Under the pieces are notes generated by a model, which ran no database searches, was not told the origin of the DNA, and saw only the letters and a list, made by a program, of their open reading frames with translations. Both the position numbers and the translations under genes were made by a program. From the NCBI RefSeq assembly GCF_000377905.1, contig NZ_KB898880.1:1-64000 (forward strand): 64,000 nucleotides of DNA, in the 5' to 3' direction. This stretch comes from Thioalkalivibrio sp. ALMg11. GTDB taxonomy: Bacteria > Pseudomonadota > Gammaproteobacteria > Ectothiorhodospirales > Ectothiorhodospiraceae. This document shows, one piece after another, positions 1-64,000 of the stretch. The stretch's first letter is position 1. Each line of letters opens with the position of its first letter.

Positions 1-510
<510 letters not shown>

Positions 511-515
511 ACCAG

Positions 516-827
516 ATGGCTAACCAGCGCATTCGAATTCGTCTGAAGGCCTTTGATCATCGACTGATCGACCGTTCCGCGGCCGAGATCGTCGAGACTG
601 CGAAGCGGACCGGCGCCCGAGTCAAGGGCCCGATCCCTCTGCCGACCAAAAGCGAGGCGTATACCGTCCTGGTTTCGCCGCACGTCAACAAGGACGCGCG
701 GGACCAGTACGAGCTACGCACGCACAAGCGACTGATGGATATCCTCGATCCGACTGACAAGACCGTGGATGCCCTGATGAAGCTGGATCTGGCTGCAGGC
801 GTAAATGTTCAGATCAGGCTTAACTAA
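516..827 (+). CDS. rpsJ: 30S ribosomal protein S10
   Basis: A 103-residue protein, exactly the E. coli length, that binds 16S rRNA in the 30S head and, as NusE, takes part in transcription antitermination. Residues 4-20 ([15 protein letters not shown]) and the loop GPIPLPTK (38-45) are typical. The ATG at 516 is chosen because it gives the standard N-terminus [10 protein letters not shown]. An in-frame GTG at 507 overlaps the tuf stop but would add three residues not usual in the family. The Shine-Dalgarno sequence is weak, which suggests coupling to tuf translation. Confidence 0.97.
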
Positions 828-848
828 CGTTAAATTTTCTGCCATACT
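820..848 (+). promoter_or_regulatory. Candidate sigma70 promoter before rplC
   Basis: A -35 box ttaact (820-825) overlaps the rpsJ stop codon. After a 17-base spacer comes an extended -10, tgc-catact (840-848). Transcription would start near 855, just before the hairpin at 859-891. The boxes match consensus at about four of six positions each; this is a prediction only. Confidence 0.35.
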
Positions 849-858
849 ATTGGGCTTT

Positions 859-891
859 CCGTGGCCCGGCGGAATTTTCGCCGGGCCACGG
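859..891 (+). promoter_or_regulatory. Leader hairpin between rpsJ and rplC
   Basis: A perfect 13-bp inverted repeat (arms 859-871 and 879-891) encloses a 7-base U-rich loop, gaatttt. No T-run follows directly, only ctttag, so it is not a clear intrinsic terminator. It sits in the 110-base gap before rplC, the one large gap in the S10 cluster. It may act as the regulatory leader that E. coli carries before rpsJ, where L4 controls the operon; that role is inferred. Confidence 0.55.
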
Positions 892-897
892 CTTTAG

Positions 898-913
898 GGC
901 GCTTGTTAGCGCC
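898..913 (+). promoter_or_regulatory. Second small hairpin before rplC
   Basis: A 6-bp perfect stem (ggcgct / agcgcc) with a 4-base loop, lying 6 bases after the larger hairpin and just before the rplC ribosome-binding site (ggaagggg, about 921-928). It could combine with the first hairpin in a two-stem leader. Confidence 0.4.
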
Positions 914-937
914 GTCTGATACGGAAGGGGTTTTGTA

Positions 938-1582
938 ATGGCTCTTGGACTCATCGGTCGCAAGCTCGGCATGTCGCGCGTCTTTACGGACGCTGGCGTC
1001 TCCGTGCCGGTTACGGTGCTGCAGGTGGACAACAATCGCGTGGTCCAGATCAAGCGCACCGAGGGCGACGGCTACAACGCGGTCCAGGTGACGGCGGGCT
1101 CGCGCAAGCCGTCCCGGGTAAGCAAGCCGGAGGCCGGGCACTACGCCGCGGCGTCGGTGGAACCTGGTCGCGGCCTGTGGGAGTTCCGCGTGGACGAGGC
1201 CGACCTCGAAGGCCTGGCTGCCGGTGATGCAATCACCGTCGACCGCTTCGAAGAAGGTCAGATCGTGGATGTGACCGCCCAGAGCAAGGGCAAGGGCTTC
1301 CAGGGTGCCGTGAAGCGTCACAACTTCCGCACCCAGGATGCGACCCATGGCAACTCGTTGGCGCATCGCGCTCCGGGTTCCATCGGTCAGAATCAGAGCC
1401 CGGGCCGTGTGTTCAAGGGCAAGAAGATGGCCGGCCACATGGGCGCCGAGCGCAAGACCATCCAGAACCTCAAGGTGGTGCGTGTCGACGCTGATCGCAG
1501 CCTGGTCCTGGTTCAGGGTGCCGTGCCGGGCGCGCCGAGTTCCGACGTGATGATTCGTCCGGCCGTGAAGGCGAAGGGTTAA
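938..1582 (+). CDS. rplC: 50S ribosomal protein L3
   Basis: This 214-residue protein is an early-assembling 23S rRNA binder near the peptidyl-transferase centre. The N-terminus [16 protein letters not shown] and the central block [32 protein letters not shown] (about 138-170) are diagnostic. Gln151 corresponds to the glutamine methylated by PrmB in E. coli (Gln150). The start ATG has a purine-rich site (ggaagggg) 10 bases upstream. It is the first gene after the structured gap behind rpsJ and is separated from rplD by only 4 bases. Confidence 0.97.
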
Positions 1583-1586
1583 AACA

Positions 1587-2192
1587 ATGCAAGTTACGAC
1601 TGCCGATACCGGGGCCAGCGTGGAGCTGTCCACCACCTGCTTCGAGCGGGATTTCAATGAACCTCTGGTGCATCAGAGCGTAGTCGCTCATCTGGCCGGT
1701 GCCCGCAGCGGCACCCGTGCCCAGAAGACCCGGGCCCAGGTCAGCGGTGGCGGCATCAAGCCGTTCCGCCAGAAAGGGACCGGGCGCGCTCGCGCTGGTA
1801 CGATCCGCAGCCCGCTGTGGACCGGCGGCGGCAAGGTGTTTGCCGCGCGTACCCAGGACTTCTCGCAGAAGCTGAACAAGAAGATGTACCGCGGCGCGAT
1901 GGCGTCCATTCTCTCCGAACTGCTGCGGCAGGATCGCCTTAAGGTGGTTTCAGGATTCTCCGTCGATTCGGGCAAGACCCGCGACGGGATTGCCAAGCTC
2001 GGTGAACTGGGTCTGGAGAGGGGGCTGGTGGTGCTGGCCGAGGATGACGCGATGACCGAGCGTGCGCTGGGCAACGTCCCGCACGTGGACGTGATCGGTG
2101 TGAGCGGTGTCAATCCCGCCAACCTGGTCGGGGCCGATACGGTCGTGATTACGGAAGGCGCCATCCGCAAGCTTGAGGAGTGGCTGGCATGA
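1587..2192 (+). CDS. rplD: 50S ribosomal protein L4
   Basis: A 201-residue protein matching the E. coli length. The extended exit-tunnel loop is visible as [34 protein letters not shown] (about 49-82). In E. coli L4 also represses its own operon by acting on the S10 leader; if that regulation persists here its target cannot lie before rpsJ, and the hairpins at 859-913 are the natural candidate. The stop codon overlaps the rplW start (ATGA). Confidence 0.97.
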
Positions 2193-2485
2193 ATTCGCGT
2201 CTGATGCAGATTATTCAGGGTCCGGTGGTGTCGGAGAAGTCGACCAACGCCGGCGAAGTGGGGCAATACGTGTTCCGCGTGCTGCCCGATGCCGACAAGG
2301 CCGAGATCAAGGCCGCGATCGAAAAGCTCTTCGAGGTGCGGGTGGAGAACGTGCGCACGCTGAACCAGCAGGGCAAGAACAAGCGCTTTGGTCGCATGTT
2401 CGGGCGGCGCAACCACTGGAAAAAGGCCTATGTGGCACTCGCGGAAGGCGAGAGCATCGACATGGGTGAAGGAGAACAGGTCTAG
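2189..2485 (+). CDS. rplW: 50S ribosomal protein L23
   Basis: A 98-residue protein at the tunnel exit, the docking site for trigger factor and SRP. The core [19 protein letters not shown] and [23 protein letters not shown] is typical. The ATG at 2189 overlaps the rplD stop and is preceded by gaggag at 2175-2180. An in-frame upstream start at 2180 would fall inside that ribosome-binding site and is disfavoured. Confidence 0.95.
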
Positions 2486-2487
2486 TC

Positions 2488-3309
2488 ATGGCGATTATCA
2501 AGACCAATCCGACCTCCGCCGGGCGCCGTCACGCGGTAAAGATCCGCGTCGACGGTTTGCACAAGGGCGCACCGCACGCGGCGCTGCTCGAGAAGCAGAC
2601 TCGCTCGGGTGGCCGCAACAACGCCGGTCGCATCACTACGCGGCACGTCGGTGGTGGCCACAAGCAGCGATACCGCATCGTTGACTTCAAGCGGAACAAG
2701 GACAGCGTGCCCGGCAAGGTCGAGCGGCTGGAGTATGATCCAAACCGCAGCGCTCATTTGGCGTTAGTACTGTACTCTGACGGCGAACGCCGGTACATTA
2801 TTGCGCCCCGCGGGCTGAAGCAGGGTGATGCCGTGACTAGCGGCTCGCAAGCTCCGATTCGCGTGGGTAACGCGATGCCGCTGCGCTCCATTCCGGTGGG
2901 TACGGTGATTCACTGCATCGAGATGAAGCCGGGCAAGGGTGCGCAGATTGCGCGTTCCGCCGGTGCCTCGGCCCAGGTCGTGGCACGTGAAGGGGCGCAT
3001 GCGACGATACGCCTTCGCTCCGGTGAGATGCGCCGCATCCAGTCCGAGTGTCGGGCGACGATCGGCGAAGTCGGTCACACGGAGCACAGCCTCAAGAAGT
3101 TCGGGAAGGCCGGTGCCAAGCGCTGGATGGGTGTTCGCCCAACCGTGCGCGGTACCGCGATGAACCCGGTCGACCACCCGCACGGTGGTGGTGAAGGTCG
3201 CAACTTCGGGCGTCACCCGGTGACCCCGTGGGGCCGCCCGACCAAGGGTTACAAGACCCGCAACAACAAACGTACCGACGGCATGATCGTGCGTCGGCGC
3301 AAGAAGTAA
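2488..3309 (+). CDS. rplB: 50S ribosomal protein L2
   Basis: A 273-residue, highly basic protein needed for subunit association and for the peptidyl-transferase region. The conserved segment [24 protein letters not shown] (about 223-246) carries the invariant histidine corresponding to His229 of E. coli. The C-terminus [13 protein letters not shown] is standard. It starts 2 bases after rplW. Its G+C is slightly lower in the 2740-2800 stretch, but the frame is intact. Confidence 0.98.
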
Positions 3310-3321
3310 CGGAGTGCCAGC

Positions 3322-3594
3322 ATGCCGCGTTCACTGAAAAAAGGCCCGTTCGTTGATCACCACCTTCGCAAGAAGGTGGATGAGGCGCTCGAGAAAAACG
3401 ACCGGCGCCCGATCAAGACCTGGTCGCGCCGCTCGATGATTATTCCGCAGATGGTGGGTCTCACCCTCGCGGTACACAACGGGCGTCAGCATATTCCGGT
3501 GCTGGTCAACGAAAACATGGTCGGCCACAAGCTGGGCGAGTTTGCGTTGACGCGGACCTTCAAGGGTCACATCGCCAACAAGAAGTCGCGCTGA
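3322..3594 (+). CDS. rpsS: 30S ribosomal protein S19
   Basis: A 90-residue protein of the 30S head that contacts S13 and 16S rRNA near the A site. The N-terminus [15 protein letters not shown] and the block [27 protein letters not shown] are diagnostic. It lies 12 bases after rplB with a purine-rich ribosome-binding site (ggag). Confidence 0.97.
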
Positions 3595-3603
3595 GGACGA
3601 ACT

Positions 3604-3945
3604 ATGGAGACGATTGCAAAACTGCGCTACGCGCGCATCTCGCCGCAGAAGACGCGGCTGGTCGCCGACCAGGTTCGTGGCATGCGGGTGGAAGAGGCTC
3701 TGAACGAGCTGACCTTCAGCCCGAAAAAGCCGGCAGCGATTGTAAAAAAGGTGCTGGAGTCCGCGATTGCCAATGCGGAGAACAACGACGGTGCGGACAT
3801 CGACGAGTTGCGCATCTCGCGCATCCAGATCGATGAAGGCCCGGTTCTCAAGCGCATGCAGGCGCGAGCCAAGGGTCGCGGCAACCGCATCATCAAGCGC
3901 ACCAGCCACATTGTGGTCGGCGTGAGCGAGAAGGGAGCGAACTAA
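3604..3945 (+). CDS. rplV: 50S ribosomal protein L22
   Basis: A 113-residue protein with the long beta-hairpin that lines the exit tunnel, visible as [21 protein letters not shown] near residues 83-103. This loop is where macrolide-resistance changes occur in other bacteria; nothing aberrant is seen here. The N-terminus carries the usual [19 protein letters not shown] motif. It starts 9 bases after rpsS and ends 2 bases before rpsC. Confidence 0.97.
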
Positions 3946-3947
3946 CC

Positions 3948-4628
3948 ATGGGTCAGAAAGTACATCCAACCGGCATTCGGCTGGGCATTTCTCGCCCGTG
4001 GTCGGCGACCTGGTACGCGGATGGTCGCGAGTTCGGCGAGACGCTGAACAATGACATCAAGCTGCGCACGTTTCTGCAGAAGAAGCTTGCCCATGCATCG
4101 GTCAGCCGTATCACCATCGAGCGTCCCGCCAAGGCCGCGCATATCACGATCCACACGGCACGTCCTGGGATCGTGATCGGCAAGAAGGGCGAGGACATCG
4201 ACAAGCTGCGCCGCGAAGTGGCAGCCGAGACGGGCCTGGACCACGGCAACGTCAAGATCAATATCGAAGAGGTGCGCAAGCCCGAGATCGAGGCCCAGCT
4301 GGTCGCGGAAGGTATCGCCCAGCAGCTCGAACGCCGCATCATGTTCCGTCGTGCGATGAAGCGCGCCGTGGGCAACGCGATGCGCCTGGGTGCCCAGGGC
4401 ATCAAGGTGCACGTGGCCGGTCGCCTGAATGGCGCCGAGATCGCGCGTTCCGAGTGGTACCGCGAAGGCCGCGTACCGCTGCACACCCTGCGTGCGGACA
4501 TCGATTACGGTTTCGCCGAGGCGCGTACGACCTACGGGATCATCGGCGTCAAGGTTTGGATCTTCAAGGGCGAAGTTTTCGGCCTGGAACCGGTCGACGG
4601 GACGCGCGCTGCGGCCAACGCGAGCTAG
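3948..4628 (+). CDS. rpsC: 30S ribosomal protein S3
   Basis: A 226-residue protein at the mRNA entry site. The N-terminus [14 protein letters not shown] is invariant. A type-II KH domain follows with the GKKGEDID loop ([16 protein letters not shown], about 66-81), then the C-terminal S3 domain with [32 protein letters not shown]3 has helicase activity on mRNA with S4 and S5. The spacing to rplP is 10 bases. Confidence 0.97.
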
Positions 4629-4638
4629 GACATAGACC

Positions 4639-5052
4639 ATGTTGCAGCCAAAAAGAACCAAATTCCGAAAGCAGTTCAAGGGCCGGAACCGGGGCATGGC
4701 CTCCACCGGCGCCAAGGTCAGCTTCGGCGAGTACGGCCTTCAGGCCGTGGAACGCGGTCGCATTACCGCGCGCCAGATCGAGGCGGCGCGTCGTGCGATG
4801 GTGCGTCACATCAAGCGTGGCGGGAAGATCTGGATCCGGGTGTTTCCCGACGTCCCGGTCACCAAGAAGCCGCTTGAAGTGCGCATGGGCAAGGGCAAGG
4901 GCGGTGTCGAGTACTGGGTTTGCAAGATCCAGCCCGGCCGCGTGCTTTACGAGATGGAAGGTGTGCATGAAGACGTCGCCCGTGAGGCAATGCGTCTGGC
5001 CGCCGCCAAGCTCCCGGTCAAGACGGTGTTTACCCGTCGGCAGGTGATGTAA
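4639..5052 (+). CDS. rplP: 50S ribosomal protein L16
   Basis: A 137-residue protein of the A-site region of the 50S subunit. The blocks [34 protein letters not shown] and [26 protein letters not shown] are characteristic. Its stop (taa at 5050-5052) overlaps the rpmC start by one base in a TAATG junction, indicating translational coupling. Confidence 0.97.
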
Positions 5053-5246
5053 TGAAAGCAGAAGAGCTCAGAAAGAAGTCGGACGACGATCTGGACCAGG
5101 AGCTGGAAGCGCTCTACAAGGAACAGTTCGGCCTCCGTATGCAGAAGACGGTCGGGCAGCTGGCACGCCCGGATCGTGTCGGCAAGGTGCGGCGCGAGAT
5201 CGCGCAGATCAAGACGCTGAAGAATGAACGCAGAAGGGCAGGTTAA
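5052..5246 (+). CDS. rpmC: 50S ribosomal protein L29
   Basis: A 64-residue, two-helix protein near the tunnel exit that contacts L23 and the SRP/trigger-factor platform. The start [31 protein letters not shown] and the end [16 protein letters not shown] are family-typical. The length equals the usual 63-65 residues. Its start lies on the rplP stop. Confidence 0.96.
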
Positions 5247-5250
5247 GACA

Positions 5251-5517
5251 ATGACCGAAGAAGGTTCCAGGACTCAGCGCTCCGTTGTTGGACGCGTGAT
5301 TAGCGACAAGACGGACAAGACCCGTACGGTCCTGGTCGAGCGTCGCGTCCGTCATCCGCTGTACGGAAAGTTCATTCGTCGCAGCACGAAACTGCACGTC
5401 CATGACGAAGAAAATGTGTCGCGCATGGGCGATCGGGTTCGTATCCGAGAATGCCGGCCGATTTCCAAGCAGAAGCATCATGCCCTGATCGAAGTGGTCG
5501 GGCAGGACGCGCTCTGA
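5251..5517 (+). CDS. rpsQ: 30S ribosomal protein S17
   Basis: An 88-residue OB-fold protein that binds the lower 16S rRNA body. Recognisable blocks are [31 protein letters not shown] and [21 protein letters not shown]. The ATG at 5251 is chosen because gaaggg lies at 5233-5238 and the N-terminus then matches family length. An in-frame ATG at 5224 would lie inside rpmC and adds nine residues. Confidence 0.95.
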
Positions 5518-5539
5518 ATCGGCTGCCAGGAGATAAGAC

Positions 5540-5908
5540 ATGATTCAAATGCAGACCGTGCTCGAGGCCGCTGATAATAGCGGCGCCCGACGCATCCAGT
5601 GCATCAAGGTGCTGGGCGGCTCGCACCGCCGATACGCCCGAGTGGGCGATGTCATCAAGGTGAGCGTCAAGGATGCCATTCCGCGTGGCAAGGTAAAAAA
5701 GGGCGACGTCTACGACGCCGTCGTGGTGCGTACGGCCTCGGGCGTGCGCCGTGCGGATGGTTCGCTCATCCGCTTCGACCGCAACGCCGCGGTCCTGCTG
5801 AACAACCAGCACCAGCCGATCGGCACCCGTATCTTCGGGCCGGTAACGCGTGAACTGCGAGGGGAGAAGTACATGAAGATTATCTCCCTCGCCCCGGAAG
5901 TGCTGTGA
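5540..5908 (+). CDS. rplN: 50S ribosomal protein L14
   Basis: A 122-residue protein with the invariant start [28 protein letters not shown] and the block [11 protein letters not shown]-like segment [28 protein letters not shown] at the end. L14 forms bridges to the small subunit and is the binding site of the silencing factor RsfS, whose gene is also in this window at 35028. The gap before it (22 bases) contains an aggaga ribosome-binding site. Confidence 0.97.
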
Positions 5909-5915
5909 GGACGTA

Positions 5916-6230
5916 ATGAACAAGATTCGCAAGGGCGACGATGTCGTCGTGATTTCTGGCAAGGACAAAGGTCGACGCGGCACCATCATTAAGGTGCTCG
6001 ACGGCAAGGTCCTGGTCCAGAACATCAACATGGTGAAGAAGCATCAGAAGCCGAACCCGCAGCAGGGTGTCGGTGGTGGGATTATCGAGAAGGAAATGCC
6101 GATCGATACCTCCAACGTGATGGTCTTCAACCCGGCAACCGACAAGGGTGATCGCGTGTCGTTCAAGACCCTGGAAGACGGCCGTAAAGTGCGGGTCTTC
6201 CGCTCGAACGGCGAAGTCGTGGACGCATAA
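5916..6230 (+). CDS. rplX: 50S ribosomal protein L24
   Basis: A 104-residue assembly-initiator protein. The N-terminal KOW motif is visible ([31 protein letters not shown], residues 3-33), followed by [32 protein letters not shown]. It starts 7 bases after rplN. Confidence 0.97.
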
Positions 6231-6248
6231 CGCGGGACGGACGGTTTT

Positions 6249-6788
6249 ATGGAACGCTTTAAAGAAGAATACGAATCCACCGTGAAGCAGGCCCTGCGCG
6301 AGCAGTTCAGCTATGCCAACGTGATGGAGATCCCACGTTTCACCAAGGTGACCCTGAATATGGGTCTGGGTGATGCGGTGGCGGACAAGAAGGTGATCGA
6401 GCATGCGCTCAGCGACATGACGGCGATCGCCGGCCAAAAGCCGGTCGTGACCAAGGCGCGCAAGTCGATCGCGGGGTTCAAGATCCGGGATGATTATCCG
6501 ATCGGGTGCAAGGTTACCTTGCGGCGTCGGCAGATGTACGAGTTCCTGGATCGCCTGATCAGCGTGGCCCTGCCGCGCGTGCGAGATTTCCGCGGCTTTT
6601 CCGCGAAAGCCTTTGATGGCCGTGGCAACTACAGCATGGGCATCAAGGAGCAGATCATCTTCCCGGAGATCGATTACGACCGTGTCGACAAGCTACGCGG
6701 CATGGACATCACGATTACCACCAGTGCAAGAACGGACGCGGAAGCCAAGGCCCTTTTGGAGGCCTTCCGATTCCCGTTCCGGCAGTAA
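6249..6788 (+). CDS. rplE: 50S ribosomal protein L5
   Basis: A 179-residue protein, identical in length to E. coli L5, which holds 5S rRNA in the central protuberance and contacts P-site tRNA. Blocks include [51 protein letters not shown] and [31 protein letters not shown]. Confidence 0.97.
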
Positions 6789-6803
6789 CCGAGGTAGGCG
6801 CAC

Positions 6804-7109
6804 ATGGCAAAGACATCGATGCTCGAGCGCGAGAAAAAGCGCGAGCGACTGGTCAACAAGTACGCGGCCAAGCGGGCCGAGCTGAAGGCGGTCCTGGTCG
6901 ACGAGACCAAGTCGTCCGAAGAACGCCTGGCGGCCATGCATGCGCTGCAAAAGCTGCCGCGCGATTCGGCTCGCGTTCGGCAGACGAACCGCTGCGGCGT
7001 CACCGGTCGGCCGAAAGGCTATTACCGCCGGTTTGGCTTGGGGCGCAACAAGCTGCGCGAACACGCCATGAAGGGCGAGATTCCCGGCCTGCGCAAGGCG
7101 AGCTGGTAA
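6804..7109 (+). CDS. rpsN: 30S ribosomal protein S14 (zinc-free form)
   Basis: A 101-residue protein of the 30S head. This is the long form without the CxxC...CxxC zinc site: only one cysteine (in [27 protein letters not shown]) is present. The block [14 protein letters not shown] and the C-terminus [11 protein letters not shown] match the proteobacterial type. It is 15 bases downstream of rplE. Confidence 0.97.
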
Positions 7110-7123
7110 GGAGATTTGAAGCG

Positions 7124-7516
7124 ATGATGACCGATCCGATTTCCGACATGCTCACCCGTGTTCGCAACGCCCAGCGTGCGAACAAGGAGCAGGTCGCCAT
7201 TCCTTTCAGCAAGGCCAAGGAGCGTATCCTGAAGGTCTTCGCCGATGAGGGTTTCGTGGGCGACATCCAGGTCGAGGGCGAAGTGGCCCAGAAGAAACTG
7301 GTGGTGAAGCTGAAGTACTTCGAGGGGCGGCCGGTCATCGAGACCGTCCAGCGGATCTCGCGTCCGGGCCTGCGGATTTATCGCGGCAAGGACGAGCTGC
7401 CGCGGGTTAACGCCGGTCTCGGCGTCGCCGTGGTCTCCACGCCACAGGGTGTCATGAGTGACCGCGCTGCCCGGGCCGCAGGCCAGGGCGGCGAAGTCCT
7501 CTGCAAGATTTACTGA
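7124..7516 (+). CDS. rpsH: 30S ribosomal protein S8
   Basis: A 130-residue protein that nucleates the 30S platform and, in E. coli, is the translational repressor of the spc operon. [23 protein letters not shown] and the C-terminal [26 protein letters not shown] are diagnostic. Two adjacent ATGs (7124 and 7127) are possible; the first matches the family length and has a ggagattt site upstream. Confidence 0.97.
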
Positions 7517-7526
7517 GGAATCAGCC

Positions 7527-8057
7527 ATGTCGCGCATTGCAAATCTGCCGATCACGCTGCCGAACGGCGTCTCCGTCGAGCAGTCGGACAGCGAGATCAA
7601 GATCAAGGGTCCGAAGGGCGAGCTCCAGCTCACCTGCCCCGAAGCCGTGATCGTCTCCGTCGAGGATGGGGTGGTTCGAGTGAAGGCCACCGAAAACGCG
7701 AAGAATGTCGCGTTGGCGGGTACCATTCGGGCGCTGCTGGGCAATCATGTCCACGGTGTCAGCGAAGGGTTCGAGCGCACGCTGGAATTGGTCGGCGTCG
7801 GTTATCGTGCGCAGATGCAGGGCGCGAAGTTGAACCTGACGCTCGGCTACTCGCACCCGATCGACTTCGAAATTCCGGAAGGTGTGACGGTGGAAACACC
7901 GACTGCGACCCAGGTCGTGGTCAAGGGAACAGATCGCCAGAAGGTGGGCCAGGTGGCCGCGAACATTCGCGCCATGCGTCCGCCGGAGCCTTACAAGGGC
8001 AAGGGCGTGAAGTACAAAGACGAGCGCATCGTGCGCAAAGAAGCCAAGAAGAAGTAG
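7527..8057 (+). CDS. rplF: 50S ribosomal protein L6
   Basis: A 176-residue two-domain protein near the factor-binding site. It begins [15 protein letters not shown] (an in-frame upstream extension into rpsH is not used: ATG 7527 has tgagga 5' of it). The C-terminal signature [40 protein letters not shown] is typical. It is 10 bases after rpsH. Confidence 0.97.
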
Positions 8058-8067
8058 GTAGGCACCA

Positions 8068-8421
8068 GTGGACAAGAAAGAGGCCAGACTTAAGAGGGCG
8101 CGGCGCGCACGGTTCAAGATCCGTGAGCTGGGGGTGCATCGTCTCTGTATCCACCGGACGCCGCGCCACATGTACGCGCAGATCATTGCCCCCTCGGGCG
8201 ACGCGGTGCTCGCCGCGGCGTCGACCGTGGAAAAGGATCTGAAGAATGCCGGGGGTTCCACCGGTAACGCCGAGGCGGCCGCCCGCGTGGGGCAAGCCAT
8301 CGCGGAGCGTGCGCGTAAAGCCGGGATCGAACAGGTCGCGTTTGACCGCGCGGGTTTTCGTTATCACGGAAGGGTGAAGGCGCTTGCCGACGCCGCCCGT
8401 GAAAGCGGCCTGCAGTTCTAG
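8068..8421 (+). CDS. rplR: 50S ribosomal protein L18 (GTG start)
   Basis: A 117-residue 5S-rRNA-binding protein of exactly the E. coli length. Key blocks are [31 protein letters not shown] and the C-terminal [28 protein letters not shown]. The start is GTG at 8068, preceded by ggtagg; no ATG is available near the conserved N-terminus [13 protein letters not shown]. Confidence 0.96.
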
Positions 8422-8447
8422 TCAAACGCGATCGAGCGGAGAGAGAA

Positions 8448-8954
8448 ATGGCACGTAACGATGTAAGCGAAGCGCAGGACGGCCTCCAGGAAAAGCTGAT
8501 TGGCGTCAACCGCGTTGCCAAGGTGGTCAAGGGTGGCCGGCAGTTCCGGTTTGCCGCGCTGACCGTCGTCGGCGATGGCGAGGGACGTGTCGGGTACGGA
8601 TACGCAAAGGCGCGCGAGGTACCGGCCGCCATCCAGAAGGCGATGCAGCAGGCGCGCATGGAAATGCGCAATGTGTCGCTGAATGAAGGCACGCTGCACT
8701 ATGCGATCAACGGGCATCATGGCGCAGCCAATGTGTACATGCAGCCGGCCTCGGAAGGTACCGGGATCATCGCCGGTGGCGCGATGCGCGCAGTCCTCGA
8801 AGTGGCGGGCGTACGCAACGTTCTGGCCAAGTGCGTGGGTTCGCGCAATCCCATCAACGTCGTGCAGGCGACCATCGACGGGCTCACCATGGTGAACTCG
8901 CCGGAACGTGTCGCGGCCAAGCGCGGCAAGTCCGTTGACGAAGTGAAGAGCTAA
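8448..8954 (+). CDS. rpsE: 30S ribosomal protein S5
   Basis: A 168-residue protein with an N-terminal double-stranded-RNA-binding fold ([53 protein letters not shown], about 10-60) and a C-terminal S5 domain ([36 protein letters not shown]). It contributes to mRNA unwinding and decoding fidelity. A strong gagagaaa ribosome-binding site precedes the ATG. Confidence 0.97.
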
Positions 8955-8957
8955 GCC

Positions 8958-9137
8958 ATGAGCAAGCTGAAACTGACACTGGTACGCAGCACTGCCGGCC
9001 GTATCGCCACGCACAAGGCGTGCGTGCGTGGGCTCGGGCTGCGCAAGACCCACAGCACCGCGACCATCGAGGCCACGCCGGAGAACCTGGGCATGGTCAA
9101 GAAGGTCTCGTACCTGCTGAAGGTAGAGGAAGTCTAA
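8958..9137 (+). CDS. rpmD: 50S ribosomal protein L30
   Basis: A 59-residue protein, the usual bacterial L30 length. The translation runs [20 protein letters not shown], then [20 protein letters not shown], and ends [10 protein letters not shown]. The family signature R-GLGLRK-HS is present. It lies 3 bases after rpsE and 2 bases before rplO, in the conserved spc order. Confidence 0.96.
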
Positions 9138-9139
9138 TC

Positions 9140-9571
9140 ATGCGACTGAATAACATTTCCAGCCCCGACGGCGCCCGCAAGCCGGGCAAGCGCGTCGGTC
9201 GCGGGATTGGCTCTGGTCTGGGTAAGACCGGTGGGCGCGGCCACAAGGGCCAGAAGTCTCGCTCCGGTGGGTACAGCAAGGTCGGCTTCGAAGGCGGCCA
9301 GATGCCGTTGCAGCGTCGGCTGCCCAAGGTGGGCTTCCGCTCGCGCAAGCAACAGTATTCTGCCGAGGTACGTCTCAGCGAGCTGGCCAAGGTCGACGGC
9401 GACGTAACCTTGGAGACCCTGAAAGCTGCAGGGGTTGTCCGCAACGACGCGCAGAGCGCCAAGATTTTCGCCTCCGGTGAAGTCTCGAGGGCCTGCGCCG
9501 TGAAGGGCGTGGGTGTCACTAAGGGAGCGCGGGCGGCGATCGAAGCCGCTGGCGGGAGCGTTGAGGCCTAA
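9140..9571 (+). CDS. rplO: 50S ribosomal protein L15
   Basis: A 143-residue late-assembly protein. The Gly/Lys-rich N-terminal tail ([28 protein letters not shown], about 16-43) and [18 protein letters not shown] are diagnostic. The ATG at 9140 sits 2 bases after the rpmD stop. An upstream in-frame ATG at 9020 lies inside rpmD and is rejected. Confidence 0.97.
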
Positions 9572-9574
9572 ATA

Positions 9575-10921
9575 ATGGCACGTGGAGCGACAGCACGTTC
9601 CGGTGGCGGGCTCACCGGTTTTACCGAGTTACGCCAACGCCTGCTGTTCGTTCTGGGTGCCCTGGTGGTGTACCGGATCGGTACATTCATACCGGTGCCC
9701 GGGATCAACCCCGTGGCCGTCTCGCAGTTTTTTGAGCAGCAAAGCGGGACGATCCTGGACATGTTCAACATGTTTTCCGGGGGGGCGCTGGAGCGTCTGT
9801 CGATCTTTGCCCTGGGGGTGATGCCGTACATTTCGGCCGCCATCATCATGCAACTTTTGGCGGCGACTGTTCCGGCGCTTCAACAGTTGAAGAAGGAAGG
9901 CGAGCAGGGTCGGCGCAAGATCACGCAATACACGCGCTACGGGACCGTGGCGCTCGCGCTGTTCCAGAGTATCGGGATCGGGATTGCCTTGAATGGTCAG
10001 ACCATTCAGGGGATGCCGATGGCCCTGAACCCGGGCCCGATCTTTATCTTTACAGTCGTGGTGTCGCTGGTGACGGGCACGCTGTTCCTGATGTGGCTGG
10101 GTGAGCAGATTACGGAACGCGGCATTGGCAACGGCATTTCGATCATTATCTTCGCCGGCATCGTCGCAGGGCTTCCGGGCGCCATAGGCGGAACCCTGGA
10201 GCTGGCACGGACCGGCGAACTGGCAGCAGCGTTCGTGGTGATCCTGATCGTTCTGGCCTTGGCGGTGACTGCCTTCGTGGTGTTTGTCGAGCGCGGGCAG
10301 CGGCGGGTGACGATCAATTACGCCAAGCGCCAAGTGGGCAGGAAGATGGTCGGTGGCCAGTCCTCGCATCTTCCGCTCAAACTGAACATGGCAGGCGTGA
10401 TACCGCCGATCTTCGCTTCCAGTATCATCCTGTTCCCTTCGACGTTGGGGCAGTGGTTCGGTCAGGCTGAAGGCATGGACTGGCTGCGCGAGATCTCCAC
10501 GACGTTGGCGCCAGGGCAGCCGCTGTATGTGATGTTCTATGCGGCCGCGATTATTTTCTTCTGTTTCTTCTACACTGCGCTGGTGTTCAACTCGCGCGAT
10601 ACGGCGGAAAACCTGAAGAAGCAGGGCGCCTTCATTCCGGGGATCCGGCCAGGCGTTCAGACCGAGAAATTCATTGACGGGGTCATGACTCGACTGACGG
10701 CCGTGGGCGCGGTGTACATAACCGCGGTGTGCCTGCTGCCGGAGTTCCTGATCCTGTATTGGAACGTGCCCTTCTACTTCGGCGGGACCTCGCTTCTGAT
10801 CATCGTGATCGTGGTGATGGATTTCATGGCGCAGTTGCAGTCGCATCTGGTGTCCCACCAGTACGAAGGCTTGATGAAGAAAGCGAATCTGAAGGGTTTC
10901 GGCGGGACCGGGATCCGCTAG
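9575..10921 (+). CDS. secY: Preprotein translocase subunit SecY
   Basis: A 448-residue inner-membrane protein with ten hydrophobic segments that forms the protein-conducting channel with SecE and SecG. Visible landmarks are [12 protein letters not shown] near the N-terminus, the plug region [34 protein letters not shown], and the cytosolic loop [48 protein letters not shown]. It is 3 bases after rplO, the standard location in the spc operon. Confidence 0.98.
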
Positions 10922-10936
10922 ACCAGGAGAAAGACC

Positions 10937-11050
10937 ATGAAGGTACGTGCATCTGTAAAGCCGATGTGCCGAAACTGCAAAGTCATTCGGCGTAATGGCG
11001 TGGTGAGGGTGATCTGCTCGGACGCCCGCCACAAGCAGCGTCAGGGCTGA
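10937..11050 (+). CDS. rpmJ: 50S ribosomal protein L36 (zinc-binding form)
   Basis: A 37-residue protein read directly from the sequence: [20 protein letters not shown], then [17 protein letters not shown]. Cys11, Cys14, Cys27 and His32 form the zinc site, so this is the C+ paralogue type. An aggaga site lies upstream. It ends the spc part of the cluster; the next gene is 66 bases on. Confidence 0.96.
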
Positions 11051-11053
11051 AGC

Positions 11054-11082
11054 TTGGCGTAACGCATAATCATTGCTACTAT
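11054..11082 (+). promoter_or_regulatory. Candidate promoter of the alpha operon (rpsM-rplQ)
   Basis: The -35 box ttggcg (11054-11059), a 17-base spacer and the extended -10 tgc-tactat (11074-11082) match sigma70 spacing well. It lies in the 66-base rpmJ-rpsM gap, so the alpha operon could be transcribed independently as well as by read-through. Confidence 0.5.
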
Positions 11083-11084
11083 AG

Positions 11085-11097
11085 CCGGCTTTGCCGG
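11085..11097 (+). promoter_or_regulatory. Small hairpin in the rpsM leader
   Basis: A 5-bp perfect stem (ccggc / gccgg) with a ttt loop, followed by attttga. It would sit at the very 5' end of a transcript from the promoter at 11054-11082. It could equally be a weak terminator of the spc operon; the sequence does not decide. Confidence 0.35.
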
Positions 11098-11116
11098 ATT
11101 TTGATGGAGAAGTTGG

Positions 11117-11473
11117 ATGGCTCGCGTCGCTGGAATCAATATTCCTGACCAGAAGCACACGGTAATCGCGCTGACCGCGATCTATGGCATTGGCCCGACT
11201 CGGGCCGGCCTGATCTGCGACGGTGCGGGTGTGCGTCGGGACATCAAGGTGCGGGATCTGACGGATGCCGAAGTGGATGCCCTGCGCGCCCAGATCGACA
11301 AGATCCCCGTGGAAGGGGATCTGCGCCGGGAAGTCAGCATGAACATCAAGCGATTGATGGATCTGGGCTGCTACCGTGGCGTGCGCCACCGCCGCGGCCT
11401 GCCGCTGCGCGGTCAGCAGACGCAGACGAACGCACGCACCCGAAAGGGCCCGCGTCGCCCGATTCGCAAGTAA
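11117..11473 (+). CDS. rpsM: 30S ribosomal protein S13
   Basis: A 118-residue head protein contacting tRNA and bridging to L5. [30 protein letters not shown] and the basic C-terminal tail [29 protein letters not shown] are diagnostic. It is the first gene of the alpha operon, with a ggagaag ribosome-binding site. Confidence 0.97.
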
Positions 11474-11494
11474 TCAGACTGGGATCTCAGGTAC

Positions 11495-11884
11495 ATGGCA
11501 CAAGCGCAAACACGGACCAAGAAAAAGGTCCGCAAAAATATCGCCGAGGGCGTGGCTCATGTGTACGCCACGTTCAACAACACGATCATCACGATCACCG
11601 ACCGGCAGGGGAACACGATCAGCTGGGCCACATCAGGTGGTTCGGGCTTCCGTGGTTCCCGCAAGTCGACCCCGTTCGCCGCGCAGATCGCGGCCGAGCG
11701 TGCCGGGACGACTGCGGCCGAACACGGCGTGAAAAATCTCGACGTGATGGTGCGGGGCCCGGGTCCGGGTCGCGAATCGGCGGTACGTGCGCTGAACAAT
11801 GCCGGGTTCAAGATCACGAATATCAGTGACGTAACCCCGATCCCTCACAACGGCTGCCGGCCGCCCAAGAAACGCCGCGTTTAA
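11495..11884 (+). CDS. rpsK: 30S ribosomal protein S11
   Basis: A 129-residue platform protein at the mRNA exit and Shine-Dalgarno helix. Blocks include [44 protein letters not shown] and the C-terminus [18 protein letters not shown]. The Asn-Gly in that end is the site of isoaspartate formation in E. coli S11. Confidence 0.97.
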
Positions 11885-11899
11885 GGCTGGAGTTGAAGA

Positions 11900-12520
11900 A
11901 TGGCTCGTTACATTGGACCGAAATGCAAGTTGAGTCGCCGCGAAGGCGTGGACCTGGGCCTGAAGAGTGGGGTCCGTGCGCTGGAGACGAAGTGCAAACT
12001 CGACAAGCCCCCGGGTCAGCACGGCGAACGCCGTACTCGTCTGTCGGACTATGCCGTGCAGCTGCGCGAAAAGCAGAAGCTTCGCCGCATCTATGGCGTG
12101 CTGGAGAAACAGTTCCGCAACTATTACAAGAAGGCCGCTCAGCGCAAGGGCTCCACGGGTGAGAACCTGCTGAAGCTGCTGGAAGGTCGTCTGGATAACG
12201 TCGTGTATCGCATGGGCTTCGGGTCGACCCGTTCCGAGGCGCGTCAGCTGGTTGCGCATCGCGCGATCCAGGTGAACGGCCAGGTGGTCAACATCGCGGC
12301 CTTCCAGGTGCAGCCGTCGGACGTGGTCACGGTTCGGGAGAAGGCGCGCAAGCAGGTGCGCATCCAGGACTCGATGACCCTGGCCGAGCAGACCGGGTTC
12401 GCGAGCTGGATCGAAGTGGACACCAGCAAGTTCGAGGGTACGTTCAAGGCGATCCCGGATCGTTCCGATCTGCCTGCGGACATCAACGAGTCGCTCGTCG
12501 TCGAGCTGTACTCGAAGTAA
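11900..12520 (+). CDS. rpsD: 30S ribosomal protein S4
   Basis: A 206-residue primary 16S-rRNA binder and, in E. coli, the repressor of the alpha operon. The N-terminal domain starts [16 protein letters not shown]; the S4 RNA-binding domain is [39 protein letters not shown] (about 94-132). Cysteines at 9 and 32 do not form the four-Cys zinc motif of other S4 types. Confidence 0.97.
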
Positions 12521-12550
12521 TCGTTTTTCGGCCTGGCGCCAGGAGTCACA

Positions 12551-13540
12551 ATGCAGTCGAACGAACTGGTCAAGAAACAGCAGATCGAGGTCGAGGCCGA
12601 GAATCGGAATCAGGCCAAGGTCGCTCTCGAGCCGCTGGAACGCGGCTTCGGCCACACCCTGGGCAACGCCCTGCGACGTGTATTGCTTTCGTCCATCCCG
12701 GGTGCGGCCATTGTCGAGGCCCGGATTGAAGGCGTGCTGCACGAGTACACCACCATCGAGGGTGTGCAGGAGGATGTCGTCGACATCCTGCTGAACCTGA
12801 AGGGTGTGGCGCTGCGTATGCACAGCCGGGACGAGTCCACGCTGACCCTGAGGAAGACGGGTCCGAGCGTGGTGACCGCCGGTGACATTCAGGTGGACCA
12901 TGATGTCGAGGTGGTGAATCCGGAACACGTGATCGCGACGATCACCAAGAACGTGGATCTGGACATCACTCTGACGGCCCGTGCCGGTCGCGGCTACGAG
13001 CCCGTCAGCGCGCGGCGCAAGGCTGAGGGTGGCGACGATACCGGCATCGGGCGGTTGTTGCTGGATGCCAGCTTTAGCCCCATTCGCCGCGTCTCCTACC
13101 GTGTCGAGAACGCGCGTCTGGCGCAACGGACCGACATGGATCGCCTGGTGCTCGAGCTCGAGACCAACGGCGCGATCGCGCCGGATGACGCGGTGCGTCA
13201 GGCCGCGACGATTCTCCAGGGCCAATTGGCGCCGTTTGTCGACTTGCAAGAAGAGACCGGCGAAGTCGCGGGTGCCGTGGGTGGCGCGATCGATCCAGTG
13301 CTGCTGCGTCCGGTGGACGAGCTGGAGCTGACCGTCCGCTCGGCGAACTGCCTTAAGGCCGAGAACCTGTACTACATCGGGGATCTGGTTCAGCGTACTG
13401 AGGTGGAGCTGCTGCGCGCGCCCAACCTTGGTAAGAAGTCGCTGACCGAGATCAAAGACACGCTGGCGACCCACGGGCTGTCGCTCGGCATGCGTCTCGA
13501 GAACTGGCCGCCGCCGGGTCTGCGCGACGACAACGAGTAA
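12551..13540 (+). CDS. rpoA: RNA polymerase alpha subunit
   Basis: A 329-residue protein, the exact E. coli length. The N-terminal domain (1 to about 235) carries the assembly segment [28 protein letters not shown]. The C-terminal domain (about 250-329) with [25 protein letters not shown] and [30 protein letters not shown] contacts UP elements and activators. A 12-bp palindrome (cctggcgccagg, 12532-12543) sits just before its ribosome-binding site. Confidence 0.98.
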
Positions 13541-13582
13541 TCACGGCGCCCCGCGCCCATCGTTTTTTAGAGGAAGCCTCTC

Positions 13583-13972
13583 ATGCGTCATCGTCATTCC
13601 GGCCGTCAGCTTGGCCGCAACAGCTCGCACCGCAAGGCCACGTTTCAGGCCATGTCTGTGGCCCTGTTCCGGCACGAACTGATCAAGACCACGCTGCCCA
13701 AGGCGAAAGAGCTGCGTCGCGTGGCCGAACCGCTGATCACGCTGGCCAAGGAAGACAGCGTTCACGGCCGCCGGCTGGCGTTTGCCCGTCTTCGCGACAA
13801 GGAGATCGTGGGCAAGTTGTTCGCCGAGCTCGGTCCTCGCTACCAGGAACGGCCCGGTGGTTACCTGCGGATCCTGAAGTGCGGGAATCGCGCGGGTGAT
13901 AACGCCCCGATGGCGTACGTCGAGCTCGTGGATCGGCCGGAAGTAGAGGCCGGAGAAGGCGAAGCCGCCTGA
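13583..13972 (+). CDS. rplQ: 50S ribosomal protein L17
   Basis: A 129-residue protein located near the tunnel exit. The N-terminal half [58 protein letters not shown] is highly conserved; the acidic C-terminal tail ([10 protein letters not shown]) is variable in the family. It is the last gene of the ribosomal superoperon and is followed by a terminator. Confidence 0.97.
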
Positions 13973-14019
13973 GGCCTCGTCGCCAAAGGAAGTCGCGCTC
14001 GCAGGTTGAGCGTTCGGAG

Positions 14020-14044
14020 AGCCGGCCTTGAGCCGGCTTTCTTG
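14020..14044 (+). terminator. Intrinsic terminator after rplQ
   Basis: A 7-bp perfect stem (agccggc / gccggct, 14020-14026 and 14032-14038) with a 5-base loop is followed by tttctt. The T-rich side is downstream on the + strand, so it ends the ribosomal operon. It lies between convergent rplQ and uvrA. Confidence 0.8.
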
Positions 14045-14144
14045 CGTCTGGGTAGCCGCGAATTACGAAAGAGAGAGGTGGCTGCGGTCGGCGGCGGTTG
14101 TGCGCAGGCGCGCAGACCTCGGGGCTGGAAGGGGCCCCAGGCCG

Positions 14145-16997
<2,853 letters not shown>

Positions 16998-17042
16998 GGG
17001 GCTGGATCGACTCCACTGGGTTACGTCGCGCGGCGCGCTAGC

Positions 17043-17064
17043 GAAAACACGGATCAGTGTTTCC
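17043..17064. promoter_or_regulatory. Operator-like inverted repeat upstream of uvrA
   Basis: Half-sites gaaaacac (17043-17050) and gtgtttcc (17057-17064) are inverted with one mismatch in eight, around a 6-base centre ggatca. The site is 46 bases upstream of the uvrA start and 125 bases upstream of the MFS start. It does not match the CTG-N10-CAG LexA consensus. Confidence 0.3.
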
Positions 17065-17189
17065 TTTGAGGCGCCGCAAACCATCCATGGTAACACCCGG
17101 GCCGGGCTCGCCATGGTTTCCCCGCCCGGGTTGCCGGTAAACTCCGCTGACATGAAGAGCTCTTCTTGCCCGCGTCGGTCCCGGACGCC

Positions 17190-18560
17190 ATGAACCCCCG
17201 CGAGCTGCGCGCCACCACTGGACTGGCGGCGATCTATGGCGTGCGCATGGCCGGCCTGTTCATGGTCCTGCCGGTGTTTATGCTGCATGCCGACCGCATC
17301 CCCGGCGCGACCCCGCTGCTGATGGGCCTGGCGCTCGGGATCTACGGACTCACCCAGGCCGTGCTGCAAATCCCGTTCGGGCTTCTGTCGGACCGGGTGG
17401 GGCGCAAGCCGCTGATCCTCGCCGGGCTGCTGCTGTTCGTCGCCGGCAGTCTGCTGGCCGCGGTCGCCGAGACCATCCACGGCATCATCCTCGGGCGCGC
17501 CCTGCAGGGGGCGGGCGCGGTGGCGGCGGTGATCCTGGCGCTGACAGCGGACCTGGTCGGCGAGGAACGGCGCATGCGGGCCCTCGCCGTGATCGGGTTG
17601 ACCATTGGCCTGACCTTCACTGTGGCGATGGCCCTGGGCCCGGTGGTGGACCAGGTCGCTGGGTTGTCCGGCATCTTTGGCCTGTCGGCGTTGCTGGGGT
17701 TGCTCGCGATCGTGATCCTGTTCCTTTGGGTGCCAACCCCGGAACGCGCGCGGGCACACCCGGACATGGTGCCGGTCTGGTCGGCACTGCCCCGCGTGCT
17801 GCGCACCCCGGACCTGTTGCGCCTGAACCTCGGCATCTTCGTGCTGCACCTGATCCTGGCCGCGAACTTCCTGGTCATCCCGGTGCTGCTGGTGGAGACC
17901 CTCGGGCTGCCGGGGGCCAGCCACTGGAAGTTCTATGTGCCGGTGCTGTTGGCAGGGTTCGCGCTGATGCTCCCGGGCATCATCTTCGGCGAGCGTCGCC
18001 GGCGCGTGCACAGCGTGCTGCGCGGGGCGATCGCCCTGCTGGCCGGGGTGCAGATCCTGCTGGCCCTGCTGGTTCTGGATGGAGGCGGTTTGTGGACGCT
18101 GGCGGCGCTGATGGTCCTGTTCTTTGCCGCCTTCAACTTGCTGGAGGCGGGGCTGCCGTCACTGGTTGCGCGCGTGGCGCCGGTCGCCCACAAGGGCACG
18201 GCGATGGGCGGCTTTGCCACCGCACAGTTCCTCGGCATCTTCGCCGGCGGTGTGCTGGGGGGCGTCCTGCTGACACTGGTCGGGCCGGTCGGGGTGTTTC
18301 TCGCCGGGGTGCCGTTGCTGCTGGTCTGGTGGTGGATCGCGCGCGGGATGCACCCGCGCTACCGTTCCAACCGGGTGGTGGCGGTGCCCGCCCACTGGTC
18401 CGGTCACGAGGCGGAGCTGCTGAGGACGTTTGCTGGGTGGCCGGGCGTGCACGAGGCGGACCTGTCGCCGGATGCCGGTTCCCTGTACCTGAAGGTGGAG
18501 CCCGGAGGGCCGGACACCCCCGAGCTGACAGCCTGGCTGGCGCGCAAGCCGGCCGCGTAG
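17190..18560 (+). CDS. MFS transporter, YajR-like with C-terminal YAM-type domain
   Basis: A 456-residue major facilitator with about 12 hydrophobic segments; the loop [14 protein letters not shown] (between segments 2 and 3) is the MFS motif A. After the last segment a soluble tail of about 70 residues follows ([30 protein letters not shown] near the end), which resembles the YAM domain of E. coli YajR in position and pattern. Substrate is unknown. The ATG at 17190 gives [20 protein letters not shown]; a TTG 24 bases upstream is possible. The order uvrA-MFS-ssb is also found in Pseudomonas. Confidence 0.85.
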
Positions 18561-18620
18561 AACGCGCGCAGAGCTTTTCTGGCTGGCCCCGGGAATCTGT
18601 CCACATCCCGGACCCGTGCA

Positions 18621-18649
18621 CTGTCGCGGCCGGGGCGGGCTGCTACACT
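18621..18649 (+). promoter_or_regulatory. Candidate ssb promoter
   Basis: A strong extended -10, tgc-tacact (18641-18649), is preceded after 17 bases by a poor -35, ctgtcg (18621-18626). It lies 40 bases upstream of the ssb start, which has an aaggagg ribosome-binding site at 18678-18684. Confidence 0.45.
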
Positions 18650-18688
18650 ATCGGGTCTGTCTGTCCATGCCCGATTGAAGGAGGCCCC

Positions 18689-19177
18689 ATGGCCCGCGGC
18701 GTCAACAAAGTCATCTTGCTCGGAAACCTCGGGGCCGACCCGGAAAAGCGCGAGACCCCGAACGGGGTCACGGTCACCAATCTGCGTCTGGCGACGTCGG
18801 AGCAGTGGACCGACAAGAACTCCGGCGAGAAGCGCGAGAACACCGAATGGCACCGGGTGGTGATGTTCGGGCGCCTGGCGGACATCGCCGCGCAGTACCT
18901 GTCCAAGGGCTCGCAGGTCTATGTCGAAGGCAAGATCCAGACCCGCAAATGGCAGGACCAATCCGGTAACGATCGTTACAGCACCGAAGTCGTGGCCAAC
19001 GAGATGCAGCTGATCGGCGGCCGTGGTGGCAGCGGCGGCGGTAGCGGTGGTGGTTTCGACCAGGATCCGGGATATGGCGGCGGTAACGCCTACGGCGGTG
19101 GTGGCCAGCAGAGCGGCAACCGCAGCAGCGCGCCGGCCTCCGGCGGCGGCTTCGATGACGACGACGTCCCGTTCTAA
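18689..19177 (+). CDS. ssb: Single-stranded DNA-binding protein
   Basis: A 162-residue SSB. The OB-fold domain occupies residues 1-112 ([58 protein letters not shown]). A Gly/Ser/Gln-rich linker follows, with repeated GGGSGGG-type runs, and the acidic tip FDDDDVPF binds partner proteins such as the HolC chi subunit encoded at 36545 in this window. It precedes miaB by 45 bases. Confidence 0.97.
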
Positions 19178-19222
19178 AAGGCATATAAGCCCCTGTTCCC
19201 CAACGAGCGAAGTACCCAGAGC

Positions 19223-20575
19223 ATGATCCGCAAGGTCTACATCCAGACGCACGGCTGTCAGATGAACGAGTACGACTCCGACCGCATGCTCGACGCGCTG
19301 CGCGAGCTGCACGGGGCGGAGCGTACCGACGATCCGGAGCAGGCCGACCTGCTGCTGATGAACACCTGCTCCATTCGCGAGAAGGCGCAGGAGAAGGTGT
19401 TCTCGCTGCTGGGGCGCTGGCGACAGATCAAGGAACGCCGGCCGGAGGTAATCATCGGTGTAGGCGGTTGTGTCGCCAGTCAGGAGGGCGATGCCCTGCG
19501 CGCCCGGGCCCCGTATGTGGATCTGGTGTTCGGCCCGCAGACCCTGCATCGCCTGCCGGCGATGATCCAGTCGGTACGCCGCGAACGTGCCCCGGTGGTG
19601 GATATTTCCTTCCCCGAGATCGAGAAATTCGACCGCCTGCCGGAGCCGAAGGCCGACGGCCCGAGTGCGTTTGTCTCGGTGATGGAGGGGTGCTCCAAGT
19701 ACTGCAGCTTCTGTGTGGTTCCCTATACCCGCGGCGACGAGATCAGTCGTCCGTTCGACGACGTGATTGCCGAGGTGGTGGCACTGGCCGCGCAGGGGGT
19801 CAGGGAGATCAACCTGCTGGGGCAGAACGTCAACGCCTACCGCGGGCCGATGGACGACGGCGACACCGCCGACCTGGCCTTGTTGATCCACTATGTCGCG
19901 GCGGTCGACGGGATCGAGCGCATCCGCTTCACTACCTCGCACCCGGTGGAGTTCTCCGATTCGCTTATCCAGGCCTTTGCCGACGAACCGAAACTGGTCA
20001 GCCACCTGCACCTGCCGGTGCAAAGCGGCTCCGACCGCATCCTGGCGCAGATGAAGCGCGGCCACACGATCCTGGAATACAAGTCCAAGATCCGCCGCCT
20101 GCGCGAGGCGCGCCCGGACCTGGATCTCTCCTCGGACTTCATCGTCGGTTTCCCCGGCGAGACCGACGCCGACCACGCCGCCACGATGAAGCTGATCGAG
20201 GAGCTGCACTTCGATTTCTCCTTCAGCTTTATCTACAGCGCGCGTCCGGGCACCCCGGCCGCATCGCTGCCGGATGATGTGCCGATGGCGACCAAGAAGG
20301 CCCGCCTGGCCGAGTTGCAGGCCCTGATCGAGCAGCACGGCCGCGCGCGCAACCAGTCCATGGTGGGTAACGTCGAGCGGGTGCTGGTGGAGGGCCCGGC
20401 CAAGCGCAACCCGGGCGAACTGGCCGGGCGCACGGCGAACAACCGCATCGTCAACTTTGCCGGGGACCCCGGCCTGATCGGGCAGTTGATCCCGGTCGAG
20501 ATCACCGAGGCCCTGGCGCATTCCCTGCGCGGTCGCACGGTGGAGCGGGCGATGCCCGCCGCCGTCGGCGCCTGA
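19223..20575 (+). CDS. miaB: tRNA-2-methylthio-N6-dimethylallyladenosine synthase MiaB
   Basis: A 450-residue radical-SAM methylthiotransferase that modifies A37 of tRNAs. The N-terminal cluster ligands are Cys12, Cys49 and Cys83 ([30 protein letters not shown]). The radical-SAM CxxxCxxC motif is Cys157, Cys161 and Cys164 in [19 protein letters not shown]-terminal TRAM domain follows (about 375-440). It begins the miaB-ybeZ-ybeY-corC-lnt cluster conserved in gammaproteobacteria. Confidence 0.97.
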
Positions 20576-20580
20576 ACGGT

Positions 20581-21594
20581 ATGGCCAATCGTCTGGATTT
20601 CACCCTGGAGCCCGGTGACCAGGAGACGCTTGCGCGGATCTCCGGGCCGCTGGACGCCCACCTGCGCCTGATCGAGTCGCGCCTGGGTGTGGCCGTGCAC
20701 AATCGTGGGCCGCGCTTCAATCTCACTGGGCCGGGCGGTGCGGTGAAGGCCGCCGGGGCCCTGATCCACGACCTGCACCGCATGGCGCAGGAAGAGCCGG
20801 TCAGCCTGGAGCAGGTGCATACCGCGCTGCAGACCGCCCATGTCGAGGGGCTGGCGGAGCCCCAAGGCAATGGCGACGATCCGGCGCTGCGGCTCAAACG
20901 CGCGGTGATCCGTGGTCGCGGCCCGCGTCAGGCGAAATACCTGTCCGCGATCGCGCGGCACGATCTCAGTTTCGGCATTGGCCCGGCCGGGACCGGCAAG
21001 ACCTACCTCGCGGTGGCCGCCGCGGTCGCTGCACTGGAGCAGGACCGCGTACAGCGCCTGGTGCTAGTGCGACCGGCGGTGGAGGCCGGCGAGCGCCTGG
21101 GCTTTTTGCCCGGCGATCTGGCGCAGAAGATCGACCCCTACCTGCGACCGATGTACGACGCCCTGTATGAACTGATGGGCTTCGACCAGACCGCGCGCCT
21201 GATGGAGCGCCAGGTGATCGAAGTCGCGCCGCTGGCCTACATGCGCGGGCGCACCCTGAACGAGGCCTTCATCATCCTCGACGAGGCGCAGAACACCACC
21301 CTCGAGCAGATGAAGATGTTCCTGACCCGCATCGGCTTCGGCTCTACCGCGGTGGTCAACGGCGACATCACCCAGGTTGACCTGCCGCGGGGCCAGGGTT
21401 CGGGCCTCAAGCACGCGATGCAGATTCTGGAGGGCGTGGAAGGCGTGCATATCACTCGTTTCCAGGCCGGCGACGTTGTGCGCCACCCGCTGGTGCAGCG
21501 TATTGTCGAGGCCTACGAGGCCCACGACCATGCGTCTGGCAAGCCGGCTGGGGAGTCTGAGCACGGTTCCGGGCGGGATGCCGATGGCGCTTGA
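20581..21594 (+). CDS. ybeZ: PhoH-like ATPase YbeZ
   Basis: A 337-residue protein with an N-terminal KH-like region (about 1-90) and a PhoH-type P-loop ATPase: Walker A GPAGTGKT at 134-141 and Walker [11 protein letters not shown]. In E. coli YbeZ works with the RNase YbeY, whose gene overlaps this one by 17 bases. It starts 5 bases after miaB. The precise biochemical role is not settled in the family; involvement in RNA metabolism is the common view. Confidence 0.93.
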
Positions 21595-22099
21595 AGTCGC
21601 GGTGCAGTACGCCGTGCCGCGTGCCGGCCTGCCCGCCGCGACCATCCTGCACCGGGCGGCCCGCGCGGCCTGGCGCGGGGCGGGCGCGGCCGCGGTGACC
21701 CTGCGTCTGGTGGATGCCGAGGAGGGACAGTCGCTGAATCACGCCTTCCGCGGACGCGACTACGCGACCAACGTGCTGTCGTTCCCGGCGCCGGCGCTGC
21801 CGCCCGGCTTGCCCCCCGAGGCGAGCGCCTACCTGGGCGATATCGTGCTGTGCGTGCCGGTGCTGGCGCGCGAGTCGACGGAACAGGGCAAGGCGCTGGC
21901 GGCCCATTACCACCACATGGTGGTGCATGGGATGCTGCACCTGCAGGGCATGGATCACCAGACGCCGGACGAAGCCGCGCGGATGGAGGCAATTGAGTCC
22001 TCGATCCTGGCCGGGTTAGGCTATCCCAACCCCTACGATGCCGACCCTCCGGCCCGCGCCCTGTCCCCGCATCCTGCCGGAACCGCCCCCGATGCCTGA
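21578..22099 (+). CDS. ybeY: Endoribonuclease YbeY
   Basis: A protein of about 173 residues involved in 16S rRNA 3'-end maturation and ribosome quality control. The zinc motif HMVVHGMLHLQGMDHQ (H-G-LHL-G-DH pattern) is intact, and RGRDYATNVLSFP is typical. Two ATGs (21578 and 21584) are possible; both overlap the end of ybeZ. The C-terminal 20 residues after NPYDAD are Pro/Ala-rich and variable. The stop overlaps the corC start by 8 bases. Confidence 0.95.
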   Translation: MPMALEVAVQYAVPRAGLPAATILHRAARAAWRGAGAAAVTLRLVDAEEGQSLNHAFRGRDYATNVLSFPAPALPPGLPPEASAYLGDIVLCVPVLARESTEQGKALAAHYHHMVVHGMLHLQGMDHQTPDEAARMEAIESSILAGLGYPNPYDADPPARALSPHPAGTAPDA

Positions 22100-23024
22100 A
22101 TCCGAACCCGACGAACAACCGATCTGGCGGCGCTGGCTGGTCCGCGCCGGCGAGATCCTGCGCCCGCGCCGCGAGCCGGCATCCCGCCGCGAGCTGATCG
22201 AGACCCTGCGTGGTGCCCACGCCCGCGAGCTGGTCGATCCCGAGGCCCTGACCATGCTGGAGGGCGTGCTGAACGTCGCCGACATGCAGGTGCGCGACAT
22301 CATGATCCCGCGCGCGCAGATGGAAGTGGTGCGCCGCGATGCCGGGCTTTCCGAGTTTCTTCCGGACGTGGTGGCCTCCGCGCACTCGCGCCTTCCGGTG
22401 GTGGGAGATCACCGCGACGAGGTTGTCGGTGTGCTGCTGGCCAAGGACTTGCTGCGCTTCTTTGGTGAGTCGGACGACGCCGCCTTCGACATGCAGGAGA
22501 TCCTGCGCCCGGCGGTGTTCGTGCCGGAGAGCAAGCGCCTGAATGTGCTGCTGAAGGAGTTCCGCCTGAGCCGCAACCACATGGCGATCGTGGTGGACGA
22601 GTACGGCGGTGTGGCGGGCCTGGTGACCATCGAGGACGTGCTGGAACAGATCGTCGGCGAGATCGAGGACGAGCACGACGTCGAGGACTACCTGACCCAG
22701 ATCATGCAGCACCCCGGTGGGCGCTACACCATCAAGGCGCTGACCCCGATGGAAGAGTTCAACGCCTACTTCCAGACCGCCTACAGCGAGGATGACTTCG
22801 ACACCATCGGTGGCCTGGTGCTGTCGCATTTCGGTCATGTCCCGCGCCGTGGCGAACAGATCGTCGTGGATGGCATGCAGTTCCGCGTGCTGCGCGCTGA
22901 TAACCGGCGCCTGCACCTGCTGGAGATGCGCCTCCCGGAGTCGGACACGCAGGCTGCCACCGGTGAGGGCTCGCAGCCGTTCGACGGCCCGGCCCGGGAG
23001 CCGGACGACCGCCACACCCCCTGA
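22092..23024 (+). CDS. corC: CorC/YbeX family protein (CBS-pair, CorC_HlyC domains)
   Basis: A 310-residue cytosolic protein. After an N-terminal segment (to about 60) come two CBS domains, with [12 protein letters not shown] and the [32 protein letters not shown] signature, and a C-terminal CorC_HlyC domain ([37 protein letters not shown]). It was named for cobalt and magnesium efflux but is also linked to ribosome function through its ybeY neighbourhood. The ATG at 22092 overlaps the ybeY stop; an in-frame ATG at 22038 is too deep inside ybeY. Confidence 0.92.
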
Positions 23025-23029
23025 TCTGC

Positions 23030-24520
23030 ATGCGAACCCTCGTCGAACGTCTGCCGCCCTGGGCCTCCGGGCTCGTTGCCCTGCTGGCCGGGGCGGGCGC
23101 AACCCTGGCCTTTGCCCCGGTTGGCTGGTTCCTGGCCGCCCCGTTGGCCCTGGCCGTGTGGTTCGCCCTGTTGCCTGGTGCCCGACCGCGCCGTGCCGCC
23201 TGGACGGGCTATGCGTTCGGTATCGGGTTCTTCGGGGTCGGGGTGACCTGGATCTTCAACAGCCTGCTGGTGTTCGGGCAGGCCCCGTTGGTTGTCGCCT
23301 CGCTGATTACCGTGCTGTTCGTGCTGGCCCTGGCGGGCTATCCGGCGCTACTGGCCGGGTTGGCGGCGCGCTTCCTGCCTCTGGGGCGTCCGGCCGGGTT
23401 GCTGGCGCTGGCCGGGGGCCTGGTGCTGATGGAGCTGGCGCGCTCCTGGCTGTTCTCCGGCTTTCCCTGGCTGCTGTTCGGCCACACCGTGCTGGACACG
23501 CCGCTGCAGCCCTGGCTGCCACTGGTCGGCGAGCTGGGGGCGGGGCTGGTGGTGGCCCTGTTGGCCGTGGCGCTGGTCATGGTGTTCCTGACCCAGCAGC
23601 GCTGGCTGGGCGCGGGCCTGGTGGGGGCACTGGTGATCGCCTCGTTGTCGCTGGGGCTCGCGCGCTGGGTGGAGCCGGGCGGCGAGGCGATCTCGGTGGC
23701 CATGGTGCAGGGCAACATCGATCAGGCGCGCAAGTGGGATGCCGATGGCATCGAGTATTCGCTGGGGGTCTACGAGGAACTGACCCGCGAGGCGGGTGAT
23801 GTGGACCTGGTGGTCTGGCCGGAGACCGCGATCCCGGCGTTCTATGTCGAGGTCCAGCACCCACTTGGGCAGCTCGCCCAGTCGCTGGCGGAGAATGACA
23901 GCGAACTGCTGACCGGAGTCTTCGACCATGCGTCGGCCGGACGCCATGTGTACAACTCGGTGGTCAACGTGACCACCGGGGCGGGCTACAACAAGCGCCA
24001 GCTGGTGCCCTTCGGCGAATACATCCCGCTACGCGGTCAGCTCGACTGGCTGGACCGGTTGCTGGCGATCCCGATGTCCGACCTCTCCCGGGGCAAGGGC
24101 GACGGGCGCATGCAAGTGGCCGGCCAGACGGCCGGGGTCAGCATCTGCTACGAAGCGGCATATTCGCGCCATATCCGCGCCGCGCTGCCAGAGGCCGGGT
24201 TTCTGGTGAACGTCTCCAACGACGCCTGGTTCGGCGACAGCCTCGCCCCGGCCCAGCATCTGCAGATTGCCCGGGTACGGGCGCTGGAGACCGGGCGCCC
24301 GATGATCCGGGCAACCAATACCGGCATCTCGGCCCTGATTGATGCCGATGGCCGGATACTCGAGCGTTCGGGGATCTTCACCCGCGAGGTGGTCACGGGC
24401 ACGCTGCAGCCTCGCCACGGCGTGACGCCGACGACCGCCACCGGGGCAGGGCCGGCCGTGCTGGCCGCGCTGGTGCTGGTCGTCGCCGGTGCCGCGGTCG
24501 GCCGTCGCCGCCGGCGCTGA
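23030..24520 (+). CDS. lnt: Apolipoprotein N-acyltransferase
   Basis: A 496-residue inner-membrane enzyme that adds the third acyl chain to lipoproteins. Six or more hydrophobic segments span residues 10-210, followed by a periplasmic nitrilase domain and a C-terminal anchor (about 470-490). The catalytic triad is visible: Glu265 (VVWPETAIPAF), Lys322 (GYNKRQLVPFGEY) and Cys373 (SICYEAAYS). Its products would include the lipoproteins LptE and the GDSL protein encoded in this window. Confidence 0.97.
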   Translation: MRTLVERLPPWASGLVALLAGAGATLAFAPVGWFLAAPLALAVWFALLPGARPRRAAWTGYAFGIGFFGVGVTWIFNSLLVFGQAPLVVASLITVLFVLALAGYPALLAGLAARFLPLGRPAGLLALAGGLVLMELARSWLFSGFPWLLFGHTVLDTPLQPWLPLVGELGAGLVVALLAVALVMVFLTQQRWLGAGLVGALVIASLSLGLARWVEPGGEAISVAMVQGNIDQARKWDADGIEYSLGVYEELTREAGDVDLVVWPETAIPAFYVEVQHPLGQLAQSLAENDSELLTGVFDHASAGRHVYNSVVNVTTGAGYNKRQLVPFGEYIPLRGQLDWLDRLLAIPMSDLSRGKGDGRMQVAGQTAGVSICYEAAYSRHIRAALPEAGFLVNVSNDAWFGDSLAPAQHLQIARVRALETGRPMIRATNTGISALIDADGRILERSGIFTREVVTGTLQPRHGVTPTTATGAGPAVLAALVLVVAGAAVGRRRRR

Positions 24521-24524
24521 CGGG

Positions 24525-25082
24525 TTATTCCGCCTCGGTACCGCCGGGACCGCGACGGAAGGTGGTGTTGTGGCAGTTCGAGCATGGCGGGATGCGGCCG
24601 ACCTTCGTCATGTGCACGGGATGGCCGCATTCCTTGCAGAGCAGCTCGCCCGGGCCGGTGATCTCGCCGGTGTGCCATTCGCCCATCACCTGGGCGCGCG
24701 CGGTCAGCTCGGTGATCTCGACGCGGGTGCGGTCGGCGATGCGCTCCAGCGCACTCTTGATGCTGGCCTCGATCAGGCCCAGGTCGATCTGTAGCCAGCC
24801 ACGCCAGTCGGAGCTGCGGCTGTCGAGGTAGGCGCCCAGATCCTGCAGATCGCGGCGCAGGTAGTCCATCACCTCGTGGGCCTCTTCGCGGGTCAGGTCG
24901 CTGGCCTTCTGCACGCGATCGCGGGCGTTCTCCAGCGCCGCGGTGATCGCCTTGCTGGTCTTGTCCTCCACCTTTTCGAGGTCCTCGGTGACCTCGTTCA
25001 GCATGCGGTGATAGGCATCGCTCAACCGGTGTTCGCGTTCCTGGTCGTGTTCCGGGGCCGTATCCCTGGGTTTGTCGCTCAT
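24525..25082 (-). CDS. ybeL: DUF1451 zinc-ribbon protein, YbeL-like
   Basis: A 185-residue soluble, charged protein. Helical N-terminal two thirds (about 15-130) precede the conserved GEWHTGEITGPGELLCKECGHPVHM segment and a zinc ribbon with Cys149, Cys152, Cys167 and Cys170. The pattern matches E. coli YbeL, of unknown function, here extended at the N-terminus. It is convergent with lnt (4 bases apart). Confidence 0.85.
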   Translation of the reverse strand: MSDKPRDTAPEHDQEREHRLSDAYHRMLNEVTEDLEKVEDKTSKAITAALENARDRVQKASDLTREEAHEVMDYLRRDLQDLGAYLDSRSSDWRGWLQIDLGLIEASIKSALERIADRTRVEITELTARAQVMGEWHTGEITGPGELLCKECGHPVHMTKVGRIPPCSNCHNTTFRRGPGGTEAE

Positions 25083-25153
25083 GCGCTGTTCCTCGCTGAT
25101 CGATAGGTGACTGTGTGGTCCCGTTCGGGGACGTTTCGGATGCTAATGCGCCC

Positions 25154-25182
25154 AAGGTAGCACGATGGCCGGGGGGCGCCAG
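25154..25182 (-). promoter_or_regulatory. Candidate promoter of the ybeL-like gene
   Basis: On the minus strand an extended -10, tgc-tacctt (complement of 25154-25162), follows a 17-base spacer and ctggcg (complement of 25177-25182). It lies about 70 bases upstream of the gene's ATG. The -35 is weak. Confidence 0.35.
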
Positions 25183-25279
25183 CGTCACGTGAGCGGGTTT
25201 CGCTGGTTACCGGCAATCAGGGGGTGCACATCGAGCCGCATCTCCCGCATGGTAGGGGCTGACAACAGTGGAGACGGAC

Positions 25280-27703
25280 ATGACGCGACCCGCATCCCTG
25301 ACCGCGGAGCAGGTCTACCAGCGGTGCCCGCCGGAGCATCTGGATTTCGAGACCACCGAGACGCTGGAGGCGCTCGAGTTGCCCTGTGGTCAGGAACGCC
25401 TGCTGCGCGCGCTGGAATTCGGTGCGTCGATGCACGGCAATGGCTTCAACCTGTTCGTGCTGGGGCCGGCGGGCAGCGGGCGACACGATCTGGTGCAGCG
25501 CTTTCTGGAGCGGCGCGCAGCCGCCGAGTCCGCGCCGCCGGACTGGTGTTACGTGTTCAACTTTGACCAGCCGGAGTGTCCGCGGGCCATTCGGCTGGCG
25601 GCCGGTGAGGGCCGGGCCCTGCAGGCGGATCTGGACCGGCTGATCGAAGACCTGCATGCCAGCATCCCGGCCGCGTTCGAGAGCGAGGAATACCAGCGGC
25701 GCCTGCAGGAGCTGAAGGACGCGTCCGAAGAGGACCAGACCGAGGGCGCGCGCAAGGTGCAGGAAGAGGCCGAGGCGCACGACATTGCCCTGATCAGCGC
25801 GCCGAATACCTTCTCGTTCGCGCCGATGCGCGACGGGGAGATCCTCAAGCCGGAGGAATACGACGCACTGTCCGAGGAGGAACGCGGCCGCATCGACGAG
25901 AAGGTCGAGGAGCTGCAGGAAAAGCTGCGTCAGGCCTTGCACCAGGTCCCCCGCCTGCGCAAGGAGCTGCAGGAGAAGACCCGGGCCCTGAACGCGGAGA
26001 TGCTGCAAGGGACCCTGGGCGGCCCGATCCACGAGCTGAAGGAGAAATGGTCGCACCTTCCGGCGGTGGTCGCGCATCTGGAGGCGATCCTGGACGAGGC
26101 AGTTACGCACGCGGAGGCGTTTCGCGGCGGCCGTGCCCATGCCCCGCCCGAGGGACTGCTGGAGCGGTTTCGCATCAACCTGCTGGTGGATCACGCGGAT
26201 ACGCGCGGCGCCCCGGTGCTCTACGAGGACCTGCCGAATCATCAGCACCTGACCGGCCTGATCGAGCACCAGGTACACGAGGGGGCCCTGTTTACCGATT
26301 TCTCGCTGGTGCGCGCCGGGGCCCTGCACCGGGCCAGTGGCGGCTACCTGATCGTGGATGCCCGGCGCGTGCTGATGCAGCCGCTGGCGTGGGAGAGCCT
26401 CAAGCGGGTGCTGTTCTCCGGCGAGATCCGCATCGAGTCCCTGGAGCGCCTGTTCGGGCTGGTGAGTACGGTGGGGCTGGAGCCGGAACCCATCCCGGTC
26501 ACGCCGAAGGTGGTGCTGATCGGTGATCGCCTGTTGTACTACCTGCTGTCCGCGTTCGATCCGGACTTCCTCGAGTTGTTCAAGGTCGAGGCCGACTTCG
26601 AGGACGACCTGGACCGCGGCGACGCCAGCCATGTGCTGTATGCGCGCATGCTGGCCACCATGGCGCGCCGTGCCGAACTGCGGCCGCTGAACCGCGAGGC
26701 GGTGGCGCGCGTGATCGAGCATGCCAGCCGCCTGGCCGGCGACCAGTGCAAGCTCTCGGCCCACGATCGCACCCTGCGCGACCTGCTGCTGGAGGCCGAT
26801 CACTGGGCCGCGGAGGCCGGCGCGGACGTCGTGGGCGCCGGGCATGTCGAACAGGCCATCCGGGAACGCCAGGAGCGCGGTACGCGGCTACAACGTCGCA
26901 GCCTGGAGCAGATCCGTCGCGGGGTGGTGCTGATCGCCACCAGCGGGGCGCAGATTGCCCAGGTCAACGGCCTGTCGGTGCTGCAGCTGGGCGACGCGAT
27001 GTTCGGACGGCCGATCCGGATCACCGCGACCGCGCGCTCGGGCAAGGGCCAGGTGGTCGATATCGAACGCGAGGCGAAGCTGGGTGGTCCGGTGCACAGC
27101 AAGGCGGTGATGATCCTGTCCCGGTTCATCGCCAGCCACTATGCGGAGGACAGCGAGCTCTCGCTGTCCGCCAGCCTGGCCTTCGAACAGTCGTATGGCG
27201 ACATCGAGGGGGATTCCGCCTCGGTGGCCGAGACCTGCGCGTTGTTGTCGGCGATCGCGCGGATCCCGTTGCGCCAGTCGCTGGCGGTCACCGGCTCGCT
27301 CAACCAGCATGGCGAGGTCCAGGCCGTGGGTGGGGTCAACGAGAAGATCGAGGGCTTCTTCGACGTCTGTTGCGAGGCCGGCGAACTGGACGGTCACGGC
27401 GTGCTGTTGCCGGGGAGTAATGTCGAGCACCTGATGCTCCGCCACGACGTCCGGGAGGCGATCGCGGAGGGGCGATTCCATGTCTACCCCGTAGCCACGG
27501 TGGACGAGGCCATCGAGCTCCTGACCGGGATGACCGCGGGCGAACGCGACGCGCGGGGGGAGTTCCCTGCGGGCAGCTTCAACCGGGCGGTTGCCGATCG
27601 CCTGGCGGCGTTTGCGCGCTTGAGCCACCGGCGTGGTTCAAGCGATGACGATGCGGACGCCGCGCCGGACGGGCCTCCGGGGAGGATGCCTGAGGGGTAT
27701 TAA
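25280..27703 (+). CDS. Lon-like ATP-dependent protease (LonH/YcbZ type)
   Basis: An 807-residue AAA+ protease. A degenerate P-loop GPAGSGRH lies near residue 60, followed by a long charged helical insertion (about 130-240), a LonB-type ATPase region (LPNHQHLTGLIEHQVHEGALFTDFSLVRAGALHRASGGYLIVDARRVL) and a C-terminal S16 protease domain. The catalytic dyad is Ser646 (EGDSASVAE) and Lys689 (VGGVNEKIEGFF), 43 residues apart as in Lon. The ATG at 25280 has ggag at 25270; a GTG 12 bases upstream is less likely. No heat-shock promoter is evident. Confidence 0.88.
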   Translation: MTRPASLTAEQVYQRCPPEHLDFETTETLEALELPCGQERLLRALEFGASMHGNGFNLFVLGPAGSGRHDLVQRFLERRAAAESAPPDWCYVFNFDQPECPRAIRLAAGEGRALQADLDRLIEDLHASIPAAFESEEYQRRLQELKDASEEDQTEGARKVQEEAEAHDIALISAPNTFSFAPMRDGEILKPEEYDALSEEERGRIDEKVEELQEKLRQALHQVPRLRKELQEKTRALNAEMLQGTLGGPIHELKEKWSHLPAVVAHLEAILDEAVTHAEAFRGGRAHAPPEGLLERFRINLLVDHADTRGAPVLYEDLPNHQHLTGLIEHQVHEGALFTDFSLVRAGALHRASGGYLIVDARRVLMQPLAWESLKRVLFSGEIRIESLERLFGLVSTVGLEPEPIPVTPKVVLIGDRLLYYLLSAFDPDFLELFKVEADFEDDLDRGDASHVLYARMLATMARRAELRPLNREAVARVIEHASRLAGDQCKLSAHDRTLRDLLLEADHWAAEAGADVVGAGHVEQAIRERQERGTRLQRRSLEQIRRGVVLIATSGAQIAQVNGLSVLQLGDAMFGRPIRITATARSGKGQVVDIEREAKLGGPVHSKAVMILSRFIASHYAEDSELSLSASLAFEQSYGDIEGDSASVAETCALLSAIARIPLRQSLAVTGSLNQHGEVQAVGGVNEKIEGFFDVCCEAGELDGHGVLLPGSNVEHLMLRHDVREAIAEGRFHVYPVATVDEAIELLTGMTAGERDARGEFPAGSFNRAVADRLAAFARLSHRRGSSDDDADAAPDGPPGRMPEGY

Positions 27704-27804
27704 TCGGTGCCCCGGCTTCCGCCCGCCGACCCGGGATTGAACGCGAGGCGGACTGGCATTGGCCTGACGCGGGATCGGGCTAATCGCGCGGGCGTCGATG
27801 GGGA

Positions 27805-28659
27805 TTAACGGACGTCGACCAGATCCCGGTAGGCGTGCCACATGGAAAAGCCCAGCCAGGGGAAGATCACGATCAGGGCCAGCAGCGCGGTTGCCACCGA
27901 GACCATGAACAACGCGGTGATGACAAGGCCCCACAGGATCAGCGTACCCGGGTTGTGGCTGAAGGCCTTCAGGCTGAGCCCGATTGACTCGACGAGGCTT
28001 TTTTGTGGGGCATCGTGGCGCACCCGGTGGTCGAGCAGGGCCGGGATCGTGACCAGGCTGAGGGCGAATACCGCCAGGCCGAACACGATGGCGGCCACTA
28101 CCACCCCGACTAGTGAGATGATGCCGGCGCCGCTGCTGAGCATCGCGCCCAAGAGGTGATGGAACTGCCCCATGACCCCGATTTCGCCGACATTGAGCAC
28201 CGCGACCCACATCCATACAAAGCTGGCCCAGATCACAAACAGGATGGCCAGCAGCGCGGCAAAGGCCCAGATCGAGCCACCCATCGGCCCCAGCCAGCCG
28301 AGACCGGAACCGCCCGGCTCGCCGCGCTCTTTCTGCAGGGCCAGGTAGTTCACGCCCACGGCGAGTACGGGTCCGAGGAGCAGGATGCCCGCCAGAAGCG
28401 AGAAGGCCATCCACGGCTGATTCCAGGACAGGCCCAGCAGGATCAGTGCCGCCAGAGTAATCACCAGGCCGTGCACCAGGGCCACCGGCATTTGCCAGAG
28501 GTCTCGCCAGCCCTTGCCGAGCCAAGTGCCCAGGTCTTCCGGCGCGACTTCGCGGATGGCCGGGGAATCCGTCTCCGGCGTGTGTTCGGGGACCGTTTCC
28601 CCCAAGTCCTCGGGATAGGCGCGCTGCACCATGGGGACCACGTCTTTCTCTTCACTCAT
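27805..28659 (-). CDS. DUF2189 family integral membrane protein
   Basis: A 284-residue protein. A hydrophilic acidic N-terminal part of about 80 residues is followed by six hydrophobic segments, beginning WQMPVALVHGLVITLAALILLGLSW. Paired Gly/Pro-rich turns resemble the DUF2189 family, often annotated next to respiratory genes but of unknown function. The ATG at 28659 has a strong ggaggcagg site; the frame remains open upstream but reads low-complexity proline-rich sequence. It diverges from leuS and converges with the Lon-like gene. Confidence 0.75.
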   Translation of the reverse strand: MSEEKDVVPMVQRAYPEDLGETVPEHTPETDSPAIREVAPEDLGTWLGKGWRDLWQMPVALVHGLVITLAALILLGLSWNQPWMAFSLLAGILLLGPVLAVGVNYLALQKERGEPGGSGLGWLGPMGGSIWAFAALLAILFVIWASFVWMWVAVLNVGEIGVMGQFHHLLGAMLSSGAGIISLVGVVVAAIVFGLAVFALSLVTIPALLDHRVRHDAPQKSLVESIGLSLKAFSHNPGTLILWGLVITALFMVSVATALLALIVIFPWLGFSMWHAYRDLVDVR

Positions 28660-28726
28660 GTCCTGCCTCCTGGGAACGTTTTGCCAGCCGCTTCCTGTGA
28701 ATGTAGGTCTTGTGGCAGTCAGGTAG

Positions 28727-32006
<3,280 letters not shown>

Positions 32007-32007
<1 letters not shown>

Positions 32008-33044
32008 TGGCGCTGGATATCGCCCGCCTGGAGCAGGATCTGGCGCGCGGGCTCGCGCCGATCTACCTGCTGCTGGCCGAGGAGCCGCTGCAGGCGATCG
32101 AGGCGGCCGACGCGATCCGCACCGCCGCTCGCGAGCAGGGATTCCTGGAACGTACGGTGCTGGATCTGACCGCGCAATCGGACTGGGGCCCGTTCGAGGC
32201 CGCAATTCGTGATCGTTCGCTGTTCGCCGAGCGCGCGGTGCTGGATGTACGTCTGGCGACCGGCAAGCCGGGCAAGACCGGTGGCGACCACCTGAAGGCC
32301 TACGCCGGCGACCCGCAGGACGATCTGGTGCTGCTGCTGCAATTGCCGCGGCCGGATCGCGACATGCGCCGTGCCGCCTGGTTCAAGGCCCTGGAGAGTC
32401 GCGCGGTGGTGATCCACGCGCGCCCGGTCCCGCCGGCCCAGCTGGGCGGCTGGATCCGTGCGCGCCTACAGAGGAATGGCCTGCGCATCACCGATCCGGC
32501 GTTGGCGCTGCTGGTCTCCCGGATCGAGGGCAACCTGCTGGCCGCACGCCAGGAGATCGAGAAGCTGGCGCTGGCCGGCGTGACCGAGATCGACGAGACT
32601 GCGCTGGCGGAGGCCACCACGGACTCTGCGCGCTTCGAGCTGTTTGCCCTGGCCCCGACCGCGCTGCGCGGTGATGTCCGCCACGCCCTGCGCATGCTGG
32701 AGGGCTTGCTGGACGAGGGGCAGGCGGAGCCGCTGATCTTGTGGGCGCTGGCGCGCGAGTGCCGGCTGCTGGTGCAGGCGATGGAGCGCAAGGCGTCCGG
32801 CGCGCCCGACCGCGAGGCCTTCCAGGGTAGCTTCGGCGACGGCCAGAAGGCCCTGCGCCAGGCGATGTCGCGCCTGGATCTGACCGCGGCGCGGGGCCTG
32901 CTGGGGGAGGCCGCGCGCGTGGATCGGGTCATCAAGGGTCAGGAAAACGGCAACGCCCGGCAGGGGTTGCTAGACTTGGTGGCCCGGATGGCGGGGCGGC
33001 CGCTGACCCGGCCCGACCCCGCACTGAATCCCCAACGAGTCTGA
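32007..33044 (+). CDS. holA: DNA polymerase III delta subunit
   Basis: A 345-residue clamp-loader subunit that opens the sliding clamp. The N-terminus [20 protein letters not shown] and the segment [43 protein letters not shown] are characteristic of HolA. Its start shares a TAATG junction with lptE. The chi subunit HolC is encoded 4.5 kb downstream at 36545. Confidence 0.94.
32968..32976 (+). promoter_or_regulatory. Possible extended -10 before proA
   Basis: The nine bases tgctagact lie near the 3' end of holA, 72 bases before the proA start. The identical nonamer precedes dsbC at 48699. No convincing -35 is found 17 bases upstream (cggcaa). Confidence 0.25.
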
Positions 33045-33048
33045 CTGC

Positions 33049-34368
33049 ATGAACGCTGCCGTGAACCCCACTGAATCCGACGCCACCAGCGACGTGGTCG
33101 CCCAGGTCGAAGCCCTGGGACGAGCCGCGCGCGTCGCCTCGCGGCGCATGGCCGAGGCTGAGCCGGGGGCGAAGAACGCCGCTCTGCACGCGATCGCCGA
33201 GGGCATCGCCGCGCGCCGCGCCGAGCTGAATGAGGCCAACAGCCGCGATCTGGAGGCCGCCCGCGAGCGCGGCCTGGATGCCGCGATGCTGGATCGCCTG
33301 GCGCTGACCGATGCGCGCATCGATACCATGATCGAGGGCTGCCGCCAGGTAGCCGGGCTGCCGGACCCGGTGGGCACGATCTCCGACATGGCCTACCAGC
33401 CCAGCGGCATCCAGGTGGGTCAGATGCGCGTGCCGCTGGGCGTGATCGGCATCATCTACGAATCGCGCCCGAACGTGACCATCGACGCCGCGGCGCTGTG
33501 CCTGAAGTCGGGCAACGCCGCGATCCTGCGTGGCGGCTCCGAGTCGCTGCATTCCAATCAGGCCCTGGCCGCAATCATCCAGGCTGGGTTGGAGCAGGCG
33601 GGCCTGCCGCGCGAGGCGGTGCAGGTGGTGCCGACCACCGATCGCGCGGCGGTCGGCGCGCTGTTGCGCATGCCGCAGTACGTGGACGTGATCGTCCCGC
33701 GCGGGGGCAAGGGCCTGATCGAGCGCGTCAGCAACGAGTCGCAGATCCCGGTGATCAAGCACCTGGATGGTGTGTGCCACGTGTACGTGGATGGCGGTGC
33801 GGATGCCGACAAGGCCCTGGCCGTCGCGGTGAACGCGAAGACCCAGCGCTACGGGACCTGCAACACCATGGAGACGCTGCTGGTGCACGCGGACCTGGCC
33901 GAGGCCTTCCTGCCGCGCCTGGCCGCGGCCCTGGGCGAGCACCAGGTGAGCCTGCGCGGCTGCGCGCGCACCCGTGCGATCCTGGCCAGCAGCGGGGCCG
34001 ACACCGGGGCAAACATCGCCGAGGCCACCGAGGACGACTGGGTGGCCGAATACCTGGGGCCGATCCTCGCGATCCGCGTGGTCGACGACCTGGACATGGC
34101 GATCGACCACATCAATACCTATGGCTCGCACCACACCGACAGCATCGTGACCGAGGACTACACCCGCGCCCGGCGCTTCCTGCGCGCGGTGGACTCCAGC
34201 TCGGTGATGGTGAATGCCTCCACCCGCTTTGCCGACGGTTTCGAGTACGGCCTGGGTGCGGAGATCGGTATCTCTACCGACAAGCTGCATGCCCGTGGCC
34301 CGGTGGGCCTGCACGGGCTGACCACGCTCAAGTACGTGGTGTTCGGCGACGGCCATGTACGTGGCTGA
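33049..34368 (+). CDS. proA: Gamma-glutamyl phosphate reductase
   Basis: A 439-residue NADPH-dependent enzyme of proline synthesis that reduces gamma-glutamyl phosphate to the semialdehyde. The cofactor and substrate blocks [38 protein letters not shown] and the catalytic Cys271 ([14 protein letters not shown]) are visible. The C-terminal [31 protein letters not shown] is invariant in the family. No proB is present nearby. It lies 4 bases after holA. Confidence 0.97.
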
Positions 34369-34380
34369 GGCCCTCCCGGC

Positions 34381-35031
34381 GTGATCGGGATCCTCGGCGG
34401 TACCTTCGATCCGATCCACTTCGGCCACCTGCGCCCGGCGCTGGAGATCCAGCAGCACCTGGGGCTGGAGCGCGTGCATTTCATTCCCTGCCACGTGCCG
34501 CCGCATCGCGCGAGCCCCGGAACCGGCAGCGACGACCGCCTGGCGATGGTGGAGCAGGCCATCGCGGATGTACCGGGATTTGTCGCCGACCGCCGTGAGC
34601 TGGATCGTCAGGGGCCGTCCTACACCGTGGATACCCTGCTCAGCTTCCGCGAGGAGCTGGGGCCGGACGCGCCGCTGGTACTGATCATGGGTATGGATGC
34701 CTTCGCCGGGCTGCCATCGTGGAACCGCTGGCAGCAGATCTTCGAGCTGGCGCATATCGTGGTCTCGCACCGCCCCGGCAGCCCGGCCTCCCATGACCTG
34801 GGGGGCTGGCTGGGGAACGCCGCGACGTACGACCCGGCGGCGTTGCGCAAGGCTCCCGGGGGGCTGGTCTACTTCCAGCCGGTCACCCAACTTGATATCT
34901 CCGCCACCGCGATCCGGGACGAGCTGCAGGCCGGGCGCAGCCCGCGCTTCCTGCTCCCCGGGTCCGTCAATCGTTACATCCAGGACCACGGTCTGTACCG
35001 GGCCGGGTCGAACCGCAATCACGGGACATGA
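34381..35031 (+). CDS. nadD: Nicotinate-nucleotide adenylyltransferase (GTG start)
   Basis: A 216-residue NaMN adenylyltransferase of NAD synthesis. The N-terminal GGTFDPIHFGHLRPA carries the GxFDPxHxGH nucleotidyltransferase motif, and DISATAIRDELQAGRSPRFLLP near the C-terminus matches the second ATP-binding motif. The start is a GTG at 34381, 12 bases after proA; no in-frame ATG precedes the motif. The stop overlaps rsfS (ATGA). Confidence 0.95.
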   Translation: MIGILGGTFDPIHFGHLRPALEIQQHLGLERVHFIPCHVPPHRASPGTGSDDRLAMVEQAIADVPGFVADRRELDRQGPSYTVDTLLSFREELGPDAPLVLIMGMDAFAGLPSWNRWQQIFELAHIVVSHRPGSPASHDLGGWLGNAATYDPAALRKAPGGLVYFQPVTQLDISATAIRDELQAGRSPRFLLPGSVNRYIQDHGLYRAGSNRNHGT

Positions 35032-35432
35032 CCGACACAATGAACAGCGAACAACTCCTGGAGCTGGTGACCACCGCTCTGGACGACATGAAGGCACAGA
35101 ACATCCGCACCATCGACGTGCGCGGCAAGACCACGCTGACGGATTTCATGGTGATCGCCTCCGGGACCTCCGGGCGTCACGTGCAGTCCACCGCCGAGTC
35201 GGTGGCGGCCGAGGCCAAGCAGGCCGGCATCCCGCCGCTGGGGGTCGAGGGTCAGGAGAGCCAGGAGTGGGTGCTGGTGGACCTGAACGATGTAATCGTC
35301 CACGTGATGCTCCCGGAGACCCGCGACTTCTACAATCTGGAGAAGCTCTGGATGGCGGAGGAGGCCGCGGACACCGAAAAGGCCGCCCCCGAGGACCCCA
35401 GCCTGGAGCGGGTCCGGCGCCTGCGGCGCTGA
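35028..35432 (+). CDS. rsfS: Ribosomal silencing factor RsfS
   Basis: A 134-residue protein that binds L14 (gene at 5540) and blocks subunit joining in poor nutrient conditions. Conserved blocks are DDMKAQNIRTIDVRGKTTLTDFMVIASGTSGRHVQSTAESV and GQESQEWVLVDLNDVIVHVMLPETRDFYNLEKLW. Two starts are possible, ATG 35028 overlapping nadD and ATG 35040 (MNSEQLLELV). The usual order rsfS-rlmH follows. Confidence 0.95.
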   Translation: MTDTMNSEQLLELVTTALDDMKAQNIRTIDVRGKTTLTDFMVIASGTSGRHVQSTAESVAAEAKQAGIPPLGVEGQESQEWVLVDLNDVIVHVMLPETRDFYNLEKLWMAEEAADTEKAAPEDPSLERVRRLRR

Positions 35433-35454
35433 ACGCCGAGCGAGGCTTCGCCCG

Positions 35455-35925
35455 ATGCGCCTGGACCTGATCGCGATAGGCAAGCGCATGCCCGACTGGG
35501 TGGCGGATGGCTTCGCCGAATACGCCGGGCGCCTGCCGCGTGAGCTGGAGCTGAACCTGCAGGCCCTTCCGGGGCCTTCCGGCGCGAAGTCCATGGATAC
35601 CACCACGCTCCTGCGCCGCGAGGGCGAGATCCTGTTGAAGGCGATCCCCGAGGGTGCCCGCGTGATCCTGCTGGACGAGCGCGGCAAGGCCGTCGACACC
35701 AGGGGCGTGGCGAAGCGCCTGGAAGGTTGGCAGACCGATGGGCGTGACGTTGCGCTGGTGATCGGGGGCGCCGCCGGGCTGGATGAGGCCGTGCGTGCCC
35801 GCGCCGAGTGGGCCTGGTCGTTGTCGCCGCTGACCTTCCCGCACATGCTGGTGCGCGTACTGGTCGCCGAGCAGCTCTACCGCGCCTGGTCGTTGCTCAA
35901 CAACCACCCCTACCATCGGGCCTGA
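35455..35925 (+). CDS. rlmH: 23S rRNA pseudouridine-1915 N3-methyltransferase
   Basis: A 156-residue SPOUT-family methyltransferase of exactly the usual length. The SAM-binding knot is VALVIGGAAGLDEAVRARAEWAWSLSPLTFPHMLVRVLVAEQLYRAWSLL, ending in the signature NNHPYHRA. It modifies helix 69 of 23S rRNA in the 70S ribosome. Confidence 0.97.
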   Translation: MRLDLIAIGKRMPDWVADGFAEYAGRLPRELELNLQALPGPSGAKSMDTTTLLRREGEILLKAIPEGARVILLDERGKAVDTRGVAKRLEGWQTDGRDVALVIGGAAGLDEAVRARAEWAWSLSPLTFPHMLVRVLVAEQLYRAWSLLNNHPYHRA

Positions 35926-35931
35926 TCCCCC

Positions 35932-36525
35932 ATGAGCTCGACGGGCCCGCCGCTCCTGCTCGCCTCCGCCTCGCCGCGCCGGCGGGAACTGCTGGAGCAG
36001 ATCCAGCTCGCCTTCGAGGTGGCCCCAATGGACGTGGACGAGACCGCGCAGCCGGGCGAGCCGCCGGAGGCCTTGGTCGAGCGCCTGGCCGTCGCCAAGG
36101 CGGAGGCTGCGCGTGAGCGCCTGGCGCCGGGGCAATGGGTGCTGGCGGCGGACACCGTGGTGGCGGCCGGCGGCGACGCGCTGGGCAAGCCGGCGGATTT
36201 CGCCGCGGCCGCGGCCATGCTCCGGCGTCTGTCCGGCGGCGAGCACCGGGTCGTCTCCGGCATGGCCCTGTGGCGCCCCGGCGAGGCCATGCGCGCATGC
36301 CACGTAACGACCCGGGTGCGCATGCGCGAACTGAGCATGGCCGACATCGAGGCCTACTGGGCGACCGGCGAACCGCGCGGCAAGGCCGGCGCCTACGCCA
36401 TCCAGGGCCGCGGCGCGGCCTTCGTCGAGTGGATCGAGGGCTCCTACACCAATGTGGTCGGGTTGCCGCTGTTCGAGCTGGAGGCCTGGCTGCGCGAGAT
36501 CCCCGAGCCGCCACCGCGCGTCTGA
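35932..36525 (+). CDS. maf: Maf-family nucleoside triphosphate pyrophosphatase (YhdE type)
   Basis: A 197-residue enzyme that hydrolyses non-canonical or excess nucleotides, probably dTTP and UTP by resemblance to E. coli YhdE. Motifs are LLASASPRRRELLEQI at the N-terminus, VLAADTVV with the catalytic Asp, and the YhdE-like ending GKAGAYAIQGRGAAFVEWIEGSYTNVVGLPL. It starts 6 bases after rlmH and converges on holC. Confidence 0.93.
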   Translation: MSSTGPPLLLASASPRRRELLEQIQLAFEVAPMDVDETAQPGEPPEALVERLAVAKAEAARERLAPGQWVLAADTVVAAGGDALGKPADFAAAAAMLRRLSGGEHRVVSGMALWRPGEAMRACHVTTRVRMRELSMADIEAYWATGEPRGKAGAYAIQGRGAAFVEWIEGSYTNVVGLPLFELEAWLREIPEPPPRV

Positions 36526-36544
36526 TCGGCGTCTCCGAAGCCCC

Positions 36545-36967
36545 TTACTGGATGTCGTGGTGCTCCAGCGGGTAGCCGCGCTCCTTGAAGAAGCGGTAGC
36601 GGCCACGGCCCGCCTCGCGACCCGTCTCGTCGCCACCGACGATGTCGGCGACCCGCTCGAAGCGCCCGCAGTACTCCGGGACCTCGGGGGCGAGGTTGAT
36701 CAATACGTCGCAGCGATCCGGCGGGGCATGGGCCTCGTGCAGGGAAACCGCGACGTCCGTGTCGCGCACATCGGTGCTGTGCGGGACGAAGGCGGTGTCC
36801 TCGAAGGTCCACAGCCATTCATCCAGGGTGCGCGTCAGTTCCGGTGAGCCGGTATGGATATGCACGCGGTGACCCTGGCCGCTGGCCTTCTTCGCCAGCC
36901 GACAGACGAAGCGCAGGCGTGCCTCCGGGGCCGGGTCCTTGAGCAGGTAGAAGCTGACGTGGGTCAT
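36545..36967 (-). CDS. holC: DNA polymerase III chi subunit
   Basis: A 140-residue protein that links the clamp loader to SSB. The N-terminus MTHVSFYLLKDPAPEARLRFVCRLAKKASGQGHRVHIHT and the segment PDRCDVLINLAPEVPEYCGRFERVADIV match HolC. It lies 16 bases downstream of pepA, a pairing conserved across gammaproteobacteria. Confidence 0.94.
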   Translation of the reverse strand: MTHVSFYLLKDPAPEARLRFVCRLAKKASGQGHRVHIHTGSPELTRTLDEWLWTFEDTAFVPHSTDVRDTDVAVSLHEAHAPPDRCDVLINLAPEVPEYCGRFERVADIVGGDETGREAGRGRYRFFKERGYPLEHHDIQ

Positions 36968-36983
36968 GCCCGCAAGCCCCGGA

Positions 36984-38477
36984 TCAGGCCTGGTCGAGCA
37001 GGTAGCGCATCAGCATCGGCACCGGCCGCCCGGTCGCGCCCTTTTCCTTGCCGCTCTTCCAGGCCACGCCGGCGATGTCGAGGTGCGCCCAGGTGTAGTC
37101 CTCGGTATAGCGCGACAGGAAGCAGGCGGCGGTGATGGTGCCGGCCGGGCGCCCGCCGATGTTGGCCATGTCGGCGAAATTGCTCTTCAGCTGTTCCTGG
37201 TATTCCGGCCACAGCGGGAGCTGCCAGGCGCGATCCCCGCTTTCTTCGCCAGCAGCCAGCAGGCCCTTGGCCAGGCGCTCGTTGTTGCCGAGCACGGCCG
37301 CGGCCTGGTTGCCCAGTGCGATGATGCAGGCGCCGGTCAGGGTGGCGATGTCGATCACCGCCTTCGGCTTGTAGCGCTCGACCCAGGTCAGCGCGTCGGC
37401 CAGGACCAGGCGGCCCTCGGCGTCGGTGTTCAGGATCTCCACTGTCTGTCCGGACAGGGTGGTGATGATGTCGCCCGGGCGCGTCGCGCGGCCGTCGGGC
37501 ATGTTCTCGGCGCTGGTGACCACACCGACCACGTTGATCGGCAGGCCCAGTTCGCAGCAAGCCTCGATCACGCCAAACACGCTGGCCGCGCCGCACATGT
37601 CGTACTTCATCTCGTCCATCTCGGCGCCGGGCTTGAGCGAGATGCCGCCGGTGTCGAAGGTGATGCCCTTGCCCACCAGCACCACCGGGGCGTCACCCTT
37701 GTTGCCACCGGAGTACTCCATCGCGATCAGTCGCGGCGGGCGTTCGGAGCCCTTGCCCACGGCCAGGATCGCGCCGGCGCCGAGCTTCTCCAGGTCCTTC
37801 TCGTCGAGCACCGTGGCCTTCAGCTTCTTGTGCTGTTTGGCCAGTTCGCGGGCGGTGTCGGCCAGGCTCTCCGGGTAGCAGACATTCGGCGGGGTGTTGC
37901 CCAGGTCCTTGGCACGATTGACGCCGGTGGCGATCGCCGCGGCCTCGCTGCAGGCCTTTTTCGCAGTCTCGGCCTCGTCGCGCTCCACGCTGAGCTGGAT
38001 CTTCTCCAGCTTCACCGGCGGGGTCTTCTCCTTGCCCTTGAACGGGGTGAAGCGGTAGGCGGCGTCCGCGATCGCCGCGACCAGGGTGTGCACCGTCCAG
38101 GCGATGTCCTTGCCGCGCGGCTGGAAGTCCGCCACCGCGATCACCGCGCTGGTGGCGGGGCGTCCGACCAGGGCGGCCGCCAGTGTCTGCGCCGCCTTGC
38201 GCGCGGCGCGGGCGTCGAAGTCCTTCTTCGCACCCAGGCCGATCAGGAGTGCGCTACCCTTCCCTTGATTGCCCGGGCCCCCACCGCCGGGCAGCAGCAG
38301 TTGGCTGCCGGCCTCGCCGTCCATCTCGCCGGCCTTCAGCAGGGCGGTGATCTCGCCGTTGCGCGCGGCATCCAGGGCGGTGGCGCCCGCGGCCGGCTTG
38401 CGTTTGTGGACGATCCCGGCGGCGCGGATGCCGGCGCGGGGTTTGTCGAGGGTCGAGGTGGTGACGGAGAATTGCAT
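36984..38477 (-). CDS. pepA: Cytosol aminopeptidase (leucyl aminopeptidase)
   Basis: A 497-residue M17 metallopeptidase; in E. coli it also binds DNA in Xer site-specific recombination. The metal-binding blocks VLVGKGITFDTGGISLKPGAEMDEMKYDMCGAASV and EILNTDAEGRLVLADALTW are intact. The ATG at 38477 has a gggaggc ribosome-binding site and gives the normal length; the frame is open another 125 codons upstream across lptF but without family resemblance. It diverges from lptF with 88 bases between starts. Confidence 0.97.
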   Translation of the reverse strand: MQFSVTTSTLDKPRAGIRAAGIVHKRKPAAGATALDAARNGEITALLKAGEMDGEAGSQLLLPGGGGPGNQGKGSALLIGLGAKKDFDARAARKAAQTLAAALVGRPATSAVIAVADFQPRGKDIAWTVHTLVAAIADAAYRFTPFKGKEKTPPVKLEKIQLSVERDEAETAKKACSEAAAIATGVNRAKDLGNTPPNVCYPESLADTARELAKQHKKLKATVLDEKDLEKLGAGAILAVGKGSERPPRLIAMEYSGGNKGDAPVVLVGKGITFDTGGISLKPGAEMDEMKYDMCGAASVFGVIEACCELGLPINVVGVVTSAENMPDGRATRPGDIITTLSGQTVEILNTDAEGRLVLADALTWVERYKPKAVIDIATLTGACIIALGNQAAAVLGNNERLAKGLLAAGEESGDRAWQLPLWPEYQEQLKSNFADMANIGGRPAGTITAACFLSRYTEDYTWAHLDIAGVAWKSGKEKGATGRPVPMLMRYLLDQA

Positions 38478-38565
38478 GAATGCCTCCCGAAAATGAGTTC
38501 GATCATGGTACCAGCGCCAAGCGGCGCCCGACCACGCGCCGCGCGGGCCGCGGGGTAATGCGCGC

Positions 38566-39693
38566 ATGATCCTGCGCCGCGCCGAACGTTTTATCGCCCG
38601 CGAACTGCTGGTCACGCAGACCGCGGTCACCGTCGTGCTGTTGCTGGTGATCATCGGCGGCGTGTTGGGGCGGGTGCTGCGCGATGTCGCCGAGGGCAGT
38701 ATCCCCGTGGATTTCCTGCCGGGCATGGTCGCCTTCGGCGCGTTCAAGGGCATTGTCTTCCTGTGGCCGGTGGCGCTGTTTCTGGCCTTCATGCTGGTGC
38801 TGGGCCGGTTGCAGCGCGACAGCGAGCTGGTGGCGCTGCAGGCCAGCGGCATGTCCTTCGCCGCGTTTTATCGCGCGCTGTTCTGGGTGGCTGCGCCCGC
38901 CACGCTGCTGTTGCTGGTGCTGATGACGCTGGTGGTGCCACGCACCGAGGCCCAGATCGATCAGTTGCGCGACCTCGCCGAGACACGCTCCGACCTGGTC
39001 GGCATCACGCCCGGGCGCTTCCTGCGCTCGCGGGTTGGCGAGCAGGTCTTCTTCGCCGAGCGCTTGAGCGAGGACCGCGAGGCCCTGCTGGAGGTGTTCA
39101 TCTACCGCGAGGTCGACGGCGAGGCGCAGGTGACCGTAGCCGAGCGGGCGATCCCCGATCCGGGGGCCGAGGGCAGTGGCTTCCTGATCCTCGAGAACGG
39201 CTATCGCCATGTCGGCGTGCCGGGCGAGGGCAGCTTCCGCATGCTCGAGTTCGAGCGACTGCGAACCCAGATCACCGAACCGGATGCCGGGCCCGGGCGG
39301 CGCTCGCTGAACGCGATGTCGACGCTCCAACTGTGGGCGGAGCGTGATCGGCCGGAACACCGTGCGGAGCTCGAATGGCGCATTGCGATGCCACTGTCCA
39401 TCCTCGTGCTCACGCTGATCGCGCTGCCACTGGCCCAGGTGCCGCCGCGCTCCGGGCGCTACGCCCGCATCCCGGCCGCGATCGGCATCTACGTGCTGTA
39501 CGCGAACTTCCTGATCCTGGGGCAGGGGCAGCTGGCGGACGGCCGCACGCCACTGGCCCTGGGGCTTTGGTGGACGCACGGCCTGATGCTGGTTCTCTGG
39601 CTGTGGCTGGCCTGGCGCAAGGGCATGCTGGGCCTTGGCCGGGGAGCGGGCGGCGGCCCTCGCCGCGTCGAGCGTGACGAGGTGGCTTCGTGA
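38566..39693 (+). CDS. lptF: LPS export permease LptF
   Basis: A 375-residue inner-membrane protein of the LptB2FG transporter that extracts lipopolysaccharide. Three hydrophobic segments near the N-terminus (about 15-35, 55-80, 98-125) and three near the C-terminus (about 270-350) flank a periplasmic beta-jellyroll domain. RELLVTQTAVTVVLLLVIIGG and the DSELVALQASGMSF motif are typical. The stop overlaps the lptG GTG start. Confidence 0.96.
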   Translation: MILRRAERFIARELLVTQTAVTVVLLLVIIGGVLGRVLRDVAEGSIPVDFLPGMVAFGAFKGIVFLWPVALFLAFMLVLGRLQRDSELVALQASGMSFAAFYRALFWVAAPATLLLLVLMTLVVPRTEAQIDQLRDLAETRSDLVGITPGRFLRSRVGEQVFFAERLSEDREALLEVFIYREVDGEAQVTVAERAIPDPGAEGSGFLILENGYRHVGVPGEGSFRMLEFERLRTQITEPDAGPGRRSLNAMSTLQLWAERDRPEHRAELEWRIAMPLSILVLTLIALPLAQVPPRSGRYARIPAAIGIYVLYANFLILGQGQLADGRTPLALGLWWTHGLMLVLWLWLAWRKGMLGLGRGAGGGPRRVERDEVAS

Positions 39694-40763
39694 CGACCGT
39701 GCTGGGTCGCTACATCATGCGTCAGGTCCTGATCGGGACCGCGCTGGCCGTGGTCCTGCTGGTGGCGCTGGATGCGGTCTTCGCGCTGATTGACGAGCTG
39801 CGCGACACCGGGCGTGGCAACTATGGCCTGACCGAGGCGCTGCTGTATGTGGCGCTGACCCTGCCGCGGCGGATGTACGACATGCTGCCTCCGGCGGCGC
39901 TGCTCGGCGGCCTGCTGTGGCTGGGCAACCTGGCCGCCAACAGCGAGCTGACCGCGATGCGGGCCGCCGGGATGACGCTTGGGCGCTTCATCGGTTGGGT
40001 CATGCAGGCCGGGCTGGTGGTCGTGGTGGTGATGGTGGTGGTCGGCGAATTCTTCGCCCCGGCCGCCGAGAGCCGCGCGCAGAACCTGAAGGCCAGCGCC
40101 TTCGACGAGCAACTGAGCGTGAGCCCGATCGGCCTGTGGGCGCGCGATGGCCAGCGCATGGTGCAGGCGGATGCGGTGCTGCCGGGCAATCGCCTGATCG
40201 GCGTGCGCATCATCGAGGTGGATGCGAACCGCGAGCCGCGCGAGATCACGCGTGCCCAGAGCGCGCAGTACGAGGACGGGGCCTGGCGGCTGCAGGGCGT
40301 GGAGCGTTCGCGGTTGTCGCTGGATCGCGTCGAGGCCGAACGCCTGGAGGAGGAGACCATCGAGCGCCTGATCGCGCCGGAGTACTTCGACGTGCTGGTG
40401 GTCGAGCCGAGCCAGATGGCGGCGCAGAACCTGGCGCGCTATATCGATTACCTGCAGGAGAACCGACTGGACTCGGCCCCCTACGAGGTTGCGTTCTGGC
40501 AGCGACTGACCCTGCCGGCCAGCACCTTCGTGATGCTGCTGCTGGCGATCCCGTTCCTGTTCGGTTCGCAGCGCGAGGGCGGTGCCGGCCGGCGGCTGTT
40601 CATCGGCATCGCCATCGGTGTGTCGTTCGCCATCGTGATGCGCGCGATGACCCATCTGGGGCTGGTCTACAACCTGCCGCCGGTGGTCGCGGCGAGCCTG
40701 CCGGTGGTGCTGTTCCTGATCCTCGCGCTGGTGGCGCTGCAACGCATGGGGCGCCAGACATGA
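39690..40763 (+). CDS. lptG: LPS export permease LptG (GTG start)
   Basis: A 357-residue partner of LptF with the same six-segment topology. It begins VLGRYIMRQVLIGTALAVVLLVALDAVFALIDELRD and contains NSELTAMRAAGMTL, the family coupling-helix motif. The GTG start at 39690 overlaps the lptF stop and its own stop overlaps the next gene (ATGA). LptB is not in the window. Confidence 0.96.
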   Translation: MTTVLGRYIMRQVLIGTALAVVLLVALDAVFALIDELRDTGRGNYGLTEALLYVALTLPRRMYDMLPPAALLGGLLWLGNLAANSELTAMRAAGMTLGRFIGWVMQAGLVVVVVMVVVGEFFAPAAESRAQNLKASAFDEQLSVSPIGLWARDGQRMVQADAVLPGNRLIGVRIIEVDANREPREITRAQSAQYEDGAWRLQGVERSRLSLDRVEAERLEEETIERLIAPEYFDVLVVEPSQMAAQNLARYIDYLQENRLDSAPYEVAFWQRLTLPASTFVMLLLAIPFLFGSQREGGAGRRLFIGIAIGVSFAIVMRAMTHLGLVYNLPPVVAASLPVVLFLILALVALQRMGRQT

Positions 40764-41404
40764 GGGGCTGGATGCGTGCGGCGTTCCTGATCGTGCTGGC
40801 GGCGCTGTTGGGGGCCTGCGGAGGTGCCGGCCCGGATGACTTCGATCCCCTCCCGCGCCAGGCCACGGTGCTCGCCTTCGGCGACAGCGTGACCCACGGG
40901 ACCGGGGCGGGCTCGGGCGAGGGCTATCCGGCGCGACTGGCGACGATCACCGGTTGGACCCTCATCAACGACGGGGTGCCGGGCGACCTCGCCAGCAGCG
41001 CCCGCGGGCGCCTGGAGCCCAGCCTGCGCGAGCACCAGCCGGACCTGGTGCTGATCTGGCTGGGCGGCAACGACTTCCTGCGCCAGCGCGATCCCGCCGC
41101 GGTAAAGGAGGATTTGCGCGCCCTGGTGGCAACGGTGCATGAACACGGGGCCCAGCCATTATTGCTGGGGGTGCCGCGGGCCTCGGCCCTGGGTGCCGCG
41201 ACCGGCCGCCTGCGGGACGACCCGATCTACCGCGAGCTGGCGCGCGAGGAACAGGTGGCCCTGATCGATGGTGTGCTCTCCGGGGTATTGTCCGAGCGCC
41301 AGCTGCGCGCCGACCCCGTGCACCCCAATGCCCGCGGCTACCGTCGCATCGCCTCCGAGATCGCCGAGGCCCTGGACGACCTCGGCCTCTGGCTCGCCCC
41401 CTGA
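40760..41404 (+). CDS. GDSL-family lipoprotein esterase (TesA-like)
   Basis: A 214-residue SGNH hydrolase. A lipoprotein signal ends in LLGAC with Cys20. The catalytic blocks are AFGDSVTHG (nucleophile Ser43), IWLGGNDFL, and ADPVHPNARGY with the Asp-His pair. Similar arylesterases/lysophospholipases act in the periplasm. The start overlaps the lptG stop, so it is translationally coupled to lptFG. Substrate is unknown; lysophospholipid or other lipid ester is a reasonable guess. Confidence 0.85.
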   Translation: MRGWMRAAFLIVLAALLGACGGAGPDDFDPLPRQATVLAFGDSVTHGTGAGSGEGYPARLATITGWTLINDGVPGDLASSARGRLEPSLREHQPDLVLIWLGGNDFLRQRDPAAVKEDLRALVATVHEHGAQPLLLGVPRASALGAATGRLRDDPIYRELAREEQVALIDGVLSGVLSERQLRADPVHPNARGYRRIASEIAEALDDLGLWLAP

Positions 41405-41410
41405 GTCTTG

Positions 41411-41747
41411 ATCACCACGAAGACACGAAGGGAGGCCAGGTCAAGGGAATTTTCACCACAGAGGATACGGAGAAAATCGAAAGGCTTTCAGAGGGGTAGG
41501 ATGTGTTGAGCTCTGCGAAACGCATCGATCCCGCGGATCGGACGGCCCCGATGCGTTTCGCAGGGCTCAACACATCCTACGGCGCTGCACCGGTACCCGT
41601 CTCACAATGGCAAGGTGGTATTCCCTGCCTTTAGTTTTCGGACGCCCCTGGTTGTTTGCGGTCAGCGCTATCGCGCCCCGCAGTCGCTCCCAACCAAAAT
41701 TCCCTCCCTTCTTCGTGCGCTTCGTGATTGCATCATTCGTGGTTGAA
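41411..41747. repeat. MITE-like intergenic repeat composite
   Basis: The 354-base gap 41405-41758 holds no credible gene. Its two ends are imperfect inverted repeats: caccacgaagacacgaag...ggagg near 41413-41435 and, on the other strand, accacgaa...cacgaagcgcacgaag...ggaggga from 41744 back to 41700, both followed by gggaatttt. The left part also has caccacagagg. The middle contains the long palindrome at 41496-41580. No transposase gene is present, so it resembles a non-autonomous element or stacked extragenic repeats. Confidence 0.6.
41496..41580. repeat. Long imperfect palindrome (REP/MITE-like)
   Basis: Two 32-base arms (41496-41527 and 41549-41580) are inverted copies with a single mismatch, starting gtaggatgtgttgag and ending ctcaacacatcctac. 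The 21-base loop contains a smaller hairpin (gatcc-cgc-ggatc). The gtagg...cctac ends resemble dispersed extragenic palindromes of proteobacteria; that class assignment is from memory. Confidence 0.8.
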
Positions 41748-41758
41748 TCCGAGGAGCG

Positions 41759-42298
41759 TCAGCTCTTGCGGTTCTGTTTCCAGCGGGGCTTGGCCAGGCC
41801 CTGGATGCGTACCAACTCGGTGCTGGAGAGCCAGTCGTGCAGCATCCAGCGGCGCGGGTGGAACTGCGACAGGCCGAGCGCGAACAGCGCCGCAGCCGTG
41901 ACCACGGTGATCGCCACGGCGCCGTGCTCGCGCACCGCCCAGATCGCCATCAGGATCACCAGCCACTGGGCGACCGCGACCAGGTAGCGCAGGGTCGCCT
42001 GCCAGGCATGGACCGCATGGCCACCCTCGGTGCGCAGCTGGATGTTCCAGGCCTGCATGCCAAGCGTCTGTCCGGTGCGGGTCCAGAACCAGTAGAAAAA
42101 GCCCCAGGCCACGATCAGGTTGAGCACGAAGTGCGCGCGCGGCGAGTACAGCCCGGTGGTGTTACCAAGGACAACCACCAGAAGACCAAGGACCATCCAG
42201 ATCGCGATCAGCAGCAAGGCGTCGTAGATGATCGCGGACAGGCGGCGGAGCAGGCTGGTCGGCTGGCCGTCGACGGACGAGGCGGCGGTTTCGGTCAT
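41759..42298 (-). CDS. RDD family membrane protein
   Basis: A 179-residue protein with an N-terminal RDD-like start (LLRRLSAIIYDALLLIAIWMVLGLLVVVLG) in which the usual R-x-x-A-x-x-x-D pattern is visible, then hydrophobic segments at about 60-80 and 108-140. GMQAWNIQLRTEGG after the second segment matches the family (GxxxxxLRVV-like). RDD proteins are proposed transporters or ion exchangers; the role here is unknown. It diverges from the PilZ gene. Confidence 0.8.
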   Translation of the reverse strand: MTETAASSVDGQPTSLLRRLSAIIYDALLLIAIWMVLGLLVVVLGNTTGLYSPRAHFVLNLIVAWGFFYWFWTRTGQTLGMQAWNIQLRTEGGHAVHAWQATLRYLVAVAQWLVILMAIWAVREHGAVAITVVTAAALFALGLSQFHPRRWMLHDWLSSTELVRIQGLAKPRWKQNRKS

Positions 42299-42321
42299 GG
42301 GGTTCCCGGATGGTTCTGGAT

Positions 42322-42351
42322 TTGGCCGCAGGCGCGGAGTGGGCGTAGTCT
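42322..42351 (+). promoter_or_regulatory. Candidate promoter of the PilZ gene (possibly leaderless)
   Basis: The -35 ttggcc (42322-42327), an 18-base spacer and -10 tagtct (42346-42351) would start transcription about at 42358, the A of the PilZ start codon. No ribosome-binding site is visible before that ATG. Confidence 0.35.
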
Positions 42352-42357
42352 TGCCGT

Positions 42358-42711
42358 ATGGAGCGACGCTTTCAACGTATCCCCCTGGAATTTCCGGCTA
42401 CCCTGCTCACCGACGGCGGGGACTGTGCGGTTCGCGTGGAGGATATCTCCCTCAAGGGCCTGCTGCTGGAGGGCGCGGATCTTCCGGTCATGGCTGATGG
42501 CGACGAGGTCAGCGTCGATATCCCGCTCAGCGGCGAGGCGCGCATCACCGTCGAGGGCCGCGTGTGCTGGCACGAAGGTCTGTGGCTGGGCGTGGAGATC
42601 GAGGCCATGCCGCTCGAGTCCGCCTCGCATCTGCGCCGCCTGGTCGAGCTCAACCTCGGTGACGAGGCCCTGCTGGAGCGGGAATTTGCCGCGCTGATCG
42701 AGGCGCACTGA
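42358..42711 (+). CDS. PilZ domain protein (c-di-GMP binding)
   Basis: A 117-residue single-domain PilZ protein. The c-di-GMP signature is complete: RRFQR at 3-7 (RxxxR) and DISLKG at 29-34 (DxSxxG). A short helical C-terminal extension (about 95-117) follows. Such proteins relay cyclic-di-GMP levels to motility or surface functions; no target gene is adjacent. It converges with moeA. The absence of a Shine-Dalgarno suggests leaderless translation or an unrecognised start. Confidence 0.9.
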   Translation: MERRFQRIPLEFPATLLTDGGDCAVRVEDISLKGLLLEGADLPVMADGDEVSVDIPLSGEARITVEGRVCWHEGLWLGVEIEAMPLESASHLRRLVELNLGDEALLEREFAALIEAH

Positions 42712-42720
42712 TCCGGTCGG

Positions 42721-43977
42721 TTAGACCTCCGGGAAGATCTCCCGGAACGGCAGGACCTCCACCCAGTCCCCCGCCCGGGCCCCGGTGGACTCGCGTGGCA
42801 AAACCACGTAGGCGTTGGCCTCGCTCATCGCGCGCAGCTGGTGCGAGCCCTGGCCGCCCGCCGCCCGGACCACCCAGCCGCGGTCGTCAGTCTCCAGTAG
42901 CGCGCGCTGGAAGTCCTTGCGGCCCGGGGTCTTGGACAGATCCTCCAGCAGGCGGGCGTTCACGGTCTGTGGTTCGGTCGCGTCGCGCCCGGCCAGCTGC
43001 AGCAATGCCGGGCGCACCAGCAGGGCGAAGGTGGTCATCACCGCCACCGGGTTGCCGGGCAGGCCGAAGAAGTGCGCGCGGCCGAACTGTCCGAATGCCA
43101 GAGGCCGTCCGGGCTTGATCGCCAGCTTCCAGAAACCGACCTGTCCCGAGGCCTGGAGCACACGGGTCACGTGATCGGCATCGCCCACCGAGACGCCCCC
43201 GGTGGTGATGATCATGTCCGCGTCCGCACCGGCCCGCGTCAGGGCCCTGGAGACCTCCGCCTCGGTGTCGCGGATCACGCCGTAGTCCAGCACCTCCACC
43301 GGATAGGCGCTCAGCAGCGCGCGCAGGGTGTGGCGGTTGCTGTCGTGGATCTGGCCCGGGCCCAGCGATTGATCGATGGGGACCAGTTCGTCCCCGGTCG
43401 AAAAGAAGGCCACGCGCGGCCGGCGCAGCACGCTGACCCGGGCGATGCCCTGGCTGGCCAGAACCCCGACCTCGGCTGCGCCGATGCGCTGTCCAGACGC
43501 ATATAGCGGGCTGCCGGCCGCGGTGTCACTGCCCGGTCCGCGGATGTTGTGGCCCGGTGTCAGGCCGCCGTTTCGCAGGGTGATGGACTCATCGTCCCGC
43601 TGTACCTGCTCCTGCATGATGACCAGTTCGGCCCCGGCCGGGACGACCGCGCCGGTCAGGATGCGCACGCACTGGCCGGGCTGCAGCTCGCCATCCCAGG
43701 GATGCCCGGCCGCCGATGTGCCCACCAGTGCAAGACAGGCCCCGTCCGTTGCGTCCGCGGCGCGCAGGGCGTAGCCATCCATGGCCGAGACCGCCGCCGG
43801 TGGCACGTCGATGCGTGCGTGAACCGGCTGGGCCAGCGTGCGCCCGAGGGCGTCTTCCAGCGTGACCTGTTCGCTCTGGGTGATCGTCCGGCAGGCCTCC
43901 AGGACCGCGGCACGGGCCTGTTCCAGGGTCTTGGCGTTGGGGTCGAATTCGTCGCAACCGGGGGCAGCCTCGGGCAT
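42721..43977 (-). CDS. moeA: Molybdopterin molybdenumtransferase MoeA
   Basis: A 418-residue enzyme that inserts molybdate into adenylylated molybdopterin. Motifs: VPPAAVSAMDGYALRAAD, the central GGVSVGDADHVTRVL and FGLPGNPVAVMTTF. A C-terminal domain IV ends LPFREIFPEV. It is followed upstream on the same strand by mobB and mobA (14- and 52-base gaps), forming a molybdenum-cofactor cluster. Confidence 0.96.
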   Translation of the reverse strand: MPEAAPGCDEFDPNAKTLEQARAAVLEACRTITQSEQVTLEDALGRTLAQPVHARIDVPPAAVSAMDGYALRAADATDGACLALVGTSAAGHPWDGELQPGQCVRILTGAVVPAGAELVIMQEQVQRDDESITLRNGGLTPGHNIRGPGSDTAAGSPLYASGQRIGAAEVGVLASQGIARVSVLRRPRVAFFSTGDELVPIDQSLGPGQIHDSNRHTLRALLSAYPVEVLDYGVIRDTEAEVSRALTRAGADADMIITTGGVSVGDADHVTRVLQASGQVGFWKLAIKPGRPLAFGQFGRAHFFGLPGNPVAVMTTFALLVRPALLQLAGRDATEPQTVNARLLEDLSKTPGRKDFQRALLETDDRGWVVRAAGGQGSHQLRAMSEANAYVVLPRESTGARAGDWVEVLPFREIFPEV

Positions 43978-43991
43978 GGGGTGTCTCCGCT

Positions 43992-44534
43992 TCAGGGGTG
44001 GCTATTCAGGTAGTCGATGATGAAGGCGGCCACTGCGTCCGGGTCGTTGACCGGCAGCAGTGGGCCGTCGAAGTCCAGGGTCGGGGCGTCGGTGGCCACC
44101 GCGATCACGCCCTCGATCTCGCGATACAACGGCGTCTTGCCCACCGACGGGCGGTGCACCTCGATCTTCGGCAGGTCCCACTGCTTGAAGCCCTCCACCA
44201 GGATCAGATCGGAACGCCGTGGGTCCAGCCGCGCGCACAGCATGTCCAGATCCGGCACGCGGCCATCGTCGGTCTCCGGGGTCTCGACCATCAGGGCGTA
44301 GCGCCGCCCGGAAGCGACCAGCATCTGGTCGGCCCCGGCACGGCGCAGTTCAAAGCTGTCCTTGCCGGGTTTGTCGACGTCGAATTCGTGGTGGGCGTGC
44401 TTGATCATCGCCGGGCGCAAGCCGCGGGCGCGCAGGGCCGGGATCACGCCCTTGAGCAGCGTGGTCTTGCCGCTGCCGCTCCAGGCGGCGAAGGCGATGC
44501 GGGGCAGGGTCGAGGGGCGGGTCGGTTCGGTCAT
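43992..44534 (-). CDS. mobB: Molybdopterin-guanine dinucleotide biosynthesis adapter MobB
   Basis: A protein of about 180 residues with the P-loop AFAAWSGSGKTTLLKGVIPAL near the N-terminus and the family segment MIKHAHHEFDVDKPGKDSFELRRAGADQMLVAS. It binds GTP and supports MobA. Start choice is uncertain: ATG 44534 (MTEPTRPS) or ATG 44543 three codons earlier; the former has gggaa at better spacing. A tatact -10-like box lies on the minus strand at 44571-44576, so it may have its own promoter. Confidence 0.93.
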   Translation of the reverse strand: MTEPTRPSTLPRIAFAAWSGSGKTTLLKGVIPALRARGLRPAMIKHAHHEFDVDKPGKDSFELRRAGADQMLVASGRRYALMVETPETDDGRVPDLDMLCARLDPRRSDLILVEGFKQWDLPKIEVHRPSVGKTPLYREIEGVIAVATDAPTLDFDGPLLPVNDPDAVAAFIIDYLNSHP

Positions 44535-44586
44535 GGGCGTCATTCCCGGGCACGGCGGTTCGCGGTCGAAAGTATAGCGATCATGA

Positions 44587-45183
44587 TCAGTCTCTCCCCA
44601 GGTCGTCCGGTGTGTTGATGTTGGCGAACGCCTGCGGCTGATCGGAGAAATCGACGGGGATTGCACCCATGTCGCGGAACCAGCGTCCCGCCGCCAGGGA
44701 CCCGCGCTCCAGGTCGTCCAGCAGGGTCTGCGCCAGTGTCGGGCGCAGCAGCGCGAACAACGGCTGCAGGCGTTCGCCGTCGTGGGCGACCGCGGCCGGG
44801 GCGTGTTCTCGCTCCAGGGCCTGTTGCAGGCGTTGGCCGAGATCCCGCGGGCAATGCGGGGCGTCCACCGGGGCACTCAGCAGGTTCTGGCCAGGGAAGG
44901 CCGCGAAGGCTGCCGCGATCCCGGCCAACGGGCCGCGGTAATCGGGGTGCAGATCACGCAGGCAGGGAAACCCCAGCGCTCGATAGCGGTCGATATCGGT
45001 ATTGCTGCTGATGGCCAGCCGTGCGGCCTGGGGATGCAGGCGCTCGATCGCGTGTTCGATCAAGGGGCGTCCGTGGTACTCGACCCAGCCTTTGTTGCGC
45101 CCGCCCATGCGCCGGCCCTGGCCGCCGGCCAGGATCACGGCGGTGAGGGTCTCGGGCGGGGTGTGTATTTCCTGCGAGTCCAT
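44587..45183 (-). CDS. mobA: Molybdenum cofactor guanylyltransferase MobA
   Basis: A 198-residue GTP:molybdopterin guanylyltransferase. The nucleotide-binding N-terminus TAVILAGGQGRRMGGRNKGWVEYHGRPLIEHAIERL is diagnostic, and [13 protein letters not shown] plus SAPVDAPHCPRDL follow. With MobB it makes the bis-MGD cofactor used by DMSO-reductase-family enzymes, implying that such enzymes are encoded elsewhere. Confidence 0.95.
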   Translation of the reverse strand: MDSQEIHTPPETLTAVILAGGQGRRMGGRNKGWVEYHGRPLIEHAIERLHPQAARLAISSNTDIDRYRALGFPCLRDLHPDYRGPLAGIAAAFAAFPGQNLLSAPVDAPHCPRDLGQRLQQALEREHAPAAVAHDGERLQPLFALLRPTLAQTLLDDLERGSLAAGRWFRDMGAIPVDFSDQPQAFANINTPDDLGRD

Positions 45184-45202
45184 GCGGGTCTGCGAGTTCG
45201 GC

Positions 45203-45254
45203 GCCGGTCCGGCCTTTGGTTTATCGTGGCCGGTCCGGCCTTTGGTTTATCGTG
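45203..45254. repeat. Perfect 26-bp tandem duplication between mobA and nfeD
   Basis: Units 45203-45228 and 45229-45254 are identical. Each contains the near-palindrome gccggtccggc followed by ctttggtttatcgtg. The duplication lies 19 bases upstream of the mobA start and 70 bases upstream of the NfeD start, within the divergent intergenic region where both promoters must lie. Confidence 0.95.
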
Positions 45255-45324
45255 GTGGAGGTGTCGGCTATCGCGTGTGCGCACGCAGTGTACGACGAAT
45301 CCATCCTGACGGGAGAGGAAGCCC

Positions 45325-46878
45325 ATGCGGGTTCCATTCGGGCGCAACGCGGGACAGGGCGGATGGCGCCCCTGGCGGCATCTTTTGTGGCTGGCCTGCC
45401 TGCTGCTGGGCGCCGGCTGGTTGGTCGCGGCAAGCATGGCCGATACGGGTGATCGCCACGGCCTGATGCTGACCGTGGAGGACGCCATCGGCCCGGCCAC
45501 CGGCGATTACATCCGCCGCGGCATCGAGCGTGCCGAGGCGGAAGACGCCGAGATCATGATCCTGATGCTGGATACCCCCGGCGGGCTGGATTCCAGCATG
45601 CGCAGCATCATCAAGAACATCCTGCAATCCGACGTGCCGGTGGTGACCTATGTCCACCCGGCCGGCTCGCGCGCGGCCAGTGCCGGCACCTACATGCTCT
45701 ATGGGTCGCATGTCGCGGCCATGACCCCGGCCACCAACCTGGGCTCGGCCACGCCGGTGCAGATGGGGGGCGGTGGGCTCCCGGGCATGGATCCGCCGGA
45801 ACCGACCGAAGACGCCCGTGACGACGGGGACGCCGACGAGGCCAATGGCGACGCGCGCGATGATGATGCGGATGCGGGGGCGGACGACAACGGAACGGCC
45901 AACGGCGAGGTGGAGCCGGCCAGCGAGGAAGAATTGCTGGACGATGACCCGGCCCCACGACGCGGCGACGACGCGATGGGGCGCAAGGTGCTGGAGGACG
46001 CGGTGTCCTACATCCGGGGTCTGGCCGAGCGCTATGACCGCAACGCCGACTGGGCCGAGGAGACCGTCCGCGAGGGCTCCAACCTGACCGCCACCGCGGC
46101 ACTGGAACAGAACGTCATCGATTTCGTGGCGAACAACCTGGACGACCTGCTCGCCCAGATCGACGGGCATACCGTGCGCATGCACGACGGTGAGCGCACG
46201 CTCTCCACCGAGGGACTGGAGATCGTGCGCATGGATCCGGACTGGCGCACCCAGTTGCTGTCCGTGATCACCAATCCGAACATTGCCTATATCCTGATGC
46301 TGCTGGGGATCTACGGCATCATCTTCGAACTGGCGAACCCGGGTGCAATCTATCCCGGCGTGATCGGCTCGATCGCGCTGATCCTGGCGTTCTTTGCGCT
46401 GCAGGTGATGCCGGTGAACTACGCGGGCCTGGCGCTGATGCTGCTGGGCATGATCTTTATGGTCGCGGAGGCCTTTGTGCCCAGTTTCGGGGCCTTGGGC
46501 ATAGGAGGAATCGTGGCGTTTACTACCGGTTCGATCATTCTGTGGGACGACCCCAACCTGAACGTGGCGCTGCCACTGGTGATCGGGACGGCCATCGCCA
46601 TCGGCATCCTGTCGGTCTGGGTGCTGGGGCGTCTGTTCAGCATGCGGGGCAAGAAGCCCGCGACCGGCCATGAAGAGATGATCGGCATGGTTGGCGAGGC
46701 GCGCGAGGACTTTGAACGAAGCGGCCGGGTCTGGGTCCACAGCGAACAGTGGAACGCCGAGACCTCGGCACCCGTGCGCGAAGGACAGAAGGTGCGCGTC
46801 ACCGCCATCGACGGTCTCAAGCTCCAGGTCGAACCCGCGAGCGAAGAGGACACCCCGGGCACCGCATCGGCCGGTTGA
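45325..46878 (+). CDS. NfeD-family membrane serine protease (ClpP-class, long form)
   Basis: A 517-residue protein. A signal/anchor at about 20-36 is followed by a ClpP-class protease domain with Ser119 (GSRAASAGTYM) and Lys221 (AMGRKVLEDAVSYIRGLAERYDRN) as the likely dyad. Four hydrophobic segments span about 310-435, then an NfeD OB-fold domain (MIGMVGEAREDFERSGRVWVHSEQWNAETSAPVREGQKVRVTAIDGLKLQVEP). Between Ser and Lys, residues about 150-215 are an Asp/Glu-rich insertion. It is paired with the slipin gene 39 bases downstream, its usual partner. Confidence 0.92.
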   Translation: MRVPFGRNAGQGGWRPWRHLLWLACLLLGAGWLVAASMADTGDRHGLMLTVEDAIGPATGDYIRRGIERAEAEDAEIMILMLDTPGGLDSSMRSIIKNILQSDVPVVTYVHPAGSRAASAGTYMLYGSHVAAMTPATNLGSATPVQMGGGGLPGMDPPEPTEDARDDGDADEANGDARDDDADAGADDNGTANGEVEPASEEELLDDDPAPRRGDDAMGRKVLEDAVSYIRGLAERYDRNADWAEETVREGSNLTATAALEQNVIDFVANNLDDLLAQIDGHTVRMHDGERTLSTEGLEIVRMDPDWRTQLLSVITNPNIAYILMLLGIYGIIFELANPGAIYPGVIGSIALILAFFALQVMPVNYAGLALMLLGMIFMVAEAFVPSFGALGIGGIVAFTTGSIILWDDPNLNVALPLVIGTAIAIGILSVWVLGRLFSMRGKKPATGHEEMIGMVGEAREDFERSGRVWVHSEQWNAETSAPVREGQKVRVTAIDGLKLQVEPASEEDTPGTASAG

Positions 46879-46917
46879 CCGGCCGATGCGGTACTCACAA
46901 CGTAGAAGGAGCAGGAC

Positions 46918-47736
46918 ATGAACGATCTCGGTTTCTTTGTCGTTCCGCTAGTCATCCTGATCGCCATCATCGTGATGTCGATCAAGGTGCTGCGCGAGTA
47001 TGAGCGCGGCGTCATCTTCTTCCTGGGCCGGTTCCAGGCGGTCAAGGGTCCGGGCCTGATCATCGTGATCCCGGGTATCCAGCAGATCGTGCGGATCGAC
47101 CTGCGCATCATTACCCTCGATGTGCCCAGTCAGGACGTGATCTCGCAGGACAACGTGACGGTGCGGGTCAACGCGGTGCTGTACTTCCGCGTGGTGGATT
47201 CGGCCAAGTCGGTGATCCAGGTGGAGGATTACTACGCCGCGACCAGCCAGCTCGCGCAGACCACATTGCGTTCGGTCCTCGGCAAGCATGACCTCGACGA
47301 GATGCTCTCCGAGCGTGACAAGCTGAACAACGACATTCAGGTGATCCTCGACTCGCAGACCGACGCCTGGGGCATCAAGGTCACCAATGTCGAGATCAAG
47401 CATGTCGATCTGGACGACTCGATGATCCGCGCGATCGCCCGCCAGGCGGAGGCCGAGCGCGAACGCCGCGCCAAGGTCATCCACGCCGAGGGCGAACTGC
47501 AGGCGGCCGAGAAGCTGGTGCAGGCCGCGCAGAAAATGGAGGCGAGCCCTGCTGCGCTGCAGCTTCGCTACCTGCAGACCATGGCCGACATGTCGACCAA
47601 CGGCACCGCCAACAGCATCTTCTTCCCGCTGCCACTGGAGCTGACCAAGGTGTTCGAGAGCCTGGCCGGAAAATTCCGAGCGGAGACCCCGGGAGCATCG
47701 GGCAATCCGGGCAATCCCGGGGACGGCCAGCCGTAA
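46918..47736 (+). CDS. Slipin (stomatin-like SPFH/band-7 protein)
   Basis: A 272-residue protein with an N-terminal membrane anchor (about 5-23), an SPFH domain ([37 protein letters not shown] and [21 protein letters not shown]) and a charged coiled coil (about 170-205). In archaeal homologues slipin is cleaved by the NfeD protease near its C-terminus; here the end is Gly/Pro/Asn-rich. A ggagcagg site precedes the ATG. Confidence 0.93.
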
Positions 47737-47739
47737 CGC

Positions 47740-48645
47740 GTGACCACTGCCGAGACGGCCTCATCGGCCCTCGATCGTTTCCTGGACGAGCTCTGGGCGG
47801 TCGAGGGCCTCTCCGACCACACCCTGGCGGCCTACCGCCGCGACCTGGAAGGTCTGGGACACTGGCTGGAGCCCAGGGGCGTGGATCTGGAGACCGCCGG
47901 GGCGGCCGACCTGCTGGGGTACGTCAGCGCACGCATGCAGGCCGGGGCGCGGCCGAAGTCCATCACCCGGGCGCTGTCCAGCATTCGCCGCTTCTATCGC
48001 TATCGGGTCTATCAGGGTGAGCGCGAGGATGACCCCAGCGCCGGGATCGAATCGCCCCGCGCCGGGCGTCCGTTGCCGGACAGCCTGTCCGAGGCGCAGG
48101 TGGATGCCCTGCTGCAGGCGCCCGATCTCGAGACCCCGGTGGGCCTGCGCGACCGCGCGATGCTGGAGCTGATGTACGCCACCGGCCTGCGCGTCTCCGA
48201 GCTGGTGGGCCTGGAGCAGTCAGAGGTCAACAGCCGCCAGGGCGTGGTGCGCATCACCGGCAAGGGCGACAAGGAACGTCTTGTGCCGCTGGGCGAGGAG
48301 GCGGCCCACTGGCTGGCCCGCTTCCAGCGCGAGGCGCGACCGGACCTGATGGACGGTCACCCTCCCTGCGAGACGGTGTTCGTCACCCGCCGCGGGCGCG
48401 GGCTGACGCGCCAGGCCTTCTGGTACCGCATCAAGGCCCATGCGCGCCGTGCTGGCATCGAGTCGCCGTTGTCGCCGCATACCCTGCGCCACGCCTTCGC
48501 GACCCACCTGCTCGATCACGGGGCGGACCTGCGCGTGGTCCAGATGCTACTGGGCCACAGCAGTCTGTCGACCACGCAAATCTATACCCACGTCGCACGC
48601 GCCCGCCTGCAAAGCCTGCATGCGGAACATCATCCCCGCGGATGA
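47740..48645 (+). CDS. xerD: Tyrosine recombinase XerD (GTG start)
   Basis: A 301-residue recombinase that resolves chromosome dimers with XerC at dif. The catalytic residues are all visible: Arg151 (ATGLRVSE), Lys175 (ITGKGDKER), His247 and Arg250 (SPHTLRHAFATHLL), His273 (LGHSS) and Tyr282 (TQIYTHV), each three positions beyond E. coli XerD. The GTG at 47740 follows the slipin stop by 3 bases. The order xerD-dsbC is common in gammaproteobacteria. Confidence 0.95.
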   Translation: MTTAETASSALDRFLDELWAVEGLSDHTLAAYRRDLEGLGHWLEPRGVDLETAGAADLLGYVSARMQAGARPKSITRALSSIRRFYRYRVYQGEREDDPSAGIESPRAGRPLPDSLSEAQVDALLQAPDLETPVGLRDRAMLELMYATGLRVSELVGLEQSEVNSRQGVVRITGKGDKERLVPLGEEAAHWLARFQREARPDLMDGHPPCETVFVTRRGRGLTRQAFWYRIKAHARRAGIESPLSPHTLRHAFATHLLDHGADLRVVQMLLGHSSLSTTQIYTHVARARLQSLHAEHHPRG

Positions 48646-48698
48646 CGTCTACTACGCGTTGTTACCAGTAAAAAGCCCGAGGCCCCCGCGCCCGGGAC

Positions 48699-48707
48699 TG
48701 CTAGACT
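48699..48707 (+). promoter_or_regulatory. Possible extended -10 before dsbC
   Basis: The nonamer tgctagact lies 35 bases before the dsbC start, in the 96-base gap after xerD. A T-run (48715-48721) follows. No good -35 is seen 17 bases upstream. Confidence 0.3.
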
Positions 48708-48741
48708 GGCCCCGTTTTTTTGTACAGCCACGAGAGAATCC

Positions 48742-49455
48742 ATGCTCCTGAAACGCGTTCTTCCCCTTGCCGCGGCCCTGGCCGTGTTCAGTACCCCGGT
48801 CATGGCGACCGATGCCATCGAGGAATCCATGGCCCGGGTGATTCCGGATGCCGAGGCCGACAGCATCCGGGAGACCCCGATGGCTGGCATTTACGAGGTG
48901 CGCTACGGCACCGATGTCCTCTATGTCTCCGAGGACGGCCGGTATCTGATTCAGGGCAGTCTGGTCGATCTGGAAACCCGCGAGAACCTGACCCAGGCCG
49001 CGCTCAGCGGCGTGCGCGCCGACATGTTCGCCGCCATCGACGACAGCGAGCTGGTGACCTATTCGCCGGACGGCGACACCCGCGGCGTGCTGAATATCTT
49101 CACCGACCCGAACTGTCCCTACTGCCGCGAGATGCACCAGGACCTCCCGGAGTATCTGGCGGCTGGAATCAAGGTGCGCTACCTGATGTTCCCGGTCCTC
49201 GGTCGCGATTCCCCGGAGATCATGAATCGCACTTGGTGTGCGGATGATCGCGAAGAGGCGATGGACCGCGCCAAGGAAGGCGACAAGTTGGATGACATCG
49301 ATGGCAGCTGCGCCACGCCGCAGGACGAACATATGGCCATGGGCCAGCAGCTCGGGATTCGCGGCACCCCGGCGCTGATCACGGAGAGCGGACAACAGAT
49401 GTCCGGCTACCAGGAACCGCAGGCGGTGATCGAGCGCATCCTCGGCAGTAACTGA
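48742..49455 (+). CDS. dsbC: Thiol:disulfide interchange protein DsbC
   Basis: A 237-residue periplasmic disulfide isomerase. The signal peptide (1 to about 22, MLLKRVLPLAAALAVFSTPVMA) precedes an N-terminal dimerisation domain and a thioredoxin fold with Cys125 and Cys128 in DPNCPYC. A structural second pair is Cys166 and Cys190, and the cis-Pro motif is GTP (208-210). It would correct wrong disulfides in envelope proteins such as those of the Lpt system. Confidence 0.95.
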   Translation: MLLKRVLPLAAALAVFSTPVMATDAIEESMARVIPDAEADSIRETPMAGIYEVRYGTDVLYVSEDGRYLIQGSLVDLETRENLTQAALSGVRADMFAAIDDSELVTYSPDGDTRGVLNIFTDPNCPYCREMHQDLPEYLAAGIKVRYLMFPVLGRDSPEIMNRTWCADDREEAMDRAKEGDKLDDIDGSCATPQDEHMAMGQQLGIRGTPALITESGQQMSGYQEPQAVIERILGSN

Positions 49456-49509
49456 TATCCCGGGTTGACCGGATCGCGCATTGCGATCCGGCTCCTGGAT
49501 GGAGATGAC

Positions 49510-49911
49510 ATGCTTGAGTATCAGCTGAACGTCGAACGGGTGGACCAGCATGGCAGCCTGGCGCACGCCAAGCAGGCCGAGGTCACCCTGGACACCGACA
49601 TGGACGGGCGCGACGACGCCCTGAGCCCGCCGGAGCTTTTGCTGGCGTCACTCGGTGCCTGCATGGTGCGCGGCATCCAGCGCGCCCTGCCGATGCTGCG
49701 CATGGAGGTGGACAGCATCTCCATCCAGTTGCGCGGCTGGCGCCAGGACGACCCACCAGCGATAGCGAAGATCGAGTACCGCGTCGAAGTCGGCACCGAT
49801 GCCGACGAGGAAATGATCGAGCTACTGCACCGCAATGTGCAGAAGGGCACGATCTACTCGACCCTCGCCGCCGGCACCCAGCTCACCGGCGAGGTCGTCG
49901 CCAAGCCATAG
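49510..49911 (+). CDS. OsmC-family protein with a single cysteine
   Basis: A 133-residue OsmC/Ohr-fold protein: DALSPPELLLASLGACMVRGIQRAL is the family block, with Cys51. It is the only cysteine; the second redox cysteine of OsmC and Ohr is missing and the matching region reads KGTIYSTLAAG. It is therefore unlikely to be a standard two-Cys peroxidase and is closer to the YhfA-like branch. The ATG at 49510 has ggag at 49501; an in-frame start 45 bases upstream has no site. Confidence 0.82.
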   Translation: MLEYQLNVERVDQHGSLAHAKQAEVTLDTDMDGRDDALSPPELLLASLGACMVRGIQRALPMLRMEVDSISIQLRGWRQDDPPAIAKIEYRVEVGTDADEEMIELLHRNVQKGTIYSTLAAGTQLTGEVVAKP

Positions 49912-49935
49912 GTCGCGCAACCGGTGGGGCAGGGA

Positions 49936-49962
49936 CCTGTGGGAGCGAGCTTGCTCGCGAAG
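49936..49962. repeat. REP-like palindromic element
   Basis: The sequence tgtgggagcgagcttgctcg continues to cgaag and contains the 6-bp stem gcgagc/gctcgc (49945-49958). It closely resembles the GTGGGAGCGAGCTTGCTCGC extragenic REP known from Pseudomonas. It lies in the 264-base gene-free gap between the OsmC-like gene and cnoX. Confidence 0.75.
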
Positions 49963-50059
49963 CCCCCGCCCGCGCTTGACCTGCACACCGCGGTTCCCGT
50001 CGCAGGGGAATCTCGGATCGATAGTGGTTGACCAGCGCCCGATCGCCGAGGGGGCTCGG

Positions 50060-50099
50060 CTCCTGCACGTCGGTATCCGGGGATACCGACGTGCAGGAG
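50060..50099. repeat. Perfect 19-bp inverted repeat
   Basis: Arms 50060-50078 and 50081-50099 are perfect inverted copies separated by two bases (gg). The arms begin ctcctgcacgtcggtatcc. A second small stem (ggccag/ctggcc, 50099-50113) abuts it. The structure lies between convergent genes and lacks a T-run on either side, so it is more like an extragenic repeat than an intrinsic terminator, though it may stop transcription from both sides. Confidence 0.7.
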
Positions 50100-50175
50100 G
50101 CCAGCCTCTGGCCGATGGGGCGGGGTCGAGGCCGTAGCCGGTTGGAGGGATGCTGCGCCGGCAATCGGGGCCCGT

Positions 50176-51051
50176 TCAATAGAGCAGCGACGCCATCTGC
50201 CGTCGATACTGCCCGACCAGCGGATGGTCATCCCCCAGCACCTTGAATGCGGCCAGCAGGCCCTGCTGGCCGGCCCCATCGTTGTAGGAGCGGTGCTGCT
50301 TCATCAGTTGCAGGTATAGTCCCAGCGCCTCTTCGGCGCGGCCGGATAGCATCGCGTAGGCCGCCATCTGCTCCAGCGCCTCGGGGCGCGGGTCGCCTTC
50401 CTGCAGTTCTTTCGCCAACGCCTGCGGGTCGATGCCGGCGGCGGTCTTGGCGAACACCAGGCGGGCGCGCAGGGTCTTGGCCTCTTCCTTTTCGCTCTGG
50501 TCCAGAGGCAGCTTGCCGAGCTCGGCCTCGGCCGCCTCGGGGTCGCCGGACTGGGCCAGGGCGCGCGCCAGCTCGATGCGCAGGTCGCCGTTGTCGGGGT
50601 CTTCCTCCAGCGCGGCCTTGAGGGTCGCCAGGGCGCCGTCCACGTCGCCGGTCTTGGCCTGCTCGCGCGCCTGTTCGATCAGCTTGTCGGAGGGCTTCTC
50701 CAGGTACTGGTCGATCATCGCGCGGATGTTCGGCTCCGGCTGCACGCCCATGAATTGATCCGCCGGCTTGCCGTGGCGAAAGATCATTACGGTCGGCAGG
50801 CTGCGCACACCGTATTGCTGTGCCAGGGCCTGCTGCTCGTCGCTGTTCACCTTGGCCAGGCGGAACTTGCCGGCATACTGCGCCGCCAGCTGCTGCAAAA
50901 GCGGCATCAGCTGCTGGCAGGGGCCGCACCAGGCGGCCCAGAAATCCACGACCACCGGGCGCTGGTGGGATTCGTCCAGCACGGCCTGCTGGAAGTTTTC
51001 CTGGGTGACGTCGAGGATGTCCTCGCCGGTTGTGCTTGCGGCTTCTGCCAT
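50176..51051 (-). CDS. cnoX: Thioredoxin-TPR co-chaperone CnoX/YbbN
   Basis: A 291-residue protein. The thioredoxin domain (about 10-115) has an intact active site WCGPC (Cys42, Cys45), unlike E. coli YbbN where it is SQHC. TPR-like helical repeats fill about 120-285 (DVDGALATLKAALEEDPDNGDLRIELARALAQSGDPEAAEAEL). CnoX proteins protect clients from over-oxidation and hand them to GroEL. It diverges from parE with 131 bases between starts. Confidence 0.9.
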   Translation of the reverse strand: MAEAASTTGEDILDVTQENFQQAVLDESHQRPVVVDFWAAWCGPCQQLMPLLQQLAAQYAGKFRLAKVNSDEQQALAQQYGVRSLPTVMIFRHGKPADQFMGVQPEPNIRAMIDQYLEKPSDKLIEQAREQAKTGDVDGALATLKAALEEDPDNGDLRIELARALAQSGDPEAAEAELGKLPLDQSEKEEAKTLRARLVFAKTAAGIDPQALAKELQEGDPRPEALEQMAAYAMLSGRAEEALGLYLQLMKQHRSYNDGAGQQGLLAAFKVLGDDHPLVGQYRRQMASLLY

Positions 51052-51074
51052 GGGAACCCTCCTGAAACACTTGA

Positions 51075-53069
<1,995 letters not shown>

Positions 53070-53079
53070 TACCCGCACT

Positions 53080-53337
53080 TCAGCGATAGGCTTCACGGCG
53101 GTGGCCTATTTTAACCACCGTGATGATCAGCTGGTCGTCCTTGATCTCGTAGAGGATGCGGTAGACGCCCTGCCGCACACGGTATCGCTCCTGGGCGGAC
53201 AGCTTCTCGCTGCCGGGTGGGCGGGGGTCATCGGCCAGTGACGCGATGCGTTCGAGGATGCGACGTACGTCCTTGTCGGGAATCCGTCGCAGGTCCTGGG
53301 CGACGGATTGACGGACGACGACCTCAAATCTTGCCAT
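53080..53337 (-). CDS. RelE/ParE-family toxin
   Basis: An 85-residue basic protein. The pattern VRQSVAQDLRRIPDKDVRRILERIASLADDPRPPGSEKL and the C-terminal RYRVRQGVYRILYEIKDDQLIITVVKIGHRREAYR match RelE-superfamily toxins, which either cleave mRNA on the ribosome or (ParE branch) inhibit gyrase. Its start overlaps the end of the antitoxin gene by 14 bases, the usual arrangement. It sits 10 bases beyond the convergent parE gene. Confidence 0.88.
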   Translation of the reverse strand: MARFEVVVRQSVAQDLRRIPDKDVRRILERIASLADDPRPPGSEKLSAQERYRVRQGVYRILYEIKDDQLIITVVKIGHRREAYR

Positions 53338-53557
53338 GCGCCTTCAGGTCGTCGAGGAGTGCCTCGTAGGTCATGGTTGGCTCTGCGACGCGATCTTCGA
53401 ACGCCTGCAAATCCTCCTGATCCTCGATCAGTGTCTGGCGCACGGCACGATTGACCAGATCGGAGACCGAGCAGTGCGTGGAGGCGGCCTTCAGGCGCAG
53501 TGCCCGGTGTAAGTCCGGTTCGAAATAGACGGTGGAACGTTTGTTTGGCTCGTTCAT
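53324..53557 (-). CDS. Ribbon-helix-helix antitoxin
   Basis: A 77-residue protein starting MNEPNKRSTVYFEPDLHRAL, a ribbon-helix-helix DNA-binding N-terminus (STVYFEPDLHRALRLKAASTHCSVSDLVNRAVRQTL), followed by an acidic C-terminal tail that would wrap the toxin. The ATG at 53557 has ggagg six bases upstream on the minus strand; an in-frame ATG at 53590 is less well placed. The perfect palindrome 38 bases upstream is its likely operator. Confidence 0.85.
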   Translation of the reverse strand: MNEPNKRSTVYFEPDLHRALRLKAASTHCSVSDLVNRAVRQTLIEDQEDLQAFEDRVAEPTMTYEALLDDLKAHGKI

Positions 53558-53595
53558 CGGGGCCTCCATGATGCTTGGTACCATGGACATCGTAA

Positions 53596-53621
53596 CGCTG
53601 TGACGTCATGACGTCACAGCG
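53596..53621. promoter_or_regulatory. Perfect 26-bp palindrome, candidate TA operator
   Basis: Bases 53596-53621 are a gapless perfect palindrome centred on tgacgtca-tgacgtca half-sites. It lies 38 bases upstream of the antitoxin start. A tacgat -10-like box follows on the minus strand, so bound antitoxin could block the promoter. It sits also just 17 bases past the czcA-like stop codon (53639). Confidence 0.8.
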
Positions 53622-53638
53622 ATTGGTCCGAACCCGCG

Positions 53639-56600
53639 TCAGGCCCGCGCCGATGGGCGCGAGCGCAGCCAGTGATACAGGGCCGGCAGCACCAGCATGT
53701 TGAGGGCGGTGGAGCTGAGCAGGCCGCCCAGGATTACGATGGCCATCGGGGCCTGGATCTCGGTGCCGGTCTCGCCCAGGCCCAGGGCCAGCGGGATCAG
53801 CGCCAGCGCGGCGGTAAGCGCGGTCATCAGGATCGGGGTCAGCCTCTCCAGCGCACCGCGTTCCACGGCCTCGTCCAGCGGCACGCCCTCGGCCGCCAGG
53901 CTCTGGTAGCGGCTGATCAGCAGCAACCCATTGCGCACGGCGATGCCGAACAGGGTGATGAAGCCGACCAGGGCCGCGATGGTCATCACGCCGCCCATGG
54001 CGAACACCGCGATCACCCCGCCGATCAGGGCCAGCGGGATGTTGACCATCACCAGCAGGACCAGGGTCAGCGAGCGCAGGGCCAGCTGCAGCACCAGCAG
54101 CATGGCGACCAGGACGCCGGCGGATACGATCACGATGGTCCGGGTGGCCTGTGCCTCGGCCTCGAACTGGCCGCCCAGCTCCACGCGATACCCCTCGGGC
54201 AGCTCCACCCGCTCGTCGATGGCGGCGCGGACCTCGTTGGCCGCGCCATGCAGGTCGCGGCCCGCCACGTTCGCACTGACCACCAGGCGGCGCTCGGCAT
54301 TCTCCCGGTTGATCTGGTTGGGGCCGCGTTCGATCCGGGGTTCGGCGACCTCGCCCAGACGGATGTGGTGTCCGGTCGGCGTGCGGATCGGGATGTCCGC
54401 CAGGCCGTCGATCACGCGGTGTTCCGCGGGCAGGCGCACGACCAGGTCGAAGCGTCGTTCGCCCTCGAAGATCTGCGCGACGCGGGCGCCACGCCAGGCG
54501 GTCTCGACGGTCTCGGCGGCATCGGCCACGGTCAGGCCGTAGCGGGCGAGGGCGGTGCGGTCGGCATGCAGCCGGACCTGGGGCACCGCCGCGACGGGCT
54601 CGACCGACAGGTCGACGATGCCGTCGATTCCTTCCAGGGTCGCCTCGACCTGCTTCGCGAGACGTTGCAACTCGCCCAGCCCGGGGCCGAAGACCTTCAC
54701 CGACAGGTTTGCGCGCACGCCGGTGAGCATGTGGTCGATGCGGTGCGAGATCGGCTGGCCGATGTTGAACTGGCCGGGGAAGGCGGCCAGTCCCGCGCGC
54801 AGCTCCTCGAGAAACGCCTCCTTCCCCTGCGGTAGCGGGCCCAGACGGACATCCAGTTCGCTGAGGTGGGGCGGTTGGGTATGCTCCGCCCCCTCGGCCC
54901 GTCCGGTGCGGCGGGCGGCGGACAGGATCGCATCCTGCTCCAGCAGCCAGCGTTCGACCTGGCCGGCCATCTCCGCCGAGGTTTCCAGGCTGGTTCCGGG
55001 CGGCGTGGCCATCTCGATGGTCAGGCTGCCCTCGTTGAAGTCGGGCAGGAATGATCGTCCCAGCAGCAGCGTGGCCGCCAGCGTGGCCACGGCGAGGATG
55101 GTGGAGATCGCGAGGATGCTGCGCCGGAACCGGAGCGTGGCGCGCAGCAGCGGGCGGTAGCCGCGTTGTAGCAGGGCGGCCACTGGCGGTTCGCGCCCGG
55201 CGTTGCGGCGCGCGATCGCGGGCAGCAGCCAGCGGGCGAGCACCGGCGTCACGGTCAGGGCCACCATCAGCGATGCGGCGATCGCGATCAGGTAGGCCAC
55301 CCCCAACGGCTGCAACAGGCGACCCTCCACCCCGCTCAGGAAGAACAGCGGGGCGAACACCAGCATGATGATCACGGTGGAGAAGACCACCGGATAGCGC
55401 ATCTCCGAGCAGGCCTGGCGCACGGTCTCGTCCAGGCTGGCGCGATCGCGCTCGCCACCGTTCTCGCGCAGGCGGCGATAGATGTTCTCCACAAAGATGA
55501 TGGCGTCGTCGACCAGCGCGCCGATGGCGATGGTCATGCCCCCCAGGGTCATGGTGTTGATCGTGATGCCCAGTGCCTGCAGGGCCAGCAGGGCGACGGT
55601 CAGCGACAACGGTATGGCGAGGACCGAGATCAGCGTGATTCGTACGCTTAGCAGGAACACCAGCAGGATCAGCACCACGAAGATCGCGCCGTCGCGCAGG
55701 GCCTCGGCGACGTTGGCCACGGCCGTCTGGATGAAATCGGCCTGACGAAACAGGTTGGGTTCGAGGGTAATGCCCTCGGGCAGGCCCGCTTCCAGCCGCG
55801 CGAGCGTCGCGTTGATCGACCGGGTCAGTTCGAGGGTGTCGGCATCCGGCTGTTTGGAGACGGCCACGACCACGCCGGGGTGCCCATTCACGCCGCCGTC
55901 ACCGACCGGGATGCCCGGACCCATCGCGACCTCCGCGACATGTCGCACCAGGATCGGCATGTCGTCGCGCACGGCGACCACGGACTGCTCGATCTCATCC
56001 AGGCGTTCGGCGCGACCGAGGAAGCGGATCAGGTAGTCCTGCCCGCCGTCGCTCAGCCGGTCGCCGCCCGCATTGCGGCTGGCCTGCTCCACAGCGTCGC
56101 GGACCTCGGTGAGATTCAGGTTGAACGCCGCGAGGCGCTCGGGGGATACCTGCACCTGGTACTGGCGGACCTGGCCGCCCAGGGTGGTCACCTGGGCTAC
56201 GCCGGGGATGGCCTCCAGCTGGCGCGCCACTACCCAGTCCGCGACCTCGCGGGCGCGCATGCCGTCCTCGCGGGCGTCGTCGCGTACGCCCACATAGGCG
56301 ATCTCGCCCATGACCGAACTGATCGGCCCCAGCTGCGGGGCGGCGACCCCTGCGGGCAGTTGCGACTGCACGCGGCCCAGGCGCTCGTTGACCACCTGCC
56401 GGGCCTGGTAGATCTCCTCGCCCCACTCGAACTCCACCCACACCAGCGAGAACCCGGCCACGGACTGCGAGCGTAAGCGGCGCACACCGGATGCGCCGCT
56501 TACCGCGGACTCGATCAGGTAGCTGACCTGCTGTTCCACTTCTTCGGCGGCCAGGCCGGGGGCCTCGGTCATCACGGTCACGGTAGGTGCGGTCAGGTCG

Positions 56601-56719
56601 GGGAACACGTCGATCGGGGCCTGGCTTGCCTGCCAGGCCCCCAGCAGCAGGATGCCCAGGGCCCCGGCCATCACCAGCAGACGGTTGGCGAGGGACCATC
56701 GAATCAGTCGATCCAGCAT
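53639..56719 (-). CDS. Heavy-metal efflux RND permease (CzcA/CusA-like)
   Basis: A 1026-residue inner-membrane proton-driven pump. Hydrophobic segment 1 (LLVMAGALGILLLGAW) precedes porter loops (AAEEVEQQVSYLIESAVSGASGVRRLRSQSV). The fourth helix reads AIGALVDDAIIFVEN: the Asp and Glu relay residues are present, but the first position is Ala as in CusA rather than Asp as in CzcA. SHRIDHMLTGVRANLSVKVFGPG is CzcA-like. The metal is therefore uncertain. It is the last gene of the operon; an aagggg site precedes the ATG. Confidence 0.92.
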   Translation of the reverse strand: MLDRLIRWSLANRLLVMAGALGILLLGAWQASQAPIDVFPDLTAPTVTVMTEAPGLAAEEVEQQVSYLIESAVSGASGVRRLRSQSVAGFSLVWVEFEWGEEIYQARQVVNERLGRVQSQLPAGVAAPQLGPISSVMGEIAYVGVRDDAREDGMRAREVADWVVARQLEAIPGVAQVTTLGGQVRQYQVQVSPERLAAFNLNLTEVRDAVEQASRNAGGDRLSDGGQDYLIRFLGRAERLDEIEQSVVAVRDDMPILVRHVAEVAMGPGIPVGDGGVNGHPGVVVAVSKQPDADTLELTRSINATLARLEAGLPEGITLEPNLFRQADFIQTAVANVAEALRDGAIFVVLILLVFLLSVRITLISVLAIPLSLTVALLALQALGITINTMTLGGMTIAIGALVDDAIIFVENIYRRLRENGGERDRASLDETVRQACSEMRYPVVFSTVIIMLVFAPLFFLSGVEGRLLQPLGVAYLIAIAASLMVALTVTPVLARWLLPAIARRNAGREPPVAALLQRGYRPLLRATLRFRRSILAISTILAVATLAATLLLGRSFLPDFNEGSLTIEMATPPGTSLETSAEMAGQVERWLLEQDAILSAARRTGRAEGAEHTQPPHLSELDVRLGPLPQGKEAFLEELRAGLAAFPGQFNIGQPISHRIDHMLTGVRANLSVKVFGPGLGELQRLAKQVEATLEGIDGIVDLSVEPVAAVPQVRLHADRTALARYGLTVADAAETVETAWRGARVAQIFEGERRFDLVVRLPAEHRVIDGLADIPIRTPTGHHIRLGEVAEPRIERGPNQINRENAERRLVVSANVAGRDLHGAANEVRAAIDERVELPEGYRVELGGQFEAEAQATRTIVIVSAGVLVAMLLVLQLALRSLTLVLLVMVNIPLALIGGVIAVFAMGGVMTIAALVGFITLFGIAVRNGLLLISRYQSLAAEGVPLDEAVERGALERLTPILMTALTAALALIPLALGLGETGTEIQAPMAIVILGGLLSSTALNMLVLPALYHWLRSRPSARA

Positions 56720-56731
56720 GTCGCAGTCCCC

Positions 56732-58336
56732 TTAGTGCGCGTGGCCGTGGCCAATGTCATCGGAATCCCGGCCCGCCAGCAGGACCGCATAGGCGCCCTG
56801 GGTCACCACGCGCTCATCCGCCTCGATGCCGGAGAGGATCTCCACTCGTCCGGCGGAGCGGGCCCCGGTATGGACCGGGCGTCGTTCGAACGATTCGCCC
56901 CCGGTTTGCACGATCACGATCGGCACGCCGTCGTCGTCGATCAGCGCCCCGACCGGGAGCGTGACGCGATGGCGGGGCGGCCCGGCCGCGAGCGAGACCG
57001 TGACCGGCATGCCGGGACGGTACTGGGTGTCGGCGGCTTGCAGGGCGAAGGCGACCGGAAGCGTCTGCCCCGGGCCGTCGAAGGCACCGCCTTCCCACAC
57101 CGGTTCGCCCCCGACGGCCAGCCACTCGCGACTTCCCGGTTGGCGCACGGCCGGGTCGGCCAGCGACGTAACGCGTTCCAGATCCGCCGGATAGAGGTGC
57201 GCCACCAGCCACAGATGCTCGCCGTCCAGCAGGCTGGCCAGGTGCTGGCCGGCCTGTACGATCTCCCCGGGGCTGACATCCAGGGATTCCACCCGTCCGC
57301 CAGCCGGGGCGCGCAGGGCAAGCGTCCCGGAAACGGCGCTGCCGTCGAGCCGTTCCTGGCGGTCACGGGCGTCGTCCAGCTCGGCCCGGGCGGTGTTGCG
57401 TTCGCGGCGGGCTTCCACCACCCGGCTGTCGGCGATCACGCCCTCCTCGGCAAGACCCGTCAGACGTTCCAGGTCGGCCTCGGCCGCGGTCAGGCGTTCC
57501 TGCGCCCGGGCGAGATCCAGGGCCAGACCGCTGGAGGTGCCGCTGTCCGGCAACACCGCCAGGCGCATCAGACTGTCGCCGGCGTGCACCTCGCGGCCGG
57601 GTGCCGGCCAGTCCCCGTCCGCCGTAATCACCCCATCGGCTGGTGCGACCAGTCGGGTGCGTTGGCCGGGTACCTCGCGGATCGTCCCGGGGACCGCGAT
57701 GCGTTCGGCAAACGGCTCGTAACGGGCCGAGGCAGTGGCAAACCGCATGCGCCACTGCGTCTCCTTGAGGAAGGTGATCGTGTCGTCCGCGTCGTGTGCG
57801 TGGTCGTCATCGTGCGCGTGCCCGTGGTCATCCCCGTCGTGGGGATGGCCCCGGTCGTCGGCATCATGGTCGTGCCCGTGGTCCTCGTCGGCGGGGTGCG
57901 CATGGTCGTCCTCGTGGCCATGGCGGTGTCTGCCCGGGATCTCCACCTGACCGAGGGTGCTTTCGCGGATGCCGTTGGCATCTTGGTGCACGCCGGTCAG
58001 GTAATAGCGCCCGGCTTCCGGCAGTTGCAGGGTGACGGCGAAGATGCCCTCGCGGTCGAGATGGGCAGTGGCTTCGCTGAATACCTCCCCGTAGCGGTTA
58101 TGCATCTGCAGGGTCAGTTCCCCGGTGGTGACTGGACGGAAGTCGTCCAGCCAGGTGGCGTGGACCAGGAAGGTCTCCGAGGCCCCGGGCTCCAGGGGCC
58201 CGGCCTCCAGGAACCATTCCAGTCCCGCATCCCAGTGGGTGATCTCGAGGTCCTCGGCCAGGGTGGGGCCGGTCGCCAGGGCCAGGACCAGCAGGATGGC
58301 GATGCGCGTAATCCGGTGGGTGATTCGGTATGTCAT
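56732..58336 (-). CDS. Heavy-metal RND periplasmic adaptor with His-rich segment
   Basis: A 534-residue CzcB/HlyD-type membrane-fusion protein. Signal peptide 1 to about 27; an Ig-like N-terminal domain (about 30-133, LTLQMHNRYGEVFSEATAHLDREGIFAVTLQLPEAGRYYLTGVHQD); a segment of 50 residues (136-185) with 15 histidines among aspartates; then barrel-sandwich and coiled-coil regions (VVEARRERNTARAELDDARDRQERL). The C-terminus ends GHGHAH. The His-rich stretch probably binds Zn, Co, Ni or Cd before handover to the pump. It overlaps the next upstream gene (ATGA). Confidence 0.92.
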   Translation of the reverse strand: MTYRITHRITRIAILLVLALATGPTLAEDLEITHWDAGLEWFLEAGPLEPGASETFLVHATWLDDFRPVTTGELTLQMHNRYGEVFSEATAHLDREGIFAVTLQLPEAGRYYLTGVHQDANGIRESTLGQVEIPGRHRHGHEDDHAHPADEDHGHDHDADDRGHPHDGDDHGHAHDDDHAHDADDTITFLKETQWRMRFATASARYEPFAERIAVPGTIREVPGQRTRLVAPADGVITADGDWPAPGREVHAGDSLMRLAVLPDSGTSSGLALDLARAQERLTAAEADLERLTGLAEEGVIADSRVVEARRERNTARAELDDARDRQERLDGSAVSGTLALRAPAGGRVESLDVSPGEIVQAGQHLASLLDGEHLWLVAHLYPADLERVTSLADPAVRQPGSREWLAVGGEPVWEGGAFDGPGQTLPVAFALQAADTQYRPGMPVTVSLAAGPPRHRVTLPVGALIDDDGVPIVIVQTGGESFERRPVHTGARSAGRVEILSGIEADERVVTQGAYAVLLAGRDSDDIGHGHAH

Positions 58337-59592
58337 TGGGTGTCCTCCACGAGGCCGAGCCCCGCTGCAATGCGCAGTTCGCGCCACTCCGCCCAGCTCT
58401 GGGCAAGCAGATCCTGTTCCTGCTCGATCGCGTTGAAATGGGTGTTGTAGGCCTCGAGTACTTCCAGCAAAGAGGCCTCGCCGCTCTCGTAGCCGCGGTA
58501 AGTCAGGTCGCGCACGCGCCGGGCGGGCACCAGCGTCTGGTTGCGGTGGCGGTCCAGTTCGTCCAGCATGTGCGCGAGGTGCACGCGGCCGACCTCGACC
58601 TGGCGGGTCAGGTCGCGCCGCAGGGCACGGACCTCGGTCTGGCGTGTGTAGTGGTCCGCCACGGATTCGCGGACGCGCCCCTGGTTGCGATCCCATAGCG
58701 GCAGTTCGAGCTGCAGCGCCACGCCGGCGGAGATTTCCCGGCGGCCGTCGATCACGTCGCGCTCCTGAAACAGCCGGATGCCGATATCCGGGCGCCCCTC
58801 GGCACGTGCGTGGGCAATGTCCAGCTGTGCGGCCTGTTGCTGTTCGGACGCGGCCCGCAGGGCGGGGTGCGGGTCCAGCACCGTCTGTGGTTCGATCCTG
58901 GCGGGTTCCGGGGGCGGGTCGTCGAAGGCGGGGGCAGTGCCCAGCGTGGTGGGGCGCCGGTCGAGCCAGGCGGCCAGGGTGGCCCGGGCCTCGGTCCGCT
59001 CGCCCTCGGCGGCCTCCAGCTGGCGCACGGCCTCGGAGCGGAACAGGCCGATGCGCAGACGCTCGCGCTCGGACAAGTCGCCGCGTTCCTGTCGCAGTCG
59101 GGCAATGCGCTCCAGGCGCTGGGCCTCGTCCAGGCGCTCGCGCGCCAGTTCAAGCCCCGTCTCCGCCTGCTGCCAGGCATGAAACGCTGCGCCGATGTGG
59201 CCTTCCAGCTCCAGGCGTTCGGCGTGGGCCCGCGCCTCGGTCGCGGCGAGTCGGGCGGTCGCGGCATCACGTCGATGTCCGATCTGCCCCCATAGCGGGA
59301 GCGGCTGGGTGATGGCGATCCCGCTCAGCGAGTAACCGCCGCGCTGGTCCTCCAGCCCCATGCGGTTCGAGGCCTCGGCCTCCAGCGTCGGGTTGGGCCA
59401 GCGCCCCGCCTGATCCCGCGCGCCGCGCTGGGCGTCAATGCGGTGTTCGAAGGCTTCGGCCTCGGGGGATACGGACAACCCGTGAGTGACCGCCCGATCG
59501 AGTGTCCAGCGGTCCGTGTCCGCGAGCGCGGCGGGTATGCAAAGCAGTCCGATCAGTCCAGCGACCGACCAGGAAAAAACCGAATACGGCAT
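58333..59592 (-). CDS. Outer-membrane efflux protein (CzcC/TolC-like)
   Basis: A 419-residue outer-membrane channel partner. A signal peptide (1 to about 25, ending PAALA) precedes two repeated helical hairpin regions, WTLDRAVTHGLSVSPEAEAFEHRIDAQRGARDQAGRWPNPTLEAEASN and LDPHPALRAASEQQQAAQLDIAHARAEGRPDIGIRLFQERDVIDGRREISAGVALQLELPLWDRNQGR. The ATG at 59592 has a gggag site 8 bases upstream; a GTG at 59601 is too close to it. First of the three pump genes. Confidence 0.92.
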   Translation of the reverse strand: MPYSVFSWSVAGLIGLLCIPAALADTDRWTLDRAVTHGLSVSPEAEAFEHRIDAQRGARDQAGRWPNPTLEAEASNRMGLEDQRGGYSLSGIAITQPLPLWGQIGHRRDAATARLAATEARAHAERLELEGHIGAAFHAWQQAETGLELARERLDEAQRLERIARLRQERGDLSERERLRIGLFRSEAVRQLEAAEGERTEARATLAAWLDRRPTTLGTAPAFDDPPPEPARIEPQTVLDPHPALRAASEQQQAAQLDIAHARAEGRPDIGIRLFQERDVIDGRREISAGVALQLELPLWDRNQGRVRESVADHYTRQTEVRALRRDLTRQVEVGRVHLAHMLDELDRHRNQTLVPARRVRDLTYRGYESGEASLLEVLEAYNTHFNAIEQEQDLLAQSWAEWRELRIAAGLGLVEDTQ

Positions 59593-59669
59593 GGGAGGCA
59601 CTCCCCATTGATGACGATCCAGGCTGCGCCCCAGTAGAGACGTCAGCGCGCTACGTTCGAATCAAGGGG

Positions 59670-60041
59670 TCAGGCGGGCGGGCCGCGCAGGGGTGGTGCG
59701 AGCCAGGGAGGGGATGCGCGAAGGGGGTGGGTGCGGTCCGCGATGCGAGGAGGTGCGCGCGGGGCCGCCACGGACAGGTCGCCGGCCGTCGTTGGCAGCG
59801 CCGCGCCGGGCAGATCGATAACGGTGACCGGCTTGCCGGTGGTGGCCTGCGGTGTCAGATCGACCTCGGCCGACTCGTCGTGATGGTGCGCGTGCCCGGC
59901 ATCGTGCGCCGCATGCGGCGATGACTCGTGCGCGTCGCCCACGTGGAGGTGCAGCCCCGCCCCCTGCAACAGGGGCATGGCCAGCACCAGGCTCAGGACC
60001 AGCAGGGCGTGCAGCCACGTATGACGGTTGGTAGTGCGCAT
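59670..60041 (-). CDS. Small exported His-rich protein leading the metal-efflux operon
   Basis: A 123-residue protein. Residues 1 to about 28 form a signal peptide (LHALLVLSLVLAMPLLQGAG). A cluster of nine histidines spans 31-54 (HLHVGDAHESSPHAAHDAGHAHHHDE). The C-terminus is Pro/Arg-rich (SPPWLAPPLRGPPA), an ending I associate with CzcI/DUF2946 or CopL-type small proteins at the head of metal-efflux operons. It is 77 bases upstream of the czcC-like gene. No ribosome-binding site is visible before its ATG. Confidence 0.75.
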   Translation of the reverse strand: MRTTNRHTWLHALLVLSLVLAMPLLQGAGLHLHVGDAHESSPHAAHDAGHAHHHDESAEVDLTPQATTGKPVTVIDLPGAALPTTAGDLSVAAPRAPPRIADRTHPLRASPPWLAPPLRGPPA

Positions 60042-60049
60042 CGCGCCGG

Positions 60050-60078
60050 AATCTACGCCGGGTCCCGGACAAGCGCAA
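60050..60078 (-). promoter_or_regulatory. Candidate promoter of the metal-efflux operon
   Basis: On the minus strand, -35 ttgcgc (complement of 60073-60078), a 17-base spacer and -10 tagatt (complement of 60050-60055). Transcription would begin near 60043, two bases before the ATG of the His-rich protein. No MerR-type dyad spacer of 19-20 bases is seen. Confidence 0.4.
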
Positions 60079-60108
60079 GACGCCGCGCGTGCATGGGTTG
60101 CGTAAATA

Positions 60109-60130
60109 GCCCCCGGGGGCTCCCGGGGGC
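60109..60130 (-). terminator. Probable terminator downstream of the Old Yellow Enzyme gene
   Basis: On the minus strand a 9-bp GC stem (gcccccggg / cccgggggc) with loop agcc is followed by tattta. It lies 5 bases past the end of the flavin oxidoreductase gene and separates it from the metal-efflux promoter. The U-tract is short. Confidence 0.5.
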
Positions 60131-60135
60131 CGGTT

Positions 60136-61242
60136 TCAGTCGGACAGCGCTGCGTAGTCGGTGTAGCCGTGTTCGTCGCCGCCGTAGAAGGTGGCTTCGT
60201 CCCACTCGTTGAGCGGGGCGCCCTGACGGAAGCGTTCGGGCAGGTCCGGGTTGGCGATGAACGGACGGCCAAAGGTGACCAGATCGCAGCGGCCGGCCTC
60301 GATGCGCTGGCGGGCCTCGTCGGCGGTGTAGGCGCCGTTGCCGATATAGGTGCGGCTGAAGCGCGTGCGGATCGCGTCGACGATGGATTCCGGGCGGCCG
60401 GATTCGTGGTTGCCCTGGAAGGAATCCTCCACCACCTCGATGTAGGCGATGCCGGTGGCCTCAAGCGCCTCGGCGAAGGCACTGTAGGTCGCCAGTGGGT
60501 CGGCGTCCTGCATGCCGTTGAAGCTGCCGGTCGGGCTCACGCGGATCCCCACGCGCTCCGGACCCCAGACCTCGACTACTGCCTGCACCACTTCCAGCGG
60601 CAGGCGGATGCGATTCTCCACTGACCCGCCGTAGGCATCGGTTCGGTGGTTGCTGCCACTGCGGATGAACTGGTCCAGCAGGTAGCCGTTGGCCGCATGG
60701 ATCTGCACGCCGTCGAAGCCGGCCGCCTTGGCATTCTGCGCGCCCTGGCGATACTGCTCCACGATGCCCGGCAACTCGTCGAGCTCCAGCGCGCGTGGCT
60801 CCTGAACCTCGACCATGCCCGATTCGGCGCTGATGAAGGTATAGGCGCCCTCGGGCTGGATGGCGGAGGGCGCCACCGGCTTCTGGCCGTCGGGTTGCAG
60901 CTCCGGGCGCGAGATCCGGCCTACATGCCACAGCTGTGCCTGGATGCGCCCGCCCGCGCGATGCACCGCGTCGGTGACCTTGCGCCAGCCGTCCACCTGC
61001 TCCGGCGAGTGGATGCCCGGCGTGAACGCATAGCCCTTGCCCTGCGGCGAGACCTGAGTGGCCTCGCTGATGATCAAGCCGGCACCGGCGCGCTGCGCGT
61101 AGTACTCGGCGTTCAGATCGGTGGGCACGTCGCCTGGCTGTCCGGCGCGCGAGCGCGTCAGCGGGGACATCAGCACCCGGTTCGGCAACTCCAGCGGGCC
61201 CAGGTTAAAGGGGCGAAAAAGCGCGTCATCCTGCTCGGTCAT
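60136..61242 (-). CDS. nemA: Old Yellow Enzyme family NADH:flavin oxidoreductase
   Basis: A 368-residue FMN-dependent ene-reductase (N-ethylmaleimide reductase type). N-terminus LFRPFNLGPLELPNRVLMSPLTRSRA; substrate-binding His/Asn in GVQIHAANGYLLDQFIRSGSNHRTDAYGGSVENR; and the FMN-phosphate segment TYIGNGAYTADEARQRIEAGRCDLVTFGRPFIANPDL. It reduces activated alkenes and nitro compounds. It has an aaggaag site; no nemR-type regulator is adjacent. Confidence 0.94.
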   Translation of the reverse strand: MTEQDDALFRPFNLGPLELPNRVLMSPLTRSRAGQPGDVPTDLNAEYYAQRAGAGLIISEATQVSPQGKGYAFTPGIHSPEQVDGWRKVTDAVHRAGGRIQAQLWHVGRISRPELQPDGQKPVAPSAIQPEGAYTFISAESGMVEVQEPRALELDELPGIVEQYRQGAQNAKAAGFDGVQIHAANGYLLDQFIRSGSNHRTDAYGGSVENRIRLPLEVVQAVVEVWGPERVGIRVSPTGSFNGMQDADPLATYSAFAEALEATGIAYIEVVEDSFQGNHESGRPESIVDAIRTRFSRTYIGNGAYTADEARQRIEAGRCDLVTFGRPFIANPDLPERFRQGAPLNEWDEATFYGGDEHGYTDYAALSD

Positions 61243-61335
61243 GGGGTTCTTCCTTTGGGTTCGTATCGATCGGTGCAGGGAGTCGGACCCGGTTCAAAGG
61301 GACACGTTCCTTTCCAGCTGGAGAGCCCCGCGGAT

Positions 61336-62505
61336 TCACGGCCGGCCACCCGGTTTGGCAGCCTCGACCAGGGCGCGGGTGCGTTCGGCGATGTAGTGCG
61401 CGGGGCGGGCCAGGGCCTCGTCCAGGGTGATGCTGCCGTCGCACAGGGCGCGGGCGTCGCTCAGGCCGAACGCGGCGACCTCGCCCTGGTCGCAGGCGAT
61501 GGAACCGGCAACCGCCACCACCGGCACCTGCAGCTCCCGGGCACGGCGAACCACTTCCGCGACCACCTTGCCGTGCGAGGTCTGGCCGTCCAGTTGGCCC
61601 TCGCCAGTGATGACCAGATCGGCCTCGCGGATCGCGGCATCCAGCCCGATCAGGTCAGCCAGGTAGTTTGCACCCATGCGCGCGCTACCGCCGAGGACGC
61701 AGTCCAGCGCGAACCCGAGCCCCCCGGCGGCGCCGGCGCCGGGGGTGTCGATCGGTCGGTGGAGGTGTCCGGCGGCATCAATGGCCCGGGCCAGGTGTTC
61801 CATGTGGGCGTCCATCGCCGGGATGTCGGCCGCCTTCAGGCCTTTTTGCGGACCGAACACCGCCGCCGCGCCATCCGGCCCCGTCAGGGGGTTGTCGACG
61901 TCGTTCAGCACCGTGATGTCGATGCGGGTCAGGCGCGGGTCCAGTGCGTCGAAGTCGACCCGTGCGAGATCGGCCAGCCCGGCCGGGTGGGTCGCAAGCG
62001 CATGCCCCTCGGCATCCAGGAAGCGCACGCCCAGGGCGGCCAGCATGCCCGCGCCGCCGTCCACCGTTCCGCTGCCGCCGAGGCCGATCAGCAGGTGTTC
62101 GGCGCCGGCGTCCAGCGCCGCCCGCATCAGTTCGCCGACACCGAAGCTGTGGAGTTGCCAGGGATCGTGCCGGTCGTTGGGGATTCGGTCCAGCCCGCAG
62201 GCGGAGGCGACATCGATGACCGCCCGCTGCTCGTGGTGATCGCAGCCCCAGCCGGCACTCAGGTGTTCGCCGGTGGGGCTGGTCACATCCGACAGGTGCC
62301 AGGCCCAGCCGAGGGTGTGGCTGACCAGACGGGCCGTCCCCTCGCCGCCATCCGCCATGGGCAGGGAGCGTACCCGGGCGTCGGGCCGGGCGGCGTGCAC
62401 CCCGCGCGCCATGGCGGCCGCCACCTCCTCGGCCTCCAGGCTGCCCTTGTAGCTGTCCGGGCAGACCACCACCCGGAGTGGATCAGTCAGCGTCCCCCTA
62501 GACAA
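61336..62505 (-). CDS. glxK: Glycerate kinase (GlxK/GarK family, TTG start)
   Basis: A 389-residue kinase making 2-phosphoglycerate (class II family). Blocks are VVVCPDSYKGSLEAEEVAAAM, MADGGEGTARLV, LLIGLGGSGTVDGGAGMLAALG and AGAAGGLGFALDCVLGGSARMGANYLADLIGL. No ATG fits; a TTG at 62505 with gggg seven bases upstream gives MSRGTLTDPLRVVV and overlaps the gntP stop by 8 bases. In an autotroph it could close the glycolate salvage route. Confidence 0.92.
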   Translation of the reverse strand: MSRGTLTDPLRVVVCPDSYKGSLEAEEVAAAMARGVHAARPDARVRSLPMADGGEGTARLVSHTLGWAWHLSDVTSPTGEHLSAGWGCDHHEQRAVIDVASACGLDRIPNDRHDPWQLHSFGVGELMRAALDAGAEHLLIGLGGSGTVDGGAGMLAALGVRFLDAEGHALATHPAGLADLARVDFDALDPRLTRIDITVLNDVDNPLTGPDGAAAVFGPQKGLKAADIPAMDAHMEHLARAIDAAGHLHRPIDTPGAGAAGGLGFALDCVLGGSARMGANYLADLIGLDAAIREADLVITGEGQLDGQTSHGKVVAEVVRRARELQVPVVAVAGSIACDQGEVAAFGLSDARALCDGSITLDEALARPAHYIAERTRALVEAAKPGGRP

Positions 62506-63859
62506 AGATCAGCCCCAGGAGGTAGATGGTGATCATCGCGCTGATGCCCTGCAGCAGGGTGGCCGTGGTGAACACCTTGTACGCGGTAGATACCTTCATG
62601 CGGCTGAACTGGGTGACCACCCAGAAGAAGCTGTCGTTGGCGTGCGAGACGGTCATCGCACCGGCACCCACGGCCATCACGGCCAGGACCATGCCCATGG
62701 TGGAATCCAGCCCCAGCGAGGCCAGCATCGGCGCGATCATGCTGGAGGCGGTGACCAGTGCCACGGTGGACGAGCCCTGGGCGGACTTCAGCGCGGCCGC
62801 GATCAGGAACGGCACCAGCAGGCCCAGGCCCAGACCGCTCAACAGGTCGCCCAGCTGATCGCCGATCGGAGTCTCGCGCAGGACGTTGCCGAAAGCCCCG
62901 CCGGCCCCGGTGATAAGGATGATCGGGGCCGCCAGCAGGATCGCGTCGACCGTCATCTGGTGGGAGCGGTCCTTGATGCCGGCGCCCTTGATCAGCAGCA
63001 CCGCGAAGATCACGCCGATGGCCAGGGCCACCACAGGGGTGCCGAGGAAGATCAGTGCGTTGGCGAACATCCCGGCCTCGGTGTCGCGGGTGGCCAGCAA
63101 GGCGACGGAGCCGATGGAGATCAGCACGATCGGCGCCAGGATGGGCATGAACGCGCCCAGCGTGGTCGGGCGGTGCTCCAGCTTGATCTCTTCCTTCTCG
63201 ACCTCCTGCCCGGTGGCCTCGCTGATTGGGTCCGGTTCCAGCAGCTCTTCGTCATTGGCATGCGCGTAGCGGCTGGCCCACAGCCAGCCCACCGCGGCCG
63301 CCACCGCGGAGACGAACAGCCCGACCAGGATCACCAGGCCCAGGGCATCGGCGATGCCGATGTTGCTGGCGGCCGCAATCGGGCCGGGGGTGGGCGGCAC
63401 GAAGTTGTGCGTGGCGAACAGCCCGGTGGCCAGCGCGACACTCATGGCCACCACCGAGATGCCGGCGGTCTTGGCCAGGGCGTTCTTCAGCGAGTTCAGG
63501 ATCACGTAGCCGGAGTCGCAGAACACCGGGATGGACACGATGTAGCCGATGATCGAGACCGTCAGGGTGGGGAAGCGGTCGGACAGCGCGCGGATGATCG
63601 CCTCCGCCATCACCACGGCCGCGCCGGTGCGGTCGAGGATGACCCCGATGATCGTGCCCAGGGCGATCACGATGCCGATGTAGCCCAGGGTGCTGCCGAA
63701 GCCGTCGTTGATGACGCTGATCGCCTCGCGCGGCGCGATACCGCCGATGAGTGCCATTGCGAAGGCGGCGATCAGCAGGGCGAGGAACGGATGTACGCGC
63801 AGTTTCGCGGTGGCGAACACCAGCGCGGCCACGACCACAATCAATCCGATAATCAGCAT
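62498..63859 (-). CDS. GntP-family permease
   Basis: A 453-residue transporter with about 12-14 hydrophobic segments. Signature regions are GYIGIVIALGTIIGVILDRTGAAVVMAEAIIRAL, SIPVFCDSGYVILNSL and HNFVPPTPGPIAAASN, all conserved in gluconate/GntP permeases. A hydrophilic acidic loop is near 210-235. Coupling to glycerate kinase suggests glycerate or a related hydroxy acid as substrate rather than gluconate; this is inferred from context. It has an aaaagga site before the ATG. Confidence 0.92.
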   Translation of the reverse strand: MLIIGLIVVVAALVFATAKLRVHPFLALLIAAFAMALIGGIAPREAISVINDGFGSTLGYIGIVIALGTIIGVILDRTGAAVVMAEAIIRALSDRFPTLTVSIIGYIVSIPVFCDSGYVILNSLKNALAKTAGISVVAMSVALATGLFATHNFVPPTPGPIAAASNIGIADALGLVILVGLFVSAVAAAVGWLWASRYAHANDEELLEPDPISEATGQEVEKEEIKLEHRPTTLGAFMPILAPIVLISIGSVALLATRDTEAGMFANALIFLGTPVVALAIGVIFAVLLIKGAGIKDRSHQMTVDAILLAAPIILITGAGGAFGNVLRETPIGDQLGDLLSGLGLGLLVPFLIAAALKSAQGSSTVALVTASSMIAPMLASLGLDSTMGMVLAVMAVGAGAMTVSHANDSFFWVVTQFSRMKVSTAYKVFTTATLLQGISAMITIYLLGLIFV

Positions 63860-64000
63860 GTCGCGTCCTTTTCTCTTTTTATGGCATCGCTCCGGAGTCT
63901 AGACGTCCATAAGCTATTCGGCTCCCTGGGGAAAAAAACCGACTGTGTGGCCCCTCAAGGCTTCCTGCGCATGACGATCTGGCGCCTGGGGCCCAGCGTT
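63860..64000. other. Right-edge stretch without a complete gene
   Basis: The last 141 bases lie upstream of the gntP-like gene. They contain an 8-bp palindrome gtctagac (about 63898-63905) and a run of seven A's near 63934. No complete ORF or clear promoter with both boxes is visible; any regulator of the glycerate operon would be beyond the window. Confidence 0.5.

Follow-up and report, generated by a model that had tools for sequence, protein, structure and literature searches.

CutF of Rhodobacter capsulatus and the CutF-like proteins are encoded by small exported ORFs preceding a metal gene, with a putative metal-binding motif, a proline-rich C terminus and a stem-loop over the downstream Shine-Dalgarno (SD) sequence (PMC9973294). 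Translation and export of the CutF leader and its proline-rich end are reported to be needed to open the stem-loop over the SD of cutO, and the proline-rich end alone was not a strong stalling sequence in the assay of that paper (PMC9973294). We analysed a window of 64,000 nucleotides of Thioalkalivibrio sp. ALMg11 DNA, in which a leader ORF preceding czcCBA shares the first three of these features and may form such a stem-loop, as predicted by folding. The window protein passes the CutF-like filters of PMC9973294, with <150 aa, PP in the last 15 residues, a signal peptide and a same-strand gene within 1000 nt. However, CutF uses a CxxxC motif and copper, whereas the window leader has His only and precedes czcCBA; the His-only clusters 14 and 17 described in the same paper precede HupE/UreJ genes instead (PMC9973294). 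The word "leaderless" does not occur in the main text of that paper.

CruR of Bordetella pertussis (DUF2946, PF11162) likewise resembles the window leader as an exported uORF with a C-rich stretch and a C-terminal RAPP, needed for metal regulation by CruR (PMC9426467). CruR, however, has CXXC, uses copper and lowers an uptake operon through Rho, whereas the window leader precedes an exporter and has His only; in addition, the CruR transcript has its 5' end 45 bp upstream of the potential start codon, unlike the near-leaderless layout predicted for the leader family (PMC9426467). Since it controls uptake, CruR works in the opposite direction to that proposed below for the czcCBA leader.

RAPP and RGPP are described as giving the most robust arrest of the RAPP-like class, which EF-P does not relieve, and small exported proteins with these motifs close to their ends are encoded upstream of diverse genes, including metal genes (PMC12992588). 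In vitro, translation of CruR stops when the third and fourth RAPP codons occupy the P and A sites (PMC12992588), and structures of RAPP-arrested ribosomes are available (PMC10951233). ApdA, ApdP and a Streptomyces set have the same arrest motif near the C terminus of small exported proteins encoded upstream of the regulated gene, but ApdA and ApdP serve protein localisation, unlike the czcCBA leader (PMC10951233; PMC12992588). How RAPP/RGPP arrest regulates diverse downstream genes is called an open question in PMC12992588, the main text of which contains neither "czc" nor "leaderless". CzcI of Cupriavidus metallidurans is also a small protein encoded before czcCBA and a suggested metal sensor, but it is reported in PMC9973294 without a C-terminal proline motif, whereas the window leader has RGPP.

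Gene organization of the locus

The preliminary description had placed a small exported protein with nine His in 24 residues before czcC, and these His residues occupy positions 31-54 of a 123-aa ORF. The features of the locus are as follows.

60041-59670, minus strand: leader ORF encoding the exported His-rich RGPP leader (ATG at 60041, TGA at 59672-59670; 123 aa plus stop)
59880-59951, minus strand: His-rich segment (residues 31-54, nine His), presumed metal-binding
59676-59687, minus strand: RGPP motif (R119-G-P-P122), one residue before the stop
58333-59592, minus strand: czcC, outer-membrane efflux protein (ATG at 59592)
56732-58336, minus strand: czcB, adaptor with its own His/Asp-rich stretch
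53639-56719, minus strand: czcA, heavy-metal RND pump, above the cut-off of the CusA/CzcA family model TIGR00914
60136-61242: old-yellow-enzyme-type gene on the other flank of the leader, named by reading
60131-60108, minus strand: G+C-rich hairpin between the old-yellow-enzyme-type gene and the leader promoter (-23.9 kcal/mol, z -2.83)

The leader protein has a hydrophobic export signal at its N terminus (signal peptide judged by eye) and ends in SPPWLAPPLRGPPA, and Cys is absent from all 123 residues of the translated ORF. The czcC gene begins 77 nt behind the leader stop. The nearest NCBIfam model to CzcC was IhpA, with a score below the cut-off, and CzcB, for which a longer frame was used as the query, scored above the cut-off of the RND adaptor model TIGR01730. 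By reading of the ORF list of 52-64 kb, no metalloregulator gene was recognised.

Homologues of the leader and their C-terminal motif

Three of the other 29 genomes in the genus contain close orthologues (93, 86 and 83% identity), the genus also yielded a weak fourth match (L007) with an internal stop, and a distant homologue (38%) was found in another genus of the same family. A profile of four sequences matched in 44 of 370 genomes of the class (E 0.05), and a profile of 28 sequences matched in 55 of 369 (E 0.001) and, across the phylum, in 5 of 398 genomes, two of which lie outside Gammaproteobacteria. From the four-sequence profile, the 30 loci listed were taken, and of its weak matches beyond these, two that the 28-sequence profile recovered; the latter profile gave 68 places, of which 23 were already in the set, 38 were added and 7 (fragments, frames with stops and one place at a contig edge) were left out. 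Before counting, we also left out L033-L038 (weak four-sequence-profile matches in frames without family features), L006, which coincides with L008, L007, with an internal stop and E 0.005, L002, with E 0.135, and L009 and L010, whose contigs equal those of L003 and L005 in length. The 70 loci thus read comprise 68 from Gammaproteobacteria and two from outside the class.

M1, H31, H33, R119 and P122 were invariant in all 28 aligned homologues. The C-terminal motif was RAPP in 57, RGPP in 10 and neither in 3 of the 70 loci, so that RAPP or RGPP stood 0-6 residues from the end in 67 homologues, a frequency that is partly selected because the homologues were found with motif-containing profiles. 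The preliminary description had suggested the C-terminal LRGPP motif as a handle for orthologues; homologues do share it in the form RAPP/RGPP, but its meaning had been missed, RGPP being a published ribosome-arrest motif (PMC12992588). By analogy with these arrest peptides, we infer that the window leader protein would arrest its ribosome at RGPP. CxxC or CxxxC occurred in only 4 of the 70 homologues.

A second hydrophobic segment was present in 62 of the 70 homologues and ended a median of 28 residues before the residue predicted to occupy the P site (interquartile range 26-29). It fell below the threshold in the four Thioalkalivibrio forms (the window and L003-L005) and in L018, L027, L051 and L068.

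The downstream relative was of the CzcC type in 55 and of the hupE type in 15 of the 70 loci, in every case within 0.9 kb, and in 56 loci no more than 300 nt separated the leader stop from the start of the downstream match; at L024 and L030 the match was late or weak despite the start of a long ORF close by. Nine hupE loci (L025, L032, L041-L044, L046, L047 and L076) have a possible ORF of ~95-113 aa between the leader and hupE.

The proposal that the protein represents an undescribed subtype agrees with the model searches, since the window protein had no Pfam match, and its only NCBIfam contact was a chance-level model (E 0.1), neither collection thus naming it at a significant score. It did not match the CzcI model NF045614, and none of the 28 aligned members matched DUF2946 (PF11162) at E 0.1. 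Weak contacts with the LpqS, CopL and CzcI models (best E 0.007, 0.03 and 0.003, respectively), made by one or two of the 28 members each, hint at a wider CutF-like world to which these sequences may be related without membership.

Predicted promoter and near-leaderless start

The following promoter-like elements precede the leader.

60078-60073, minus strand: -35-like TTGCGC, 17 nt from the -10, with TTG kept in 4 orthologues
60055-60050, minus strand: -10-like TAGATT, ending 8 nt before the ATG, with a predicted transcript start at about 60043

With the usual spacing behind a -10 element, transcription would begin 1-2 nt ahead of the leader ATG. The leader promoter is weak by consensus (7 of 12 matches), and neither a consensus promoter scan with a 9-of-12 threshold nor a terminator scan gave a hit in the region. 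Since the consensus scan found none, the promoter assignment rests on comparison. Four orthologues show strong conservation of the promoter region, and in three orthologues the -10 is TAGATT or TAGAAT at an unchanged distance from the ATG.

The start rule failed in 4 of the 70 loci, and 5 of the other 66 were set aside as redundant, leaving 61. TAnnnT ended 5-9 nt before the ATG in 34 of these 61 loci, compared to 3.3 expected from all other ATGs in the same loci (tail p 7e-29), and occurred in only 3-11 of the 61 loci in each of eight other upstream 5-nt windows. In the 64,000-nt window itself, the pattern preceded 3 of 172 candidate ATGs of long ORFs. The favoured -10 form of the family was TA(G/A)ACT, and the match to a -35 element at 16-18 nt averaged 3.26 of 6 positions in the family loci vs 2.53 at shifted places. 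TAnnnT was missing in the remaining 27 loci, in some of which the start choice is possibly wrong.

An SD duplex energy of -4 or below was found in 6 of 66 leaders vs 60 of 62 downstream genes, the latter count being favoured by selection because the downstream starts were partly chosen by their SD. None of the 34 loci with TAnnnT had an SD, vs 6 of the 27 loci without it. The nearly leaderless promoter and absent SD of the preliminary description, and the unusual mode of translation deduced from them, thus recur as predicted traits of the family. An alternative start with a ribosome-binding site, which was named there as a refuting result, was not found upstream in the leader frame, where GTG 60482, TTG 60464, TTG 60272 and the leader ATG all lack an SD (energies -1.7 to -2.2). 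The only in-frame codons preceded by an SD-like stretch are further down, at GTG 59942 (-6.2), CTG 59954 (-9.4) and CTG 59858 (-6.5), and their use would remove the export signal. Moreover, 28 of the 61 loci have no upstream in-frame start at all, and 17 of these 28 have TAnnnT. The leader mRNA thus seems to be near-leaderless as predicted from its sequence, a layout backed by conservation across the family.

In a comparison of DUF2946 (CruR-type) leaders (L082-L113), 7 of the 26 loci left after removal of redundancy had TAnnnT 6-9 nt ahead of the ATG vs 0.91 expected, the comparison set of 33 loci having a poor start choice. Because some DUF2946 leaders show TAnnnT, near-leaderless starts may reach beyond the leader family.

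Predicted masking of the czcC SD

The end of the leader and the region behind it contain the following elements.

59661-59669, minus strand: anti-SD strand CCCCTTGAT, directly behind the leader stop
59603-59612, minus strand: partner strand ATCAATGGGG, overlapping the czcC SD GGGGAG (59606-59601)
59665-59765, minus strand: C-rich, G-poor stretch (78-nt windows; C up to 59%, G down to 18%), a possible Rho loading site

The nine bases after TGA are CCCCTTGAT in the window and CCCATTGAT and, twice, CCCGTTGAT in the three orthologues, and each is predicted to pair with ATCAATGGGG. By the toeprint rule, the 3' edge of a ribosome is taken to lie 15 nt ahead of the P site. With P121 in the P site, the predicted 3' edge falls at 59666 and the ribosome would cover exactly the CCCC behind the stop. 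In folding calculations, the cost of opening the czcC start region in the window fell from 12.0 with the edge at 0 to 9.7 kcal/mol with the edge at +3, and it fell from 13.2 to 10.1 in L003, from 12.7 to 9.4 in L004 and from 12.0 to 9.3 in L005.

A downstream start within 300 nt was found in 58 of the 70 loci, and L023, L028 and L029, whose start looked wrong, were left out of the folding and G+C-class pairing tests. In 46 homologues, each representing one group with similar sequence behind the stop, the opening cost dropped by a mean of 1.80 kcal/mol between edges -15 and +6, compared to 0.10 in shuffled sequences; the drop exceeded that of the shuffles in 36 of the 46 (Wilcoxon p 5.7e-5), and in the other 10 the gain was no greater than in shuffled sequences. 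The mean predicted SD accessibility in these loci was 0.17-0.19 with the edge anywhere from -60 to -15 relative to the end of the stop codon, rose to 0.28 at edge 0 and 0.33 at +15, and levelled off after about +15. Within G+C classes, the sequence at -18 to 0 paired better with a leader's own downstream SD than with the SDs of other homologues (47 loci; p < 0.035, best 0.0027, which is nominal because 53 windows were tested), and the single windows -117, -51 and +9 also gave p < 0.04. The window hairpin itself was not more stable than shuffles (z -0.49), and pair counts in the four close orthologues gave no covariation. With the arrested ribosome in place, ~9 kcal/mol of opening cost is left in the window, where a second small hairpin, read from the sequence, also pairs with the czcC SD.

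In the pairing test without G+C classes, a second peak appeared at -54 to -48 besides that at -18 to 0, and in many loci the leader codons ~51-37 nt before the end of the stop pair better with their own SD (p 0.017 at -51 within G+C classes). This second peak is possibly due to chance or to an alternative partner of the SD.

Discussion

Considering these results, we propose that the leader is probably a nascent metal sensor of the CutF/CruR kind, which controls czcCBA in cis through ribosome arrest, according to the following scenario. The near-leaderless mRNA would start about 0-3 nt before the ATG, the first ribosome would load onto the 5' end independently of an SD, and the growing chain would be exported. 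Arrest may then occur at the Arg-Gly-Pro-Pro motif, which lies in the final five codons ahead of the stop, with the third motif residue in the P site, as is known for RAPP peptides. Metal binding to the exported His-rich part may alter the duration of the arrest; since czcCBA encodes an efflux pump, a longer arrest is expected in the presence of metal, in line with reports on CutF. Once stalled, the ribosome would cover the CCCC behind the stop, a geometry obtained by folding, and would thereby break the SD-masking hairpin, so that czcCBA could be translated when metal is present. The second hydrophobic segment would be leaving the tunnel at the stall, so that its insertion could pull on the chain, and its tight spacing is compatible with a mechanism that senses force or insertion where the chain emerges. 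In the Thioalkalivibrio forms without this segment, pulling would need export of the His-rich part.

A CruR-like Rho-dependent attenuation, in which the arrested ribosome shields a C-rich Rho site and its release lets Rho stop transcription before czcC, is a less likely but serious alternative. CruR is described as operating in this way (PMC9426467), the leader end is C-rich in the window (C 59%, G 18% around 59725), and all 70 loci have more C than G over the final 60 nt of the leader, with a mean difference of 0.27 vs 0.035 further upstream. However, Pro codons alone make this stretch C-rich, and Rho does not explain why the SD opening cost falls stepwise at the stop codon; Rho attenuation and the SD hairpin can also act together. 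The preliminary description had suggested a metal-sensing protein or a chaperone. The former is supported for this small protein, but a finished protein acting in trans, such as a CzcI-like periplasmic metal-binding protein or chaperone, is unlikely even though the leader has an export signal and a His-rich segment and 1 of 28 members touched the CzcI model (E 0.003). R and the last P of RxPP beside the stop are among the invariant residues, and CzcI reportedly has no C-terminal proline motif (PMC9973294). The chaperone reading is unsupported; the RxPP motif, its place beside the stop and the predicted SD masking rather favour an arrest leader acting in cis, for which being translated would be what counts.

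It is also very unlikely that the operon is an ordinary leadered and transcriptionally controlled one, with TAGATT arising by chance and transcription starting further upstream or translation further down. The weak consensus match of a promoter that the scan does not find, as well as the SD-like stretch before the downstream GTG 59942, would suit such an operon. The excess of TAnnnT (34 of 61 loci vs 3.3 expected), its retention in 17 of the 28 loci that have no upstream in-frame start, the lack of an SD in 60 of 66 leaders and the loss of the export signal from a start at GTG 59942 argue against it. The region near 60120, suggested earlier as the site of an upstream start, is a strong G+C-rich hairpin. 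A DNA-binding regulator at 60040-60135, for which a search had been recommended, is not needed by the arrest model but is possible, given the strong conservation of the promoter region in four orthologues.

More tentatively, czcCBA and hupE in many Gammaproteobacteria might be headed by one near-leaderless RAPP/RGPP arrest family that senses exported metal via His and not copper via Cys. The start at the 5' end would then be part of the device, with the pioneer ribosome loading on the emerging transcript and its arrest preceding the SD hairpin or Rho. If true, nascent-chain metal sensing would extend from copper to CzcCBA and HupE export systems, and a group of near-leaderless regulatory genes would exist in Gammaproteobacteria. 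The leader family amounts to a large set of natural replicates upstream of two types of gene, with a testable geometry comprising the arrest site, the SD mask, the fixed spacing to the second membrane segment and the lack of a 5' leader. In the main-text literature on arrest peptides and on leaderless mRNA in Gammaproteobacteria, no report of a near-leaderless arrest leader was found among the matches listed. Individual family members may be included in the tables of Ozturk et al., since 5,334 CutF-like proteins are listed there. What appears to be new is that a near-leaderless layout runs through the family, that the predicted SD masking is position-specific even in divergent homologues, and that a His-only leader is linked to czcCBA.

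Further observations concern the operon and its flanks. CzcB (56732-58336, minus strand) also carries a long His/Asp-rich stretch (HGHEDDHAHPADEDHGHDHD...), so that the czcCBA operon would encode two His-rich exported proteins. The G+C-rich hairpin at 60131-60108 has no long U-run and looks degraded in L003, and it may separate the transcript of the old-yellow-enzyme-type gene from that of the leader. At the other end, a RelE/ParE-like small protein and an antitoxin-like small ORF, both assigned by reading, lie at 53080-53590 on the minus strand between czcA and a parE/gyrB-like gene.
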